From assembly GCF_009695545.1 (NCBI RefSeq), contig NZ_VUNS01000007.1, positions 1 to 64,000 on the forward strand: 64,000 bases of DNA, read 5' to 3'. The notes under the pieces are model-generated. The model made no database searches. It was given only the letters and a program-made list of their open reading frames with translations, and had not been told where the DNA came from. Shown piece by piece: positions 1 through 64,000 of the stretch. Within the stretch, counting starts at the first letter, position 1. Each line of letters opens with the position of its first letter. This DNA comes from Victivallis lenta. GTDB lineage: Bacteria > Verrucomicrobiota > Lentisphaeria > Victivallales > Victivallaceae. Both the position numbers and the translations under genes were made by a program.

Positions 1-112
1 CTTCCCGCAAGGGACTGAAGGCCGGTCGAAGACTACGACCTTGATAGGACGGAGATGTAAGCGCAGTAATGCGTTCAGTTTACCGTTACTAATCGGCCGT
101 GAGGCTTAACCA
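1..112 (+). rRNA. rrl: 23S ribosomal RNA, 3' end (partial)
   Basis: The first ~112 bases match the conserved 3' end of bacterial 23S rRNA, including the segments GTAAGCGCAGTAATGCG, ACCGTTACTAATCGGCCG and the terminal TGAGGCTTAACC. The 5' part lies outside the window. The exact mature end is estimated from the position of the conserved GAGGCTTAACC. Confidence 0.95.
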
Positions 113-235
113 CCTTTTTTCCGAGGGTTCCATACCATATGGTAAGGAGCCGGCGGAAAAAGGTCTCTCTCAATGGAGAGTTGTTACCTCACATGCAGTA
201 TCTCCGTAGAGACATTTTCTATGATTGGATTTTTT
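113..235 (+). other. 23S-5S rRNA internal spacer
   Basis: About 120 bases separate the 23S tail from the 5S gene. They contain a small inverted repeat around 131-147 (TTCCATACC ... GGTAAGGAG) that may be part of a processing stem. No tRNA is seen in it. Confidence 0.6.
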
Positions 236-350
236 TCCGGTGCTTATAGCGGAGCAGAAACACACGTTCCCTTCCCGAACACGGCAGTTAAGGGCTCCAG
301 CGGCGATGGTACTGTAAATTTGACTATGGGAGAGTAGCACGGTGCCGGGA
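236..350 (+). rRNA. rrf: 5S ribosomal RNA
   Basis: The stretch has the conserved 5S blocks: CCGAACACGGCAGTTAAG in the loop B/C region, CGGCGATGGTACTG, and GGGAGAGTAGCACGG near the 3' side. The two ends (TCCGGTGC and GTGCCGGGA) can form an imperfect helix I. Length is close to the usual ~115-120 nt. The ends are estimated to within a few bases. Confidence 0.9.
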
Positions 351-359
351 ATTTTTTTA

Positions 360-402
360 CCCGCCTTGACGTTTCGCACACGTTAAGGCGGGTCTTTTTT
401 TG
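360..402 (+). terminator. Rho-independent terminator of the rRNA operon
   Basis: A near-perfect stem (CCCGCCTTGACG / CGTTAAGGCGGG) with a 9-nt loop is followed by a run of T residues. It lies 10 bases after the 5S gene and is well placed to end the rRNA transcript. Confidence 0.9.
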
Positions 403-454
403 GCGCGGAACAGGACGCTCGTCCCACTGGCGCACCATGGTTTCGGAAAGGAAA

Positions 455-478
455 GGCGCGCCCCCCTTCCGGGGCGCC
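455..478. terminator. GC-rich hairpin, possible terminator for the minus-strand Nif3 gene
   Basis: GGCGCGCCCC and GGGGCGCC form a strong stem. Read on the minus strand it is followed by TTTCCTTT, so it could stop transcripts coming from the minus-strand genes that end at 651. It lies about 170 bases past that stop codon, and the T-run is imperfect. Nothing else recognisable is seen between 403 and 650. Confidence 0.4.
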
Positions 479-650
479 GTCTTTCTGCGCATTCGCGCTG
501 CAGACCGTGTACGCTGCGCGGCAAAATCTGCGATTTTGCTGGTGTAGCTGTTTCGCTTCGCGTACAGATTGCCTCCGGCGGCCGGGGCGCATCGCCCCCG
601 GACCGGCACCGGCACGGTGCCTTGACGCGCAGAGACGGAATCAGCCTATC

Positions 651-1412
651 TCAGAGGGAGGTCGGAAAGTCGGCGAATTCACAGGCGACATCGAACTTTC
701 TGCCGATGTACTCCATGACGGCTCGGGGACCGAGTGTTTCCGTTGCGTAATGGCCGAGCGCAAGCACTGGCATTCGAAGCTCGTAGGCAGGATGGTACAT
801 GACGTGTTCAAGTTCTCCCGTGATCAGCAGGTCGGCACCGGCGGCGGCAGCCTGTTCCAGCGCATCCATGCCGCCGCCCCCGGAAACCACGGCGATCCGT
901 TTCAGAATGCGTTCGTCGTCGGCGATCAGGCGCGGTTTGGCTTTCAGCTTCGTGCCGAGCTCTTTTTCAAGTTCGGCGGCTTTGACGAGCTTTTTCGTGT
1001 GGCCGAGAAAGCCGATGTCGTAACCGTGGTAATTGCAGAATGGTTCAAGCCGGGTCAGTTCGGCCAGCTCTGCCAGCCGCGCATTGTTGCCGAGCTCCGG
1101 ATGGGCATCGAGCGGCAGGTGTACCCCGTACAGGCTGATATTGTTTCCGAACATGACCCGGAACCGTTCGGCGTGAATGCCGGTGAAACGGCGCGGTTCC
1201 CCGCCCCAGGAAATACCGTGATGAACGAAGACAAAATCGAAATGCCCGGCGGCGGCGTGTTCGAACAGCGCCAGGCAGCCGTCCACGCCGAAAAGAATGC
1301 GTTTCACTTCCGGCGAGCCTTCGATCTGGAGTCCGTTGTTTGAAGCATCGCCCGGGAAGGCGGCCACATTCAGGGTACGGTCGAGTTCCTCGACCAGTTC
1401 GTTTCGTTTCAT
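651..1412 (-). CDS. Nif3/DUF34-family dinuclear metal-centre protein
   Basis: The 253-aa protein carries the Nif3-like (GTP cyclohydrolase I type 2/YbgI) signatures: SNNGLQ near residue 25, the metal-binding VHHG at 63-66, GVHLPLDAHPELGNN around 96-110 and a C-terminal GHYATETLG that supplies further metal ligands. The family forms hexameric toroids with a dinuclear metal site; its biochemical role is unsettled despite the cyclohydrolase name. Length is normal. It is the last gene of a minus-strand group with ispE (26-nt gap) and the Gfo/Idh/MocA gene, so co-transcription is likely. Confidence 0.88.
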   Translation of the reverse strand: MKRNELVEELDRTLNVAAFPGDASNNGLQIEGSPEVKRILFGVDGCLALFEHAAAGHFDFVFVHHGISWGGEPRRFTGIHAERFRVMFGNNISLYGVHLPLDAHPELGNNARLAELAELTRLEPFCNYHGYDIGFLGHTKKLVKAAELEKELGTKLKAKPRLIADDERILKRIAVVSGGGGMDALEQAAAAGADLLITGELEHVMYHPAYELRMPVLALGHYATETLGPRAVMEYIGRKFDVACEFADFPTSL

Positions 1413-1438
1413 ACCGTTCCTCCTCTTTGAACAGTTGG

Positions 1439-2296
1439 TCAGTTGACGAAAATAGTGACCGCCCGGAAGGCTCCGGCCAGCGAGCGGCAGAGCTCGTCAC
1501 GCTCGGCAGGGGACGCGCAGACGGCGAAAATCGACGGGCCGCTGCCGGTGATTTCGGCATTCAGCGCACCGTTTTCGAGCAGGAAATCACGCAGGATCGC
1601 CAGCAGCGGGAATTTCCGGTAGAGCGCGGCGGCGAGGTCGTTGTGGAGATTGTCGGCGACCCCCTTCGGATCATTGCGGCGAAGTGCATTGATGAGGCGC
1701 TTGAGCTTTCCGGAGGAGTCTTCTCCGATTTGTTCCGGATCAAGATTCATGTAAGCCCATTTGGCGCTGACCGGGAATTGCGGATTCACGACGAGAAGCG
1801 GCGGGGCGTACAGCTTCCCGGCCGGATAGTGAAACACCTCCCCGATGCCGGTCGCTATGGCGGCGCGCCCGTGCAGGAAAAACGGCACATCCGCCCCGAG
1901 CGTGAGCGCAAGGTCGGCGAGCTCCTCGCTCGACAGTTTTCCGTAATGCCGGTTCAGCAGCCGAAGCACGGCGGCGGCGTTCGAGCTGCCGCCGCCCATG
2001 CCGGCCGCGACCGGAATCTCTTTTTCGATCCGGATCGACCAGGCCGGGGCGATTCCGGCCATGTCGGCATAGGCCAGTGCGGCCCGCCCGGCCAGATTTT
2101 CGAGATTTTCCGGCAGCCCGGCGAGGGAGGAGCAGACCCTGATTCCGGGCGTGTCGACAAAATCGAGCGTAACCCGGTCGGCCGGAGTGTCGAGCGGCAG
2201 AAACAGCGTCTCCAGCTCATGATAGCGGTCCGGCCGCCGCTTCAGAACTTTCAGGTAAAGGTTGATTTTCGACCGGGACGGAATCGAGAGTGCCAT
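1439..2296 (-). CDS. ispE: 4-diphosphocytidyl-2-C-methyl-D-erythritol kinase
   Basis: IspE phosphorylates CDP-methylerythritol with ATP in the MEP isoprenoid pathway. The 285-aa protein has the GHMP-kinase layout: SKINLYLKV at 9-17 (family PAKINL.L), the glycine-rich phosphate loop PVAAGMGGGSSNAAAV at 95-110, GADVPFF with the catalytic Asp at 136, and a C-terminal GSGPSIFAV. Length is typical. It sits 10 nt behind the upstream oxidoreductase gene, suggesting one transcript. No other MEP gene is in the window. Confidence 0.95.
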   Translation of the reverse strand: MALSIPSRSKINLYLKVLKRRPDRYHELETLFLPLDTPADRVTLDFVDTPGIRVCSSLAGLPENLENLAGRAALAYADMAGIAPAWSIRIEKEIPVAAGMGGGSSNAAAVLRLLNRHYGKLSSEELADLALTLGADVPFFLHGRAAIATGIGEVFHYPAGKLYAPPLLVVNPQFPVSAKWAYMNLDPEQIGEDSSGKLKRLINALRRNDPKGVADNLHNDLAAALYRKFPLLAILRDFLLENGALNAEITGSGPSIFAVCASPAERDELCRSLAGAFRAVTIFVN

Positions 2297-2306
2297 GACA
2301 ATACCG

Positions 2307-3323
2307 TCAATTCAGCTCGTCCGGCGTGCACGGGGCGAATTTGAATCCGTACTGGTCATTGTAGCGGCGCGCCTCGTTTTCGATCGCGATGGCGAGACGC
2401 AGCGCGCGCAGGCCCGCTTCTCCCGGCACCTTCGCGTCGCAGAGCTGCCCGGTGACCCGGCTTTTGTTCACGGCGAGGATAAAGTCTTCGAGTTCGGCCG
2501 CAAGCGCGTTCTTTTCATCGAGGTTCACATCCTTGCGGGCGAGTCCGATACGGTTGCGCTTCAGGACCATGCCGAAATGTTTGCCGTAGTCCATTGAGAT
2601 ATAGCAGTCCTCCTGGAACACGCGGAACCGGCGCATCGGCTCCTGGCTGACCCGGCTTGCGGTCAGGCTCGCGCAACTGCCGTTTTTGAATTTGATTCGG
2701 GCATTGACGATATCTTCGGTCTTGCTGAGAACCGGAATGCCGACCACATCGAAATGCTCGACCTCCGAGTCGACCATGGTCAGCACGAGGTCGATGTCGT
2801 GGATCATGAGGTCGACGACGACGCTGACTTCGGTGCCTCGGCGCGGCAGGCCCGGGCGCGGCGGCGGGTATTGCGCAAGGCGGTGCGCCTCGATGAAGCG
2901 CGTGTTGGCCGCATATTTTTCCAGAAAATCCATTGCCGGGTTGAAGCGTTCGACATGGCCCACGGCGAGGACGACATTGTTCTTCCGCGCCGTTTCCACC
3001 ATCTTTTCGGCGAGGGCAAGATCGGCTTCAATCGGTTTTTCCACGAGGACGTGCTTGCCCATCTCAAGAAGCGGAATCGCCGTCACGGCGTGAAAATTGG
3101 CCGGAACCGCCACGCTGAGGGCATCGCATTTCTCCGCAAGCTGCCGCCAGTCGGAAAAAACCGGCAGATTGAACTCCGCCCCGACCTTCGCGGCCGTCTC
3201 GGGCTGGACGTCGAAGATGCCGACCATCTCCGCATTCGGGCTTTGGGCATAGAGACGGGCGTGGTGCCTGCCGAGTGCCCCGACACCGAGTACGCCGACT
3301 TTGAGCTTTTTGTCGCTTTCCAT
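2307..3323 (-). CDS. Gfo/Idh/MocA-family oxidoreductase, GnnA-like
   Basis: 338 aa with an N-terminal NAD(P)-binding Rossmann fold (VGVLGVGALGRHHARLY, residues ~9-25), the family motif EKPIEADL near 95-102, and a C-terminal dehydrogenase domain containing GHVERFNP and DLMIHDIDLVL. The spacing of GHVERFNPA, FIEAHRLA and LMIHDIDLVL resembles the UDP-GlcNAc 3-dehydrogenases (GnnA) found near lpxA in several Gram-negatives, where they start synthesis of the 2,3-diamino sugar of some lipid A types. Here lpxA is only ~0.9 kb away on the opposite strand. The matching aminotransferase (GnnB) is not in the window, so the precise substrate is an inference. Confidence 0.75.
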   Translation of the reverse strand: MESDKKLKVGVLGVGALGRHHARLYAQSPNAEMVGIFDVQPETAAKVGAEFNLPVFSDWRQLAEKCDALSVAVPANFHAVTAIPLLEMGKHVLVEKPIEADLALAEKMVETARKNNVVLAVGHVERFNPAMDFLEKYAANTRFIEAHRLAQYPPPRPGLPRRGTEVSVVVDLMIHDIDLVLTMVDSEVEHFDVVGIPVLSKTEDIVNARIKFKNGSCASLTASRVSQEPMRRFRVFQEDCYISMDYGKHFGMVLKRNRIGLARKDVNLDEKNALAAELEDFILAVNKSRVTGQLCDAKVPGEAGLRALRLAIAIENEARRYNDQYGFKFAPCTPDELN

Positions 3324-3416
3324 TCGTGATTCCTGTGGTTCCTGGATTTTTCAGTATGTATTCTGGAGTAATATACACGTTTTTTTGATAAAAACACCAT
3401 TTCAAGCCGCTTTTTC

Positions 3417-3446
3417 TTGGCGAAATCGGGGTTTACGGGGTATATT
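3417..3446 (+). promoter_or_regulatory. Possible sigma-70 promoter for pyrH-lpxA
   Basis: TTGGCG and TATATT are separated by 18 bases, about 50 bases before the pyrH start codon. The -35 is weak and the spacing is one base over the optimum. Confidence 0.4.
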
Positions 3447-3498
3447 CCGATAAATAGAACAATTCTTCCTCGCGATTGAGAAGCATAAGGGGTCTGCC

Positions 3499-4218
3499 AT
3501 GAATGAAAAATTCCGATTCAACCGGGTATTGCTGAAGCTCAGCGGAGAAGCGCTGAAGGGCGCGCAGGAGCATGGGTACGACGCCGACGCGGTCCGTTCC
3601 GTGGTCGAGCGGGTCAAGTCGGTCGTCGACCAGGGCGTGGAGGTCGCGCTCGTGGTCGGGGCCGGGAACATCTGGCGCGGCGTTATGGGCAGGAGCGGCG
3701 GCATGGACCGGGTCAACGCCGATTATATGGGGATGCTTGCGACGGTGATGAACGCGCTCTGCCTGCGGGACTTCTTTCGGGCGGCCGGCATCCAGGCGGT
3801 CGTGCAGTGTTCGATCGGGATGGAGCCGATCGCGCCGCGGTTCAACCGCGACGAGGCGATCCGGGCGCTCGAGGCCGGCAAGATCGTGATCTTCGCCGGC
3901 GGCACCGGCAGCCCGTTCTTCACCACCGACACGACCAGCGCGCTGCGGGCGCTCGAAACCGATTGCGACGCTGTGCTGAAGGCGACGAAGGTCGACGGCG
4001 TCTACACCGCCGATCCGTTCAAGGACCCGGCGGCGACGCGGTATGCGGAGCTGAGCTTCGACGAGGCGCTGGCGCGCCAGCTGAAAGTCATGGATTCGAC
4101 TGCGTTTTCGATGTGCCGCGACAACGATTTGCCGATCATCGTCTTCAATTTTTCGGACCCGGACAGCCTCGAACGGATTTTGTCCGGAGATACCGAAGCC
4201 GGAACCATCGTAAGCTAG
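3499..4218 (+). CDS. pyrH: Uridylate (UMP) kinase
   Basis: PyrH makes UDP from UMP in pyrimidine nucleotide synthesis. The 239-aa product begins with the amino-acid-kinase motif RVLLKLSGEAL, has VVGAGNIWRG at ~54-63, MDRVNADYMGMLATVMN, IFAGGTGSPFFTTDT with the bacterial UMP-kinase glycine loop, and KVDGVYTADP. Length matches the family. It is followed after 18 nt by lpxA, an unusual partner (pyrH more often follows tsf and precedes frr). The stop codon is TAG. Confidence 0.97.
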   Translation: MNEKFRFNRVLLKLSGEALKGAQEHGYDADAVRSVVERVKSVVDQGVEVALVVGAGNIWRGVMGRSGGMDRVNADYMGMLATVMNALCLRDFFRAAGIQAVVQCSIGMEPIAPRFNRDEAIRALEAGKIVIFAGGTGSPFFTTDTTSALRALETDCDAVLKATKVDGVYTADPFKDPAATRYAELSFDEALARQLKVMDSTAFSMCRDNDLPIIVFNFSDPDSLERILSGDTEAGTIVS

Positions 4219-4236
4219 GAACACGGGAGGCGGGCT

Positions 4237-5064
4237 ATGACGGACATCCATCCGACCGCAGTAGTCAGCCCGAAGGCGCAGATCGGCGTCGGCGTGCATA
4301 TCGGGCCGTATTCGGTCGTCGAGGACGATTGCGTGATCGGCGATGACTGCCGGATCGATTCCCACGTGAAGATCGCGCGGTATACGACGCTCGGGCCGCG
4401 CTGCCGGGTCTATCTTGGAGCTCTGATCGGCGAGGAGCCGCAGGACCACCGTTTCCAGCCGGGAACCGTGGCGTGGACCACGGTCGGCGCCGACACGACG
4501 ATCCGGGAATATGTCACGATTCACCGTTCGCCGTTCCCCGAGCGCTACACGCGGATCGGCAGCGGGACGCTGCTGATGTCCTTCGTCCATGTCGGACACG
4601 ATGCGCAGATCGGGGACCGGGTGACCGTTGCGAACCAGACGGCGGTCTCCGGGCATGTCATCATCGAGGATATGGCGGTGCTTTCCGGCTATATTCTGAT
4701 TCATCAGTTCTGCCGGATCGGAAAACTGGCAATGGTCGGCGCGCGCACGATCATCCGGCAGGACATCCCGCCGTTCTGCATGCTGGCGGAAAATGAATGC
4801 GTCTGCGGTCCGAACGTGATCGGGCTGCGGCGCGCCGGATATGACAGCTTTGCGCGCATGGCGATCCGGCGCGCGATCAAAACCTATTTCTTCAAGGGGC
4901 TGAACGCGACAAACGCGCTGGCTGAAATCGAAAAGACGCCGGATCTGCTGCCGGAGGTCCGGCATTTTGTGCAGTTTATCCGCAGTACGGAACGCGGCAT
5001 CATGCCGGGCGACCCCGAATTGATCGCGCTCGGCATCCGCGGCGTGGATGAGGAGAAGGAATGA
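4237..5064 (+). CDS. lpxA: UDP-N-acetylglucosamine acyltransferase
   Basis: LpxA transfers a 3-hydroxyacyl chain from acyl carrier protein to UDP-GlcNAc (or UDP-GlcNAc3N) in the first step of lipid A synthesis. The 275-aa protein starts IHPTAVV, contains left-handed beta-helix hexapeptide repeats through ~190, the catalytic His in FVHVGHD (His121 by my count), SGHVIIEDMAVLSG, IHQFCRIG, and a helical C-terminal domain. It follows pyrH closely and has GGAGG-like sequence before its ATG. It shows that the organism builds an outer membrane with lipid A. Confidence 0.95.
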   Translation: MTDIHPTAVVSPKAQIGVGVHIGPYSVVEDDCVIGDDCRIDSHVKIARYTTLGPRCRVYLGALIGEEPQDHRFQPGTVAWTTVGADTTIREYVTIHRSPFPERYTRIGSGTLLMSFVHVGHDAQIGDRVTVANQTAVSGHVIIEDMAVLSGYILIHQFCRIGKLAMVGARTIIRQDIPPFCMLAENECVCGPNVIGLRRAGYDSFARMAIRRAIKTYFFKGLNATNALAEIEKTPDLLPEVRHFVQFIRSTERGIMPGDPELIALGIRGVDEEKE

Positions 5065-5120
5065 GAGGCGCTCCGGATAACGGAAACGCCTGTACGAAAG
5101 AAAGTCATCGGAGTTTCAAT

Positions 5121-6329
5121 ATGAAAAAATGGATCGGTTTGCTGTTCGCCGCGACGGTTGCGGTGATTTTTGCCGGATGCGCGGAGGTTACGCCGCTGCC
5201 GCATCCGATCGTGCCGGAGGAGTCCGGCAATACCGTGAAGATCGGTGTGCTTCTGCCGCTGACCGGCGCGAATGCCGAATTCGGCAAGCGGACGCTGCGG
5301 GGGGTCGAGCTGGCCGCGAGCGAGCTCAATAACGGGCGCGGTATTTCAAGCCGCCGGGTTGAGCTTCTCGTGCGCGACACGAAGAGCAACCCGTCCGAGG
5401 CACGCCGGCAGGCCGAGGCGCTTTTCGACGCGGGCATCATCGGGCTGGTCGGGCCGTACAGCACGAACGAAGCGCTGGCGATCAGGCCGGTGGTCGAGGG
5501 AAAGCTGATTCCGACCGTCGTCCCGCTCGCCACCGGCGATGAGGTGACGGAAGGAACGAATATGATTTACCGGACCTGTTTCACCGACAGCCAGCAGGGG
5601 GAGGCGATCGCCGCTTATGCCTGGTATTGGCGGAAGCTGCTGCGCCTCGCGATCCTGATCAGTGACGACGAGCAGGCGAGCTACTCCCGGAATGTGGCGC
5701 GCGCGGCGGCGAATGCGTTTACGGAGCTCGGCGGCGAGGTCGTGCAGATGGTCGAATTCCAGGGGGACCGCGAGGAGTTTGCGAAGAAGCTGCGCGATCT
5801 GGTCGCCTACAACCCGCAGGCGATTCTGGTTCCGGCGGAGCCGGACAACGCCGGGGTGCTGGTCAAGTATATCCGCGAACTCGGCTACCGCGGGCTGCTG
5901 CTCGGGCCGGAAAGCTGGGACGAACGGGAATTCTTCAGCAATTGCGGCGCCGACCCCGGCGACTGTGCGTTTGTCGGGCTCTATTCGGAGGAGTATGATC
6001 TCCCCGAGCAGCTCGCTTTCCGCGATTTGTTCCGGCGGACCTATTTCGTGTTCCCGTCCACCTGCGAGGCGCAGGGGTACGATGCGCTGAAGATGCTGGC
6101 GATCGGGCTCGGCAACGTGACGAGCGTGCAGGAGTTCAACCGGAACATGCAGCATATCCGCAACGTTCCGGGTGCGAGTGCGTTGTACACCATGAAGCCG
6201 CACGGCGGCATCGACCGGACGATGTTCATCAAAACCATCCGGCCCGCCGCCGGGCCGGACGAGGAGCCCGAGTCGCGGCTCAGCCGCAGCTTCAACATGA
6301 AGAAGATCTATCAGCTCAAGGAGGATTGA
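5121..6329 (+). CDS. Lipoprotein with type 1 periplasmic-binding (Leu/Ile/Val-type) fold
   Basis: I place the start at the ATG at 5121 because it gives a proper lipoprotein signal (MKKWIGLLFAATVAVIFAGC, Cys20 at the lipobox) and follows CGGAG. The rest has the features of ABC-type branched-chain substrate-binding proteins: VKIGVLLPLTGANAEFGKRTLRGVELAASELN, then a two-lobe fold with AILISDDEQASYSRNV and AEPDNAGVLVKYIRELGY. Its distance from any LIV permease gene suggests a role other than transport, for example sensing or an LpoA-like envelope function; that is not resolved. Likely in one operon with pyrH-lpxA. Confidence 0.8.
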   Translation: MKKWIGLLFAATVAVIFAGCAEVTPLPHPIVPEESGNTVKIGVLLPLTGANAEFGKRTLRGVELAASELNNGRGISSRRVELLVRDTKSNPSEARRQAEALFDAGIIGLVGPYSTNEALAIRPVVEGKLIPTVVPLATGDEVTEGTNMIYRTCFTDSQQGEAIAAYAWYWRKLLRLAILISDDEQASYSRNVARAAANAFTELGGEVVQMVEFQGDREEFAKKLRDLVAYNPQAILVPAEPDNAGVLVKYIRELGYRGLLLGPESWDEREFFSNCGADPGDCAFVGLYSEEYDLPEQLAFRDLFRRTYFVFPSTCEAQGYDALKMLAIGLGNVTSVQEFNRNMQHIRNVPGASALYTMKPHGGIDRTMFIKTIRPAAGPDEEPESRLSRSFNMKKIYQLKED

Positions 6330-6336
6330 ATTCGGA

Positions 6337-6999
6337 ATGGGCTATCTGATTCACCGGGCCGGGCGGACGCCCGCGCTTGACGCCGGCTTTGATTCCGGCG
6401 AGTGGAGCGGCTGCCGGACTTTGAACGTCGATGTGTTCCGCCCCGAGGGCAGCGGCCACCGGCCGGAGACACGCTTCCGGCTTCAATATGACCGCGAGGG
6501 GCTGTACGGCCTCTTTTCGGTGCGGGACCGCTTTGTGCGCTGTGTGGCGCGGAAGTTTCAGGACCCGGTCTGCCGTGACAGCTGCGTCGAATTTTTCGTC
6601 CGTCCCGCCCACGGGCGCGGCTACGTGAATTTCGAATTCAGTGCGGCGGGCGTTCTGCTGGCCCAGCATGTCGCGGATTGCCGCCGCCGCCCCGGGACGG
6701 ACGATGTGCGGCCGCTTACGGAACGGGAGGCGGCCGGAATCCGGATATACCACTCCCTGCCCGGGCGGATTGAGCAGGAGCTGGCGCAGGAGACCTGTTA
6801 TGAGCTCGGCTTCTTCCTGCCGTTTTCGATTTTCGCCGGCACGCACGGCGCTCCGGCGCCCGTGTCGCGGACGGTCTGGAGCGGGAACGTCTACAAGTGC
6901 GGCGACGATACGAGCCATCCGCACTGGGCATCCTGGCGGCCGGTCAGGCGGGTCAATTTTCACGAACCCGACTGTTTTGGCGATCTGGAGTTCGAATGA
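6337..6999 (+). CDS. CBM9-like (DOMON-type) carbohydrate-binding protein
   Basis: The 220-aa protein looks like a free-standing carbohydrate-binding family 9-like beta-sandwich. Visible features are FRLQYDREGLYGLFSVRD near 50-65, SCVEFFVRP near 85, and the C-terminal SHPHWASWRPVRRVNFHEPDCFGDLEF, which has the W..W.PV..VNFH.P..FG.L.F pattern of this family. There is no signal peptide, so as annotated it would be cytoplasmic, which is odd for a sugar-binding module. It starts 7 nt after the lipoprotein gene. Confidence 0.7.
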   Translation: MGYLIHRAGRTPALDAGFDSGEWSGCRTLNVDVFRPEGSGHRPETRFRLQYDREGLYGLFSVRDRFVRCVARKFQDPVCRDSCVEFFVRPAHGRGYVNFEFSAAGVLLAQHVADCRRRPGTDDVRPLTEREAAGIRIYHSLPGRIEQELAQETCYELGFFLPFSIFAGTHGAPAPVSRTVWSGNVYKCGDDTSHPHWASWRPVRRVNFHEPDCFGDLEFE

Positions 7000-7081
7000 C
7001 GAATGGAATACCTTGTCCGGCATGGAATTGCAGAATAACGGGAAAGTGACGGAGAAATAACGGAGAGGAGAAAACCGGAAT

Positions 7082-7627
7082 ATGGCAAAGGAATTCAGCC
7101 GTTCGGTCGTATCGCAGGCGGTGGCGCTCGCGATGGTCGAAGCCGTGCAGAAGGGCGGCTACCTGAAGGGGGCCATGGTTGCTTCGCCGGTGCTGGCCGA
7201 AGCGGAAAAGGAGTTGTTCGTCAAGATGCTTGCCCGCCTCGACGAGCGCCGCAAAAAGGGGGAGGCGGAGTTGACGGCGGATGAAATTTCATCGCTGTTC
7301 ACGTTCGTATATGCGAAAGCGGCCGAGGCGGTCACGAATCTCGTCAACTCCCAGCCGAACAATTTCGACCTGCTCGGCATGCTTGACGGCAAGGTTCCGA
7401 TCTATGCCGACGACCGCCTGACCGGATATTTCAAGAAAATCAATCTCGCGGCGGATTGCGCTCAGGCTTATCTGGACTGGCACGATGCGAACGCCGGCAA
7501 CGAGGCGTTGCGGAGCTATGACCCGATGCTGCCGCTTTTTGAAGCGCTGAAATGGTGTTTCCGCCTCAGTTGCACGGCGGCGGTCGAAAAACTCGAAGCC
7601 GACGGAAAGGTGATTCCGGGTGTCTGA
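7082..7627 (+). CDS. Conserved-looking protein of unknown function
   Basis: 181 aa, no signal peptide or membrane segment; I do not recognise a family. It is largely helical by composition (MAKEFSRSVVSQAVALAMVEAVQKGGYL at the start; ERRKKGEAELTADEISSLFTFVYAKAAEAV in the middle) and ends LEADGKVIPGV. An upstream GGAGAGGAG lies at a good distance from the ATG. It overlaps the next gene by 8 nt, which suggests translational coupling with that membrane protein. Confidence 0.7.
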   Translation: MAKEFSRSVVSQAVALAMVEAVQKGGYLKGAMVASPVLAEAEKELFVKMLARLDERRKKGEAELTADEISSLFTFVYAKAAEAVTNLVNSQPNNFDLLGMLDGKVPIYADDRLTGYFKKINLAADCAQAYLDWHDANAGNEALRSYDPMLPLFEALKWCFRLSCTAAVEKLEADGKVIPGV

Positions 7628-9329
7628 ACGGATGCGGGAGCATTGGAAGTCCCGGGCGGCGGTTCCGGCAGTCGCCGGGTTGCTGCTTTTGCTGCAGGCG
7701 GCCCTGCTGCCGGCCGGTGCGGTCTGGGTGACCGACAACGGAAACAAATTCATCATCCTCGAGAACCTGCTGCGGAACGGGAGCGCGGCGATTGCATATC
7801 CGGCGGCGGAGATCGATCCCGGCCGCCGTTTCTTTCCGGACGGGAATTTTCACTTTCAACGGCATTGCGGCCGGATCGTGTCGGTCTATCCGGAATTTTT
7901 TTCGGCGCTGGCGCTGCCCGGCTACCGGCTGTTCGGCGCCGTCGGACTCTGGCTGCTGCCGGTCGGCGGAACGCTGGCGGTCCTTGCGCTGTTTCTCGCG
8001 CTGCTGCCGAAATATGGGCCGGGCTGGAAACTCGAGGCGGGACTGGCCGGGCTGCTGCTCTGCGGTTCGCCGCTTCTCTTCTATTCCGGCACTTTCTGGG
8101 AGATGACTGCTGCGACGGCGTTCCCTCTTGCCGCGCTGCTGGCTGCGCGGAGGAGGCGGCTGCTCGCGGCCGGACTCCTGCTCGGACTCGGGCTCTGGCT
8201 GCGCGAGGAGTTCTATCTCATCGCGCTGGCGGCCGGAATCGCGGCGCTGTTTTTTTACCCGAAGGAGTGGCGCCGGTGCGTTCCGTTCGGGGCTGGCTTT
8301 CTTCTGGCAGCAATTCCGCTCTGGATTTACAACCTGGTCAATTACGGCCATATCCTCGGGCTGCACGGCGCGCTTTATTACACGCACAACGCGGAGGGTG
8401 TTCCGACGCTGGCGGAGCGGATCGGCGGGGTGTTCGAGGGATTTTATCTGTATTTGTTCCGATTCGAATCCGGCTGGCCCGGCGTGGAGACCGGCTGGAT
8501 TCCGCTTGTGCCGATGTTCCTGCTGCTGGCGGCCGGTGCGGTCAGGTCGGCGCGCATCAAGCTCTGGGCCGCCTGGATCGCGGCGGCCGGCTGGGCGTTT
8601 CTGTTCTGGAGATTCTGGTGCAATCCGTTCCCGGTTCTGGCGTCGGGAGTTACCGTCGGCTTCGTGACCTCTTCCCCGCTGCTTGCCGGGTTTTTCCTCA
8701 TGTGGCGGAATCTGCTGACCTGCGGACCGCGGCCGCTGCGGATGGTCACGCTGGCCGCATTGCTTTACTGTCTGGCGCTGCCGGTGGTGCTGACCCGCAG
8801 CGACATCGGGCTGATCTGGGGGGCGCGGCACTATCTGCCGGTCTATCCGCTGCTGTTTGTCCTGAGCTTCGCCGGTTTTGCCCGGCTCGGATGGCTGCGG
8901 AGGCAGCGGTTGCTGACCGCCGTTCTGATCGGCGCCACCCTCGTTTTGCAGGCGGTGGGAATCCGGGCGCTGTTCGGCGTGGCGGAGGATGCGGCGCGGG
9001 CGGAGGCGACGATCGGCGCACTTGAGCCCCGCGTGGTGGTTTCGGACCTCTTCTTCCTGCCGGAAATGACGCCGCGGCTCTTCTTCGCCAAACAGTGGCT
9101 TTATGTGAAGAACGATACGGAGCTTCGGGAACTGACCGGCCTGCTGCGCGAAAAGGGGATCGACCGTTTCACGCTGGTCCTGTCGGCGCTGCCCGGTTTC
9201 CGGCAGGTCGGCGACCGGGCGCTGGCGGAGTTCCTTGAAATGGCGCCGCTCTCGGCCGAGCCGTACCGGCTCCCGGCCCCCGGCAGCGGATTTATGACGC
9301 TTCTGATTGGCGAGTGCCGTTTGCAATAG
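7620..9329 (+). CDS. Polytopic membrane protein, possible GT-C-type glycosyltransferase
   Basis: 569 aa with roughly ten or more hydrophobic segments across residues ~12-430 and a ~140-residue soluble C-terminal part. After the first membrane helix there is an acidic loop (WVTDNGNKFIILENLL), and a later cytoplasmic-type LREEFYLIALAAG. This topology is reminiscent of GT-C (PMT/ArnT-like) enzymes, which use lipid-linked sugars, but I see no decisive motif, so the function is a guess. The start overlaps the previous gene by 8 nt. The stop is TAG, and the promoter of the next gene overlaps its last codons. Confidence 0.7.
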   Translation: MSERMREHWKSRAAVPAVAGLLLLLQAALLPAGAVWVTDNGNKFIILENLLRNGSAAIAYPAAEIDPGRRFFPDGNFHFQRHCGRIVSVYPEFFSALALPGYRLFGAVGLWLLPVGGTLAVLALFLALLPKYGPGWKLEAGLAGLLLCGSPLLFYSGTFWEMTAATAFPLAALLAARRRRLLAAGLLLGLGLWLREEFYLIALAAGIAALFFYPKEWRRCVPFGAGFLLAAIPLWIYNLVNYGHILGLHGALYYTHNAEGVPTLAERIGGVFEGFYLYLFRFESGWPGVETGWIPLVPMFLLLAAGAVRSARIKLWAAWIAAAGWAFLFWRFWCNPFPVLASGVTVGFVTSSPLLAGFFLMWRNLLTCGPRPLRMVTLAALLYCLALPVVLTRSDIGLIWGARHYLPVYPLLFVLSFAGFARLGWLRRQRLLTAVLIGATLVLQAVGIRALFGVAEDAARAEATIGALEPRVVVSDLFFLPEMTPRLFFAKQWLYVKNDTELRELTGLLREKGIDRFTLVLSALPGFRQVGDRALAEFLEMAPLSAEPYRLPAPGSGFMTLLIGECRLQ

Positions 9330-9349
9330 TCCGTGTTCCCTGCTATATT
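9321..9349 (+). promoter_or_regulatory. Sigma-70 promoter before the RicT/PSP1 gene
   Basis: TTGCAA and TATATT with a 17-base spacer. It overlaps the end of the upstream membrane-protein gene and lies ~50 bases before the ATG at 9400. Confidence 0.6.
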
Positions 9350-9399
9350 GAAAGACAGTGCTTGATCAATTAACTGCAACCATTTATCGGAGATCTGCG

Positions 9400-10419
9400 A
9401 TGGACCGGCTCCTCGTCATAAAACTGGATAACGGCAGCACGCTCGAAGCGAAGGCCCCGGCCGAGCTCGAGGTGAAGCCGCACGACACCTGCGTCTTCCG
9501 GCGCGACTTCTACACCGATGCGGGCGAGGTCGTCCGTGAAGTCGCCGAACCGCCCGAAAGCACGAACTGGGCTGAACTGCCGACCGTGCAGCATATTGCG
9601 GATAACCGTGAACTGGCCGCCGCAAATGACAATTACATGCGTTCGCGCGGCGCGATGCGCACGGCGCGCGAGCTGGTCGGCAACCTCGGGCTGGCCATGA
9701 AACTGCTGAATGCCCACTACTCGCTTGACGGCAAGCTGGTGGTCATCCAGTTCAGCGCAGACGGGCGGGTCGACTTCCGCGAACTGGTCAAGGAGCTGTC
9801 GCGCGCGCTCTGCACCCGGATCGAGCTGCGCCAGATCGGCGTGCGCGACGAGACCGGCATCTACGGCGGCATCGCGGTCTGCGGCCAGCGGCTCTGCTGC
9901 TGCCGTTTCCTGAAGGAGTTCAATTCGATCAACGTGAAAATGGCCAAGGAGCAGGATCTTTCGCTGACTCCTGCGACGATTTCGGGTGCCTGCGGCCGGC
10001 TGAAGTGTTGTCTGAAGTACGAGCACGAGGGGTATCAGGAGCTCGAGCGCGAGATGCCGAAGCGCGGCAACTGGTGCGAGACGCCGCAGGGGCGCGGGCG
10101 GGTCTGCGACCGCAATCTGCTGACTCAGAAGGTTTCGATTCAGCTGGAGTCCGGCAACATCGTGCATTTTCACCGTTCCGAGGTGACGATCCATGTTCCC
10201 GAGCAGCGGCCGCGCATCGTCAGCGAGCGGCAGCAGGGGCGCGAACGGCGGGACGGCGGCAGCGGCAATGGACGCGAAAATCGGGACAGCCGTCCGCGCG
10301 GCAGCGGGAACGGCGTCCAGAAGGGTCGCGGAGTCCGCGACAACCGGCCGCCGCGCGAGGAAGCCCGCCGTCCGGAGGAGTCTCCCCGCGCCGAAGAGAA
10401 CGCGCCGCGGGAGAAGTAA
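9400..10419 (+). CDS. PSP1/RicT-family protein
   Basis: I start at 9400 (MDRLLVIKLDNG), preceded by GGAG, rather than the ATG at 9358. The ~270-residue core is a PSP1 domain: QIGVRDETGIYGGIAVCGQRLCCCRFL and ACGRLKCCLKYEHEGY give the cysteine set that in RicT (YaaT) binds an iron-sulfur cluster with RicA and RicF. In Bacillus the complex promotes mRNA maturation; in Gram-negatives PSP1 proteins are common but less studied. The last ~70 residues are a low-complexity Arg/Gly/Glu tail, unusual for the family and plausibly nucleic-acid binding. Confidence 0.88.
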   Translation: MDRLLVIKLDNGSTLEAKAPAELEVKPHDTCVFRRDFYTDAGEVVREVAEPPESTNWAELPTVQHIADNRELAAANDNYMRSRGAMRTARELVGNLGLAMKLLNAHYSLDGKLVVIQFSADGRVDFRELVKELSRALCTRIELRQIGVRDETGIYGGIAVCGQRLCCCRFLKEFNSINVKMAKEQDLSLTPATISGACGRLKCCLKYEHEGYQELEREMPKRGNWCETPQGRGRVCDRNLLTQKVSIQLESGNIVHFHRSEVTIHVPEQRPRIVSERQQGRERRDGGSGNGRENRDSRPRGSGNGVQKGRGVRDNRPPREEARRPEESPRAEENAPREK

Positions 10420-10422
10420 CCG

Positions 10423-11307
10423 ATGGAGCGCGCGGAGCTGGAACGCTATGCGGCGCTCGACGCGTCCGGTTTCCTGCCGGGCGTCGGCGAGGAGCCCGTC
10501 GACTTCGAATCGAGAATCGCCGCGATCCGCGCTGCTCACGAGGAGTTCGGGGAGGAGCTGGCCGAAAAGGGCGAAGTCGTCGTTTTCGACGAATTCCGCC
10601 TGCGTGAATCCGAACGCATTCCGGCCGATATCATCGCCGAGGCGGGGGAGGTCACCGGCGGACTTTACGATTTCCGCACCGCGCATGTGCCGGGATTTTT
10701 CATCTCGCGTGACGTCGGGCTGCTCTGGGGCGGCTGCATGATCAGCGATACGGAGCTTCCGTTTTCGTTTTTCCTGATCCGGGGGGCGTTTCGCAACCGG
10801 CAGCGCTGGTTTCTCTACAACCGCCGCGAGCTGCTTGCGCACGAGCTCTGCCATTCGATGCGGCAGCCGTTGCGGGATGTGCCGCTGGAGGAGTTTTTCG
10901 CCTACCGGACGAGTCCGAGCCCGTTCCGGCGCTATCTCGGCAACTGCTTTATCCGCGATTATGATGCGCTGCTTTTCGTCATTCCGGTTTTCATTCTGCT
11001 CGGTTCGGTGCTGCTGCAGTCGTTCTGGCTGCCGGCGCTGCCGGTCTGGCCGTTCTGGATCGTTGCGCTGGCCTATCCGGCTTATCTGCTGTTCCGCAAC
11101 GCGCGGGCGCGGCACTGGGTGTTCCGGGCCGCGAAAAAACTGCGCGCGTTCGGCGTCGGGAAGCCGATGGCGGTGCTGTTCCGTTCGACGACGCCCGAGA
11201 TCCGCGAGCTGGGGACGCTCCGGAGCCGGGAGGATTTTGATGCGTATGTGGAGGAGAAGAAGGAGCTGCGCTGGGAGATCGTCAAATACCGTTTCCTGCG
11301 GTCCTGA
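10423..11307 (+). CDS. Membrane protein with HExxH zincin motif (unknown)
   Basis: 294 aa, 3 nt after the RicT-like gene. The soluble N-terminal part contains LLAHELCHSMR (residues 137-147), which fits HExxH, followed 12-13 residues later by EEFFAY, a possible third zinc ligand. Two adjacent hydrophobic segments follow (about 183-202 and 205-225), then a ~65-residue C-terminal region. This resembles a membrane-anchored metallopeptidase, or a non-catalytic relative. I cannot name the family. The tight spacing suggests co-expression with the PSP1 protein. Confidence 0.7.
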   Translation: MERAELERYAALDASGFLPGVGEEPVDFESRIAAIRAAHEEFGEELAEKGEVVVFDEFRLRESERIPADIIAEAGEVTGGLYDFRTAHVPGFFISRDVGLLWGGCMISDTELPFSFFLIRGAFRNRQRWFLYNRRELLAHELCHSMRQPLRDVPLEEFFAYRTSPSPFRRYLGNCFIRDYDALLFVIPVFILLGSVLLQSFWLPALPVWPFWIVALAYPAYLLFRNARARHWVFRAAKKLRAFGVGKPMAVLFRSTTPEIRELGTLRSREDFDAYVEEKKELRWEIVKYRFLRS

Positions 11308-11399
11308 CTGTGGTCCGGTGAACGATTTTTCGTCGTCTGCCGCCGCGGTTTCGCGGCTCTCCCCGGTGCTTTGGGTTCCCTGTCGACAGGAAGTATGGA

Positions 11400-13139
11400 A
11401 TGCCGGAAGAAGATAAATCGCTGCTCGAGGTTCGCGACCTCACAAAACGGTTCGGCGCGGCAACCGCGCTCGACCGTGTCAGCCTGACTCTGCTGCGCGG
11501 CCGGCTGAACGGTCTGGCCGGTCCCGACGGTGCCGGAAAAACCACGCTGATCCGGATTCTGACCGGTCTGCTCGGTTCCGATTCCGGCGAAATCCGCCTC
11601 GACGGCGTTTCGCTGGCGGAGGCGGTCGCCCGGCAGGGCTTCATCGGCTATATGCCGCAGAAGTTCGGGCTCTACGAGGATTTGTCGGTGCTCGAGAACC
11701 TGCGGCTTTACGCCGCGCTGAACGGCGTGCCGAAAGAGAAGGAGCGCGGACTGTTCGACGAAATGCTGCGTTTTACGGACCTCGCCCGTTTTTCGGAGCG
11801 GCTGGCCGGCCGGCTTTCGGGCGGCATGAAGCAGAAGCTCGGACTCGCCTGCGCATTGCTCGGCCGGCCGAAGCTGCTGCTGCTGGACGAGCCGAGTGTC
11901 GGTGTCGACCCGATTTCGCGCCGCGAGCTCTGGAGCATGGTCGGCGAACTGATGGAGGGCGGCATGACCGTCCTCTGGTCGACCGCTTATCTCGACGAGG
12001 CCGAACACTGCGATAAAGTCATTCTGCTCGACGAGTCGAAGAAGCTCTTCGAGGGGCCGCCCGGCGAATTGACCGGGCGGCTGAAGGGGCGCGTCTTTCT
12101 GCTGTCGGAGCCGTCCGGGGGGCGGCGCGGGGCGCTGCGCCGGGTTCTGCGCGAACCGTTCGTCCGTGACGGCGTCATCCAGGGCGGCAGCGTCCGGTTC
12201 GTCACCGCGCCGGAGCTGCCGGACGGCGAGCCGCAGGCACTGGCGCGGAAACTCGGAGGAACGCTCGCCCCGGCCGCCCCCCGGTTCGAGGATGTGTTCA
12301 TCGACATACTCGGCGGCGGTCCCGGCGGGGAATCCGCGCTGGCGGCGGGACTTTCTCCGCTGCCGGACGACGGCGCCGTCGTGGTCGAAGCCGACCGCCT
12401 GACCAAGAAATACGGCAGTTTTACGGCTGCCGACTCGATTTCCTTCCGGATCAGACGCGGAGAAATCTTCGGTCTGCTCGGCCCGAACGGCGCCGGGAAA
12501 TCGACGACCTTCAAGATGATGTGCGGCCTTGCCCGGCCGACTTCGGGACGGGCGCTGGTGGCCGGCTGCGAGCTCGGCCGGTCCGGCGGCAGCGTACGCC
12601 GCCGCATCGGTTACATGGCGCAGAAATTTTCGCTTTATGACGGGCTTTCCGTGCGGCAGAACCTCGCGTTTTTCTCCGGCATCTACGGACTTTCGGGACG
12701 GGCGCAGAAGGCGAAGATCGAAGAGATGGTTGAAATCTTCCATTTTCAGAATATCCTCGACGACAACTCCGGCGACATTTCGCTCGGACACAAGCAGCGG
12801 CTGGCGCTGGCCTGCGCGACCATGCACGGTCCGGATGTGCTGTTCCTCGACGAACCGACCTCCGGCGTTTCGCCGGTCACGCGGCGCGAATTCTGGAACC
12901 ACATCAACGGCATCGTCGAAAAAGGGGTGACCGTCATGGTGACGACCCACTTTATGGACGAGGCGGAATATTGCGACCGCATCGCGCTCATCTACCGCGG
13001 GCGCGCCATCGCGGTCGGCACGCCGGATGAGCTCAGGCAGAGCGTCGCGGACGGCGGGACGCCCGATCCGACCATGGAGGATGCCTTCATCTCGCTGGTG
13101 CGGAGGTCGGACCGGGAGCGCGGGGGAGGCGGCGCATGA
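11400..13139 (+). CDS. ABC exporter ATPase with two fused nucleotide-binding domains (YbhF-like)
   Basis: 579 aa. The first NBD has Walker A GPDGAGKTT (41-49), signature LSGGMKQK and Walker B KLLLLDEPSVGVDP. The second has Walker A GPNGAGKST (~361-369) and Walker B VLFLDEPTSGVSP, but its signature is degenerate (ISLGHKQR instead of LSGGQ). This tandem layout is typical of YbhF/RbbA-like subunits that power two ABC-2 permeases, and two such genes follow directly. The usual HlyD-type membrane fusion protein (YbhG) is absent here. Confidence 0.9.
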   Translation: MPEEDKSLLEVRDLTKRFGAATALDRVSLTLLRGRLNGLAGPDGAGKTTLIRILTGLLGSDSGEIRLDGVSLAEAVARQGFIGYMPQKFGLYEDLSVLENLRLYAALNGVPKEKERGLFDEMLRFTDLARFSERLAGRLSGGMKQKLGLACALLGRPKLLLLDEPSVGVDPISRRELWSMVGELMEGGMTVLWSTAYLDEAEHCDKVILLDESKKLFEGPPGELTGRLKGRVFLLSEPSGGRRGALRRVLREPFVRDGVIQGGSVRFVTAPELPDGEPQALARKLGGTLAPAAPRFEDVFIDILGGGPGGESALAAGLSPLPDDGAVVVEADRLTKKYGSFTAADSISFRIRRGEIFGLLGPNGAGKSTTFKMMCGLARPTSGRALVAGCELGRSGGSVRRRIGYMAQKFSLYDGLSVRQNLAFFSGIYGLSGRAQKAKIEEMVEIFHFQNILDDNSGDISLGHKQRLALACATMHGPDVLFLDEPTSGVSPVTRREFWNHINGIVEKGVTVMVTTHFMDEAEYCDRIALIYRGRAIAVGTPDELRQSVADGGTPDPTMEDAFISLVRRSDRERGGGGA

Positions 13140-14257
13140 ACATCCGCCGGCTCAACGCCCTGATGCGCAAGGAGGCATTGCAGATCATCCGCGACCCGAG
13201 TTCGATCCTGATCGCGGCGGTGCTGCCGCTGCTGCTGATATTCATCTTCGCCTTCGCCGTATCGCTCGACGTGAACGAACTGGCCGTCGGAATCGCCGTC
13301 GAAGACGACTCCCCCGAAGCGGCGAGTTTCGTCGAAGCGTTCACGAGCAGCCGCTATTTCAAGGTCCGGTCGGCCCGCGACCGCCGCGAACTCGTTCCGG
13401 CGCTGACGGCGGGGGATATCCGCGGCATCGTCGTCATCCCGGGCGACTTCGCTTCCCGGCTCGGCAATGCGGCGGGCCCGGCGGCGCCGGTGCAGATCAT
13501 CACCGACGGCAGCGAACCGAACACCGCGAACTTCGTGCAGAATTATGCACGCGGCGCCTGGCAGGTCTGGCTGCGCCAGCGGGCGCTCGACGGCGGCCGC
13601 GCCGCGCCGGCGCCGGTGACGGTCGTCGACCGGGTCTGGTACAATCCGGAGCTCGAGAGCCGCAATTTCCTGCTGCCCGGGGCGCTGGCGCTGATCATGA
13701 CGCTGATCGGCACGCTGCTGACTGCGCTCGTCGTCGCGCGCGAGTGGGAACGCGGCACGATGGAAGCGCTGCTTTCTACTTCAATCACTCGCGGGGAACT
13801 GATCCTCGGCAAGCTGCTGCCGTATTTCCTGCTCGGGATGCTCTCGCTGTTCCTGTCGGTATCGGCGATGGTGCTGCTGTTTCACGTGCCGCTGCGCGGC
13901 TCGTTTCTTGTTCTGGCCGGCGCCGGGGCGGTGTTCCTGTTCACGGCGCTCGGGCTCGGCATGCTGATCTCCGCTGCGGCAAGGAACCAGTTCGTCGCGT
14001 GCCAGATCGCATTTCTGACTGCGTTCATGCCGGGGATGATGCTCTCCGGCTTCGTTTTCGAAATCAGCTCGATGCCGCTGCCGATCCGCATTGCGACGAA
14101 CTTCATTCCGGCGAAATACTTCGTTTCGTGCCTCCACAGCCTTTTCCTGGTCGGGGACGTCTGGCCGGTGCTGCTGCCGAATCTGCTGTTCCTCGGCGCG
14201 GTCAGCGTGATTTTGTTCGGAATCGTCATCGTCATGGTGCGCAAAAGGATCGATTGA
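13136..14257 (+). CDS. ABC-2 type permease (YbhS/YbhR-like), first of two
   Basis: 373 aa with an N-terminal membrane helix (residues ~20-42), a ~130-residue extracytoplasmic domain, and five hydrophobic segments in the C-terminal half, the ABC2_membrane_3 topology. REWERGTMEALLSTSITRGELILGKLLPYF at ~200-229 is the usual coupling-helix region. It overlaps the ATPase stop by 4 nt and ends 1 nt before the next permease, so the three genes form one operon. Confidence 0.9.
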   Translation: MNIRRLNALMRKEALQIIRDPSSILIAAVLPLLLIFIFAFAVSLDVNELAVGIAVEDDSPEAASFVEAFTSSRYFKVRSARDRRELVPALTAGDIRGIVVIPGDFASRLGNAAGPAAPVQIITDGSEPNTANFVQNYARGAWQVWLRQRALDGGRAAPAPVTVVDRVWYNPELESRNFLLPGALALIMTLIGTLLTALVVAREWERGTMEALLSTSITRGELILGKLLPYFLLGMLSLFLSVSAMVLLFHVPLRGSFLVLAGAGAVFLFTALGLGMLISAAARNQFVACQIAFLTAFMPGMMLSGFVFEISSMPLPIRIATNFIPAKYFVSCLHSLFLVGDVWPVLLPNLLFLGAVSVILFGIVIVMVRKRID

Positions 14258-14258
14258 T

Positions 14259-15371
14259 ATGTGGAACCGGATCAGATCGCTCATCATCAAGGAGCTGCAG
14301 ATTATTCTGCGCGACCGCAAGACGCGGATCATCATCGTCATTCCGCCGATCCTGCAGATTTTTCTCTTTGCCTTCGCCTCGACGCTTGAGGTGAAGAACA
14401 TCACGATCGGGATTCTGAACCGGGATGCGGGGGCGGATTCGGCGCCGCTGATCGAACGTTTCCGGAATTCGCCGTCGTTCGTCCGGCTCGACCCGGTCGC
14501 CGACGAAGGGGAGATGCGCCGCTACATCGATACGCAGCGCGGCATCGGAGTCATCTGCATCAGAGAGGATTTTTCGCGCCGGCTGCGGGGCGGCGAACCG
14601 GCGGAGCTCCTGCTCGCGTTGGACGGGCGGCGCACGAACGTGGCCCAGATCGTGAACGGCTACATCAATACGGTCGTCCGGGATTTCAACCGCGACATCC
14701 TGGCCGGGCGGGGAGCCGCCGGGCGGCCGGAAAGCGAACTGATCGTACGGAACTGGTACATCCCGAATCTCGAATATCTGTACTTCACGCTGCCGTGCCT
14801 GATTGCGAACATCCTCATGATCATGGGGATCATGATTCCGGCGCTGTCGGTTGCCCGGGAGCGGGAGTTCGGCACCTTCGACCAGATTCTGGTTTCGCCG
14901 CTGTCGACTTTCGAGATCATCGTCGGCAAGACCGCGCCTTCGCTGCTCATCGGCTTTCTGCAGGCGACGATGATGATCGCGGCCGCAATCTGGTGCCTCG
15001 GTTCGCCGATGGTCGGCTCGTGGCTCATGCTGTATACCGGAATGACGGTGTTCATCGCGTCTGTGATCGGGGTCGGGCTGTTCATCTCGTCGCTCTGCAA
15101 AACGCAGCAGCAGGCGATTCTCGGGGCGTTCGTCTTTGCAGTTCCGGCTGTGCTGATTTCAGGCTACGCGACGCCGATCGAGAATATGCCGCACTGGCTG
15201 CAGACGCTTTCGCTGGCGAACCCGGTGCGCTGGATCATGGCGATCGTGAAAGGGGTTTTCCTGAAAGACATCTCCTGGGCGATTGCATGGCGAAGCCTCT
15301 ACCCGCTCTGCCTCATCACGGCAGTGACGCTCGGCGTTGCGGGCTGGTTCTTCTCGCGCAAGCTTGAATAG
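14259..15371 (+). CDS. ABC-2 type permease (YbhS/YbhR-like), second of two
   Basis: 370 aa, a paralogue of the preceding permease: N-terminal helix around residues 27-47, an extracytoplasmic domain, and C-terminal membrane segments with AREREFGTFDQILVSPLSTFEIIVGKTAP as the coupling region and IENMPHWLQTLSLANPVRW near the end. The pair with a fused ATPase suggests export of drugs, lipids or other hydrophobic compounds; the substrate is unknown. The stop is TAG. It converges with the VOC gene, 6 nt away. Confidence 0.9.
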   Translation: MWNRIRSLIIKELQIILRDRKTRIIIVIPPILQIFLFAFASTLEVKNITIGILNRDAGADSAPLIERFRNSPSFVRLDPVADEGEMRRYIDTQRGIGVICIREDFSRRLRGGEPAELLLALDGRRTNVAQIVNGYINTVVRDFNRDILAGRGAAGRPESELIVRNWYIPNLEYLYFTLPCLIANILMIMGIMIPALSVAREREFGTFDQILVSPLSTFEIIVGKTAPSLLIGFLQATMMIAAAIWCLGSPMVGSWLMLYTGMTVFIASVIGVGLFISSLCKTQQQAILGAFVFAVPAVLISGYATPIENMPHWLQTLSLANPVRWIMAIVKGVFLKDISWAIAWRSLYPLCLITAVTLGVAGWFFSRKLE

Positions 15372-15377
15372 GGGCGT

Positions 15378-15782
15378 TTACAGATAACAGGTCCGGCCGG
15401 TTTTCTGGCAGCAGTCGGGCGTGTATTCGTGCAGCTCGATGCGGACGCCGTCCGGATCGGTCAGCCAGGCCTGATAGGCGTGGTCGGCGCCCATTTTTTT
15501 CTCGCCCGGCGTGTAGCCGGCGGCGGCGACGGCGGCGTTGACGCTGTCGATCGAATCGACCTCGAAACAGAGATGGTCGATCGGATTCGCGCCGGGTTCG
15601 GCCGGTTCGCGCTCAAAGAATTCGAGATAATTGCCGTTGCCGGCCTTCAGGTAGAAGCCGACCGTTTTGTCGTCGCGCCGGAAGTCGAACGCTTTTTCGA
15701 GCCCGAGCCCCTGGCAGTAGAAACGGGCGGTCCGGCCGAGATCGGCTACACGGATGCAGAGATGGGCAATCCCTTTGATCAT
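15378..15782 (-). CDS. VOC-family (glyoxalase/bleomycin-resistance fold) protein
   Basis: I start at the ATG at 15782 (MIKGIAHLCIRVADL), which follows AAAAGGAATCAG; upstream ATG 15848 adds residues that do not belong to the fold. The 134-aa product has two beta-alpha-beta-beta-beta repeats with metal-ligand-like residues in HLCIRV (His8), LEFFE, DHLCFEV and IELHEYTP. This fits lactoylglutathione lyase-type or methylmalonyl-CoA-epimerase-type enzymes; the exact reaction cannot be read from the sequence. Confidence 0.82.
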   Translation of the reverse strand: MIKGIAHLCIRVADLGRTARFYCQGLGLEKAFDFRRDDKTVGFYLKAGNGNYLEFFEREPAEPGANPIDHLCFEVDSIDSVNAAVAAAGYTPGEKKMGADHAYQAWLTDPDGVRIELHEYTPDCCQKTGRTCYL

Positions 15783-15863
15783 GATGCTGATTCCTTTTCC
15801 GTTTTCGTTGACTGGTGTTAGGATACCACGCCGTTTCGGGAAATGCAAGCCGGAGTCATGATT

Positions 15864-16718
15864 TTATACCGTGTATGGCGCATGGCCGTGCTTCCGGCGG
15901 TAGCGGAGCGGCGGCAGGCCGAATTCGCGGCGGAACATCGACGTGAAATAGCTCTGGTCGGTAAAACCGCTCTTTTCGGCCACGCGGCTGATCGGCCAGT
16001 CGGCAGCGAGCAGAAAGCGGCGCGCCTTCCGCAGCCGCAGCTTCAGCAGGTACTCTCCCATGCCGATGCCGCATTCGAGCTTGAAGAGATGCAGCAGCCG
16101 CGACGGGCTCATGAACACAAGCTCCGCCGTCCGGACGGCGGTCGGATTTTCGTGCGAATGCAGCCGCAGGAATTCGAGGACTTCGAGGATCCGTTTGTCG
16201 CGCGGACGGCGCGGCAGGAGCCCGCCCGTTTCCGCATAGGCGCGATGGATGATGTCGCTGAAGATGGCCGGGATGAAGTCGAAATATCCCTCCGCCGCCT
16301 CCGGGCGCAGGACCGGCAGCTGCCGGTAAAGCGCTTCCAGTTCCGGGTAGCGGCATTCGGTCCCTTCCGTCCGGAACGGGCCGAGCATGACTGCTCCGGC
16401 GAATCCGGCTGTCTCCGGCGGCAGCGGCACGATGATTTCGACCGCGCCGGCGTGGCAGGTGCCGACGAAAGGCACCGTGTGCTGCCGGAGCCGGGCGACA
16501 AGCTCGCGCGTGTCGTGGTAGACGCACTGCTTCTCTCCGTCGCCGTGCGTTTTGACTCCCGCGCAGAATTTGCAGGTATGCTGGCTGAACCGGCGCTCAA
16601 GATCGGGTTCCGGCAGCAGGTACCCCGAAACCTTCCAGATGCAGCCGGTTCCGGCAATGCCGGCCAGCTCCCGGAGTTTCCGTTCCAGTTCCCGCAGGAT
16701 TTCACCGAATTCTATCAT
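15864..16718 (-). CDS. AraC-family regulator with PocR-type sensory domain
   Basis: 284 aa. Residues ~1-165 look like a PocR domain: a Cys/His-rich pattern HTCKFCAGVKTHGDGEKQCVYHD is followed by GTCHAGAVEIIVPL and a GPFRTEG segment. Such domains are thought to bind small hydrocarbon-like ligands. Residues ~180-275 hold two helix-turn-helix motifs of the AraC type (YFTSMFRREFGLPPLRYRR). It is divergent from two FAD oxidoreductases and probably controls them. A TATAAT lies immediately before the ATG (minus strand), so the mRNA may be almost leaderless or the real promoter lies further up. Confidence 0.88.
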   Translation of the reverse strand: MIEFGEILRELERKLRELAGIAGTGCIWKVSGYLLPEPDLERRFSQHTCKFCAGVKTHGDGEKQCVYHDTRELVARLRQHTVPFVGTCHAGAVEIIVPLPPETAGFAGAVMLGPFRTEGTECRYPELEALYRQLPVLRPEAAEGYFDFIPAIFSDIIHRAYAETGGLLPRRPRDKRILEVLEFLRLHSHENPTAVRTAELVFMSPSRLLHLFKLECGIGMGEYLLKLRLRKARRFLLAADWPISRVAEKSGFTDQSYFTSMFRREFGLPPLRYRRKHGHAPYTV

Positions 16719-16849
16719 AATTATACTGAAAAAATGATGATTGCAGCATTTTTCTTATAAAATATAGCACAAAACCGATATAAAAACCAATATGGGACGC
16801 TATATTGATAGAAGAACGATGCAATTGATTTCGACAGGAGGCTGGGAAA

Positions 16850-18151
16850 ATGATTCAGACATTGCAGCTGCCGCTTCTGGCGGATGCGGATATTGTGGTG
16901 GTCGGAGGCGGTCCCTCCGGTTTTGCGGCGGCGCTGGCGGCGGCGCGGCAGGGTTCGAAGGTGCTGGTGCTTGAGCAGTCAACCATGTTCGGCGGCCTCG
17001 GCACGGCCGGTCTTGTGCCGATGTTCGCGCCGACCTCGAACGGGGAACGCATGGTGTACGGCGGAATCTTCGAGGAGATCAACCTCGAAATGTGCCGCCG
17101 CATGAACGTCGAGCCGTGGCAGGAGTCCTGGCAGGCGATCAATCCGGAGATCCTGAAACGGCTGCTCGATGAAAAGGCCGAAGAGGCCGGAATCCGGTTC
17201 GTGTTCGGAGCCAAAGTCTGCGAAGCCGAGGTCGGGAGCGGCCGGATCGGAGCGGTGCTGGCCGCCACCTCGATGGGACTCAAGCGCGTGACCGGCCGCA
17301 TGTTCATCGACGCGACCGGCGATGCGCTGCTCGCATCGCTCGCCGGTGCGGAGTTCGAGTTCGGCGATGAGAACGGCCGCACCATGAGCCCGACACTCTG
17401 CGCACAGTTTTCGAACATCGATTTCGACGCTTATTTCGCTGCGATCCGCGCCGGGGTGTCGGATCGCTCGATCTGGCAGAAGATGACCGAGGAAGGCACG
17501 GCGCCGCTTCGGGAGCACCATTTCGTCTGCATGAAACCGGTCACGAAGGTCTCCGCGACCAGCAACCTCGGGCACATCTACGGCATCGACACGCTCGATG
17601 AATTCGAGCTGACCCGGGGATATGTCGAAGGCAGGCGCATCGCGCGGACCATGGAAGAGTTCTACCGCAGGCATGTACCGGGCTTCCAGAATTTCGAGCT
17701 GCTGGCCACGGCTTCGCTGCTCGGCGTGCGCGAAACCCGGCGCATCCGCGGCGAGTACCGCATGACGGTGGAGGATTTCAGGCGGCGCGCCGTTTTCGAC
17801 GATGAGATCGGCCGCTGCTGCTACCCGGTCGACATCCACTCCGGCAGCACGAATGCCGAGGAGCAGAAGCGGGTCGAGCGGGTGCTTGAGGAGACCCGCT
17901 TCAAACGCGGCGAAAGCTACGGCATCCCGTACCGCGCCATGATTCCGCTGGGGCTGGCGAACCTGCTCGTTCCGGGACGGGCGCTCTCGGCCGACCGGGC
18001 GATCCAGTCGAGTCTGCGGGTCATGCCGCCCTGCTTCGTGACCGGCCAGGCGGCCGGTGTGGCGGCCGGGCTCGCCGATGGGGATGTGCGCAGCGTCGAT
18101 ACGGTTCAACTGCGTTCCCGTCTCGCGGAGATGGGCGCTTATTTCAAGTAA
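16850..18151 (+). CDS. FAD-dependent oxidoreductase (FAD_oxidored type), first of a tandem pair
   Basis: 433 aa with an N-terminal dinucleotide fold (DIVVVGGGPSGFAAALAAARQ, residues ~14-34), LEQSTMFGGLGTAG, FIDATGDALLASLAGAEFEFG and the C-terminal RVMPPCFVTGQAAGVAAGLA. The family is defined by similarity and most members lack a known substrate; many sit in carbohydrate-use loci. GGAGG precedes the ATG. The next gene starts 12 nt after its stop and is a clear paralogue, so the two were probably made by duplication and may form a heterodimer. Confidence 0.88.
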   Translation: MIQTLQLPLLADADIVVVGGGPSGFAAALAAARQGSKVLVLEQSTMFGGLGTAGLVPMFAPTSNGERMVYGGIFEEINLEMCRRMNVEPWQESWQAINPEILKRLLDEKAEEAGIRFVFGAKVCEAEVGSGRIGAVLAATSMGLKRVTGRMFIDATGDALLASLAGAEFEFGDENGRTMSPTLCAQFSNIDFDAYFAAIRAGVSDRSIWQKMTEEGTAPLREHHFVCMKPVTKVSATSNLGHIYGIDTLDEFELTRGYVEGRRIARTMEEFYRRHVPGFQNFELLATASLLGVRETRRIRGEYRMTVEDFRRRAVFDDEIGRCCYPVDIHSGSTNAEEQKRVERVLEETRFKRGESYGIPYRAMIPLGLANLLVPGRALSADRAIQSSLRVMPPCFVTGQAAGVAAGLADGDVRSVDTVQLRSRLAEMGAYFK

Positions 18152-18163
18152 CGGGAGATGGTG

Positions 18164-19462
18164 ATGGAAACGGTGAAGTATGAGCTGAAGGCGGATGTCC
18201 CGGTCATCGCGGACGTGGATGTTCTGGTAATCGGCGCCGGTCCCGGCGGATTCTGCGCGGCCGTGACGGCCGCGCGGCAGAAGCGTTCGGTCGCGCTGGC
18301 CGAGCACTACGGCAGTCCGGGCGGCATGGCCAACGTCGGTGAAATTTCGCCGTTCATGCCGAATCACTGCGGCGAAGAGAGCCTCGACAAACCGGTTTAT
18401 ATCGAGTGGGTCAACCGTATGCGCGCCTATCAGTCGGCCGGTTTCGCGCCGATGGAGGTCAAGCGCGCCGACGACCGCAACGTTTCGCGCTACGGTGCGA
18501 TGCTCGCCATGGAGGATATGCTGCTGGAGGCCGGCGTCAGGCTGTTTTACCACCATACGTTCTTCGACGTGGTCAAGCAGGAAAACCGTATTTCGGCGGT
18601 GATTTTCAGCGGGAAGTCGGGTCTTTCCGCGATCCGTGCGAAAATCGTGATCGATTCGACCGGCGACGGCGACGTGGCGGCCAAGGCCGGCTGCGACTAT
18701 GAATTCGGCAACGAGGACGGCTTCTGCCAGCCGATGACGCTCTGCTTCAAGCTGTCGCATGTCGATCTGTCCCGCACGCCGGCGCGGTCGGAGATCACGC
18801 GGCTGTACAATGAAGCCAAAGCGGCCGGCCGGATCGACTGTCCGCGCGAGGACGTGCTGTTTTTCAGTGATTTCGATTCCGACGTGGTTCATTTCAATAC
18901 GACCCGGGTCATCAAGCACAATGCGACGAACGCCGAGGAACTTTCCGACGCGGAGATCATCGCGCGAAAACAGTTGCGGGAGTACCTTGCATTCCTGCGT
19001 TCATCGGTTCCGGGGTACGAGCATGCCGAGATCCATTCGGTTGCGGCGCAGATCGGTGTGCGCGAGTCGCGGCGGATTCTCGGGCTCGAGTACCTGACCG
19101 TCGAGGCGTTCGACCGGCAGGCCCGTTTCAAGGATGCGATCGCCCGGGTCAACTATCCGGTGGACATTCATAATCCGAGCGGCACGGGGACGGAGATGCG
19201 CATGCTCAAGCCGGACGAGTATTACGAGATTCCGTACGGCTGCATCGTGCCGCCGTCGGTGAAGAACCTGCTGATCGGCTGCCGGGCGATTTCGGTTGAC
19301 CATGCGCTGCACAGCAGCATGCGGGTCATGCCGCCGGTCTGTTCGATCGGGCAGGCGGCCGGCATGGCTGCGTCGATGGCGGTCGAGCGCGGATGCGCCC
19401 CGGAAGAGCTCATCGGCGAAAAGGTGCGCGAAGCGCTGCGGGAGTTCGGTGCGAACATCTGA
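18164..19462 (+). CDS. FAD-dependent oxidoreductase (FAD_oxidored type), second of a tandem pair
   Basis: I choose the ATG at 18164 because GGGAG at 18153-18157 is 6 nt before it; the ATG at 18158 would touch the ribosome site. The 432-aa protein has VLVIGAGPGGFCAAVTAARQ at ~20-39, IDSTGDGDVAAKAGCDYEFG, and RVMPPVCSIGQAAGMAASMA at the C-terminus, aligning with its upstream neighbour along the whole length. Both are likely controlled by the divergent PocR-AraC regulator. Substrate unknown. Confidence 0.88.
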   Translation: METVKYELKADVPVIADVDVLVIGAGPGGFCAAVTAARQKRSVALAEHYGSPGGMANVGEISPFMPNHCGEESLDKPVYIEWVNRMRAYQSAGFAPMEVKRADDRNVSRYGAMLAMEDMLLEAGVRLFYHHTFFDVVKQENRISAVIFSGKSGLSAIRAKIVIDSTGDGDVAAKAGCDYEFGNEDGFCQPMTLCFKLSHVDLSRTPARSEITRLYNEAKAAGRIDCPREDVLFFSDFDSDVVHFNTTRVIKHNATNAEELSDAEIIARKQLREYLAFLRSSVPGYEHAEIHSVAAQIGVRESRRILGLEYLTVEAFDRQARFKDAIARVNYPVDIHNPSGTGTEMRMLKPDEYYEIPYGCIVPPSVKNLLIGCRAISVDHALHSSMRVMPPVCSIGQAAGMAASMAVERGCAPEELIGEKVREALREFGANI

Positions 19463-19478
19463 GGACATTCCGAAACAA

Positions 19479-19521
19479 CCCGGCGACCGGAGCTCCTGTT
19501 CCGGGCGCCGGGCGTTTTTTT
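19479..19521 (+). terminator. Rho-independent terminator after the flavoprotein pair
   Basis: CCCGGCGACCGGA and TTCCGGGCGCCGGG form a long stem followed by G-C-G and seven T residues, 16 nt after the stop of the second oxidoreductase gene. Confidence 0.85.
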
Positions 19522-19553
19522 GTGGTAAAGTTGGATTTTTTTGAGAAGCGGAC

Positions 19554-19581
19554 TTGCTTTCAGCCGGATTTTCAGTATAAT
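19554..19581 (+). promoter_or_regulatory. Sigma-70 promoter of the methyltransferase/OpgB-like pair
   Basis: TTGCTT and a consensus TATAAT with a 16-base spacer, ~50 bases before the ATG at 19634 and after the preceding terminator. Confidence 0.7.
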
Positions 19582-19633
19582 TAATACGACTCGTCGCCGC
19601 AGAAACAACCGCAACCGACAGGAAATTTTTCGT

Positions 19634-20284
19634 ATGTCTTCCGATGTGCTGGACTCCAAGTCCATGGTTCCGGATCACGGCGGCGTTGCCGCAGATGATA
19701 ATGCTTTTTCATTTTTCTGGCGTTTTTTGAATAATCCGATGAAGATCGGTGCACTGCGACCCTCCTCGCAGAAGCTCTGCCGGGCGACGCTGGAGGCCGT
19801 TGACCTGAAGCGTCGGCGCAATATCGTGGAGCTGGGGCCCGGTTCAGGCGTCATCACCCGTCATATTCTTTCGGCATTGAAAAAAGAAGACCGTTTCTTC
19901 GCGGTGGAGATCGACGGGGCCTTTTATCGGCAGCTTCGGGTGCGTTTCCCGGAAACCGCCGTTTTCCATGACAGCGCGGAGAATATTCCATTCCTGCTTG
20001 AGCGGCAGAAGATGCGGAAGATGGACGCAGTCATTTCCGGTCTGCCGTGGACCCTCTTTCCCGATCGGCTCAGCCGGGATATTCTGCGGAAGGTCTCCGA
20101 AAACATGTCGGAGGACGGCGTATTCGTCACGCTGTGCTACTGGCACGCCCAGTATCTGCCGACCGGGCTCAGGCTGAAGCGCCTGCTGCAGGACTATTTC
20201 GGGCAGGTCGAGATGACGCCGACCGTCTGGAGCAATGTTCCGCCGATTTTTCTGTTCCGGTGCGGCAAGAGCACGGTCCGGTAA
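19634..20284 (+). CDS. SAM-dependent methyltransferase, phospholipid N-methyltransferase (PmtA)-like
   Basis: The start at 19634 follows AGGAAA. The 216-aa protein has PMKIGALRPSSQKLCRATLEAV, then the SAM loop IVELGPGSGVITRHIL (motif I), FFAVEID (motif II) and AVISGLPWTLFPD (motif IV). The run NP.KIGA..PSS before motif I and the SGLPW motif are seen in PmtA-type phosphatidylethanolamine methyltransferases, related to rRNA adenine dimethylases. A role in phospholipid head-group methylation is plausible. It lies 5 nt before an OpgB-like gene, so both may act on membrane lipids or envelope glycans. Confidence 0.78.
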   Translation: MSSDVLDSKSMVPDHGGVAADDNAFSFFWRFLNNPMKIGALRPSSQKLCRATLEAVDLKRRRNIVELGPGSGVITRHILSALKKEDRFFAVEIDGAFYRQLRVRFPETAVFHDSAENIPFLLERQKMRKMDAVISGLPWTLFPDRLSRDILRKVSENMSEDGVFVTLCYWHAQYLPTGLRLKRLLQDYFGQVEMTPTVWSNVPPIFLFRCGKSTVR

Positions 20285-20289
20285 GCGCG

Positions 20290-22263
20290 ATGGTTCAGCT
20301 TGCGGCGACCTTCGGATTGTTTTTCCTGCTGGCTCTCCTGACCGGACTTTGTTATTCCAGATTCGATTCCCTGGGAATGCTGGTTCTGCTTCAGGGCGCG
20401 GCCGGAATGGTGCTGCTGCTTTCCGGACTGCTTCTGGTCTTGAGGCGATGGCGTTACCGGGCGTGGGTTGTCATGCCGCCGTTCATCGTCTTTCTCCTGG
20501 TTTATATCGGTGAACTGAGCTGCGCCTTCGCGACCGGCAGGCCCGTCTGTCTCGAGGTGCTCTGCAACGTGACGCCGGAGAATCTCCGGATGGGCGTCAG
20601 GCTGTTTTCCGCGGGAATCATCGGAGGAATGCTGATCCTCCTGGCCGGAATCGCTCTTTATGCTTATCTGTACACGCGGAAGCTGAATGTGAAAATCGCT
20701 GGCCGGACGGCCGTTTTTTTTCTTGTCAGCGGTCTGGTCCTCACGTTGTTCTGTTCACCGCTGACCAAACTGGCCGGACTCTTCGGCGATATCTGGCTGC
20801 AATACCGGATTCAGATGCTCGATCCCGAAGCCTATGCCGGGCTGGGAATCAAGATCAACGCGACCTCCCGGCAGGACATCAAGGCGAAGCCCGGCAGAAA
20901 CCTGGTGTTCATTTTTCTGGAAAGCCTGGAGAGAACCCATTGCGACGACAATGTCTTTCCGGGACTGACGCCGAACATCAACCGGCTGCGGAAAGAGGCA
21001 ATCTGTTTCGACAACAATGATAATGCGCCGAATGCCGATTATTCGTTCGGCGGAATGTATGCGGCGCTGACGGGCTCCGTATTGATCAATCAGCATCTGT
21101 CGGCGGGGCTGAACGGTGGAGTCAACCCGCATATCGGCAGCCGGCTGTCGTCGTTCCCCTGGATTCTGCACAAAGCCGGATACCGCCAGGTTTTCATCCT
21201 GGGGCCGGAGGTGAAGTTCGCCGGAGTCAACGTGCTGCTGAACCGGGAGGGGTTTGACGAAGCGATTTCCTGCGGAGACAATTCGTTCGAGGCGGCAGGA
21301 GACAGCTGGGGGTGTTCCGACCGGGAGCTGTTTGAATATGCGCTGCCCCGGTACCGGGAGCTGGTCGCCTCCGGGCAGCCGTTCCACCTCATGCTTTATA
21401 CGATCGATACCCATGTCCCGGACGGCTTCCTGAAGCCGTCCGCCCTCCGCTATCCGGCGGAGCCGGGCGGTCCGCAGCTGCTGCATGCGATTTACAATAC
21501 CGATCACGAAGTCGGCAGATTCATTGAACGGCTGAAAGACGAACCCGGCTGGGAGAATACCTGTGTCGTTTTCACGTCCGACCACCTTGCCACGGCGAAC
21601 AGCCTGTCCGCCCGCCTCGATGCGTGCGGGGAACGGCGGCATCTCTGTTTCGCCCTCAATGCGGGGGAACCGAAGATTATTTCGGAGCGCGGAATGACAT
21701 TCGATCTTGCCCCGACCGTGCTTGCGCTGCTCGGCGTCGAACACAATTTCACTTTCCCGCTCGGGGAAAATCTTCTGGAACCGGCCAATCCGGAACGGTT
21801 GAAACGGGAGAGGGCTCACGCCGAAGCCATCCGTTCCTATACGCTGCTGAACAGCGATCTGGTGCTTGACCGGCGGCCGGAGATATCGGTGAGGACCAGT
21901 CCCGTCCATATGCTGAATATCGGCGGCGTTTCGTTTCCGCTCTACCTCCGGCAGCCGGCCGTGCAGGGGCTTCCCGACAAGGAGCACTGTCTGGTCCTGC
22001 GGCTCTCTCCATTCCGCCGGATTGCGGAGGCGACCTGGTGCAGCGACGCCGGCTGGATCGAAGAGATAAGCCGCGGGACGAAGGATTCGGATCAATATAT
22101 CGTATTCGGCCAATCCGCCGGACCGGCCGGCCGGCTGCCGGGAGCTGCCGGAAAAAAGACCTGGATTCTCGGTTTCGGCAAACAGGGGAAATGGATCTGT
22201 TCCACCGGGGATGAGGTCGAAGCGCTGAAAGTGACCGGCGACTTGACCTTGAACCGGGAGTAA
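20290..22263 (+). CDS. OpgB/MdoB-like phosphoglycerol transferase (sulfatase superfamily)
   Basis: The open frame extends far upstream but the sensible start is ATG 20290, just after the methyltransferase stop; it opens with membrane helices. About five hydrophobic segments (residues ~1-160) precede a periplasmic domain of the alkaline-phosphatase/LtaS fold. LVFIFLESLERTHCDDNVFPGLTP, DYSFGGMYAALTG, TIDTHVPDGF and VVFTSDHLA match, from memory, the metal-site regions of phosphoglycerol transferase I, which adds phosphoglycerol from phosphatidylglycerol to periplasmic glucans. A lipid- or glycan-decorating role in the envelope is therefore likely; the acceptor is unknown. 657 aa. Confidence 0.82.
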   Translation: MVQLAATFGLFFLLALLTGLCYSRFDSLGMLVLLQGAAGMVLLLSGLLLVLRRWRYRAWVVMPPFIVFLLVYIGELSCAFATGRPVCLEVLCNVTPENLRMGVRLFSAGIIGGMLILLAGIALYAYLYTRKLNVKIAGRTAVFFLVSGLVLTLFCSPLTKLAGLFGDIWLQYRIQMLDPEAYAGLGIKINATSRQDIKAKPGRNLVFIFLESLERTHCDDNVFPGLTPNINRLRKEAICFDNNDNAPNADYSFGGMYAALTGSVLINQHLSAGLNGGVNPHIGSRLSSFPWILHKAGYRQVFILGPEVKFAGVNVLLNREGFDEAISCGDNSFEAAGDSWGCSDRELFEYALPRYRELVASGQPFHLMLYTIDTHVPDGFLKPSALRYPAEPGGPQLLHAIYNTDHEVGRFIERLKDEPGWENTCVVFTSDHLATANSLSARLDACGERRHLCFALNAGEPKIISERGMTFDLAPTVLALLGVEHNFTFPLGENLLEPANPERLKRERAHAEAIRSYTLLNSDLVLDRRPEISVRTSPVHMLNIGGVSFPLYLRQPAVQGLPDKEHCLVLRLSPFRRIAEATWCSDAGWIEEISRGTKDSDQYIVFGQSAGPAGRLPGAAGKKTWILGFGKQGKWICSTGDEVEALKVTGDLTLNRE

Positions 22264-22269
22264 AGGCAT

Positions 22270-22304
22270 AAAAAAAGCGGACGGGGGAACCATCCGCTTT
22301 TTTC
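22270..22304. terminator. Bidirectional terminator between convergent genes
   Basis: AAAAAGCGGA and TCCGCTTTTT form a stem flanked by A-run and T-run, so it works on both strands. It separates the OpgB-like gene (+) from the small lipoprotein gene (-). Confidence 0.9.
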
Positions 22305-22313
22305 CGATCGGAA

Positions 22314-22697
22314 TTACCGGATCGCGCTGAGCTGAACGCCGTTCAGCGAGACCTGGTAGCCGAGCTGTTCGGAGAGCGCGGCTTCGATCGACGCGCGGTC
22401 CATATGCTCGACGTGGAGCGCAACCATCTTCGACTGGTCAAGCTCCGTGTTCGCGGAACGTTTCCTGGCTTCGGATTTCGAGAAATAGATCGTGTTGTTG
22501 TTGAAGTCGAGCACGAGGGCGACCACGCCCGGGACGATGCCGAAGAACAGGCCGCAGCAGTCGAGGATCAGCACGGTCGGATCGATCTCCATCGACGGAG
22601 TTTCGGTTTTGCGCTCGGACCAGAACAGCGTGCCGCAGCCCGAAAAAACGAATGCGACGACACCGGCAAGGCCGACGGTGAGAGATTTTTTCAACAT
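22314..22697 (-). CDS. Small lipoprotein of unknown function
   Basis: Start chosen at 22697, where AGGAGA stands at proper distance; the upstream ATG at 22841 adds unrelated residues. The 127-aa product has a lipoprotein signal (MLKKSLTVGLAGVVAFVFSGC, lipobox Cys21), a second hydrophobic stretch VLILDCCGLFFGIVPGVVALVLDF (residues ~44-67) and a polar C-terminus with LSEQLGYQVSLNGVQ. The GIVPGVVALVLDF segment is seen in small envelope lipoproteins, but I cannot name the family. Confidence 0.7.
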   Translation of the reverse strand: MLKKSLTVGLAGVVAFVFSGCGTLFWSERKTETPSMEIDPTVLILDCCGLFFGIVPGVVALVLDFNNNTIYFSKSEARKRSANTELDQSKMVALHVEHMDRASIEAALSEQLGYQVSLNGVQLSAIR

Positions 22698-22834
22698 TTT
22701 CTTCTCCTGGTTATAGTTTGTTCGAGCGGCAACCGTGCTGCTCATGGGTTGAAGAATATGATAATATATTCCCTGCCGGTCGATTGTCAAGTCCGTCTCC
22801 GGCGCGGGAACGCGGGAAAATACCGCCTCCGGCT

Positions 22835-22863
22835 TTGACAAAGCGGCGCGGGGATGATATCTT
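22835..22863 (+). promoter_or_regulatory. Sigma-70 promoter of the interrupted urod-like gene
   Basis: Consensus TTGACA and TATCTT with a 17-base spacer, 34 bases before the ATG at 22898. AAGGAGG lies between them. Promoter and ribosome site are intact although the gene carries a stop codon. Confidence 0.65.
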
Positions 22864-22897
22864 TCCCGGTGGAATTTCAGGAAAGGAGGCCCGGATC

Positions 22898-23905
22898 ATG
22901 AACAAACGGGAAGTCGTGAAGGCGGCCATGCGGCACGAGGAGGTTCCGTATGTGCCGTGGCAGATCGGCCTTACGCTGGAGGCGCGGGAGCTGCTGGCCC
23001 GGCATTACGGAACCGAAGACGTCGACGCGGCGCTCGACAACCATTTTCTGATGCTCGGGAACGGCTACGGCTACTTCGAGCCGGCCGGCGGCGAGTGTGT
23101 GCGGGACTATTTCGGCGTCCTCTGGGACCGCAGCGAGGACAAGGATATCGGCGTGGTCCGGGGGCAGCTCCTGCCGGAGCCGGATCTGAGGAACTACACG
23201 TTCCCGGACCCGCTGGATGCACGTTTTTTCGCCGACATCGAATCGGGCATCCGGGAGCAGGGCGACCGGTTCCGCGTGTTCAATCTCGGTTTTTCGCTCT
23301 TTGAGCGGGCGTGGACGCTGCGCGGCATGGAGGAGCTGCTGATGGATTTTTATCTGAATCCGCAGTTCGTCCGCGACCTGCTGCGGGCCATCGCCGATTA
23401 CAATATCGCCCAGATGCGCGAAGCGGTCAGGTACGACATCGACTGCATCCACTTCGGGGACGACTGGGGACAGTAGCGCGGACTGATCATGGGATATCCG
23501 CTCTGGAAGGAATTTCTGTATCCCGAGCTGAAACGCATGTATGCGGTCGGCGTCGAAACCGGCAAATTCGTCAGCATCCACTCCTGCGGGGATGTGGACG
23601 AACTGTTCCCGGATCTGATCAACATCGGGCTGAACTGCTTCAACCCGTTCCAGCCGGAGGTCATGGATGTCCATGCGTTGTTGAATGAGTACCGCGGCCG
23701 GCTCTGTTTTTACGGCGGCATTTCGACGCAGCGCACCCTGCCCTACGGCACGCCGGACGACGTCCGGCGCGAGTGCCGGTCGCTGCTGGAGGCCGGGAGG
23801 CATGGGGGGCTCATCCTGTCGCCGGCCCACAGTGTGGAGGGCGACGTTCCGCTGGAGAACCTTGCGGCGCTGATCGACACGGTGCAGAATCAGAGCCGTT
23901 CCTGA
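22898..23905 (+). pseudogene. Uroporphyrinogen-decarboxylase-like (MtaA/CmuA-related) gene with in-frame TAG
   Basis: The 336-codon frame is open from the ATG at 22898 (AAGGAGG ahead of it) to TGA at 23903, except for one TAG at 23474-23476 (codon 193). Both halves are in the same frame and read as one protein: GDDWGQ, stop, RGLIMGYPLWKEF. Related proteins usually have Gln there, so CAG to TAG is the simplest explanation. The second half has VSIHSCGDVDELFPDL, the His-x-Cys region used by MtaA-type methyltransferases for zinc, but the later family Cys is replaced (LSPAHSVEG). Urod-like proteins of this kind often move methyl groups to or from cobamides. Either a recent pseudogene, a read-through gene or a sequence error; TAG ends several other genes here. 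Confidence 0.8.
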
Positions 23906-23906
23906 A
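23885..23906 (+). repeat. 22-bp direct repeat, copy 1 (left edge of accessory block)
   Basis: A 22-base sequence beginning CAGAATCAG and ending TTCCTGAA is identical to 28644-28665. This copy encodes the last six residues and stop of the urod-like gene. The flanking bases on either side differ between the copies. Confidence 0.97.
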
Positions 23907-23913
23907 ACATGGA

Positions 23914-23947
23914 GGGGGAACGTCCTGCCGTTCCCCCCTGCCGTTTT
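23914..23947 (+). terminator. Strong hairpin with T-run after the urod-like gene
   Basis: GGGGGAACG and CGTTCCCCC form a perfect 9-bp stem with a 6-nt loop; CTGCCG then TTTTT follow. It lies just inside the left repeat and directly before the stop of the minus-strand sialidase-like gene, so it may stop transcripts from both sides. Confidence 0.65.
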
Positions 23948-25117
23948 TCACTTCGCTCCGGAATCCGGGGATGTGGCTCGGCGGAAATTCCGTTCGCGGT
24001 GAAAGGTGATCCGATTGGAGTCGTGATAGTTGCGTGCTCCGCGGTAGGACATGCGAACCAGATAGATCAGGTCGTCGCCGTCGAACTCCCAGTCGGCGTA
24101 TTGGAACCCTGTGTACCGGACGGATTCTTCCGGCGGCAGCCCGGTATCGTCCGTCAGCAGGTTTTTCAGGATTTTCCAGTTCCGCAGATCGCCGGAGCAG
24201 CAGAGCGACAGAATATTCCGTTGCCACGGACACTCCGGCATGGTGACCGGGTTGCTGAGTGTGAAATAGAGACCGGTTGCCGGATCGCGGCGGACGGTGA
24301 ATTTGGAGGCTCCGCCCGGGAAATCGATGATTCCCGTTTCAGGGCGGAAACTCAGGTCGGAACCGTCCGGGGCGATCTCAAGAAGCGCTGCCTTGTTGGG
24401 CGTGTTCAGGTGGACGCGCATCAGATCTGCGAGCGAACCGTCCGGCGCAGTGACGAGGTTGCCTTCAAGCCAGCCTGAATGCTGTCCGGCCAGGCCGGGA
24501 TGGATGGTGTTGAGCTGCTCCGCATCGAAAGCGAGCGGCCGGCTGAGGGTCCAGTTGTCCGCATTCAGCAGATCGGCGTCGTCCGGCGCACTGAGAATCG
24601 TCTCCCGGAAGGATGCGGCGTCCCAGCCGAAGCGCCCGTCCGGCTCGCTGAAGAGTTCACATGCCCGGAATACCCGGCCGCGGTGGACGGCAACCGGGGT
24701 GGCTCCCCCGAAATGGTAGTTCGGTCCGGTTCGCCCGGGGCCGCCGCGAAAGAGCAGCCCGGTTCGTTCATCCTGCGGATCACTCCAGCTGAATCCGCCG
24801 TCCCGGCTGCGCCGGATCACAATGCTGCCGTATTCCCGATCAGTTCCGAGATGGTAGATGCAGTCGTCATGCAGGAAGAGGGAACCCCAGAGGGCGCCGC
24901 TCAAGTGATTGACGTTCCGCCAACTTGCGCCGCCGTCCTCCGAGCGGTAAATTTCCGAGATCCGTGGCGCCAGGTTGCTGACCGGATCAGCTTCGAAATA
25001 GTCGTGGGAGGCCAGCAGGGCGCCGTCCGGCAGCCGGAGCAGCGACGGACTGCCGACATAGATACCGGACTTCTCCGGCTGGTATCTGAGCTCGGTGTAT
25101 TTCATGGCGGCGTTCAT
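23948..25117 (-). CDS. Sialidase-fold (BNR-repeat) glycosidase-like protein
   Basis: 389 aa. It begins with [20 protein letters not shown], the arginine-free entry strand typical of exo-sialidase-like propellers, and has Asp-box repeats SEDGGASW (~58-65) and SRDGGFSW (~104-111), followed by further blades. There is no signal peptide, so it is probably cytoplasmic. Many such proteins are not true sialidases but act on other sugars; the substrate is open. Its ATG overlaps the upstream pseudopilin stop (ATGA), so it is translationally coupled to it. Confidence 0.78.
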
Positions 25118-25821
25118 TCGATCAGCGTTGAGGAAAGGGCGTCGTATTTCGATTCGAATTCCGCCCGGTTGAGGCTGGCGGCGTGCCCGTCGATGAAAAG
25201 CGTGTTCCCACGTCGATTGTGGACCAGATAGACATAGGCGCCGCCGCTGAGCTTCTCATAGATTTTCACGATGTAGTACTGACTGCTTCGGGAACCGTTC
25301 TGGGAATCTGCCAGAAGCGGAGTCGTTGAGGCGGAGCGGACCTGTTTCAGATTCCAGAAACCTTCGACGGAACTCCAGGGATTCCAGGGCGCGATTCTCC
25401 AGCCGTCCACGACCTCTTTGCTGCCATACTCCTTCATGCCGCTGCTCATGCCGTAAGTGCAGGTATAACTGTAAAATGCGCCGTACTGACTTTCCGTGGG
25501 GCCGATGTTCATAATGGCCGGGCAGGCGAGCACACTTTGTTTTCCTCTGATCGGCTCCGGCAGATTGCCGGAATCCGCCAGAATCTGGCCCCAGAGTTTC
25601 TTCGAATCGTTGCTTTGCGGGGCGTAGCCGCCGCAACTGTCGGCGTAGAGTTGAATCGCAGTGCCGAGCTGTTTCAGGTTTCCGGTACAGCTTGCGGTTC
25701 TGGCCCGCATTCTCGCCTGATTCAGCGCCGGGAGCAGCATCGAGGCCAGAATTGCGATGATCGCTATAACGACGAGGAGTTCAATCAGGGTGAACCGGAT
25801 GGGGTGCGGATCATGTTGCAT
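25114..25821 (-). CDS. Pseudopilin-type protein with H-x9-DG motif (copy A)
   Basis: 235 aa. Residues 1-30 form a type IV pilin-like leader and helix: [17 protein letters not shown] followed by [16 protein letters not shown]; the residue before Phe is Arg, not the usual Gly. The body has [23 protein letters not shown] and the C-terminal [13 protein letters not shown], which fits the H-x9-DG motif known from Planctomycetes/Lentisphaerae prepilin-like proteins. It should be a membrane-anchored, periplasm-facing protein of a type II secretion-like system. It is in an operon with GH16 upstream and the sialidase-like gene downstream. Confidence 0.9.
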
Positions 25822-25844
25822 GATATTTCCTTTGCTGCGGCGTT

Positions 25845-26702
25845 TTACTCTGCCGCCTGATTCTTTTTCTGATAGTGGCGGACATAGTCGATCTCGTAAC
25901 GCAGCGGCAGAATCTGCGGGTCCACCGTTCCGCCCCAGCCGCCGAGCGCAAAATTCAGTCTCAGCTCGAAAGGATGGCGAAACGGGTTTTCATCTCCGCT
26001 GTCGGCTTCGGCAATTGTGAATTTCGATGTCATCCGGTCGTCATAATAGAAGCGCAGCTCGGTTTCGTCCCACTCCAGCGCATAAATATGGAAGTCCTCC
26101 GAAGGGGCTCCGGCGGAGATGCGCCTGGCGGCGTGCTTATGTTTTCCGTCGGAACCTTTGTAATGAACATCGTTGATGATGTTCGAAGGATCTTTGCCGA
26201 GATATTCCAGAATATCGATTTCGCCGCATTCCGGCCACCATTTTCCGGCATATCCGCTCTTGCCGAGCAGCCAGAAGGCCGGCCAGGTTCCTTTCCCCGC
26301 CGGGATTTTCGCCCGGATTTCAAGCCGTCCGTAAAGAAAGTCGCGCTTTGCGACCACGCAGGCGGAGGTGTATTCGGCAAATTCCGCCTCCTTCCAGTTG
26401 CTGCTGCCCGGAACGAAGTTCGGATTCTTCACCCGTTCCCTGCGTGCTTCAAGGATCAGTTTTCCGTCTTCGATCCGGCAGTTCTCCGGCTTGTCCGTAT
26501 AGAACTGCGACTCCTGGTTCCGACGCAGTCCCCTGTCGTATGTCCATTCCTCCGGATCCGGCTGTCCGGGAGTATTGAACTCATCGGCCCAGACGAGGTC
26601 CCAGCCGTCCCGTTCCCGGATTTCCACGGCTTCCGTTGCGGCGGTTCCGAAAACGCCGAGTCCCAGTATCGCGGCAAACAGGATTGATTGATTGCAGATC
26701 AT
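25845..26702 (-). CDS. Secreted glycoside hydrolase family 16 enzyme
   Basis: 285 aa with a Sec signal peptide (~1-22). The fold-16 core shows [10 protein letters not shown] near the start, [22 protein letters not shown], and the active-site motif EIDILEYLG with Glu161 (nucleophile) and Glu166 (acid/base) and Asp163. C-terminal [15 protein letters not shown] and [10 protein letters not shown] are also typical. Family 16 enzymes cut beta-1,3/1,4-glucans or galactans; [12 protein letters not shown] resembles laminarinase-type members, but the substrate is not proven. Upstream is a secreted unknown (18 nt), downstream the pseudopilin gene (23 nt). Confidence 0.93.
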
Positions 26703-26720
26703 GTTTTGTTTCCCTTTCGT

Positions 26721-27383
26721 TTATTTGTTTTGCGGCAGCAGTTCGAGCTGAAAGTCCAGCTTCCAGTCGCGCAGCTTCTGCGGCATGCCAACCGGACTGA
26801 GCCGCACGGAAAATGTGTTTTGGGAGAATTTGCGGTTGTCCTGGATGGCTGCATCGAATTTTCCGACCAGTCTGATCGCTTGTCCTCCGGCCGGGGTGAT
26901 GACGACTTCTGTCGCCCCTCCCTTCCGGAACAGCCCGATACCGCGCGTTTGCTCCGGCAGGACGACCTTTGTTCCGTCGACGGTGATTCCGGTTCCTGCG
27001 GTTCCGGCCGGGATATCGAAAGAAACGGCGAGAGCGCGGCAGATGACATCTTGCGGTGCCGTGATTCGCCAGGAACAGCTGACCTTCTCCGCTTCCGTCG
27101 GAAGAAGTTCTTCGACAAAGGTGAAATTTTCACTGGAATTGGCGGCGGGAAAGGAACCGGAAACAAAAATCCGATCCGGTCCGATTTTTGTCTTTTCATC
27201 CGGATTCAGCGAGCGCTGCATGCTGCCGGCCCATTGTTCTCCGATGTGGATGACATACATCCCGATATTTCCGAGCTGAACCGAACCGTCCGGTTCAGCT
27301 TTCAACACGGCCGGCAGCTGGGCGGCTGCCGCAGATATCGCGAAAGCGATGAAGGCGAGTGATACGAGAAAACGTTTCATCAT
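26721..27383 (-). CDS. Secreted protein of unknown function in the GH16 operon
   Basis: I start at 27383, preceded by AGGAAG; 220 aa. A signal peptide (MMKRFLVSLAFIAFAISAAAA) is followed by a beta-rich sequence without recognised motifs (QLGNIGMYVIHIGEQWAGS, then GTGITVDGTKVVLP and FSVRLSPVGMPQKLRDWKLDFQLELLP). I do not recognise a family; it could be an accessory sugar-binding or anchoring domain. It is the first gene of a four-gene operon running to the sialidase-like gene and lies divergent from the LacI regulator. Confidence 0.7.
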   Translation of the reverse strand: MMKRFLVSLAFIAFAISAAAAQLPAVLKAEPDGSVQLGNIGMYVIHIGEQWAGSMQRSLNPDEKTKIGPDRIFVSGSFPAANSSENFTFVEELLPTEAEKVSCSWRITAPQDVICRALAVSFDIPAGTAGTGITVDGTKVVLPEQTRGIGLFRKGGATEVVITPAGGQAIRLVGKFDAAIQDNRKFSQNTFSVRLSPVGMPQKLRDWKLDFQLELLPQNK

Positions 27384-27565
27384 GTTTTTCTTCCTTTCCG
27401 ATTCATGGTTCCACATTCCGTCAATATGAGCGGGATACTGATTAAATTATGACAGAGAATTCCGGAACCGGCAAGGGATGTTTTCATGTTTTTTTGCAAT
27501 TATGGTTTGAAATTTTCAGAAACATTCATATATTCTCCTGTAAATAACAGAGAGGCGTCCCACCC

Positions 27566-28630
27566 ATGCCAATGACGATCAAAGCAATAGCCGAGGCTTC
27601 CGGCGTATCCGCCGCGACGGTTTCGCGCATTATCAACGGTACGGCACGCGTTGCGCCGGAGAAGCGTGAACGGGTTCTGGCGGTCATCGGTGAGCGGCGT
27701 GAACCGATCCGCAGGCGGGAAAAAACATCGCGTGGAGTCAATATCGGTGTTCTGCTGCTGCCGGAGGCGCATTTCGATTCGTTTTCGATGCTGGACAAAC
27801 TTTGCGAGCTGGCAGATTCCCTGCCCGGGAAATCCATTTTATCGCTGCTTTCTCCCAATATTCTGCCGCAGGTTCTGGAGAGCAGCTTCCGTCGCGGGGA
27901 GCTTTCCGGAATGCTGATCGCAGGCCACCGAATCGAGTCGGAGGAGCTGCGCCGCGTGGTGGAACGGATTCCGCATGTCTGGCTGAACTCTTACTGGACG
28001 GCGGAGGCTGGAAAGAATATTTTAATGGGAAATGAGTTTGCCGGCAGGCTTGCCGCCCGTTATCTGAACAAATGCGGCTGCCGGAATCCGGCGGTGCTGC
28101 GGCTGCCGGCGCTCAATCCCGGCTGTGCGGCCCAATGTGACGGTTTTCTGTTTGAATATTTCACGCTGAAACAGGAGTGTCTCTGCATCGAGCTGCCATT
28201 TCCCGACCCCTCCGACCAGCTTGAAACTGTGGAGGAGGCGGTTCTGGAAAGTGTGATGGAGTCGAAGGTGCTGGAACAGGCTGACGGCTTCTTTTTTCCG
28301 GAGGAACGGCTGACGGCCCTCTACTACCGGCTGCATATGAAACGGGGAGTCCCGGTTCGTTATCCGGTGGTTTCCTGCAATCATACGCCGGAATACCTGC
28401 GCGGCTTTTATCCGCGTCCGGCCGGAATCGACCTTGGGCCGCGGCTGCTGGCCCGGCTGGCGCTGAATGAGCTGTTTTGCGCCATAACCGGCGAGGATAT
28501 TCAGAAGAATAAAATTACGACGATCGTCACTCCGGTACTGGTTCCCGGGGAGCTGCGGAACACGAATCCGGCTTCCGGGCATGACGGCTCCGGCGTATTT
28601 CGGGAGTTCTCCACGAGAGACAACCGGTGA
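27566..28630 (+). CDS. LacI-family transcriptional regulator
   Basis: 354 aa. Residues 3-30 are the LacI helix-turn-helix and hinge (MTIKAIAEASGVSAATVSRIINGTARVAPEKRERVLAVI). The rest is a periplasmic-binding-type ligand domain with GELSGMLIAGHRI, NILMGNEFAGRLAARYLNKCG and FYPRPAGIDLGPRLLARLALNELF. Divergent from the operon starting at 27383, which it probably controls. Its stop codon lies only 13 nt from the right copy of the 22-bp repeat, so it is the last gene of the repeat-bounded block. Confidence 0.92.
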   Translation: MPMTIKAIAEASGVSAATVSRIINGTARVAPEKRERVLAVIGERREPIRRREKTSRGVNIGVLLLPEAHFDSFSMLDKLCELADSLPGKSILSLLSPNILPQVLESSFRRGELSGMLIAGHRIESEELRRVVERIPHVWLNSYWTAEAGKNILMGNEFAGRLAARYLNKCGCRNPAVLRLPALNPGCAAQCDGFLFEYFTLKQECLCIELPFPDPSDQLETVEEAVLESVMESKVLEQADGFFFPEERLTALYYRLHMKRGVPVRYPVVSCNHTPEYLRGFYPRPAGIDLGPRLLARLALNELFCAITGEDIQKNKITTIVTPVLVPGELRNTNPASGHDGSGVFREFSTRDNR

Positions 28631-28643
28631 ATGCAGGTCCGCA

Positions 28644-28665
28644 CAGAATCAGAGCCGTTCCTGAA
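28644..28665 (+). repeat. 22-bp direct repeat, copy 2 (right edge of accessory block)
   Basis: Identical over 22 bases to 23885-23906, 4759 bp away. This copy overlaps the stop and last codons of the minus-strand IclR gene (stop at 28649-28651). The two copies thus both sit at gene ends. Confidence 0.97.
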
Positions 28666-29416
28666 GGGTCAGGAGCGTCTCGTGGAGCATTGCGAAGATT
28701 CTGCTCTTCTCCCCGGCGGTGAGCCGGAAGGAGGGCAGGAAGAGTCCGAGCGCGCCGAGCATCATTCCGGTGCCGTCGAGCAGCGGGAAGGCGGCGGCGT
28801 AGATTCCGGCGGGAATTTCGTCCTCGGCATAGCCGGCCAGTTTCAGCTGCCGCAGCCGGGCTTCGAGGCCGTCGCGGCTGTCGATGCCGTCCCATTCCCG
28901 GCCGGGCAGGCCGTTCTGGCCGATGAAGAGGTCGAGTTCATTCTCCGATGTGAAGGCGAGCATGATCCGCGTCGTCACGAGCCGGTAGGCCATCGCATCC
29001 TGCTCCGCATTGCGGGTTTCGACCACAATCGGCGAACTGCCCTGCTGCCGGAGCAGGACCTTGCGCATGCCGTTGAACAAAGTCGTCACCACGAACGATT
29101 CTCCGAGGTCGGCGGCGAGCCGTTCGAGCACGGGCGGCATGACCTTCATGAGCCGGGCGGAGACCCGCGCGCCGCGGCTCATGCCGTGGCATTTCGGCCC
29201 CGGCACGTAGAGCCGGTCTCCGGCGCGGCCGATGTAACCGGCCTGCTCCATGGTTTTCAGGATATTCCGCGCCGTAGTCGGCCGGATCGCCAGCGCCGCG
29301 GCGATCTCGGAGAGCCCGACTCCCGGCCGGGTCATCGACTGCTCGAGCACGAAGTCCAGGGCTCCGAGCGCTTTCAGCACGGATTTTACGCTTCCGCTCT
29401 CTTCCTTTTTCTGCAT
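28649..29416 (-). CDS. IclR-family transcriptional regulator
   Basis: 255 aa. An N-terminal winged helix (VLKALGALDFVLEQ, then LSEIAAALAIRPTTARNILKTMEQAGYI) is followed by the IclR effector domain (LERLAADLGESFVVTTLFNGMRKVLLRQQ, IPAGIYAAAFPLLDGTGMMLGALGL). Ribosome site GGAAGG is 6 nt before the ATG. Its likely original neighbour was the urod-like gene, tail to tail (see the direct repeat). No clear target operon is adjacent today. Confidence 0.9.
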   Translation of the reverse strand: MQKKEESGSVKSVLKALGALDFVLEQSMTRPGVGLSEIAAALAIRPTTARNILKTMEQAGYIGRAGDRLYVPGPKCHGMSRGARVSARLMKVMPPVLERLAADLGESFVVTTLFNGMRKVLLRQQGSSPIVVETRNAEQDAMAYRLVTTRIMLAFTSENELDLFIGQNGLPGREWDGIDSRDGLEARLRQLKLAGYAEDEIPAGIYAAAFPLLDGTGMMLGALGLFLPSFRLTAGEKSRIFAMLHETLLTLQERL

Positions 29417-29511
29417 GTACCATCCTTCCGTTGCAGCGATAACATAACGCCGGTCCGGTGCGAAAGCAAGGGCGGAACCGGAATTCGGTCCGGCGATGCG
29501 CCCGGCAGTCG

Positions 29512-30390
29512 TCAGCGCAGGGCGTTGTTGAGTTCGCGGTAGCCGGTCGGGGTCATGCCGACGCGCTTCCGGAAGAGGCGGTAGAAGAAGAACTCGTCGT
29601 GATAGCCCACTTCGCGGGCGATTTCGCGGGCGGTCATGCCGGTTCTCAGCAGCAGCATCCGGGCATGGTTGATGCGGGTCTGGATAAGGTATGATTTCGG
29701 CGACATGCCGACTGCCTGCCGGAAGCCGCGGGAAAAGCTGTCGCGGTCCGTTCCGGCCCGCGCCGCGAGCTCAGGGATTGCGATATCGTGCCGGAAATTC
29801 CGCTTGATGTAGTCGATGCTGTCGGCGAAGGCGCCGGAATGGAATTCGCCGTTCCAGTTCTCCGTCACCTTGAGCAGGAGCGGGGCGAGCAGCCGCCGCA
29901 TCAGAAGATCCATCTCCTGTGCGGCCGCCGGTGTGACCGGAGCGGAGGCGAGCTCCAGAAGCCGCTCCATCTCCTCCGAGACGTCGGCCGGCGTTCCGGC
30001 CGGTTCGCGGCAGCCGGGCAGCTTGTCGAGCAGCTCGGATGAAAAGTGGAGCCAGTAGTGCGCCGGCGGCGGACCGTCGAGCTCGTAGGCGAACAGGTAG
30101 TTCGCCGGAATCAGGTAAAGGCCGCCGGGTTCCAGCGGGAAACTGCCGTCGAGCGTGCGGAGTTTGCCGCGCCCCTCCGCGATGTAGTAGCAGCGGAAGT
30201 ACGGATCTTCCATAAACGGGCGCAGCGCCCAGTGATTCTGGTTCCGGGCGCGGCCGACCTCCCACAGCTGCAGGTCGAGCCGGCTGAACGGAGTCGGGTC
30301 GTTCACGGCGCGGCTGATGCACTCCTCCGGCGCTTCATCCGTTGTTTTTTTGAAAAAGTCCATGCGGTTTCCGAATTGCTCCATTCTCAT
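29512..30390 (-). CDS. AraC-family regulator divergent from the GHL6-like operon
   Basis: Start taken as ATG 30390 (MRMEQFGNRMDFF); ATG 30441 would nearly meet the divergent gene. About 292 aa. The N-terminal cupin-like domain has YYIAEGRGKLRTLDG and GGLYLIPANYLFAYEL; the C-terminal ~100 residues contain the two AraC helix-turn-helix motifs, ending DEFFFYRLFRKRVGMTPTGYRE. The divergent operon (hydrolase, pseudopilin, GH5) is its likely target; an 11-base direct repeat lies between them. Confidence 0.9.
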   Translation of the reverse strand: MRMEQFGNRMDFFKKTTDEAPEECISRAVNDPTPFSRLDLQLWEVGRARNQNHWALRPFMEDPYFRCYYIAEGRGKLRTLDGSFPLEPGGLYLIPANYLFAYELDGPPPAHYWLHFSSELLDKLPGCREPAGTPADVSEEMERLLELASAPVTPAAAQEMDLLMRRLLAPLLLKVTENWNGEFHSGAFADSIDYIKRNFRHDIAIPELAARAGTDRDSFSRGFRQAVGMSPKSYLIQTRINHARMLLLRTGMTAREIAREVGYHDEFFFYRLFRKRVGMTPTGYRELNNALR

Positions 30391-30402
30391 CCGGCGGCGG
30401 AT

Positions 30403-30438
30403 ATCGTATAATAATATAGACTGAAGAATCGTATGATA
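30403..30438. promoter_or_regulatory. Direct repeats between divergent AraC gene and its operon
   Basis: ATCGTATAATA (30403-30413) and ATCGTATGATA (30428-30438) agree in 10 of 11 bases with a 25-base period. They overlap AT-rich -10-like sequences and stand directly before the downstream ribosome site. AraC-type proteins often bind such direct repeats. Confidence 0.5.
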
Positions 30439-30455
30439 CAAGGAGTTTTTCCTCT

Positions 30456-32369
30456 ATGGAACTGCCGTTGACCGCACTGCACCTCGATTATCATATTCCG
30501 GAATTGTCCATTCCAGCTTTCGGCCGGTTCGACATGGCGCACTATCTCGAACAGCTTCGCCGGTCCGATGCAGAGGCGGTCACGCTGTTTGCAAAAGACC
30601 ATTTCGGCAATTCGTTCTATCCGACGCGGGCCGGGCATCGCCACCGCGACCTGCCCTGCGACCTGCTCGGCACGGCCGCCGCGGAACTCCGCAAGGCCGG
30701 GAAACGGGTGCTGGCCTACTACTCCCTCTGCTGGGAGAAGCGTGCGGCCGACCTGCACCCGGAATGGCGGCAGCTCGACGCGGAAAACCGTCCGTTCGGA
30801 GCGGAAGGCCCGTGGGGAACCGTCTGCGTGAATTCTCCGTATATGGAGGAACTGGTTCTGCCGCAGCTGCGTGAAATCGTCGAATGGTATCCGGTTCACG
30901 GGATTTTCATCGACATCGCCATGATGAACCCGCAGGGGTGTTTCTGCCCGCACTGCCGGGAGCGTTTCCGCGCGGAGACCGGAAGGGAGCTGACGCCGGG
31001 TCCCGGACAGCGCCGTTTCGCCGCGGAGTCGATGCGCCGCGCGCTGCGGAAAATCCGGGAGGCGGCGGGTTCCCTCGCTTTGTGCGCGAATGCCTCCTGG
31101 GGGATCGGCCAGCCGGTCGAGATCGCGGATATCGTCGATTTTCTCGTCGTCGAATCCCAGCCGGCCCATGTCAGTTCGGGCGGCTATCTGCTGCAGATGA
31201 TGCAGGCCAAATACTGCCATGCGGACGGACGCCCGTTCCAGATCATCACGGTTCGTTTTCACGGCGGCGGCTGGGGGGAGCTCTCCTTGAAGAGCCGCGA
31301 GCAGCTCTGCTACGAGTTCTCTCTCATCGCCGCGCACGGCGGGAGGGTCTGCTGCGGCGACCAGGGGGACTACGACGGCAATCTCGATGCCGGAACTCAC
31401 CGGACTTTGCGCGAAGCGTTCGACTTCGTCAGGGAGCGCGAACCGTTTCTCGGCGGCCGGGCGAGACGCCATATTGCAGTCTATTGCGGCGAGCAGGGGT
31501 CGTTTCCGTTTTCGGTCGACGAGCTGCCGCCGGAGCTGCCGGGCATGGCCGGGCTGTTGGCCGGATTGAATGAGCAGTTCGAATTCTGCAGCTCGGCGGC
31601 GCTGCTGCGCAATCTCGAACACTATGCCGCCGTGCTCGTTCCGGGCGGAACCGCGCTGCCGGAGGCGGTGCGCTCCGCGCTCGATGCCTATGTCGGAAAC
31701 GGCGGCGTCCTGATTCGCGAGCCGTCCGGAGTCCCCGAAGGACACTGTTACTGGGAGGACGGCGGCGAGACGATTCTGCTCCGGACCGGATACCGCCCGC
31801 TGGAACTCCGGGACGGCGACCGGGTCATTACCGGGCTGCGCCCGCCGCTTGTTCCGTACGCGCCGCCCGGCGTGCCGTGGCGGAGCTCGTTCACGCCTCC
31901 GGCGCCGGAGGGAGTGCCGGGCGCGGTTGCCCGGCCGCGCGGCGCCGGGCTTCTGATCGAAACGGCCGTGCCGTTCTCGCGGAATTTCTGGCGGACCGGC
32001 GACACGCGGCTGCTCCGTGCCTTCCGCCGGCTGCTGGAGGAGGTCGGCATCACGCCGGCCGTGCGGATTTCCGCGCCGGGTTTCGATGTCAATATCGTCG
32101 ATGACGGTGACGCGCGGGAGCGGATTCACTTCGTCCACTATTCGGCGGAGCGCAACACGATGGCCGGTTACCCGGTCATCCGGCCGCACACGCCGTTTAC
32201 CTGCCGGGTGTCGCTGCGTTCGCGCCGCTGTCCGTTCCGGGCGACGCTGCAGCCGGCAGGGCGGAACATTCCGTTTTCGCGGGAGGGGGAAGAGCTGTGC
32301 TTCGAGCTCCCGGCAGATACGCCTTATGTGATCCTCGAACTCGAATACCAACCCGAAGGAGAATTATGA
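30456..32369 (+). CDS. Putative glycoside hydrolase, GHL6-like TIM barrel with trimerisation-like domain
   Basis: 637 aa, no signal peptide. The first ~350 residues fit a TIM barrel of the hypothetical glycosyl hydrolase 6 type: [56 protein letters not shown], and [21 protein letters not shown]. The following ~170 residues resemble a beta-galactosidase trimerisation (glutamine-amidotransferase-like) domain ([29 protein letters not shown]), and a small beta domain ends it. Relatives act on fucose/galactose-type or arabinose-type glycans, but the activity is unproven. First gene of an operon with a pseudopilin and a GH5 gene. Confidence 0.75.
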
Positions 32370-33124
32370 TGAAACGAAACTTCACATTGATTGAGCTCCT
32401 GGTCGTTATCGCCATCATCGCCATTCTCGCGTCGATGCTGCTGCCGGCGTTGAACAAGGCGCGGGAGCGGGCCAAGACCACAAGCTGCCTCAGCAACCAG
32501 AAGCAGCTCGGCATGGCCAACGGGCTCTACGCGGTGGACTATCAGGATTACTGCGTGATTCCGGGCTACGTCTACGGGGAAAAAATCTACACGGCGCAGG
32601 AGGCCGGGGATGTGATCTGGGATATGATGCTGTCGCGCTATCTGAGCCATAAGGGGAAAAGCGCGGACTATCAGGTGTTCCGCTGCCCGCTCGACCCGAA
32701 CAACCTCTATGCGGGCGCCTCGCCGCGTTCCTACCGGATCAACGGCTGGAGCAACGAACAGGGGGCGATGCGGGCGGAGGAGGTCGACAACTGCCGCACG
32801 TCGACCGGTCCGGCCGGCAAGAAGCTGTCGAGCATCCGCAACGCTTCGGAAGTCATGCTTTTCGCCTGTTACTCGACTCCGAAGAACGGCATCGTCGACA
32901 ACGGCAGCCACTTCGCCCGCGGCACCCGCTATGTGACCATGACCTCCTATCTGCACTGGTGGGTGACCGACTGCAACGGCATGTACGGTTACATCCAGCA
33001 TGGCGCGATGTCTTCGAACTACGCATTCACCGACGGCCATGCCGGACAGCTCAAGGCGGCCATCTACTGGGCGGCCGCGAACGTCTGGCACGCCGATAAG
33101 AGACACTGGAACGTCAAACTGTAA
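32366..33124 (+). CDS. Pseudopilin-type protein with H-x10-DG motif (copy B)
   Basis: The ATG at 32366 overlaps the hydrolase stop (ATGA) and follows AAGGAG. 252 aa. [17 protein letters not shown] plus [16 protein letters not shown] form the pilin-like N-terminus, here with Asn before the Phe. The body has [22 protein letters not shown] and cysteine-containing FRCPLDPNN; the C-terminus has [18 protein letters not shown], an H-x10-DG variant of the H-x9-DG motif. It is translationally coupled to the hydrolase gene and followed after 12 nt by GH5. Confidence 0.9.
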
Positions 33125-33136
33125 GGAAGAACGACG

Positions 33137-34198
33137 ATGAAGCTTCTGCCGATGATCGCCGCGCTGCTCCTGGCCGGATCTGCCGCCGGGGCGGAGGAGT
33201 CCCCGACGCCGCGCCTCCGCGGCTTCACCATGCCGGATGCGCCGCAGCACCTGAAGGCGGCGAAGGAGGCGGGCGGCAATGCGGTCCGCCTCATGACCCG
33301 GCCGAAGGTGAAGTCCGCGCCGGACGGCGGCTATACGCTCGACATCTCTCACATCGAAACGTTTCTCGACGCGGCGAAGGAAGCCGGAGTCGCGGTCATC
33401 ATCGATCTGCACGATGTGCCGAACCCGAACCGGAAGAATTACCGCTCGGACCGGGTCGGCTCGAAGGCCGATTTTTGGAAGGACGACGGCAATCTCGAAT
33501 TCATGATCCGCTTCTGGACGCAGGTTGCGGAGCTCTGCAAAGATCGTCCTGAGACGATCTGGTTCGATCTCTGCAACGAACCGCTCAACTGGGAAGATAT
33601 GCCGTCATATCCGAAAAAGTGGCCGCTCTGGGCGCAGACGCTGATCGACCGGATCCGGCGGATCGACACCGTGCATGAGATCGTGATCGAGCCGGGACCG
33701 GGCGGACTCTGCTGGGGCTTCCGGGAGTTTCCGAAGCTGAAAGGCGACAGGCTGATCTACTCGGTTCACAACTACCAGCCGCACGCCTATACACACCAGG
33801 GGATCAGCTCGCTTGAAAACACCGATCTGGCGAAAGCTTATCTGGAGACCAACCTGGGCTGGCCGGGCTCCTACGGCGACTCCGGCGGCGGCCTCTGGAA
33901 CAAGGAACGGCTGAAGCGGGAGCTCGCCCCGGCCCGTGAATTCCAGCTGAAGCATAATGTGCGGATGTATGTCGGGGAGTTCGGCGTGGTCCGCTGGGCG
34001 CCGAATGCGGAGCGGTATCTGCGCGACAACCTCGAAATTTTCGAGGAGTACGGCTGGGACTGGACCTATCACGCCTTCCGGGAACACAACTGCTGGAGCT
34101 TCGAGCATAAGCCGGTTTTCGGCAAAACCGAACGCTCCGAAACGCCGACTGCGACTGCCCGGGTCATGAGGGAATTTCTGGACCGCAACGCCAGATAA
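33137..34198 (+). CDS. Secreted glycoside hydrolase family 5 enzyme (copy 1)
   Basis: 353 aa with signal peptide (MKLLPMIAALLLAGSAAGA). The (beta/alpha)8 barrel has GNAVRLMTRP, VAVIIDLHDVP, the acid/base motif FDLCNEPL (Glu148), SVHNYQPHAYTHQG and the nucleophile motif YVGEFGVVRW (Glu281). Two similar barrels lie at 54436 and 56366. GH5 enzymes typically cut beta-1,4-glucans, mannans or beta-1,3/1,6 linkages. It is the last gene of the AraC-controlled operon, and a terminator follows. Confidence 0.92.
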   Translation: MKLLPMIAALLLAGSAAGAEESPTPRLRGFTMPDAPQHLKAAKEAGGNAVRLMTRPKVKSAPDGGYTLDISHIETFLDAAKEAGVAVIIDLHDVPNPNRKNYRSDRVGSKADFWKDDGNLEFMIRFWTQVAELCKDRPETIWFDLCNEPLNWEDMPSYPKKWPLWAQTLIDRIRRIDTVHEIVIEPGPGGLCWGFREFPKLKGDRLIYSVHNYQPHAYTHQGISSLENTDLAKAYLETNLGWPGSYGDSGGGLWNKERLKRELAPAREFQLKHNVRMYVGEFGVVRWAPNAERYLRDNLEIFEEYGWDWTYHAFREHNCWSFEHKPVFGKTERSETPTATARVMREFLDRNAR

Positions 34199-34202
34199 GC
34201 AG

Positions 34203-34251
34203 AAAATCCGGGCGATTCGGACGAAAAGGCCCGGATTTTCCCGTTTTTTTT
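34203..34251 (+). terminator. Rho-independent terminator after the GH5 operon
   Basis: AAAATCCGGGC and GCCCGGATTTT form an 11-bp stem followed by CCCG and eight T residues, 4 nt after the GH5 stop codon. Confidence 0.9.
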
Positions 34252-34262
34252 CAAAAGTCGAT

Positions 34263-34291
34263 TTGCATTTTCCTTCGGGAGAGAGTATCTT
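34263..34291 (+). promoter_or_regulatory. Sigma-70 promoter of tRNA-Ala
   Basis: TTGCAT and TATCTT with a 17-base spacer. The -10 ends 13 bases before the mature tRNA 5' end, and the preceding operon is terminated just upstream. Confidence 0.65.
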
Positions 34292-34304
34292 TTATGACAT
34301 GCGA

Positions 34305-34381
34305 GGGGCATTAGCTCAGTTGGCTAGAGCATCACACTGGCAGTGTGAGGGTCAGCGGTTCAAATCCGCTATGCTCCACCA
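34305..34381 (+). tRNA. tRNA-Ala (anticodon GGC)
   Basis: A full cloverleaf can be drawn: acceptor GGGGCAT/ATGCTCC, D stem GCTC/GAGC, anticodon stem TCACA/TGTGA with loop CTGGCAG (anticodon GGC, reading Ala GCC/GCU), and a T loop GGTTCAAATCC. The 3' CCA is encoded. 77 nt. Confidence 0.97.
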
Positions 34382-34394
34382 TTATCGAGGTGGC

Positions 34395-34431
34395 AATCGG
34401 GATTCCGGCGACGGAGTTCCGATTTTTTTTT
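34395..34431 (+). terminator. Rho-independent terminator after tRNA-Ala
   Basis: AATCGG/CCGATT with an inner TCCG/CGGA stem, followed by a long T-run, 14 nt after the tRNA. Confidence 0.75.
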
Positions 34432-34575
34432 CTTCTTCACACTCCTTCCCGGCGCAACTATGGCTTTCCGCCGGAAACAGCGTACGCCGGAACACGGCAG
34501 GCGGAGTCATGGTTCCTCCTGTATCCCGCAGAGAAACCCTGCTTTTTTGATAAAAATAGCTCTGCGCTATATTTT

Positions 34576-34594
34576 AATTGAAAATAAATCAATT
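34576..34594. promoter_or_regulatory. Inverted repeat before the GntR promoter, possible operator
   Basis: AATTGA and TCAATT are separated by 7 bases and lie 6 bases before a consensus -35 box. The position fits a binding site for the downstream GntR regulator, but the sequence is AT-rich and short. Confidence 0.35.
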
Positions 34595-34599
34595 TCCTA

Positions 34600-34628
34600 T
34601 TGACAAATTCATATGTCTTTGCTATAAT
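34600..34628 (+). promoter_or_regulatory. Consensus sigma-70 promoter of the GntR gene
   Basis: TTGACA and TATAAT with exactly 17 bases between, 48 bases before the ATG at 34677. It is the best consensus promoter in the window. Confidence 0.85.
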
Positions 34629-34676
34629 TAATGGAGAAGGCGGAAACACAGCTTATTTCTCCGAAAGGAAAACGAT

Positions 34677-35768
34677 ATGGGATACGGCAATAAAGTCACG
34701 GAAACCCGTGAATACATCCATGAGGAAATCGTGCTCGGCAACTACTCGCGCGGAACGGCGCTGCCGCCGGAGCGTGAGATGGCCGAACGGGCCGGCGTCA
34801 GCTATATGACGCTGCGCAAGGCAGTCGATCTGCTGGTGGCGGAAGGGTGCCTGGAACGGGTTGCCGGAGTCGGGACCTTCGTCTGCAGCACGATCTCCGA
34901 AAACAAACTGCCGCGGCAGCTCGGGGCCGTGATTCCGGCCTGGGGGGCTCCGGAAAACATGGATTTCATCATGCACCTGAGCGCGGCTGCCCGGCAGGAG
35001 AACTGGATTCCGAAGTTCGTGTTCGCCCGTTCGTGGCGTGACCGGACCATCGCCGACCTTTATCAGACCAGCGATGCGCTGGTCACCAAGGCGATCGAGG
35101 ACCTGAACGATCTGCCGAACGATCTGGCCGAAAAGTTCCGCAGCCGCGAAAAGCCGGTCGTCATCAGCGGCGGCGATGCCGTGCCGTTCGGCTTCGACTC
35201 CGTTTCGCCGTGTTTTACCGAAGAGGCTGCGGAGCTCTGCGAACGGCTCCATCAGCTCGGCCACCGCCGGCTTCTGCAGGTCGAGCAGTTCGAGCGCCGC
35301 AACGGCGGCAAGCGTTTTCTGAGCTTGTCGGACAACGGCATCGGGGAGTGCTTCCGCCGCCGCTACCCGGATGTCGATTACGACGACACCACGCTGCTGG
35401 TGGAGGTCCCCTCCTTCGGCCAGCCGTTCGAGGCGATCCACGAAAAAATTCTCCGGCTCGGGGCGAAAACCGACTGCACGGCGATCGTCTGTCCGCTGCC
35501 GTTCTACTGGGGAGTCTACTCCGCGCTGACCGATCTCGGGCTGCGCGTTCCCGAAGATGTCTCGGTCGTCTGTGTCGGCGACCGGCTCGAAGCCAACTAC
35601 TACCGGCCGCGGCCGGCCACGCTGACGCCGCCGCTTCACGATCTCGCCCGGAACGTTTTCGAACAGATCCGCTGGCGGCAGAAGAATCCGAGGCAGCCGG
35701 CCCGCAATCTCCTTTTCAACAGCTGTTTCCAACCCGGGCAGACCCTGGCGGCGGCCCGTAATCAATAG
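34677..35768 (+). CDS. GntR-family regulator with LacI-like ligand domain (copy 1)
   Basis: 363 aa. Residues 8-72 are a GntR winged helix (TETREYIHEEIVLGNYSRG, PPEREMAERAGVSYMTLRKAVDLLVAEG, GVGTFV). The rest is a periplasmic-binding-like domain with AVIPAWGAPENMDF and VPEDVSVVCVGDRLEANYYRPRPATLTP, a layout shared with the AraR/GntR-LacI hybrid regulators of sugar use. AAAGGAAAAC precedes the ATG. It heads a group with a GDPD, a pseudopilin and a GH-A-clan hydrolase. Stop is TAG. Confidence 0.88.
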   Translation: MGYGNKVTETREYIHEEIVLGNYSRGTALPPEREMAERAGVSYMTLRKAVDLLVAEGCLERVAGVGTFVCSTISENKLPRQLGAVIPAWGAPENMDFIMHLSAAARQENWIPKFVFARSWRDRTIADLYQTSDALVTKAIEDLNDLPNDLAEKFRSREKPVVISGGDAVPFGFDSVSPCFTEEAAELCERLHQLGHRRLLQVEQFERRNGGKRFLSLSDNGIGECFRRRYPDVDYDDTTLLVEVPSFGQPFEAIHEKILRLGAKTDCTAIVCPLPFYWGVYSALTDLGLRVPEDVSVVCVGDRLEANYYRPRPATLTPPLHDLARNVFEQIRWRQKNPRQPARNLLFNSCFQPGQTLAAARNQ

Positions 35769-35789
35769 CAAAAGAAAGTATTTCCCGTC

Positions 35790-36725
35790 ATGAATGTTTC
35801 CCCTTATCGCAAACGGCTCGATGCGCTGTTCGGCCGGCATCAGGTGCTCATTGCCGTTCATCGCGGCATCGCCTGCGGCGACATCATCGAAAACACGGCG
35901 GACGGGCTTCGGGCCGCCTGGGTCTGCGGCGGCGATATCGCCGAGACTGATGTGGTCCGCAGCACCGACGGCGTTTATTACTGTCTGCACGACGGCATGG
36001 AGCCGCGGCTGATCGGGGAGTGCGGCAATCTTGAAACGCTCAATTCGAGCGAAATCGACCGTCTTGAATACTTCAACATGTCGCGGACACCGGCCGGACC
36101 GGTCGAGCGGCTCGACGGCGTGCTCGCCGCGCTCCGGGGCGGCGGACTGCTGAACATCGACCGTTCGTGGCGTTACTGGAGCAGCGGGCTGCTTGAGCGG
36201 CTTGCCTCGCTGGAGATGTCCGACCAGCTGATTCTGAAATGCCCGGCCGCCGACGCCGATGCGCTCGACGCGCTCGAACGGTGCGGTCACCCGTTTCTCT
36301 TCATGCCGATCGTCGGGACGGCGGAGGAGTGGCGGGCGGTCCGGCGCCGCAGACTGAACTTCGTCGGGGCGGAACTGCTTTTCTCCGACGGGGCAAGCGA
36401 GCTTTTGACGCCGGAATTCCAGGCGGAGTTCCACGATGCCGGACTTTTCCTCTGGGCCAACGCGATCTGTCTCGGCCGGAAGCAGTACAACCTGAGTGCG
36501 TTCCGCGACGACCGCGGCGCGATCCTCGATTCCGCCGACGATCACTGGGGCTGGATGATCGAACACGGCTTCCGGGTGATCCAGACCGATTTCCCGGCGC
36601 TGCTGCACAGCTATCTCTCGAACCGTTATCCCGGCAGCCGCGCCGGATTATGTCCGGCCCGCGTTCAGGAGCCGCGCTGGCGGCGGCCGGAACGGGCGGC
36701 GTCTTTCTGTCCCGTCACGGCATAA
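35790..36725 (+). CDS. Glycerophosphodiester phosphodiesterase (GDPD)-family protein
   Basis: 311 aa, no signal peptide. HRG at 24-26, ENTADGLRAAWVCGGDIAETDVV (metal-site Glu/Asp) and the catalytic CLHDG at ~65-69 match the GDPD TIM barrel, which hydrolyses glycerophosphodiesters to glycerol-3-phosphate and an alcohol. Later parts are less typical (NIDRSWRYWSSGLLERLASL), and the C-terminal ~30 residues are Arg-rich. Members in glycan-use loci may act on other cyclic phosphate or sugar esters. It follows the GntR gene by 21 nt. Confidence 0.8.
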   Translation: MNVSPYRKRLDALFGRHQVLIAVHRGIACGDIIENTADGLRAAWVCGGDIAETDVVRSTDGVYYCLHDGMEPRLIGECGNLETLNSSEIDRLEYFNMSRTPAGPVERLDGVLAALRGGGLLNIDRSWRYWSSGLLERLASLEMSDQLILKCPAADADALDALERCGHPFLFMPIVGTAEEWRAVRRRRLNFVGAELLFSDGASELLTPEFQAEFHDAGLFLWANAICLGRKQYNLSAFRDDRGAILDSADDHWGWMIEHGFRVIQTDFPALLHSYLSNRYPGSRAGLCPARVQEPRWRRPERAASFCPVTA

Positions 36726-36826
36726 ACGCCGCGTTCAAAAGCGATTCCGGCTGCATCCGGACGGCTGGAAGGACTTTTGAAGCCGGTAGAAGATAATTCT
36801 CCTTCACAAAACGAGGTAACCTGAAA

Positions 36827-37591
36827 ATGAGCAAACGCAAGAGTGTTTTTCCGCAATTTCCGTATCGCCGTTTCACACTGATCGAACTTCTGGTTGTTAT
36901 CGCGATCATCGCGATCCTCGCCTCCATGCTGCTGCCCGCCCTGAATCAGGCGCGGGAGAAGGCGCGCGCGTCGAGCTGTCTCAACAGCATGAAGCAGATC
37001 GGGCTGGCCATGAATCTGTACGCCGATGACAACAAAGGCATGATGAGCGGCTGCAACAAGAACAGCTTCAACCTGGCCTGGGGAGACCAGTTGCTGAGCC
37101 ATGCGGGGGACGCCGGGAAATATGTGCCGCGCGACACGGCCGTCTGCCCCTCCGACGCCAACGCCGGCCGTTACAGGGAGAGCCACTCCATGTATGACGG
37201 CATCAACGGCATTTTCGACTATCTCCGCTATCACCAGCAGGGCATTGAGGGGCAGGAGTGCAAAAACTACGCCGACACGAAGCTTTTCCTGACGACCACC
37301 ACGTACAACCAGCCGTGGGCGATGATTCTCGGCAAGGCGAAGAATCCTTCCCGCTCGCCCATCTACGGCGACACCTACAACGGGGACGTCAACGTCATGT
37401 CGGGTTCCTGCCGTTTTCAGGGAAACAACCTGATCGTCAGCATGGGGTTCTCGCGGTCGCACTCCAACCGCGGCAATCTGCTCTTCTTCGACGGTCACGC
37501 CGAATCTCTCGACAAGGCCGGACTTGCCGCCATTTCGACTTTCCCGATCACCAAGTCGTACAACTCGGCGAAAATCTTCGAGACCAACTGA
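36827..37591 (+). CDS. Pseudopilin-type protein with H-x9-DG motif (copy C)
   Basis: 254 aa. After a 15-residue basic leader comes [17 protein letters not shown] and [16 protein letters not shown]; the residue before Phe is Arg. [23 protein letters not shown] follows, and [18 protein letters not shown] gives a perfect H-x9-DG motif. ATG is 8-10 nt after GAGGTAACC. The following hydrolase gene starts 1 nt after its stop, so they are one operon. See the other two copies at 25114 and 32366. Confidence 0.92.
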
Positions 37592-37592
37592 T

Positions 37593-40538
37593 ATGAAAAG
37601 ACAGCTCCTGATTCTGGCGGCGGCCCTGTTTTCCGCTGTTTTGTTTCCGGCCGTTTCGGGCGGCGAGCTTCGGCTGTCGGGAGAACCGGCGCTCTGGAAG
37701 TTCACGAACGGCTCCGAGTTCCCCGGAGCGAAGGGGAAGTATGAGAGCCGGGACGGCTTGCTCTCCCTCTCCGGCGACTTCACCGGCGGCGGCCGTTATG
37801 TCGGCGTCGTCAGCCGCGGCAGGCTGCCGCCGTTCCGGGAGCTCGCTTTCCGGGTGAGGGGGGAGGCCGGCCGCATCACGCTCCGCTGCCTCGATGCCGA
37901 AGGCCAGACGCATCAATATGAGCTGCCGGCTGCCGCCGCCGGCGGTGAGTGGCGGGAGCTCTCGCTTCCGCTGGCCGATTCCGCCGTCCATTGGGGCGGC
38001 GCGAATGACGGCCGATTCCGCGGCCCGGCCGGGGAGATTGCGTTTCTGCTGCATGCCGGGCAGCTGCCCGGCCGGCGCGGAACGGTCGAAATCGGCGACA
38101 TCACGCTGCGCGGGGCCGACACGGCGGAACTGAAGTTCCAGGCCCGCCCGGACCGTCTCGAGAACAGCTTTGTCGTGCCCGGCGGCACGGAGCCGGTCCG
38201 GCTCCGGCTCTTCAGCAGCCGCCCCGATTTCACGCCGGAGGAGCTTGTCTACACTTATACGGATTACACCGGGAAAACCGTTGCCTCCGGACAGGCGAAG
38301 TATCTTTCCGGCAACGGCGGCATGCTCGAAGTCCCGCCGCCGCGGGAGGTCGGCTACTACGATCTGCTCTTCCCCGCGCTCGGCATCCATTCCGCCGTCG
38401 TCGCGGACCGCCCGGTTTCCGGGCCCGCCGACGAATTTTTCGCCGTGGATGTGGCGGCCAGCCGCGGCGTGACGCCGCTCTCCGAGCTTGAAGAGATATT
38501 CCGGCTTCTGCGCAGGAACAACATCCTCTGGATTCGCGACCGGCTGACCCACGGCGTGCTTGAGCCGGAAGCCGGGCGCTTCGATTTCGAAGCCGCTTCC
38601 GGCCGTTACCGGCAGCTGCGCGAGGCGGCCGCTCGCGAGGGACTGAAGCTGCTCGATGTCATCCACGATACGCCGAACTGGAACAAATATCCGGTCAAGC
38701 TCAGGGAGGACCGGGTCGGCGACAAAATCGCCGGGCGTTACTACATGCACGGGAACAACCTTTATCCGCCGGACCTGATTGCGGCCGCAGCCGGGTTCGA
38801 CGCCGTCACCCGCCGTTTTCAACCTGCGGAGAAGGCGGTCGAGGTCTGGAACGAGCCGAGTTCTCCCACCTTCGACAACTCGTTCCCGGTCGAATTCGTC
38901 AGCGCGTTGACCAAGGCGGTTTCCGTGCGGTTCAGTCTGACTGGAAATCCGACGGCGGTGACCGGCATCGTCTACTCCGGACCGCCGGTCCAGAATTACG
39001 GGCTCTACATCGCAAACGGCCTGCTCGACTATGTCGATGCGGTGAGCTACCACGATTACCAGCCGGCCGACACGCTGGAGGACGGCGTCTTCCGCCTCCG
39101 GGAGATCGAGCGCGAGAGCGGGACCGCCCGCTGCGGCATCCCGTACTGGATCACCGAGGCCGGTATGCCGTGGGCGAACCGCGAACTCCGGGCGGCTCCG
39201 GCCGACGACCGGCGCAGCGCATCGGAGATCGCAGGGAAGGCGATCGAATTCCGCGCGCTCGGTATTCAGCGCTATTTCGCCTTCATCATCAAATATTACA
39301 GCGAACTGCATAAGAATTTCGGCATGCTGGACGCGAACGGCGCGCCGATGCGTTCGATGGCGGCCTACACCCATCTGGTCAGGGTGCTCTCCCATAAAGA
39401 GTATCTGGGCGACTTCCGGCTGCCGGGGGCCGTCCGCAGCCGGGTGTTCGGCGATGAAAACGGGAAGGTGGCCTGCCTTTATGTGCCGCTCCGCCCGGCT
39501 GCTCCGGAAAAAGAGCTGGTGCTGCCGGAAGGAGTTGAGCTGCTCCGGGCCGAAGGGGCCGACGGGCGGCCGCTCGCCGTCGAAAACGGCCGGATTCCGG
39601 TCGGCGGCGACGGTGTGGTCTACCTCTATTTCGCCGACCTGCCGGAACGGCTGCTCGACCGGAATACCCGGGCGATGCCGCTTTACCGGGCGGCCCGCGA
39701 CTACCGCCCGGCTCCCCGCTGCCGCAAACCGGTGGTGATCCAGCCGGATTACGATCTCGGGGAAACCTTTTACAGCGGAACCGGCATCCGGTTCGGTGCG
39801 GACGGGACGTTCCGCTGCCGGGTCCGGTACAACAACCTCTCCGGCCGGCCGGTCACCGTCGAGCCCGGCATCGAGCTGCCCCGCGGCATCGTCGCTCCGG
39901 ATTTCCCCGCCGCCGCCTTCGAACTCGGACCGAACGGCAGCCGCATGCTGGAATTTACCCTGAGGGCGACGGACGATCTCGGCGTGGCCCGCCATTCGCT
40001 GGTCAGGCTCGGGGACCGCCGGGGCAATACGACGCCGCTCGCCGTCGCGCTGCACCGCCAGCCGTCGCCCGAACATGTCCGGGAAGGGCGGCTGAGCGGA
40101 CTGCCGGAGATGGAGAACCCGGCAGCCTGGCGCAAAAACTCCGCCGGCGAGCTGACGATCCGGCGGGATGAGACGGATCGTTCGATCGAGTTCCGCACCC
40201 GTTTCCCGGTCGGCGTGGACCGCTGGAGCTATCCGGAATTCGTGCTTCCGCCGGGTGTGCTCAAGGATGCGATCGCCGTCGGCTTCGAGGTGAAGGTCAC
40301 CCCGGCCGATCAGATCCGGCAGATGGTGCTGATGGCGGTCTGCTCCGACACGAAGGAGCACGGTCCCTACATCAGCATCGCCGTTCCGGCGCCGACCGGG
40401 GAGTGGGAGTACCGCAGCGTGTTCCTGCCGTCGTATCCGCGCCCGGAGTCGATCCGCATGTTCCGGCTCGGCGTCAATGCGTTCACGCAGGAGGTCAGCG
40501 TGAAGATCCGCAACGTCCGGATCTTTCACTCGCGCTGA
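37593..40538 (+). CDS. Large secreted glycoside hydrolase, GH-A clan (GH39-like)
   Basis: I use ATG 37593, directly after the pseudopilin stop, because it gives a signal peptide (MKRQLLILAAALFSAVLFPAVSG). 981 aa. Residues ~25-280 are beta-rich, probably one or two carbohydrate-binding modules. The barrel (~290-600) has the acid/base motif VEVWNEPSS (Glu421) and nucleophile motif WITEAGM (Glu522), with YHDYQPAD between. The remainder is several beta-sandwich domains (~640-981). The layout suits a GH39/GH5-clan enzyme such as a xylosidase, arabinosidase or endo-acting hydrolase; the family is not certain. Confidence 0.82.
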   Translation: MKRQLLILAAALFSAVLFPAVSGGELRLSGEPALWKFTNGSEFPGAKGKYESRDGLLSLSGDFTGGGRYVGVVSRGRLPPFRELAFRVRGEAGRITLRCLDAEGQTHQYELPAAAAGGEWRELSLPLADSAVHWGGANDGRFRGPAGEIAFLLHAGQLPGRRGTVEIGDITLRGADTAELKFQARPDRLENSFVVPGGTEPVRLRLFSSRPDFTPEELVYTYTDYTGKTVASGQAKYLSGNGGMLEVPPPREVGYYDLLFPALGIHSAVVADRPVSGPADEFFAVDVAASRGVTPLSELEEIFRLLRRNNILWIRDRLTHGVLEPEAGRFDFEAASGRYRQLREAAAREGLKLLDVIHDTPNWNKYPVKLREDRVGDKIAGRYYMHGNNLYPPDLIAAAAGFDAVTRRFQPAEKAVEVWNEPSSPTFDNSFPVEFVSALTKAVSVRFSLTGNPTAVTGIVYSGPPVQNYGLYIANGLLDYVDAVSYHDYQPADTLEDGVFRLREIERESGTARCGIPYWITEAGMPWANRELRAAPADDRRSASEIAGKAIEFRALGIQRYFAFIIKYYSELHKNFGMLDANGAPMRSMAAYTHLVRVLSHKEYLGDFRLPGAVRSRVFGDENGKVACLYVPLRPAAPEKELVLPEGVELLRAEGADGRPLAVENGRIPVGGDGVVYLYFADLPERLLDRNTRAMPLYRAARDYRPAPRCRKPVVIQPDYDLGETFYSGTGIRFGADGTFRCRVRYNNLSGRPVTVEPGIELPRGIVAPDFPAAAFELGPNGSRMLEFTLRATDDLGVARHSLVRLGDRRGNTTPLAVALHRQPSPEHVREGRLSGLPEMENPAAWRKNSAGELTIRRDETDRSIEFRTRFPVGVDRWSYPEFVLPPGVLKDAIAVGFEVKVTPADQIRQMVLMAVCSDTKEHGPYISIAVPAPTGEWEYRSVFLPSYPRPESIRMFRLGVNAFTQEVSVKIRNVRIFHSR

Positions 40539-40583
40539 CACCCCGGAATCCCGGAAAAATTTCGGGAAAGATCGTTCCGGCGA

Positions 40584-40612
40584 TTGACACCGGCCCTTTT
40601 TCGTGGTATGGT
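40584..40612 (+). promoter_or_regulatory. Sigma-70 promoter of the second GntR gene
   Basis: TTGACA and TATGGT separated by 17 bases, ~60 bases before the ATG at 40674. Confidence 0.7.
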
Positions 40613-40623
40613 TATCTGTGAAA

Positions 40624-40636
40624 CCGTATAATACGG
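40624..40636. promoter_or_regulatory. Perfect 13-bp palindrome, likely operator of GntR copy 2
   Basis: CCGTATAATACGG is a perfect palindrome around a central A. It starts 12 bases after the -10 box and lies 37 bases before the start codon, where a bound repressor would block early transcription. Autoregulation by the GntR protein is the simple reading. Confidence 0.6.
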
Positions 40637-40673
40637 AATAATAACCAGGGCAGGTTTACGGAAGGGTCTTGCG

Positions 40674-41723
40674 ATGCAGGCGATCATCAAACGGAACGAT
40701 CCGCTTTACCGGCAGATCGTTTCCTATTTCGAAGAGGAGATTCTGCAGGGCAGGCTGAAACCGGGCGACCGGATTCCGGCGACGACCCGGCTGTCGGAGA
40801 TTTTCAATGTGAATCCCGATACGGTGCAGCAGAGCCTGAAGCTGCTGGCGGAACGCGGTTTCGTCTCCCGGGCGCCGGGCCGGGGGACGTTCGTCCGCAA
40901 GGGGATCAACTCCAGAACGTTCGGCATCATCTTCAAACGGACGGTGCTCACCGATGAGGACGTCAGCTTCTACTCCGGATTCCTGAATGACTTCATTCTG
41001 CTCGCGGAGCAGGAGCAGTGGAACTGCCGCCTTTTCATGGTGACCGAGAATCTCTCCCCCGAAGACGCCTCCGGCGAGAAGGGACTGCTCGACCTGAAGA
41101 AAGCGATCGCCGACGGGGAAGTCCGCGCGGTGGTCGAATTCTGCACCAACCCCACGGTGCGGGACTATCTGCGGACGGAGTGCCCGGTTCCGGTCTCGCT
41201 CTGCGACGTCTCCATGGACAATATTGCCTTTATCCACAAGGGGGTGAATTATCTGGAGGAGCGGGGATATCGAGATATCGCGGTCTTCGCCTACCATCTC
41301 GACCGCCCGAACAATTTCGATGAAGGGATCAGCACCTGTCATTCGAAGCTGCCGCTCCGGCGCTTCGACGCCGTCGACGCCAACCACAACGAAGGCTACC
41401 GGCTGATGCGGGAGCTCTGCGGGAGCCGTTCCGGGCTGCCGGACGCGCTGCTGATCGCCAACGACCGGCTTTTCATCGGAGCCTGGTATTTTCTGCTGGA
41501 GAAGGGAATCCGGGTTCCGGAAGAGCTTGCCGTGCTGACCCACGCGAACCGGGGGCGGCTCCCGATGTCCCATATTCCGCTGACCCGGCTGGAAGTGGAC
41601 CCGCTTGCGCTCACCCGCGAGGTGTTCCGCGAAATCGCCGGCAAGATCACCGGCGACGCCTACACGGCCCGGCCGGTGACGCCGGAGCTGATCGTCGGCA
41701 GAAGCTGCGGAGAGGCGGAATGA
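40674..41723 (+). CDS. GntR-family regulator with LacI-like ligand domain (copy 2)
   Basis: 349 aa. The winged helix spans ~5-75 (DPLYRQIVSYFEEEILQGRLKPGDRIPAT, LSEIFNVNPDTVQQSLKLLAERGFVSRAPGRGTFV). The C-terminal part is a LacI-type ligand domain (AFIHKGVNYLEERGYRDIAVF, LPDALLIANDRLFIGAWYFLLEKGIRVPEELAVLTHANRG). It overlaps the SGNH hydrolase gene by 4 nt and so forms a two-gene operon with it. Confidence 0.9.
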   Translation: MQAIIKRNDPLYRQIVSYFEEEILQGRLKPGDRIPATTRLSEIFNVNPDTVQQSLKLLAERGFVSRAPGRGTFVRKGINSRTFGIIFKRTVLTDEDVSFYSGFLNDFILLAEQEQWNCRLFMVTENLSPEDASGEKGLLDLKKAIADGEVRAVVEFCTNPTVRDYLRTECPVPVSLCDVSMDNIAFIHKGVNYLEERGYRDIAVFAYHLDRPNNFDEGISTCHSKLPLRRFDAVDANHNEGYRLMRELCGSRSGLPDALLIANDRLFIGAWYFLLEKGIRVPEELAVLTHANRGRLPMSHIPLTRLEVDPLALTREVFREIAGKITGDAYTARPVTPELIVGRSCGEAE

Positions 41724-42853
41724 ACGCGGGAAATCTGTTTTTACTGATCATCGGCATCATGTTTTCCGCCGGGTGCGTCAGCCCCGGCGCCAGACCGGAG
41801 GAACATTCGAACATGCGGAAATTTTTTCAGAAGCTCAAATGCGGCGAAGAGGCGACCGTCGCTTATTTCGGCGGCTCGATCACCTGGGGAGCCACGGCGA
41901 CCGACCCGTTGAAAACCTCCTGGCGGGCGCTGCTTGCGAAGCGGTTGCAGCGGGAGTTTCCGGCGGCCCGCCTCGTTCCCGTCGACGCGGCGATCGGCGG
42001 CAAAGGGTCCGATCTCGGCGTATTCCGCATGGACCGCGACGTGCTCCCTTTTCGGCCGGACCTGACTTTCGTGGAGTTTGCGGTCAACGATGCGCAGAAT
42101 CCGGAACGGCTGGAGTGCATGGAGGGGATTCTGCGGAAGCTTCACACCGGCCGGCCGGATATGGCGATCGTGCTGGTCATCACCGGTTACGGCGCGGAGT
42201 CGTTCGAGAGTCCGCGTGAGGAGGATTACCGGAGCCTCGCCGCGTATTACGGAATTCCGGCAATCAGCGTCGTTCCCGAAGTGCGTCGCCGGATCGCGGC
42301 GGGAGAGTTCTCCTGCCGCGACATCCTGACCGACGGCACTCATCCGAACGACCGCGGCTATGCCCTTTACTGCGACATCATTTTCGAGCAGCTGATGAAT
42401 TGCGGCGACTCCGGGCCGTGGCCGGAAAAGCCGCTGACCGCCAACCGGTTCGAGTCGGCCCGGATGATCGAACTCGCTTCGCTGCTGCCCCCCGCCGCAT
42501 CCGCGGCGGCATGGAGGCGGGAGCTGCCGTCGGTGACCGGCGTCTGGTTCGATCACCAGCCGTCGCGCTGGCTTCCGAGCGTCATCGTTCCGGAGCGGGA
42601 AACGGCCTCCCTCTCTCTGGAAACCGCGTGTTCCGGCGCCGGCGTCTATTACGAGACGGTTCCGGGCGGAGACCGGTTCGAGCTTCTGGCCGACGGGGTG
42701 AGCATATTTGCCGCCGACACGAAATTCCCCTGGCCGTATCCGGGGCTCGGGAACCGTTTTCAGCTGCTGCCCGTTGCGGGAAAGCATACGATTACAGTGA
42801 AAGCGCACGGCCCGAACCTGCGGCTGGGCTGTCTGCTGCTGACCGGACCGTAA
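41720..42853 (+). CDS. SGNH/GDSL-family hydrolase lipoprotein
   Basis: 377 aa. A lipoprotein signal (lipobox FSAGC, Cys19) suggests outer-membrane or periplasmic anchoring. The SGNH blocks are YFGGSITWG (Ser53), AIGGKGSDLG, FAVNDAQ and DGTHPNDRGY with the catalytic Asp and His. A C-terminal beta domain of ~130 residues follows (YYETVPGGDRFELLADGVS). Such enzymes commonly deacetylate or de-esterify polysaccharides. It is translationally coupled to the GntR regulator. Confidence 0.88.
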   Translation: MNAGNLFLLIIGIMFSAGCVSPGARPEEHSNMRKFFQKLKCGEEATVAYFGGSITWGATATDPLKTSWRALLAKRLQREFPAARLVPVDAAIGGKGSDLGVFRMDRDVLPFRPDLTFVEFAVNDAQNPERLECMEGILRKLHTGRPDMAIVLVITGYGAESFESPREEDYRSLAAYYGIPAISVVPEVRRRIAAGEFSCRDILTDGTHPNDRGYALYCDIIFEQLMNCGDSGPWPEKPLTANRFESARMIELASLLPPAASAAAWRRELPSVTGVWFDHQPSRWLPSVIVPERETASLSLETACSGAGVYYETVPGGDRFELLADGVSIFAADTKFPWPYPGLGNRFQLLPVAGKHTITVKAHGPNLRLGCLLLTGP

Positions 42854-42885
42854 ACCGGCTTGAATGACAGAGAATGGTGGGAAAA

Positions 42886-43272
42886 ATGAAAAAGACGATT
42901 GAGGTCGCTGCCGCCGTGATCCGGCGGGACGGCAGGGTGCTGCTTTCGACGCGTCCGGAGGACAAGCCGCCGGCCGGCCGCGAATTCCCGGGCGGCAAGC
43001 TCGAGCCCGGCGAGACGCTGAAGCAGGCCGCCGAGCGGGAGCTGCGGGAGGAGCTCGGCGTCGGCGTCGTGGCGCTCGACGAGCTGTTCCGGATCACGCA
43101 TGAGACGGAACACGCCGTGATCCGTCTCCGGTTCATCCGCACGGTTCTGCCGGAGGGGGAGGCGGTGACGCCGCTGGAGGGACAGAGTTTCGGCTGGTTC
43201 GATTTGAAGGAGCCGATGCCTCCGGATCTGCTTGCGCCGGACCGTCCGGTCTGGGAGTTTCTCGCTGAATGA
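42886..43272 (+). CDS. Nudix hydrolase, MutT-type (8-oxo-dGTP diphosphatase-like)
   Basis: I prefer ATG 42886 (MKKTIEVAAAVI), behind GGTGGG, to ATG 42874, which lacks a good ribosome site. The 128-aa protein has the Nudix box GGKLEPGETLKQAAERELREELGV and the MutT-like FPGG before it. MutT removes oxidised guanine nucleotides; other Nudix substrates are possible. Confidence 0.9.
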   Translation: MKKTIEVAAAVIRRDGRVLLSTRPEDKPPAGREFPGGKLEPGETLKQAAERELREELGVGVVALDELFRITHETEHAVIRLRFIRTVLPEGEAVTPLEGQSFGWFDLKEPMPPDLLAPDRPVWEFLAE

Positions 43273-43357
43273 CGGGGTTTCCGCATTTTTTTCGGTCTGC
43301 GGTACAATTTTTACGTGCGGCATTGCGTTATATGGATAAGACAAGGGCCAATACAGC

Positions 43358-43945
43358 ATGAAAGAGAGAGAGTTCGATGCCGGCGACGGCGAATTGATCG
43401 CCGCATTCGTCCGAGGCGACGAGAAGGCGTTCGAGCAGCTCTACGGCAGGTACAAGCGGCAGCTGTACGGTTTTTTGAACAATCTGATCACGGACAATCC
43501 GGCGGAAGTCGATGAAGTGTTTGAAGAGACCTGGCTGCGGGTGCTCGACAAGCTGCCGGGCTACCGCGACGAAGGCAGGTTCAGCGCCTGGCTGTTCCGC
43601 ATCGGCCGGAATATCTTTATCGACCGGCTGCGGAAAAACCGGAATGCGTTTGCCGCGCTGAACCTCGACGCCGAGGAGGCGCCGGCGCTGCCGGGCCCGG
43701 CTTCGCTGGAGCCGGACCAGGAACTTGAGCTCGGTGAAGTCGGCAGCGTAATCGCCGAAGCCGTCGGGAAACTGCCGGTCGAACAGCGCGAGGTGTTCCT
43801 GCTGCGGCAGCAGGAGCTCGCATTCAAGGAGATCGCGGAGATACAGGGCTGCTCGATCAACACCGTTCTCGGACGGATGCAGTACGCGATGAAAAGTTTA
43901 AGACGGTTGATCCTGGAAATCGACCGGGGAGGGATAGTGACATGA
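43358..43945 (+). CDS. ECF-type RNA polymerase sigma factor
   Basis: 195 aa. Region 2 is ELIAAFVRGDEKAFEQLYGRYKRQLYGFL with EETWLRVLDKLPGYRDEGRFSAWLFRIGRNIFIDRLRK, and region 4 is KLPVEQREVFLLRQQELAFKEIAEIQGCSINTVLGRMQYAMKSLRRL. There is no region 3. It overlaps the following membrane-protein gene by 4 nt, the usual arrangement of an ECF factor with its anti-sigma. A TACAAT at 43303-43308 could be its -10 but the -35 is weak. Confidence 0.93.
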   Translation: MKEREFDAGDGELIAAFVRGDEKAFEQLYGRYKRQLYGFLNNLITDNPAEVDEVFEETWLRVLDKLPGYRDEGRFSAWLFRIGRNIFIDRLRKNRNAFAALNLDAEEAPALPGPASLEPDQELELGEVGSVIAEAVGKLPVEQREVFLLRQQELAFKEIAEIQGCSINTVLGRMQYAMKSLRRLILEIDRGGIVT

Positions 43946-44301
43946 AAAATCGGTTTGAAACACTGAGGGCGCGCGAAGTGCCCGAGGCGCTGGACCGCAG
44001 AATCATGGCGGCCGCGGCGCAAAGGGCCGGGGCCATCCGGTTCCGGCGTACGCTGGTCCGCTGCTTCCTGAGTACCGGCGCCGCGGCTGCGGCGCTTCTG
44101 GTCGCCGGAACGGTTTTCCTGCTGCCCGAAGCGAACCGCGAAACTCCGGCCGTGCCGACCAAGTCGGTGAAGAGCGAGCTGATGGCCTTGAACGACTGGT
44201 CGGCTCTCGAACAGGAGTCGTACAACTTGAGCTTTGAACTTTATTCGGGGCGGCAGTCGGTGGCGGAGCTTGCGAATGTCAGGATTCAGGAGGGATATTG
44301 A
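43942..44301 (+). CDS. Small single-pass membrane protein, likely anti-sigma factor
   Basis: 119 aa. Residues 1-40 are basic and soluble, residues ~42-65 form one membrane helix (CFLSTGAAAAALLVAGTVFLL), and ~50 residues lie outside. It lacks a recognisable zinc anti-sigma motif, but the position (4-nt overlap with the sigma gene) and topology fit an anti-sigma factor. It ends 1 nt before the next gene. Confidence 0.7.
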   Translation: MKNRFETLRAREVPEALDRRIMAAAAQRAGAIRFRRTLVRCFLSTGAAAAALLVAGTVFLLPEANRETPAVPTKSVKSELMALNDWSALEQESYNLSFELYSGRQSVAELANVRIQEGY

Positions 44302-44302
44302 G

Positions 44303-44884
44303 ATGAGCATGAAATATCTGTTGGCCGGTCTGGCCGCCTTCGCTTTCTGTGCCGGGCTTTATGCCGGTCCGCCGGCGGGAGGTCCGCCGCCGCCTCCGCC
44401 GGACGGGGTTGACGGGCCTCCGCCCCCGCCTTCGCGGGAGCAGCGCGGCTTCGGGCCCGCGGTCTGGCGCGCCTTCTCCCGGCTGACCGAGGAGCAGCGG
44501 CAGGAGCTGCTGAAGCTTCAGGTCTCCGACGCGGAACAGTTCCGCACGAAAATGCGGGAGCTCGGCGAAGCGCTGCGGAAAGAGGAGAAGGCGGGTTTTG
44601 AAGCGCTGCTGAAGCTGGCCGAGAAGTGCCGCGCCGCCACCGATGAAAAGGAGAAGGCCGCGCTGAAACAGGAGATCGTCGGCCGCATCCGCACGCACTA
44701 TATGGAGCGCCTTGAAGACAACAAGCGGCAGCTCGAAGAGATGAAACGCCGCACGGCGCGTCTCGAGGAGGAGCTTCGCAAGCGCGAGGCCAACGCCGAA
44801 GAGGTGATCAAGGCGCGGGCCGAAGGACTGATCAGAGGCGAGCGGCCGGAGCCGGGCAAGCGCCCGCCGAAAGCAGGAAAGTAG
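44303..44884 (+). CDS. Periplasmic Pro-rich, coiled-coil protein (CpxP/CnrX-like)
   Basis: Start 44303, preceded by GGAGGG. 193 aa: signal peptide (MSMKYLLAGLAAFAFCAGLYA), a Pro/Gly-rich stretch (PPAGGPPPPPPDGVDGPPPPP), then a long charged helical region (residues ~45-165, EEQRQELLKLQVSDAEQFRTKMRELGEALRKEEK) and a Lys/Pro tail. It resembles periplasmic metal or misfolding sensors of the CnrX/CpxP/Spy type. Being third in the sigma operon, it may feed a signal to the membrane protein. No metal-binding His cluster is visible. Stop is TAG. Confidence 0.72.
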   Translation: MSMKYLLAGLAAFAFCAGLYAGPPAGGPPPPPPDGVDGPPPPPSREQRGFGPAVWRAFSRLTEEQRQELLKLQVSDAEQFRTKMRELGEALRKEEKAGFEALLKLAEKCRAATDEKEKAALKQEIVGRIRTHYMERLEDNKRQLEEMKRRTARLEEELRKREANAEEVIKARAEGLIRGERPEPGKRPPKAGK

Positions 44885-44983
44885 CATTCGCCGCCCTTTC
44901 CCCGGAAGCTCCCGCCGTCCTTTGATATGCCGCGGGATCCGGAGGATGACGAAGTCCCCCCCTTCCGAATCCTCCGTCGTGTT

Positions 44984-46909
44984 TCACTTGCCCGTATGCC
45001 GGAACAGATGTTCCTTGTGCAGTCTGCGGATGTCCGCCCGGGTCTGTTCGCTGAGATTGTAGTGCTGTTCCCGTTCGTCATACCGGAAATGGCCGAGTTC
45101 CTTGAAGTGGTACGATTCCCATCTGCCGACCGAAGGACAGTCGAATTGTGTCGGAACCGGGATTCCCAACTGCATTTTTTCTTTCAGGCGGTCAAAATGC
45201 CGTTCATACACTCCGCGCGGCAGCACGTTCTGTTCCATGCAGACTTTTGCCGCCATGGCGGCGACTTCGCCGAGACATCCGAGTGTCCGCATGACGCGGG
45301 CTGACGAGAACGCCACGTGCGAGAGGCTGATCAGGCGTCCGCCGAGAAACAGGTTCTTCACGTCGCGTGCATAAAGACAACGATACGGAACTCCGCAACA
45401 GGATGGTATGCCGCGGTGATAGGCGCAGGAACGGAACGGTTCGCGGAACCGTTCCCGGTTCTCCGGTTCGGGGTAGTGCAGGTCGATCGACCATGAAATC
45501 GACGCCGTTCCGTCGGGGTGGCGGATTTCTTGTTCGATATCGTTCTGCGTCATGATATAGTCGCCGATGAAACGGCGGCTTTCCCGTTTGCCGCCGCATT
45601 TTGAGATCCAGTCGATCCGGCGGTTCGCCCATTCCTCCTTCCGTTTCGAATGGTTCTTCAGGAAGGACCAGTTGGCGAACGTGGTCATCAGAGAATAGTC
45701 GCGGATGTATTCGATCTCTTCGACCTGGTTGCGGTATTGCCCGGTTTCGGTTTCCCAGTCGCCGCCGGTCAGATAGTAACAGTTCTCCTCGCTGAATTCG
45801 ATTCCCCAGTCGATATCGGGAAAGGAGACGGGCCGCTCCTCAAGCGCACTGGTCCAGAGCACGGATAGTCCCATGACTTCATTCGATGATTCGTCCGGCG
45901 CGAGCGACTCGCCGAATACGTTCCGTCCCTCGGTCCCATACAGGTACTTCGCTCCGGCCGCGGCGGCCAGAAAGCCGTCGCCCGTGCAGTCGGAGAAGAG
46001 CCGGCCCCGGTAACGGGTTTCGCGCCCGGAGACGGTGCTGCGCGTAACGACTGCCGTGATGAGCGCCGGATCGGCGGGATCGGTTTCCACGGAGACGACC
46101 CGTTCATTCAGCCGGAGCTCCGCTTCCCCGGCGCAATCATTCCGGAAGGCGTTGATTTTGCGCGTATCCTCATACCACTCTGCCGGCCTTGCGCCGGGCA
46201 TGAGGTAGACCGGCGCGATTTCCCGGACCGTGTTGCCGATATTCGGGTAGGCGCCGATGTGCGTGCAGCCGCCGAGCGGAACGCGGACCTCCGAGCTGTT
46301 GCAGCCGCCGAGCACGGATTTATCCTGCAGCAGAAGGGATCTGAGTCCGAGCCGTGCCGCCGCGAGTGCGGTAACGGTTCCGGCGATGCCGCCGCCGGCG
46401 ACGATCAGGTCGTATTCGCCGGGATCGTCGACGGCGGCGATCCCGTTTTTCTCCCGGCGGAACTGTTCCAGCGCGGTTCCGCCGTCCGGCGGGACATCAT
46501 CGGGATCGGTGGAGAAATAGATCGCGTCGCAGCGCCCGTTGAATCCGGTGAGATCGTGCAGGGCAACGGAGTGCGTTCCGGCGGAAAGATGCAGGGACCC
46601 GGCTTTCTGCCACGCCCATTTTTCGCCGTTGGTGCCGAGGATTTCCGGCAGTTCGAAGCCGTCGATCCGAAGCGTGAAACGTCCGGCGGGAGTGCCGCGT
46701 TTCCAGACGGCGGTCCAGTCCCGTGTTCTCGCCCGGATGTGATAGACGGCGGATTCGGCGATTTCGATTTCCGTCACGGCGTCGGCGACAGGCGTGCCGA
46801 TTCCGTGCGCCATCAGGTACGCGGAACCCATTTCATGCATCGCGGAGGGGTCGATCACCCAGCCGCCGGGGGCGCGAAACGATTCCGCTTCAAGAAACAG
46901 ACTGCACAT
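44984..46909 (-). CDS. FAD-dependent oxidoreductase with N-terminal carbohydrate-binding-like domain
   Basis: 641 aa, no signal peptide. Residues ~1-140 look like a beta-sandwich with CBM6/35-like features (FLEAESFRAPGGWVID, AGTHSVALHDLTGFNGRCDAIYFS). From ~165 a FAD_oxidored module follows: YDLIVAGGGIAGTVTALAAARLGL, DKSVLGGCNSSEV, FSDCTGDGFLAAAAGAKYLYG, and C-terminal SARVMRTLGCLGEVAAMAAK. The IclR regulator is 23 nt upstream, so both are probably one unit. Substrate unknown; a sugar or sugar-derived polymer is a fair guess. Confidence 0.85.
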   Translation of the reverse strand: MCSLFLEAESFRAPGGWVIDPSAMHEMGSAYLMAHGIGTPVADAVTEIEIAESAVYHIRARTRDWTAVWKRGTPAGRFTLRIDGFELPEILGTNGEKWAWQKAGSLHLSAGTHSVALHDLTGFNGRCDAIYFSTDPDDVPPDGGTALEQFRREKNGIAAVDDPGEYDLIVAGGGIAGTVTALAAARLGLRSLLLQDKSVLGGCNSSEVRVPLGGCTHIGAYPNIGNTVREIAPVYLMPGARPAEWYEDTRKINAFRNDCAGEAELRLNERVVSVETDPADPALITAVVTRSTVSGRETRYRGRLFSDCTGDGFLAAAAGAKYLYGTEGRNVFGESLAPDESSNEVMGLSVLWTSALEERPVSFPDIDWGIEFSEENCYYLTGGDWETETGQYRNQVEEIEYIRDYSLMTTFANWSFLKNHSKRKEEWANRRIDWISKCGGKRESRRFIGDYIMTQNDIEQEIRHPDGTASISWSIDLHYPEPENRERFREPFRSCAYHRGIPSCCGVPYRCLYARDVKNLFLGGRLISLSHVAFSSARVMRTLGCLGEVAAMAAKVCMEQNVLPRGVYERHFDRLKEKMQLGIPVPTQFDCPSVGRWESYHFKELGHFRYDEREQHYNLSEQTRADIRRLHKEHLFRHTGK

Positions 46910-46932
46910 AAGACAAGTCTCCCGGTTGTTTA

Positions 46933-47706
46933 TCAGATCAGCCGCTGCTGAATTTGCTCCGCTGCTTCTTTCACCATTTCTCCGCAGGATTTGAGGGCGG
47001 CTTCGTCGAGTCTCGATTCCGGGCCGCCGATCCAGATTGCGGCGACGGGGTATCCTTTCACATTGAGGATCGGCGCGCCCGCACAGCGCAGCTCCCGCAA
47101 CTCCTCGCCGCGGTCGAAAGCGATTCCGGTCTGGCGGATTCTCCGCAATTCCGACTTCAACTTCGCGGCATTCCGGATGGTTTTATCCGTGAAGCCGGTG
47201 TAAGTGATCCGGCGGAGAAGCGCATCCCGCTCCCCGTCGGGCAGAAACGCGAGCATCGCTTTGGCGGGGGCGGCGGTGTGGAGCGGGTAGTGGTGGCCGA
47301 TTCGCACCGAAACGCAGACCGCCCGGTTCGATTTCACCGATTCGATGACGACGCCCTCTCCGCCGTAGAGCACGCCGAGCATGGCGGTTTCGCCGGTCCG
47401 GTCGCGCAGGTCGCGCATCGGTCCGAGCGCATTTTCAAGGAGCGACGATTCGTCGATGCTCCGGTAGCCGAGCGTCAGCAGCTTGCGGCCGAGGCGGTAG
47501 CGGTCCTGTTCGCCGCGAACGACATAACCGAGCTCCGCCAGCGTTGCCAGCATGCGGTAAAGGCTTGCGGCCGGCAAACCGAGCGGAGCCATATCCGACA
47601 TGGCGAGCCCGGCGGGATGTTCGGAAAGCAGTTCCAGAATCCGCATCCCGCGTTCGAGCGCCGGAACCATGTACGGTTTGGCTGACGGGTTTTCTCTCTT
47701 TTTCAT
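46933..47706 (-). CDS. IclR-family transcriptional regulator
   Basis: 257 aa. The helix-turn-helix (MRILELLSEHPAGLAMSDMAPLGLPAASLYRMLATLAELGYV) is followed by the IclR effector domain (DRTGETAMLGVLYGGEGVVIESV, RIGHHYPLHTAAPAKAMLAFL). AAGGAG precedes the ATG. It shares a transcript with the flavoprotein. A palindromic TGAAA...TTTCA site in its upstream region may be its own operator. Confidence 0.92.
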   Translation of the reverse strand: MKKRENPSAKPYMVPALERGMRILELLSEHPAGLAMSDMAPLGLPAASLYRMLATLAELGYVVRGEQDRYRLGRKLLTLGYRSIDESSLLENALGPMRDLRDRTGETAMLGVLYGGEGVVIESVKSNRAVCVSVRIGHHYPLHTAAPAKAMLAFLPDGERDALLRRITYTGFTDKTIRNAAKLKSELRRIRQTGIAFDRGEELRELRCAGAPILNVKGYPVAAIWIGGPESRLDEAALKSCGEMVKEAAEQIQQRLI

Positions 47707-47740
47707 ATCAATCCGGTCTCCTTTTTTAAAATATCATATA

Positions 47741-47774
47741 TGAAAATATATTTCAATAGTGAAAATATATTTTT
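47741..47774. promoter_or_regulatory. Two copies of TGAAAATATATTT upstream of IclR, probable operator
   Basis: TGAAAATATATTTCA (47741-47755) is nearly palindromic and similar in outline to the IclR site TGGAAATnATTTCCA. A second copy, TGAAAATATATTTTT, begins 19 bases later. They lie 35 to 68 bases before the IclR start codon. Confidence 0.5.
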
Positions 47775-47916
47775 TGATGAAATGATTTCCGGGGCGTGGA
47801 GGCGGATTTCTGTTTTTTCGTTCATATTTTTTATGCCGGGGTTGGGAAAATGCCGGCGGAATGCTATATTATTCCTGAATCCGGTGTTTCACGACATTCA
47901 TGGAGGAGGTGGATTC

Positions 47917-48819
47917 ATGGGAGTGTGTACAGGTTTCATCGTCAACCCGTTTCTGCTGGTTGCCATTGCGTTTCTGGCCGTCATCCTGATTTTGCTTTTC
48001 AGGCGCCGGATGGAGAAGGGGGAGACTCCGGCTCTCCCCATGTCCGCCGGTGAGACCGGGAAGAAAAGTCCTTCGGAGCCGCCCGCCGCGAAGCCGGCCG
48101 AGGTTCCGGCTGTCGTCGAAGAGGAGGTCGGCGGCGTTCCGGCCCTGCGGGAATATTCGTTTTCGAAGCTGAATTATCTGTCGGTCGCAGGCTGCTGGCA
48201 GGTGCATCTGCAGTGCCGCGCCGCCGCGAACCGCTGCCAGATCGGAATCGACCCCGCCTTCGCCCGGTTCGTGAAGGTCGAGAACAGCCGCGACGGCCTG
48301 CTGATCCGCTACACCGGCAAGAAACGGCCGGAGGAGCCGATGACCATCGAACTATCCTCGACCGGCGTTCCGGCGCAGGTCAAGGCGATCGGCCGCAACA
48401 GCATCTGGATCGATTCCGTCGAAGCGCCGAAGTTCGTCTGCAAAATCACCGACGGCGGCAAGCTTGAGGTGCCCGGCGCCAAGGTGGAAGAACTGGTCGT
48501 CAAACTGACCGGCAGCTGTCGCGCCGAGTGCGGCGGGGAGTTCGGCCTTGCTGAAATCGAGGTGTCCGGCGCCAGCAACGCGAAGCTGCGCGGTTCGATC
48601 CGCAAGCTCGAGGCGCGGCTCTCCGGTGCGTCGAAAGCCGAGGCGGTTCAGGTCGAAAAGGCCGAAATCGACGTTTCCGGCGCATCGAAGCTGAAGCTTG
48701 AGGTGACTGATAAGCTCGAAGGCGATCTGTCGGGCGGTTCATCCCTGAAATTCCGCGGCGAGGTCGATACTTCCGGCATCCGCATCTCCGGCAGTTCCCG
48801 GCTCAAAAGCTGGAACTGA
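47917..48819 (+). CDS. Membrane-anchored DUF2807 (head-GIN-like) protein
   Basis: ATG 47917 is preceded by GGAGGAGGT. 300 aa: one membrane helix (~11-30, LLVAIAFLAVILILLF), a Pro/Glu-rich linker, then a repetitive beta-helix domain with short repeats of the type IEVSGASNAKLRG, ARLSGASKAEAV, IDVSGASKLKLE, GDLSGGSSLKF, ISGSSRLK. This is the DUF2807 pattern. The family is found in envelope proteins of unknown role, sometimes near sigma or anti-sigma genes. Confidence 0.82.
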   Translation: MGVCTGFIVNPFLLVAIAFLAVILILLFRRRMEKGETPALPMSAGETGKKSPSEPPAAKPAEVPAVVEEEVGGVPALREYSFSKLNYLSVAGCWQVHLQCRAAANRCQIGIDPAFARFVKVENSRDGLLIRYTGKKRPEEPMTIELSSTGVPAQVKAIGRNSIWIDSVEAPKFVCKITDGGKLEVPGAKVEELVVKLTGSCRAECGGEFGLAEIEVSGASNAKLRGSIRKLEARLSGASKAEAVQVEKAEIDVSGASKLKLEVTDKLEGDLSGGSSLKFRGEVDTSGIRISGSSRLKSWN

Positions 48820-48909
48820 ATTTCCCGGCATCCGAAAAGAGGGGCATCCTTTTTTATCTGATAACTAAAATGATTTAACAAAACAATCGCAACTGAAATG
48901 GAGGTCGAA

Positions 48910-50082
48910 ATGGACTGGCAACCGGTGATCGAACGATACGAGAATGAGCTGACGCGGAATGTGATTCCGTTCTGGGTGAAGAACTGCGTGGACCGCGAAT
49001 ACGGCGGCTACTTCACGATGCTGGACCGCGACGGTTCGGTCTACGATACGACCAAGTACATGTGGATGCAGTGGCGGATCGTCTATATGTTCGCGGAGCT
49101 CTATCGCAGGCGCTGCGGCGAGGGGCACCCGGAGTATCTCGAAATTGCGCGGCAGGGGTTTGACTTCCTGTTCGAGCACGGCCGCACCGGGGACGGCAGC
49201 TACTATTTTGCGCTGAATCGCGAGGGCGTCCCCGCCATGACGCCGTACAGCATCTTTTCGGATTGCTTTGCGGCGATGGGAGCCGCGGCGATGTTTGCCG
49301 CGACCGGTGAGGAGCGGTACCGGGACGAAGCCCGCTCCGCCATGCGGAGCTACATCCGGCGGCTGGATAACCCGAAGGGGCGCTGGAACAAGCTGCTGCC
49401 CGGAACTCCGGCGCGCCTTTCGCTCGGTTCCTTCATGATCCTCGCAAACCTCGGGTGCGTCATGAAGGAGTGCCTGGCGACCGGCGAGTTCGATGCCGAA
49501 ACCGACCGGGCGGTCCGGACGGTCATGCGGATGTTCCACCACCCGGAGCTCAAGGTCCTGTTCGAGAACGTGAATCCGGACGGCAGCTTCGACCTCGACA
49601 GCTGCGAGGGGCGGTTCGTGAATCCGGGCCACGGCCTTGAATCGATGTGGTTCGTCCTGCAGTACGCGGAGCGGATCGGGGATGCGGAGCTCATCCGGCA
49701 GGCCTGCGACTATGTCGACGAGCTGTTCCGGTTCGGAACCGATCCCGAATACGGCGGCATTTTCTACTTCATGGACGCGCTCGGCAGGCCGCACCTCGAA
49801 CTCCAGCACGACATGAAACTCTGGTGGCCGCACAACGAGGCGGCGATCGCGGCGCTGTTCGCCTTCAAGCTCAGCGGAGAGGAACGCTTCCTCACGCACT
49901 TCAAAACGGTCGATGCGTGGATGTGGAGCCATTTCCCGGACCCGGAATACGGCGAGTGGTTCGCCTATCTCGACCGCGCCGGCCGGCCGAACAATATGCT
50001 GAAGGGCGGCAAATGGAAGACCTTCTTCCACCTGCCGCGCTGCCTCATGAAGTCGTCCGAACTGATGCGCGCTATGCGGTAG
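48910..50082 (+). CDS. N-acylglucosamine 2-epimerase (AGE)-family protein
   Basis: ATG 48910 follows GGAGGT (the ATG at 48898 would overlap the ribosome site). 390 aa. The (alpha/alpha)6 barrel shows IPFWVKNCVDREYGGYFTMLDRDG, KYMWMQWRIVYMFAELYRR, FVNPGHGLESMWFVL with a likely catalytic His, and KLWWPHNEAAIAALFAFKL with another. AGE enzymes epimerise N-acetylglucosamine/mannosamine; relatives act on cellobiose or mannose. It is single-gene with no obvious partner; a urod-like gene converges downstream. Confidence 0.88.
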   Translation: MDWQPVIERYENELTRNVIPFWVKNCVDREYGGYFTMLDRDGSVYDTTKYMWMQWRIVYMFAELYRRRCGEGHPEYLEIARQGFDFLFEHGRTGDGSYYFALNREGVPAMTPYSIFSDCFAAMGAAAMFAATGEERYRDEARSAMRSYIRRLDNPKGRWNKLLPGTPARLSLGSFMILANLGCVMKECLATGEFDAETDRAVRTVMRMFHHPELKVLFENVNPDGSFDLDSCEGRFVNPGHGLESMWFVLQYAERIGDAELIRQACDYVDELFRFGTDPEYGGIFYFMDALGRPHLELQHDMKLWWPHNEAAIAALFAFKLSGEERFLTHFKTVDAWMWSHFPDPEYGEWFAYLDRAGRPNNMLKGGKWKTFFHLPRCLMKSSELMRAMR

Positions 50083-50120
50083 GCGGCCGGGCGCCGGGCC
50101 GGCGGCAGTGCCGCCGGCTG

Positions 50121-51248
50121 TTATTTCAGACCGAACATCTTCTGCTTCAGATCGAGATAGTACAGATAGTCTTCCGGCCTGACGTTCGGCGGGCAGCGGT
50201 GGTCGCAGAACGGGATGTAGCCGCCGCGTTCGACGTACGGGACGAGGGTTTCGAGATAAGCCTTGATGGCGGCGGGGCCGTTGCCGAGCTGGATTTTGTC
50301 GACTCCGCCCATGATCCGGAGCGTGCCCGGATACCGGTCGAGCAGTTCGCCCGGATGCGAGCAGCCCATGACCTCGAACGGGAACAGGCAGTTGATGCCC
50401 CCCTCGATCAGATAGGGCAGGATGGGCCGCACGTCGCCGTCGCAGTCGGTGTACCAGAGATCGATGCCGTAGGCGTCGAGCTTACGGCGGATGCGCTTGT
50501 AGCGCGGGGTCACCACATCGCGGAAAAAGTCGACGGAGACGATCGGGCCGTTTTTGAAGCAGATGTCCTCCCATCCCGAGGCGTAGTCGAAATCGAAGTG
50601 CGGCAGCAGCCGGTCGAGTGAATCCTCCACCAGCTGGCAGCAGGTTTCGACCATGTCTTCGACCATATCCGGGTAGTCGTAGACGGCGTAGGCGAGTCCT
50701 TCGAAGGTCAGCATGTCGCGGATTTTGCCGATCATCGAGCCGCAGTCGATGCCGAGCGGATAGTCGCGGTCGGCCGGGTGCTGCCGCCTGAGGGCTTCGA
50801 TGTCCGGAATCCGGGACGGATCGTCGCGCCGGAAGCGCTCCTCCTTGCAGCGTTTCCAGTCTTCCGGCGTGACGATGCTCGACTTCAGGTAGTGCGGAAT
50901 CGTGTCGTGCCCGTCGGCCGGGACTTCGGCGAGCAGCCCGTCGTGGTTGATCATGATGTTGACGTCGTTTCTGCGTTCGATGATCTTCGTTTCGAACGGC
51001 GGAGACATCCAGGTCCGGCCATAGATGACGGCGATGGGGTCGAAGCTGAAGAAGCGGTCGGCCTCCTCGTTGTTGCGGATATTGTTTTCGACGAAGAGCG
51101 GCCACTCCCTGAAGTTTTCCTCCCAGTAGCCGAACTCCATGTTGAAGCAGCGGTCCACGCTCTGAAAGTGCATCTGGCGGTTGAAACGTTCCCGGCCGGT
51201 CATGGTGCCGGGCCACGGAGGGAGCAGCGGTTTGGTCGACATTGTCAT
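50121..51248 (-). CDS. Uroporphyrinogen-decarboxylase-like protein
   Basis: 375 aa. It has the URO-D-type barrel pattern (MTGRERFNRQMHFQSVDRCFNMEFGYWEENF at the start; GSMIGKIRDMLTFEGLAYAVYDYPDMVEDM in the middle; YTDCDGDVRPILPYLIEGGINCLFPFEV, then GGYIPFCDHRCPPNVRPEDY near the end). The later Cys residues could bind zinc, as in MtaA-type methyltransferases, so methyl transfer to or from a cobamide is more likely than heme synthesis. It is divergent from the AraC regulator at 51328. The ATG at 51242 is an alternative start. Confidence 0.82.
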   Translation of the reverse strand: MTMSTKPLLPPWPGTMTGRERFNRQMHFQSVDRCFNMEFGYWEENFREWPLFVENNIRNNEEADRFFSFDPIAVIYGRTWMSPPFETKIIERRNDVNIMINHDGLLAEVPADGHDTIPHYLKSSIVTPEDWKRCKEERFRRDDPSRIPDIEALRRQHPADRDYPLGIDCGSMIGKIRDMLTFEGLAYAVYDYPDMVEDMVETCCQLVEDSLDRLLPHFDFDYASGWEDICFKNGPIVSVDFFRDVVTPRYKRIRRKLDAYGIDLWYTDCDGDVRPILPYLIEGGINCLFPFEVMGCSHPGELLDRYPGTLRIMGGVDKIQLGNGPAAIKAYLETLVPYVERGGYIPFCDHRCPPNVRPEDYLYYLDLKQKMFGLK

Positions 51249-51275
51249 TTTCTCCTTGATCGGAACTGTTCGAAT

Positions 51276-51304
51276 TTGAAAATCAGGGTCAACGGTATTA
51301 TTAT
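51276..51304 (+). promoter_or_regulatory. Sigma-70 promoter of the AraC gene at 51328
   Basis: TTGAAA and TATTAT with a 17-base spacer, ~24 bases before the ATG. The short leader includes GGAG. Confidence 0.55.
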
Positions 51305-51327
51305 ACTCCCGGAACAGGGAGTTTGGA

Positions 51328-52176
51328 ATGGATAATGATCGCTTTGACCTGTACGATCGTAATGCGGAGACTTCCCGCGTCTCCGCCTTTGCGCCGCGAA
51401 TCCGGTTCGTGAATTACCGGGGGCTGGCCGGTATGGAGCTGCCGGTCTGGGGACGGCGGCGGCTGATCGACTACGAGCTGATCCTTTCGCTGCGGGGAGA
51501 GTTCGAGTATCTGGTGCACGACTCCGGGGAACGGGTGATCCAGCATCCGGGCGAGGTGTTGACCATCCGGCCCGGCGAGCTGCACACCTACCGGCTGCTC
51601 GGGGACCCCGAACGGGCGTTTTTCAGCTGCATTCATCTCGATTTCGAAGGCGCGGCCGGGGTGCCGGAGCCGCCGGCCCGGTGCACGGCGTTTTCCGTGC
51701 GGGAGGACGGTTATGCCGTGCATGAGCTGTTCCGTCGCGCCGATCAGCTGTTTCATCGCCCCGGCCGGTTTGCGCAGGAGCAGCTCTCCTGCGTCGGAAA
51801 GCTGATCTGGCTCTATCTGCTGGAGGAGGCGCGGAGCGGGGAGCAGAGCGAACGGCTTTCGGCCATGCTCGCTTATCTTGACGAGAACCTTCTGCGGCAC
51901 CCGACCCGCAGCGATCTCGCGCGGAGTTTCCGCCTGACCCCGCAGCGAATCAATGCGATTTTCAAACGGGAGCTGGGCGTCTCCCCCGGCGAATACGTTC
52001 ACCGGGAACTGGCGGAACGCGGCTACGCCCTGCTGCACGACGAACAGCTGAGCGTGAAGGAGGCCGCCGATCGTCTCGGATTTGAAAGCCCGTTCTACTT
52101 TTCACGGGTGTTCCGCAAGGTATTCGGCTTCTCTCCCGCGATGGTCCGGCGCGGCGGCGGAGCCGGGTCACTCTGA
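51328..52176 (+). CDS. AraC-family regulator between two urod-like genes
   Basis: 282 aa. The N-terminal cupin-like domain has DYELILSLRGEFEYLVHDSG and LTIRPGELHTYRLLG, and the C-terminal domain has both AraC helix-turn-helix motifs (RSDLARSFRLTPQRINAIFKRELG, AADRLGFESPFYFSRVFRKVFGFSPAMVRR). It overlaps the end of the convergent urod-like gene by 9 nt. Both neighbouring urod-like genes are probable targets. Confidence 0.9.
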   Translation: MDNDRFDLYDRNAETSRVSAFAPRIRFVNYRGLAGMELPVWGRRRLIDYELILSLRGEFEYLVHDSGERVIQHPGEVLTIRPGELHTYRLLGDPERAFFSCIHLDFEGAAGVPEPPARCTAFSVREDGYAVHELFRRADQLFHRPGRFAQEQLSCVGKLIWLYLLEEARSGEQSERLSAMLAYLDENLLRHPTRSDLARSFRLTPQRINAIFKRELGVSPGEYVHRELAERGYALLHDEQLSVKEAADRLGFESPFYFSRVFRKVFGFSPAMVRRGGGAGSL

Positions 52177-53253
52177 GGCCGGGACGGAATAGCGGCGCAG
52201 GAAATCGCGCAGCTCCGGCTCGCGCTCGGGGCCGATGCCGCCGCGCACGACGAACAGCTCGGGGCGGCCGACGGCGTCGATGAGCCGGGCGGCCGAATCG
52301 AAATCGCCGTCGATGTTGATCCAGATCCGCTTGCCGGCGTCGGCGACGGCGCGATAGACGTCGATCCACTCGTAATACGGCGTTTCCCCCGCGCCGGGAA
52401 CCCATTGAATTCCGCCGAGTTCGGGGATCGACAGCAGCTGCGGCAGGTGCGGCAGTTCGCCCTTGCCGTCGAGGTGATAGAAGCTGCGGTCGAGCCTGCG
52501 GCAGCTTTCGGCGAGTTCCGGGAGGACGAATTCCGCGAACATCTCCGGCGAAATCATATAGCAGAAATCACACTGGAGCATGTAGAACGGCTTTCCGGAA
52601 AACATGCCGTCCCACGTGCTGTAACCGCGGTTGGCCGGCAGCAGGGCGTTGATGCGGCGGAAGGCTTCGAACCAGGCCGTGTGAATCTCCCGGGTCAGCC
52701 GCTTGATTTCGTCCGGCGAATCGTAGAGGGCGTAGAGCAGCCGCTCGCCGGGCAGCAGAGAACTGATGACGTCCAGTGCGCCGCCGAGGTCGGTGCAGCC
52801 GAGGTGGATCTTTCCGTTCCAGAGCCGGTCGGCGGCGCGACAGAGCTCTTCGATGCGGCGGAACCACGGCGAAGCGGGGTCGAACGCCGGGCGGATGCCG
52901 GCGGCGTCGCAGTTCTCCCAGCGTCCCGGCGTGAACCAGACCGTGTTTTCGCCGTTGTGCCCCTCGCCGCCGATCATTGCGGCAAGGACTCCGGGACCGA
53001 AATTCAGCCAGCAGGATGGATACGAGTCCGCGAGATACGTACAGCGTTTCAGGTACTCCTCCTGAACGGCCAGAATCTCCTCGGCCGGAACCGAGAAGTC
53101 GTACATCGACATGTAATGGAGCGGATACGCATCGACGGCCCCGGGCGGCGCTTCGATCCGGACATGGACCATCGGGCGGCGGAGTTCGCCACGCCACCAC
53201 GCCTCCCAGTTCGCGGTGAGGCGGTTCCAGTCGAAACGGGCAAGGTCAGTCAT
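52168..53253 (-). CDS. Uroporphyrinogen-decarboxylase-like protein (divergent member)
   Basis: Start at 53253 (MTDLARFDW), behind AAAGG; 361 aa. The barrel shows WEAWWRGELRRPMVHVRIEAPPG, GCTDLGGALDVISSLLPGERLLYALYDSPDEIKRL, YSTWDGMFSGKPFYMLQCDFCYMISPEMFAEFVLPEL, SFYHLDGKGELPHLPQLLSIPELGGIQWVPG. This fits the uroporphyrinogen decarboxylase-like superfamily but is distant from HemE. Its last 9 nt overlap the AraC gene tail to tail. The function is unknown. Confidence 0.78.
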   Translation of the reverse strand: MTDLARFDWNRLTANWEAWWRGELRRPMVHVRIEAPPGAVDAYPLHYMSMYDFSVPAEEILAVQEEYLKRCTYLADSYPSCWLNFGPGVLAAMIGGEGHNGENTVWFTPGRWENCDAAGIRPAFDPASPWFRRIEELCRAADRLWNGKIHLGCTDLGGALDVISSLLPGERLLYALYDSPDEIKRLTREIHTAWFEAFRRINALLPANRGYSTWDGMFSGKPFYMLQCDFCYMISPEMFAEFVLPELAESCRRLDRSFYHLDGKGELPHLPQLLSIPELGGIQWVPGAGETPYYEWIDVYRAVADAGKRIWINIDGDFDSAARLIDAVGRPELFVVRGGIGPEREPELRDFLRRYSVPASE

Positions 53254-53321
53254 GATTCGCATCCTTTCGTTTTTCATATTATACCCGATTTCGTCCGGCC
53301 TGTCTTGCCGTCATCTGTCGT

Positions 53322-53640
53322 CTATTGCTGCATATTGAGGTCGGGTGGACCGGAAAACTGCAGATCGCGGCGATTCGGCAGCATCAGCCGGAAGCCGGTT
53401 CCGCCGCTCTCGTACCGGTACGGATTCCCGGTTGCCGGTTCGGGCGGGAGCTCCGGTATCCGGCGGTGCTCCTTCGCCGTCCCCGCAGCGAATTCCGTGA
53501 GGCCGGGCAAGGCGCGGCAGGCCGGATAAGCGGGAATGATGACGGCAGCACAAGGGCCGGCAATGAAAAATACCGGAAGCGCATCAGCCGCCGCAGGTAA
53601 ATTTTCATTCCCGGCCCCCGGGGTCCGGTTGCCCGGTCCG
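53322..53640 (-). pseudogene. Possible remnant of a secreted/prepilin-like protein C-terminus
   Basis: One minus-strand frame is open for ~105 codons (about 53640 down to TAG at 53322) but has no good start codon or ribosome site. It encodes a C-terminal-looking segment: PATGNPYRYESGGTGFRLML then FSGPPDLNMQQ. Lys/Asn-P-Y-R-Y ... GFRL is a recurring ending of secreted and pseudopilin-like proteins of Planctomycetes-Lentisphaerae. It may be a decayed gene. Otherwise 53278-53644 holds nothing I can recognise. Confidence 0.3.
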
Positions 53641-53644
53641 CGCG

Positions 53645-54145
53645 TCAGATTTTCTTGCAGCGGTTGATCGCCACGCGGCCGGACCGCGCCATTTCGACGA
53701 TTCCGAAGTCGCGGACCATCTCGATGAAGTTGTCGAGCCGGTCCGAACGTCCCGCGATTTCGACGCCGATTTCGCCCTTGCTGACCGATACGATCGTGCC
53801 GTCGAAGATCTCGATCAGCTGGATCAGCTGCGTCTGCTTCTCGGGCGAATCGGTCCGGAGCTTGATAAGCGCCATCTCGCGCTCGACGAAGTGGCTGCCG
53901 GTCAGGTTTTCAACGGTGATCACATCGACGAGCTTGCGCAGCTGCTTGTCGATCTGTTCGAGAATCGCGCTGTCTCCGGTCGTGACGATCGTCATCTTCG
54001 AAAAACGCGGGTCTTCGGTCTCGTGGACGGTCAGGCTTGAGATATTGTAGCCGCGTCCGCTGAACAGCCCGGCGACCCGGGCGAGGACGCCGAATTTGTT
54101 CTCCACCAAAACCGATATCGTATGCTTTTCCGGCGTTTCCATCAT
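53645..54145 (-). CDS. ilvH: Acetolactate synthase small (regulatory) subunit
   Basis: 166 aa. The N-terminal ACT domain (KHTISVLVENKFGVLARVAGLFSGRGYNISSLTVHETEDPRFSKMTIVT) and the C-terminal half (LVDVITVENLTGSHFVEREMALIKL) are typical of IlvH/IlvN, which binds valine and controls the catalytic subunit in branched-chain amino-acid synthesis. Length is normal. The catalytic ilvB/ilvI gene, usually directly upstream, is missing here. A weak promoter may lie around 54180-54215 on the minus strand; 54146-54435 otherwise shows no gene. Confidence 0.95.
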   Translation of the reverse strand: MMETPEKHTISVLVENKFGVLARVAGLFSGRGYNISSLTVHETEDPRFSKMTIVTTGDSAILEQIDKQLRKLVDVITVENLTGSHFVEREMALIKLRTDSPEKQTQLIQLIEIFDGTIVSVSKGEIGVEIAGRSDRLDNFIEMVRDFGIVEMARSGRVAINRCKKI

Positions 54146-54435
54146 GTCTGTCTCCCTCTCTGAATGGTCCTTTCTATAAGATGATGCCGGAAGCGGATTT
54201 TTTCAACTTTTTCCGGGGAAAAAACGGTGATTTCGCGGTTTGGCGCCGCCGGTCGGCGCGTGAATCTTTCCCGCTGTGAATACGCCGCGAGACTCTGGGG
54301 GGATGAAATGTCCCCTCGGGGCCCCATGACGGACCGGGCGGCCGTGTCGCCATGAATCACGATGCCGCCGCAAGCCCGGTCCCTTGATACGGAGTCCGCC
54401 GGGAACCGGCGTCAAAATACCGGGCTGCTGCCGGT

Positions 54436-56343
54436 TTACCGGTTCTTTTTCAGGAATTCGCGGACGATCCTGCCGCGTTCGGAGTCTCCGGTCGGCACCG
54501 GCTCCGGCATCCCCGGCATCCAGTACTCTCCGTCATGTTCGAGGCTCCAGCCCTGAAATTCCCGGAAGGCGTGGTAGCTCCACGACCAGCCGCGCTGTTC
54601 GAACAGTTCCATCACATCACGCAGATACTGTTCGCCGGAGCCTTCCGGCGCCCAGCGGACCACGCTGAACTCCCCGATGTAATACGGCACCGGATATCTG
54701 GCGACAAACTCGTCGACCGTTTTCAGGCTCGCGTCGAGCGCGGCTTTGTCGTACTGTTTTCCGTTGATCTCGCCCGGATAACGGATGTTGATCTTCTCCA
54801 TCGCCTTGGCCAGATCGGTTCCGGCAATGTTCAGGATTCCCTGGTGCGTGAATTCGCCCGGCGTATAGAAGTGCGTGCTGTAAATCACCCGGTAGTCCGG
54901 CAGCGGATACATATTGTTCAGTCCGAAGGAGCCGCCGCCGGGGCCCGGCTCGTAGATGATCCAGACCTCGGGATCGATCGCCCGGATCGCCTTCAGCAGC
55001 TTGATCGCAAGCGGCCGCCACTCTTTCGGGGCATTCGGCAGCTGATTGCGGTCGAGCGGTTCGTTGTAGAGGTCATATCCCCAGATCGTCTCCCTGTACG
55101 GCTTCAGCCGTTCGGCCAGCGCGGTCCACAGCCTGATGAAATTCTTCTCGAGGTCGGGGTGCGTCCAGAGTTCGCTGTAATCGCCGCGAACGCCCGGAAC
55201 CGGCGCCTGATGCAGGTCGACCGCGACCTTGAGCCCGTTGTCGCGCGCGATTTTCACCTTGTTTTCGACGTCGTCGAGAAACGCCGGCAGCGCCGACTCC
55301 CAGTCGCTTTTCCGCTGCTGCGCGAACCGGAGCGGAAAGAGCTGGAGCCGGATCATGTTGCCGCCCCATCTGCGGATATCCTTTGCGGTCTGGTCGTCGA
55401 ACCGGCCGACCATGAAACCGCGCACAATTTCGGGATCGGGCCGGTTCGCCCGCAGCTTCGCCGCGTCGAGCTCGACCTTGTCGGGATCGTCCGCCAGCGG
55501 GATGAAGGCGAGCTCGCGGACTTCGCCGCGCCCCTTCGGCGCGTTGATCTGGATCGAGAGCGTGTATTTGCCGTTTCCTTCCGGCGTCGTGAACTTGACC
55601 GAGTCGGTGCGGAACGCATCGCCCGACAGATTCAGCTGGCAGAACGGTTTGCTCCAGCCCGGATGCAGCCGGACGATGACTTTGCCGCGCCCGGTTCCGG
55701 TCGCCAGATACTGCCGGTTCGGCTGAAGCGTGACGGTCTTGAAGATTTTGCTGTCCCAGTCGGTGCCGTCGATGACGGCCGTTCCGCCGGTGATTTCGAA
55801 CGTCGCGCCTCTGGTATGTCCCCAGCCGGCCGCTTTTTCCGCCGCGAAATCGATTCGGACCTCTCCCGGAACCGGCGCGGCTTTCGGAGCGGGCTCCGCC
55901 ACCGGCGTAAACACGAGATTTTTCACTTCGGCTTCGCCTTTATCGGAATTGACCTGAATCGAGAGCGTGTATTTGCCGTTTCCTGCCGGCGTCGTGAATT
56001 CGGTCGATCCGGTGTGGAACGCATCGCCCGAGAGGTCGAGCCGGGCGAACGCCCTGCTCCAGCCGACATGGAGCCGGACGACGACTTTGCCGCGTCCGGT
56101 TCCGGTCAGTTTATAGCGCAGGTCCGGCGTCAGAATAACCGATTTGAACGCCTTGCTGTCCCAGTTGGTGCCGTTCAGCGTCAGCACGCCGGAGTCGATC
56201 TTCAGTTCGGTGCCTTTGGTTTTGCCCCATTCCGCCGCCGTTTCCGCCGCGAAATCGATCGCAAGCTCCACCGGTACGGCGGCGAAGCCGAGCGTCGACG
56301 CCAGAAGCGCCGTAAGCGCGGCCCATCGGAATTTTGCTTTCAT
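54436..56343 (-). CDS. Secreted GH5 enzyme with two tandem N-terminal beta modules (copy 2)
   Basis: Start at 56343 (MKAKFRWAALTALLASTLGF), giving a signal peptide. 635 aa. Two homologous ~120-residue modules (about 26-147 and 160-282) share the order IDFAAE, W, LNGT/IDGTDWDSK.FK, TGTGRGKV.VRLH.GWS, LDLSGDAF, GNGKYTLSIQ.N and probably bind glycans. The GH5 barrel (~300-635) has VAVDLHQAPVPG, DLYNEPLDRNQLP (acid/base Glu), STHFYTPGEFTHQG and YIGEFSVVRWAP (nucleophile Glu). It follows the other GH5 gene by 22 nt in the same operon. Confidence 0.9.
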   Translation of the reverse strand: MKAKFRWAALTALLASTLGFAAVPVELAIDFAAETAAEWGKTKGTELKIDSGVLTLNGTNWDSKAFKSVILTPDLRYKLTGTGRGKVVVRLHVGWSRAFARLDLSGDAFHTGSTEFTTPAGNGKYTLSIQVNSDKGEAEVKNLVFTPVAEPAPKAAPVPGEVRIDFAAEKAAGWGHTRGATFEITGGTAVIDGTDWDSKIFKTVTLQPNRQYLATGTGRGKVIVRLHPGWSKPFCQLNLSGDAFRTDSVKFTTPEGNGKYTLSIQINAPKGRGEVRELAFIPLADDPDKVELDAAKLRANRPDPEIVRGFMVGRFDDQTAKDIRRWGGNMIRLQLFPLRFAQQRKSDWESALPAFLDDVENKVKIARDNGLKVAVDLHQAPVPGVRGDYSELWTHPDLEKNFIRLWTALAERLKPYRETIWGYDLYNEPLDRNQLPNAPKEWRPLAIKLLKAIRAIDPEVWIIYEPGPGGGSFGLNNMYPLPDYRVIYSTHFYTPGEFTHQGILNIAGTDLAKAMEKINIRYPGEINGKQYDKAALDASLKTVDEFVARYPVPYYIGEFSVVRWAPEGSGEQYLRDVMELFEQRGWSWSYHAFREFQGWSLEHDGEYWMPGMPEPVPTGDSERGRIVREFLKKNR

Positions 56344-56365
56344 CCCTCTTTTCCTTTCACGCAAG

Positions 56366-58303
56366 CTATTTGTTGACGACCGGAGCCCTGAAGGCCTCTT
56401 TCATGACTTTGCCGCGGGCGCTCTCCCTGACCGGCTTCAGCGCCGCATCCTTGCGGACCACGCCGTCCTCGTGCTCGAGGCTCCAGCCCGGATATTCGCG
56501 GAAGGCGTGGTAGGTCCAGCTCCAGCCGTGGCGGTTGAAGATGCCGGTCACGTCCCGGAGATAGCGGACGGCGGAGTCGACCGGCGCCCAGGCGATCACG
56601 CTGAATTCGCCGACATAGATCGGCACCTTGTATTTCTCCTGGAACTCGATGACCGGCCGCAGCGATCTTTCCAGAGACGCCTCGTCGAACCGGATTCCGC
56701 CGATGAAGGCCGGATATTCGACGCCGGTCGACTCCTGCGCCCTGGCGAGCAGCCCCGGGTCCTGCAGCTGGGTCGCCGCAATGCCCTGATGCGTGAAGGC
56801 GCCGGGCTCGTAGAAATGGAGGCTGTAAATTACGCGCGAATCCGGCAGCGGTTTCAGGTCCTCGAAACCGCGCCAGCCGCCGCCGGGCCCGGTTTCGTAG
56901 ATGATCCAGACATCCTTGTCGACTTCGCGGATCGCTTTCATGATGTTGACCGCCATCTGCCGCCATTCGACCGGCGCATACGGCAGCTGGCTGCGGCCGA
57001 GCGGCTCATTGTAGAGGTCGTACCCCCAGATCGTGCCGGCGTAAGGCTTCAACCGTTCCGCGATGCCGCGCCAGTAGCGTTTGAACCCCTCTTCGACGCC
57101 GGGGACCTCCCACATCTCCCTGCCGCCGAGTTCGCAGGGAACCTCGAAGGCGACCGGGATGACTTTGATTCCGGCGGCCTTCGCCTGTTTGACGGCCTCT
57201 TCAAGCCGGTCGAGAAAGACCGGATAGTTTTCCGGCGTCCAGGTCGGTTTCGGCCCGATTCCGTGCAGCTGGAGCCGCACCGCATTCGCTCCCCAGTCAT
57301 TCGCCATGTCGTGAAACGCCCTGCCGTTGTCGAGCCGTCCGGACATGAAGCCGCGGACGACCGCCGGGGAGGGGCGGCTCCGGGCGAGCGCCCCGAGGTC
57401 TTCGAAGGTCTCGCCCGCGCTGCGCCGCCGGCGGTTTTCCTCGATCGCCGGACCGGGGCGGACCGGTTCGACCGGCTGCGCATCGGTCCGCACGACCTCC
57501 ATCACACCGAACACCGACGGGTTGTTCCACGAGCTGTCGTTCCGGTCGAGCCCGCTCCAGGTGATTTTCTGATTGCGCGCCTTGCCGTCGTCATTGTTGT
57601 TGTAGCTGAGGTTGAAGCCGAAGGCGAGCCCGTCGAACGGCTTCAGGCGGAAATAGGCGTTGTCGAGCGGAATCGCAATTTCGACGCCCCATCCGCCTTC
57701 GACCGGAACCGGCCTGGCTTCGGCCGGAATCTTCCCTTCGGAGCGGAACGTCTTTCCGGCCGGGTCCGCGGCGGTGATGAAAAGCTGCATGCTCGAGTCG
57801 TCCGACCGCGTGTCGCGCGTGAAAAACGGGTCGAGGAACAGTTCGAAGCAGTCGCTGTTGTAGGCCGGGCGGAAACCGAAGTTGACATGGCTGTCCTTTG
57901 CGACCGCCAGCACGTAGAGCGTGTCGTCCGACACCGCCGCCTTGAAGTACGCTTCGAGACCGGGCGGCAGCGCCGCGTGGCTCGTGTTCAGGAACGACAG
58001 CTGCCCGACGGCCGGAATGTCGTTCCAGCTTTCGACGCTCCCCTGCATGCGTTTTTTCGGGGAGTAAAGCAGCGGATAGACGATGTTCTTTCCGGCGCGT
58101 TCGCGCAGCGTTCCGATCAGGTCCGGGCCGCACTTTGCCTCACCGCCCTTCCGCTTCAGCGCATCGTAACGCGCGGCGGCTCCGGCGGCGGCCTCCGCAT
58201 AGGGTTGAAGCTCTTTTTCCGTCTCCGCCGCGGCGTTTGCGGCCGGCAGTGCGAGCAGCGCCGCGGCGACTCCCGCCAGAATCCGTCTCATCCGTGAAAG
58301 CAT
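56366..58303 (-). CDS. Secreted GH5 enzyme with CBM9-like module (copy 3)
   Basis: I use ATG 58303 (behind AAAGGGGG); signal peptide MLSRMRRILAGVAAALLALPAANA. 645 aa. Residues ~65-240 look like a CBM9-like/DOMON beta-sandwich (DTLYVLAVAKDSHVNFGFRPAYNSDCFELFLDPFF). The GH5 barrel covers ~285-640 with IPVAFEVPCELGG, DLYNEPLGRSQLP (acid/base Glu), SLHFYEPGAFTHQG and YVGEFSVIAWAP (nucleophile Glu). It closely resembles the downstream GH5 gene in the barrel but has a different N-terminal module, so the two may act on the same glycan with different binding. Confidence 0.9.
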   Translation of the reverse strand: MLSRMRRILAGVAAALLALPAANAAAETEKELQPYAEAAAGAAARYDALKRKGGEAKCGPDLIGTLRERAGKNIVYPLLYSPKKRMQGSVESWNDIPAVGQLSFLNTSHAALPPGLEAYFKAAVSDDTLYVLAVAKDSHVNFGFRPAYNSDCFELFLDPFFTRDTRSDDSSMQLFITAADPAGKTFRSEGKIPAEARPVPVEGGWGVEIAIPLDNAYFRLKPFDGLAFGFNLSYNNNDDGKARNQKITWSGLDRNDSSWNNPSVFGVMEVVRTDAQPVEPVRPGPAIEENRRRRSAGETFEDLGALARSRPSPAVVRGFMSGRLDNGRAFHDMANDWGANAVRLQLHGIGPKPTWTPENYPVFLDRLEEAVKQAKAAGIKVIPVAFEVPCELGGREMWEVPGVEEGFKRYWRGIAERLKPYAGTIWGYDLYNEPLGRSQLPYAPVEWRQMAVNIMKAIREVDKDVWIIYETGPGGGWRGFEDLKPLPDSRVIYSLHFYEPGAFTHQGIAATQLQDPGLLARAQESTGVEYPAFIGGIRFDEASLERSLRPVIEFQEKYKVPIYVGEFSVIAWAPVDSAVRYLRDVTGIFNRHGWSWTYHAFREYPGWSLEHEDGVVRKDAALKPVRESARGKVMKEAFRAPVVNK

Positions 58304-58422
58304 GGTCCGCCCCCTTTCCGAAAAGTGTGAGAGTATACGTTTCATCCCGTGCCGTGAAAAAGATAGCGCCGGACCCGACGCTTGTCAAGTCCGGCGCGCG
58401 CATCCGTTTCCGTTTTCCGGGG

Positions 58423-59772
58423 TTACCGGTTCGCGTTCACGCTTTTGTATGCCTGCAGGGTCCGCTCGGCGAGTGAAGCCATCGCCACGCACCGGAACTC
58501 TCCGAACTCGGCTTTGATCGTGTCGTTCAGCCGGGCGGCGAGCGTACCGCCGAAGTAGCGGCGCCCGGCGACGATGCCGGCGATCGCGCCGACCGTCGCG
58601 CCGTTGCAGTCGGTGTCGAGTCCGCCGGTGACGGCTTCGCAGACGCAGGCGTCCGGATTCATTTTCCCGTAGATCAGCGCGGCGGCGCAGAGCACGGCGT
58701 TGTTGATGGTGTGAACCGAGGACATCGTGCCGAATTCGTCATCCATATAGGCCATGAAGCTCTCCATCCCGTCATGCTTCGGAATTTCGGCGAGCGCTTT
58801 GCGCAGGGCGGCCGCGAGCCGGCAGTTGCGCGGAATCTCCCCGAGCCCGATCTCAACCAGACGGACCGGATCGCTTTCGACGAACGCCGCCGCCTCGACC
58901 GCGGCCATGAACATTTCGCCGTAGATGCCGTTTTTCACATGGGTCCACGACGCGTCGCGCCAGGCGAACTCCGCGGCGAGCTCCGGATTCCCGGCGCAGG
59001 CCCAGCCGAAGAAATCGGCGCGGATCTGTGCGCCGATCCATTCGCGGTACGGGTTGTTGAAGCAGCGGATGCGGTCGATGTCCCATGCCGGCTTGTTCTG
59101 CCGCCCGCCGCAGAGGTTGTAGTTCAGCGCGGCCTGGCACTCCGCCGTGCAGAGCTGCGCCATCGGAAACTGGTTCTCCCAGAGCCACGCGACGTCGCGC
59201 CAGGTGAAATCGCGCCCGTGCTTTTCAATGATCAGCAGGCCCATCAGCGTGTAGCGGATATCGTCGTCACTCTCCATATATTCGATGAAGCCGCGGCAGG
59301 ATTGGCGGCAGCCGACTTTGTCCGAGAAACGGAAATAGTCCCGCAGCGGCCAGTCGCCGGTCGATTTCAGCAGCGCGCGGATGTCCTTCCAGCGTTCGCC
59401 GCCCATGCCCATGCATTCGACCGGCTTGCCGAGCGCGCAGCCGACCGAGCGGCCGAGCCAGGCGCCGTGGAATTTGTCGAGCAGCTCGTCGTCGGAGAGC
59501 CGGAGCTCCGGCAGCTTCCGCCGTTCCGGGCGGCAGGCGCGGATTTCATCGAGTCCGTTCGGCTCCTCGAACGGGAAGGCCGGGTCGCGGCGGCACGCTT
59601 CGAGTTTCGCATACAGTCCGGCGATGGCGGCCTCGTTCCACGCATCCTTCTCCGGGTCGAGTCCGTCGAACTCCGTCGTGAGCTCCGCCGGAATCAGGAA
59701 CCCCTCCTCCTTCCGCTGATTGAGCTCTTCCCGGAGCAGGTCCCACGGCGAGGTATAACCGCTGATCAACAT
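58423..59772 (-). CDS. ADP-ribosylglycohydrolase (DraG)-family protein
   Basis: Start 59772 (MLISGYTSPWDLLREEL), behind AGAGGTGG. 449 aa. KFHGAWLGRSVGCALGKPVE (~115-134) and ESDDDIRYTLMGLL give the N-terminal metal site; GGLDTDCNGATVGAIAGIVAG gives the C-terminal site. In DraG and ARH proteins these Asp residues hold two magnesium ions for removing ADP-ribose from proteins. Many bacterial members act on small nucleosides or unknown glycosides. It is first of three minus-strand genes, with two GH5 genes, divergent from an AraC regulator. Confidence 0.9.
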   Translation of the reverse strand: MLISGYTSPWDLLREELNQRKEEGFLIPAELTTEFDGLDPEKDAWNEAAIAGLYAKLEACRRDPAFPFEEPNGLDEIRACRPERRKLPELRLSDDELLDKFHGAWLGRSVGCALGKPVECMGMGGERWKDIRALLKSTGDWPLRDYFRFSDKVGCRQSCRGFIEYMESDDDIRYTLMGLLIIEKHGRDFTWRDVAWLWENQFPMAQLCTAECQAALNYNLCGGRQNKPAWDIDRIRCFNNPYREWIGAQIRADFFGWACAGNPELAAEFAWRDASWTHVKNGIYGEMFMAAVEAAAFVESDPVRLVEIGLGEIPRNCRLAAALRKALAEIPKHDGMESFMAYMDDEFGTMSSVHTINNAVLCAAALIYGKMNPDACVCEAVTGGLDTDCNGATVGAIAGIVAGRRYFGGTLAARLNDTIKAEFGEFRCVAMASLAERTLQAYKSVNANR

Positions 59773-59842
59773 GATTCCACCTCTGTTTTTTTCATGATTT
59801 CCGAGCCGGGTCCGAAACTTTCTTCGAAATCGGCTCTGCCGT

Positions 59843-59870
59843 TTGCATTTTTTCAGATTGCTGGTACAAT
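59843..59870 (+). promoter_or_regulatory. Sigma-70 promoter of the AraC gene at 59896
   Basis: TTGCAT and TACAAT with a 16-base spacer, 25 bases before the ATG. Its presence just before ATG 59875 is why I prefer the later start. Confidence 0.6.
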
Positions 59871-59895
59871 ATAGATGGTGATAACGGGAAAATAT

Positions 59896-60786
59896 ATGCA
59901 TCAAACATCAAAAAAAGAGCAGAAACCACCATTTCTGCCGCTTCAGCATGCTCCGATCACGCTGACCGGCGGGAATCTCTACGCCGTCAGCAGCGTTCCG
60001 GACTGCCAGACCGACCGGCCGATCACCTATCTGCACACGCACGATTCGGCCGAATTCGGCATCTGCCTCGAAGGGAACGGAGTTTTCATGATCGGCGGCC
60101 GGATCTTCCCGTTCCGCGGCGGCGACTGCACCTTCATTCCGGCCTGGCTGCCGCATCTCGCGCAGAGCGCGGCGCACACGGTCAGCCGCTGGTACTGGCT
60201 CTCTCTCGACACGGCCCGTCTGCTGGTCTGGGCGCCGGAGCTGGTCGACCTTGACTGCTTCCACGGCGAAGGGACGCCGAGTCTGTTTCCGGCGGAGACG
60301 CATCCGGAGGAGAACCGGCTTATCGCCGAGCTGTTCGATATCGTCCGTTCGCCCGACCGCGCCTACGTCGCCCGGCGGCTGTCGGCGGTGCTGGCACTGT
60401 TTTCGAGCGGACTGCATCGCCGTTTCCGGCCGGCCGGTGACGGCAACGGCCCCTGCATCGAACGGGTCCGGAAGGCGCTCGATCTGCTGTTCCGCAACTC
60501 TTCGAAGCCGCTCGCGGTGAAGAAACTGGCCGAAGCGTGCAGCCTCAGCGAGAATCAGTTCCGCCGCGTATTCTCGCGGGCGACCGGGCGAACCCCCCAG
60601 GAGTACCTGAACGAGCTGCGCATTGCGATGGCGGTGTCGCTGCTGCGCGGCGGAACGCTGACGCTTTCGGAGGTCGCTGCGGAGTGCGGCTACCCGACGC
60701 TGTCGAGTTTCAACCGGCAGTTCCGCCGCCAGCGCGGGAGTTCGCCGGGGCGTTTTCGCCGTTCGCTCGCCGGGGAGACGCCATGA
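59896..60786 (+). CDS. AraC-family regulator divergent from the ADPRG/GH5 operon
   Basis: Start at ATG 59896 (MHQTSKKEQ), behind CGGGAAAA; 296 aa. The N-terminal cupin-like domain has HTHDSAEFGICLEGNGVFMIGGRIFPFRGGDCTFIPAWLPH, and the C-terminal domain has AVKKLAEACSLSENQFRRVFSRATG and EVAAECGYPTLSSFNRQFRRQRGSSPGRFRR. It probably controls the divergent operon. Its stop overlaps the hemW start (ATGA), an accidental-looking coupling of a local regulator to a core gene. Confidence 0.9.
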   Translation: MHQTSKKEQKPPFLPLQHAPITLTGGNLYAVSSVPDCQTDRPITYLHTHDSAEFGICLEGNGVFMIGGRIFPFRGGDCTFIPAWLPHLAQSAAHTVSRWYWLSLDTARLLVWAPELVDLDCFHGEGTPSLFPAETHPEENRLIAELFDIVRSPDRAYVARRLSAVLALFSSGLHRRFRPAGDGNGPCIERVRKALDLLFRNSSKPLAVKKLAEACSLSENQFRRVFSRATGRTPQEYLNELRIAMAVSLLRGGTLTLSEVAAECGYPTLSSFNRQFRRQRGSSPGRFRRSLAGETP

Positions 60787-61859
60787 ACTATTATATCCAT
60801 GTGCCGTTCTGTCGTTCGAAGTGCGGCTACTGCGCGTTCTATTCCGAGGCGGCGCCGGTGCCCGGTGCCGTCGACGCCTACCTGGACCGGCTCGAATTCC
60901 AGTTCGAACGGCTCGAACCGGCGGAGCCCTGCGAAACCGTCTACTTCGGCGGCGGCACGCCGACGCTGCTTTCGGAGATGCAGCTTGAACGGCTTTTTTC
61001 CATGACGGCGCGGGCGCTCCGGCCGGATTCGGAGACGGAGATCTCAATCGAGGCGAACCCCGAAACGCTGACCGTGCCGAAGATCGCCCTGCTCCGCTCT
61101 TTCGCCAGCCGGATCAGCCTCGGCGTACAGTCGTTCGACGCCCGTTTCCGCGCCATGCTCGGGCGCGACTGCGAGCAGGCCGCGCTTGAACGGGCGATCG
61201 AACGGGTCGCGGCGGCGCGCTTTCCGCATTGGAGCTGCGATCTGATTTACGCGATTCCGGGGCAGGGACCGGCGGATTTCGAGCGCGATCTCGCGCGTGC
61301 CGTCGCGCTCGGCATCGACCATCTGTCGTGTTACAGCCTGACGCCGGAAGAGGGAGCCCGCCTCGCGGATTCGCTGATTCCGGATGAGGACGACGCGGCG
61401 CGGATGTGGGAGCTCGCCGGGCGTTGCGGCCTCCCCCGTTACGAGATCAGCAACTATGCCGCCCCGGGCTGCGAATGCCGCCACAACCGGAACGTCTGGC
61501 GCGGCGGGCTCCTGACCGGGCTCGGCCCCGCCGCCGCCGGCTTCGACGGCACGGACCGGAAATCCGAACCCGCTTCGCTCGCCGGCTGGCTGCGCGGCGA
61601 CCCGCCGGAGATCGACGCCATCGCTCCGGCGGAGCGGCTGAACGAGATCTTCGCCGTGAATCTGCGTACCGCTTCCGGCTGGACGCCGGAGCTCTGGGCG
61701 AAGGTCCCGAACGCGGACGCGTGGGACGCCCGCGTTGCCGCCGCCCGCCGCGCCGCCGCCGAAACTTTGCCGGAATGGTTTGACATTTCGCCGGAACGCA
61801 TTACATTAAGCGACTCGGGATTGCTCTTTTGGAACACGGTGGCGGAAACGATTCTATGA
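60783..61859 (+). CDS. hemW: HemW-type radical SAM protein (coproporphyrinogen oxidase-like)
   Basis: 358 aa. IHVPFCRSKCGYCAF gives the radical-SAM CxxxCxxC cluster (Cys10, 14, 17), followed by VYFGGGTPTLLS, SIEANPETL, RISLGVQSFD, DLIYAIPGQ and HLSCYSLTPEEGARLAD. HemW inserts heme into respiratory proteins and is not the true HemN oxidase; that role follows from the family. It overlaps the AraC gene by 4 nt upstream and truA by 4 nt downstream. Confidence 0.92.
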   Translation: MNYYIHVPFCRSKCGYCAFYSEAAPVPGAVDAYLDRLEFQFERLEPAEPCETVYFGGGTPTLLSEMQLERLFSMTARALRPDSETEISIEANPETLTVPKIALLRSFASRISLGVQSFDARFRAMLGRDCEQAALERAIERVAAARFPHWSCDLIYAIPGQGPADFERDLARAVALGIDHLSCYSLTPEEGARLADSLIPDEDDAARMWELAGRCGLPRYEISNYAAPGCECRHNRNVWRGGLLTGLGPAAAGFDGTDRKSEPASLAGWLRGDPPEIDAIAPAERLNEIFAVNLRTASGWTPELWAKVPNADAWDARVAAARRAAAETLPEWFDISPERITLSDSGLLFWNTVAETIL

Positions 61860-62680
61860 CCTCGCTTGAACAGACCTCTTACGAACCGTACAAACGGTAT
61901 CTGCTGGAAATCGCCTACGACGGCGGCAATTACAGCGGCTGGCAGATCCAGCCGCACTGTCTCGCGGTGCAGGAGGTGCTGCAGGGGATTCTGAGTAAAA
62001 TGTACGCGGGGCACCCGATCCACCTGATCGGCAGCAGCCGGACCGACGCCGGCGTCCATGCCCAGCGCTTCGCCGCCGGCTACCTGACTCCGAAGCGCCC
62101 GGACATTCCGCCGGACAAGATTCTGCGCGCGGTCAACCGCCAGCTTCCGGCCGACATCAAGCTCCGCACCGTGCGCGAAGTGCCGCTTGAATTCCACGCG
62201 CGCTACGACGCGCTCGGCAAGGCGTACACCTACGTCCTGAATCTCGGCGCGCCGTCGCCCTTCGCCGACCGCTACAGCTGGGTGCCGTATCACCGCATGG
62301 ACGTCGATAAAATCCGGGCCGCGGCGCAGGTCCTGGTCGGCACGCACGACTATTCGAGCTTCGTCGTCGAGCGCAGCATGATCGACGAGGCGGTCCGCAC
62401 GATCTACCGGATCGACGTCGAAACGATCGGGCAGTTCTGCTGCTGCACCTTCGTCGGCAACGGTTTTCTCTACAAGATGATCCGCTGCCTGATGGGGACG
62501 CTTGAGGCGGCCGGTTCCGGCAAGCTGAATCCGGAAGCGGTCCGGCGGATTCTCGAAGCGCGCGACCGGACGCAGGCGCCGGAGACTGCGCCGCCGCAGG
62601 GGCTTTTTCTGATGAAGGTGTTCTACACCCCCGAGGAGCGGGCCGCCTTCCGGCTCGAAGGGCTGCCGTTTTGTTTTTGA
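61856..62680 (+). CDS. truA: tRNA pseudouridine(38-40) synthase
   Basis: The ATG at 61856 overlaps the hemW stop. 274 aa. RYLLEIAYDGGNYSGWQIQP opens the fold, SSRTDAGVHA holds the catalytic Asp64, and LGKAYTYVLN, HDYSSFV and FLYKMIRCLMGTL complete the TruA pattern. It modifies uridines 38-40 in the anticodon arm of many tRNAs. The region between LNLGAPSPFADRY and the end is normal. Confidence 0.96.
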   Translation: MTSLEQTSYEPYKRYLLEIAYDGGNYSGWQIQPHCLAVQEVLQGILSKMYAGHPIHLIGSSRTDAGVHAQRFAAGYLTPKRPDIPPDKILRAVNRQLPADIKLRTVREVPLEFHARYDALGKAYTYVLNLGAPSPFADRYSWVPYHRMDVDKIRAAAQVLVGTHDYSSFVVERSMIDEAVRTIYRIDVETIGQFCCCTFVGNGFLYKMIRCLMGTLEAAGSGKLNPEAVRRILEARDRTQAPETAPPQGLFLMKVFYTPEERAAFRLEGLPFCF

Positions 62681-62686
62681 GTGCCG

Positions 62687-62715
62687 TTGTAAAACTCCTG
62701 TCCGGGTGGTATAGT
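62687..62715 (+). promoter_or_regulatory. Sigma-70 promoter of the UvrD/PcrA gene
   Basis: TTGTAA and TATAGT with a 17-base spacer, 38 bases before the ATG at 62754; AGGAG follows at 62741. Confidence 0.65.
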
Positions 62716-62753
62716 ATCCGGATGTTATTGTCATACTTTCAGGAGATTACAGA

Positions 62754-64000
62754 ATGAGCGACTTCCTTTCGCAGCTGAACCCCGAACAGGCCGATGCCGC
62801 CGGCACCGTGAACGGGCCGGTTCTCGTGCTGGCCGGAGCCGGAACCGGCAAGACCCGGGTCATCACGTTCCGGATCGCCCATATGCTTTCGATCGGAATT
62901 CCCCCGGAGCAGATTCTCGGCATGACTTTCACGAACAAGGCGGCGCGCGAGATGCGCGAACGCCTTGCGCAGCTCGTCGACCCGAAGGTCGCGGCCCGGG
63001 TCACGCTCGGCACGTTCCACAGCTTCTGCATCCGGATTCTGCGCCGCGAAGCGAAGAAGCTCGGTTACCTGCCCGGCTTCACGATCGCCGACGACTCCGA
63101 CCAGCAGGGGCTGCTGAAGCAGGCGGCCGGAGCGGCCGGGTGCAACACCCGCGAAGGATTCCCGCTCGCCGAGGTGCAGGCGATGATCGGCAAGTGGAAG
63201 AACAGACTGCTGTTTCCCGCCGATGCGAAACGCTTTGCCGACAACGGCTTCGAAGAGGCGTGCGCGACGATTTACGAGCACTATCAGGAGCTTCTCGAGT
63301 TGCAGAATTCTCTCGATTTCGACGATATGCTGCTTCTGGTGCACAAGCTGTTCAGCGATTTTCCCGATGTGCTGGCGCACTACCAGGACCGTTACCGCTA
63401 TCTGCTGATCGACGAGTATCAGGACACGAACGCCGCGCAGTTCACGATCGTCAAGATGCTGATCGGCGAACGCCGCAACCTCTGCGTGGTCGGCGACGAC
63501 GACCAGAGCATCTATTCGTGGCGCGGCGCGGACATCAGCAACATCCTCGAGTTCCCGCAGCATTTCCCGGGTGCGAAGGTGGTCAAGCTCGAGCAGAACT
63601 ACCGCTCGACCTCGAGCATTCTCGATGCGGCGAACGCGGTCATCGGCTCGAACGAAAACCGCCACGACAAGAGACTCTGGTCCGACCTCGGCCGGGGCGA
63701 GAAGGTCAAGGTGATCAAGACCGCCGGAGGAGAGGCCGAAGCCGAATTCATCGCCGGCATGATCAGCCAGCTCAAGAATTCCGATCCGGCCGCGTCGTGG
63801 AAGGATTTCGCGATTCTGTACCGCTCGAACCACCTGTCGCGCGAGCTCGAACAGGCGCTGCGGCGGCAGCAGATTCCGTACCGGCTGGTCGGCGGGCAGG
63901 AGTTCTACAAGCGGCGCGAGATCAAGGACGCGGTCGCTTATCTGAAACTGCTTGTGAATCCGCATGACGACCAGAGCCTGCTGCGAATCCTCGGCACGCC
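62754..64000 (+). CDS. UvrD/PcrA/Rep-family DNA helicase (3' end outside the window)
   Basis: The frame is open from ATG 62754 (AGGAG upstream) to the window edge, 415 codons, with no stop. It reads SQLNPEQADAA (Q motif), Walker A AGAGTGKT (27-34), MTFTNKAAREMRERL (Ia), LLIDEYQDTN (motif II, ~218-227), VGDDDQSIYSWRGAD (III) and EQNYRST (IV). This is an SF1A 3'-5' helicase of DNA repair and replication restart. The C-terminal half lies beyond the window, so PcrA, UvrD and Rep cannot be told apart. Confidence 0.95.
   Translation, partial: MSDFLSQLNPEQADAAGTVNGPVLVLAGAGTGKTRVITFRIAHMLSIGIPPEQILGMTFTNKAAREMRERLAQLVDPKVAARVTLGTFHSFCIRILRREAKKLGYLPGFTIADDSDQQGLLKQAAGAAGCNTREGFPLAEVQAMIGKWKNRLLFPADAKRFADNGFEEACATIYEHYQELLELQNSLDFDDMLLLVHKLFSDFPDVLAHYQDRYRYLLIDEYQDTNAAQFTIVKMLIGERRNLCVVGDDDQSIYSWRGADISNILEFPQHFPGAKVVKLEQNYRSTSSILDAANAVIGSNENRHDKRLWSDLGRGEKVKVIKTAGGEAEAEFIAGMISQLKNSDPAASWKDFAILYRSNHLSRELEQALRRQQIPYRLVGGQEFYKRREIKDAVAYLKLLVNPHDDQSLLRILGT

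Follow-up and report, generated by a model that had tools for sequence, protein, structure and literature searches.

In the stretch of Victivallis lenta DNA analysed here (64,000 nucleotides, referred to as the window), two adjacent genes may constitute an envelope-modification bicistron of some Victivallis species that would combine methylation of phosphatidylethanolamine (PE) with transfer of phosphoglycerol from phosphatidylglycerol (PG) to a glycan other than the opgGH kind, a reading to which we assign a probability of roughly 0.45. Judged from sequence and predicted structure, the pair appears to be a novel combination of two known kinds of enzyme that is restricted to the genus and carries derived active sites, and is thus unusual but modest in its novelty; the substrates, direction of transfer, acceptor and joint physiological role given below are those that we infer.

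Layout and identity of the two genes

The two reading frames lie on the forward (+) strand, 5 nt apart, exactly as the sequence-only reading had placed them: a candidate PmtA/OlsG-type lipid N-methyltransferase of 216 aa (19634–20284), with its stop codon ending at 20284, and a putative OpgB-like membrane-anchored phosphoglycerol transferase of 657 aa (20290–22263), with its ATG at 20290. The promoter ahead of them had been called good, which is true of its −10 hexamer (6/6) but not of its −35 (3/6); the element (TTGCTT-16 nt-TATAAT, 19554–19581, + strand) is missing from the consensus promoter scan because of this poor −35. The TTGCTT-16-TATAAT pattern, composed post hoc for a site already known, occurs once in the window versus 0 expected from 100 shuffles. 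On the downstream side, a terminator-like hairpin flanked by A and T tracts lies between convergent genes (about 22271–22303, no strand assigned; folding energy −17.6 kcal/mol, z −3.2, with 2 of 200 shuffles equally good). Given the neighbours (that is, two FAD-dependent oxidoreductases upstream and a convergent ORF downstream), the two genes look like an isolated bicistronic unit. The convergent ORF (175 aa, window positions 22314–22841) begins like a lipoprotein and matches no Pfam family.

For the first gene, both the OlsG model (1e-26; 93.9 bits, cut-off 350) and the PmtA model (7.5e-18; 64.7 bits, cut-off 250) give matches below their equivalog cut-offs. The closest solved relative by sequence is AtPmtA (PDB 9ko3), which also takes ranks 1–3 when the AF2 model of the methyltransferase is searched with Foldseek (E 1.8e-11, TM 0.78 by target length); this model has a mean pLDDT of 84 and an uncertain N terminus, where the amphipathic membrane helix of PmtA/OlsG enzymes would be expected (residues 1–22 below 50, helix 21–33 at low confidence). 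A SAM-binding motif (ELGPGSG) is present and the catalytic Tyr is kept (Tyr169), and the proposal that this is an enzyme of the lipid-methyltransferase kind is upheld by the two models, the structural match and this residue together. Since no score reaches its curated equivalog cut-off, any substrate name is provisional, and we file the predicted product as PmtA/OlsG-like only. That it might be an rRNA adenine dimethylase (KsgA/Erm) deserves almost no weight: Pfam RrnaAD (PF00398) passes narrowly (25.8 versus a gathering score of 24), but the KsgA model reaches only 34.2 bits (1.6e-8) against a cut-off of 171 and the Erm model 33.9 against 212, the OlsG and PmtA scores are better, the top fold match is AtPmtA, and a separate, genuine KsgA is found in the genome that holds the window (G000), with 232 bits versus 33 for this gene. 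The grouping with rRNA methylases that had been named beforehand as refuting is therefore absent.

The second gene matches PF00884 (the sulfatase-fold domain, 3.1e-22) and two OpgB models, PRK03776 (4.5e-45; 153.9 bits, cut-off 574) and PRK12363 (2.4e-43; 148.8 bits, cut-off 572), again below the equivalog cut-offs. Hydropathy peaks between residues 4 and 158 mark the N-terminal third of the protein as hydrophobic, and several candidate transmembrane segments lie there; the AF2 model (pLDDT 69) is weak in this third, and its best structural matches are 3lxq, LtaP and LtaS. An LtaS identity was set aside, as the LtaS model scores 25.8 bits where 970 would be needed. In an alignment with E. coli OpgB and relatives, the active site falls at 20920–21585 (+ strand), with Glu211 (20920–20922), the nucleophile Ser252 (21043–21045), His375 (21412–21414) and Asp431-His432 (21580–21585), and the motifs FAG, DTHxPDGF and SDHLA are common to the transferase and the E. 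coli protein, so that the domain, the model matches and these motifs agree with the OpgB-like kind that had been proposed. We regard it as very unlikely that the gene encodes a hydrolase, whether sulfatase or phosphodiesterase, instead of a transferase, even though PF00884 is named for sulfatases and many sulfatases occur among the Foldseek matches. Formylglycine (S1) sulfatases have a C/S-x-P/A-x-R motif at the nucleophile; the residues at Ser252 read YSFGGMYAAL and lack it, and the protein has a membrane anchor and OpgB motifs, with OpgB and LtaS models and structures outranking sulfatases.

Distribution of the pair and its altered active sites

The same two genes stand together in Victivallis vadensis (G007), where they overlap by 4 nt and follow a promoter with 12/12 consensus positions (TTGACA-16-TATAAT); as the pair recurs in this species, the pairing is not due to chance. 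The upstream regions of the two pairs, when aligned, share little beyond the −10 region. The pairs occupy unrelated sites: comparison of the 64-kb window with the 20-kb surroundings of the V. vadensis pair found no other common protein and one 55-bp nucleotide match, and the V-ATPase site that is home to the V. vadensis pair is empty of it in 5/5 other Victivallis genomes, G000 included (about 1.5 kb inspected on each side). Identity between the two pairs is 58% for the methyltransferase and 44% for the transferase, and the comparison proteins of the same two genomes all lie above both values (KsgA 83%, V-ATPase subunit D 77%, methyltransferase paralogue 64%).

Among 137 genomes of the order, 20 contain OpgB-like matches (25 matches at a threshold of 1e-30), and tblastn of the flanks (some 1.5 kb, or less where a contig ends) placed a methyltransferase beside just 2 of the 25, those of G000 and G007, which bears out the suggestion that the pairing is unusual. 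In a phylum-wide sample of 387 genomes, with scoring limited to three candidates per genome, a threshold of 1e-40 gave 16 positives, every one of them from this order. A contig search returned 22 pattern matches, none of them a relative, when it was run with one window protein, and 14 loci when it was run with an 8-row alignment. Our literature search found no paper that combines ‘phospholipid N-methyltransferase’ with ‘phosphoglycerol transferase’.

Both members of the pair differ from their unpaired relatives at one active-site position. The active-site columns of the transferase are invariant except for Ser252, where E. coli OpgB has Thr. Among the 25 order matches, Ser is found in 2/2 paired copies, and Thr in 22 of the 23 unpaired copies, the last being unaligned at this position. 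Ser also occupies the nucleophile position in two remote proteobacterial MAG proteins (L113 and L115), and the Thr-to-Ser change is therefore not unique to the pair; one change in the ancestor of the paired clade would suffice to account for this distribution.

In the methyltransferase, the head-group groove is predicted to comprise Gly136 (20039–20041), the gate Leu167 (20132–20134) and the catalytic Tyr169 (20138–20140; whole span 20039–20140, + strand), in register with AtPmtA Ala128/Ile159/Tyr161; because the sequence alignment ends before the Tyr, this register was set through the equal spacing (33 residues) from the conserved S-[AG]-x-P motif. According to the account of AtPmtA (PMC12139422), these three residues form its head-group groove, BdPmtA with Phe161 in place of Ile159 yields mainly MMPE, and swaps at this residue shift the products. 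The family is present in 46 of the 61 genomes searched (G000 included), and the gate is Leu in 2/2 paired copies versus aromatic in 29/29 readable unpaired order-wide copies (26 Phe and 3 Tyr; the count covers 30 distinct sequences from fetched loci, one of them truncated, and thus a subset of the copies of the 46 genomes). In the tree, which left out both KsgA rows and the Sphingobium row and has weakly supported deep branches except for the paired clade, the paired copies group together with 100/100 support; a long stem leads to this clade, which is placed outside the paralogues of the genus itself. Read with the published rule for AtPmtA and BdPmtA (PMC12139422), a Leu gate would predict multiple methylation, towards PC, and the paired enzyme probably adds more than one methyl, its gate being Leu and not aromatic. 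On this comparison, the pairing and the altered active sites look specific to the genus.

Lipid substrates, donor and acceptor

Two PSD-type genes and a PgsA over its cut-off are found in G000, from which we predict that PE and PG are both available. We suggest that the cytosolic methyltransferase would N-methylate a membrane lipid on its amino head group, with phosphatidylethanolamine the likeliest substrate, and that the membrane-anchored transferase, facing the periplasm, would remove phosphoglycerol from phosphatidylglycerol by way of a covalent phospho-serine intermediate (with Ser252 in the phospho-Thr role of EptA/MCR-1-type relatives) and move it onto a periplasmic or surface glycan other than the opgGH glucan. 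These EptA/MCR-1-type relatives share the fold and use PE, with a proposed covalent phospho-Thr intermediate (PMC12658134). A search of the literature on Victivallis/Lentisphaerae lipids, at the level of search results, found no Victivallis lipid analysis.

That phosphoglycerol is passed to a periplasmic acceptor in the course of envelope decoration, as the sequence-only reading held, stands as a reasonable idea, but its glucan acceptor does not gain support. The classical arrangement, in which OpgB acts on opgGH glucans, draws on OpgB being the nearest named family and yet seems to us highly improbable, as opgG (PF04349) is absent from G000 (the E. coli control was positive) and from 58 of the 61 genomes searched, and the three positives all lie outside the 20 genomes with OpgB-like matches at 1e-30; one of the three (G043) has a weak OpgB-like match (5e-7). 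Given that G000 has no opgG, the phosphoglycerol probably goes to something other than an osmoregulated periplasmic glucan of the opgGH kind. Of the joint refuting outcome named beforehand, no periplasmic glucan system together with no methylated lipids, the glucan half is borne out. The OpgB-like genes of one relative (G053) lie near glycosyltransferase-like ORFs, a context that suits a surface-polysaccharide acceptor; such neighbourhoods were read by eye, since ORF picking in GC-rich DNA took some frames from the opposite strand, and family searches served to confirm the key proteins only. In two relatives, the OpgB-like gene is flanked on one side by an IspE-like gene (by eye) and on the other by a gene for a 1,200-aa protein (L049:4827-11744 and L050:5305-12172), which in L049 has a DUF748 (AsmA-like) match.

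The methyltransferase may, as a rather doubtful alternative, be an OlsG-like ornithine-lipid N-methyltransferase that is merely co-regulated with a transferase acting separately on PG. The OlsG model does outscore the PmtA model (93.9 versus 64.7 bits), one OlsB-like gene is present in G000 (145.9 bits, cut-off 320), and the methyltransferase family co-occurs with PF13444 among 61 relatives (both in 41, methyltransferase only in 5, PF13444 only in 6 and neither in 9; p 3.3e-4, uncorrected for kinship); the OlsB-like gene and this co-occurrence keep ornithine lipid among the possible substrates. However, the OlsG score is far under its cut-off of 350, PF13444 gives a match in the E. coli control as well, the co-occurrence applies for the most part to the order-wide paralogue and not to the paired copy, and solved structures favour PmtA, although the structure listing searched was without any OlsG. 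Beside the OlsB-like gene, a 38-bp unit is repeated in tandem (5.9 copies, 97% matches; L128:6117-6341, G000:C10).

The donor could also differ from PG. If it were the partner’s methylated lipid, phosphocholine or phospho-N-methylethanolamine would be moved to the glycan; this we hold to be unlikely, although pairing goes together with changes of both nucleophile and gate, and same-fold enzymes use PE via a phospho-Thr intermediate (PMC12658134). The OpgB-type pocket motifs are kept, which suits PG, a Ser in place of Thr need not change the donor, and two proteins of one ancestor amount to one evolutionary event. An equally improbable extension is a make-and-transfer system, in which PC or methylated PE would be built in the cytosolic leaflet and its head group moved by the Ser-nucleophile enzyme to a Victivallis surface glycan; if true, it would represent a lipid-derived route to phosphocholine-type decoration, by an OpgB-class enzyme with a changed donor. 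Returning to PE methylation with phosphoglycerol transfer from PG, should the two enzymes cooperate, a bacterium without classical periplasmic glucans would decorate another envelope glycan from its phospholipids, and would carry a second, differently gated lipid methyltransferase for that purpose. The Leu/aromatic and Ser/Thr splits provide two simple testable predictions, on product and donor.

Comparison with known systems

One comparison for the methyltransferase lies within the same genome: the order-wide paralogue (G000:C2:256588-257148) shares 44% identity and the same motifs with the paired copy, but has an aromatic gate and adjoins two ArnT-like genes, which match the ArnT model at 398 and 386 bits (cut-off 567). 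These two tandem glycosyltransferase genes lie upstream of the paralogue (L048:9692-13698, G000:C2), and inspection by eye showed ORFs resembling them next to the paralogue of several relatives; the arrangement looks like an envelope-modification operon. In two Victivallis genomes, a PSD-domain ORF of about 480 aa, above the usual PSD length, adjoins the ArnT-like/methyltransferase operon (L063:4295-5746 and L062:1444-2814). Another membrane-linked pairing occurs on enterobacterial plasmids, where relatives of the methyltransferase (H7 and H8) coincide with, or adjoin, the annotation of a DedA family protein.

With AtPmtA, an S-type phospholipid N-methyltransferase (PDB 9ko3; PMC12139422), the paired methyltransferase has the catalytic Tyr and the SAM motif in common, yet identity is about 22% in the structural alignment, and Leu and Gly replace Ile159 and Ala128, respectively. 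The top-scoring curated model (93.9 bits) is that of OlsG, the ornithine lipid N-methyltransferase of Singulisphaera acidiphila, the gene for which adjoins olsH and olsI (PMC12493201) and not an OpgB-like gene. The transferase resembles the lipoteichoic acid synthases LtaS and LtaP in its fold and metal-site residues, whereas its LtaS score is far below the cut-off. Its catalytic domain is 29% identical to that of E. coli K-12 OpgB (MdoB), as measured on plasmid-borne E. coli copies, and it shares the OpgB motifs, but it has Ser for the Thr nucleophile, its genome is without opgG, and a Pfam search of the transferase found no DUF7024, the domain that lies C-terminally in the E. coli enzyme.
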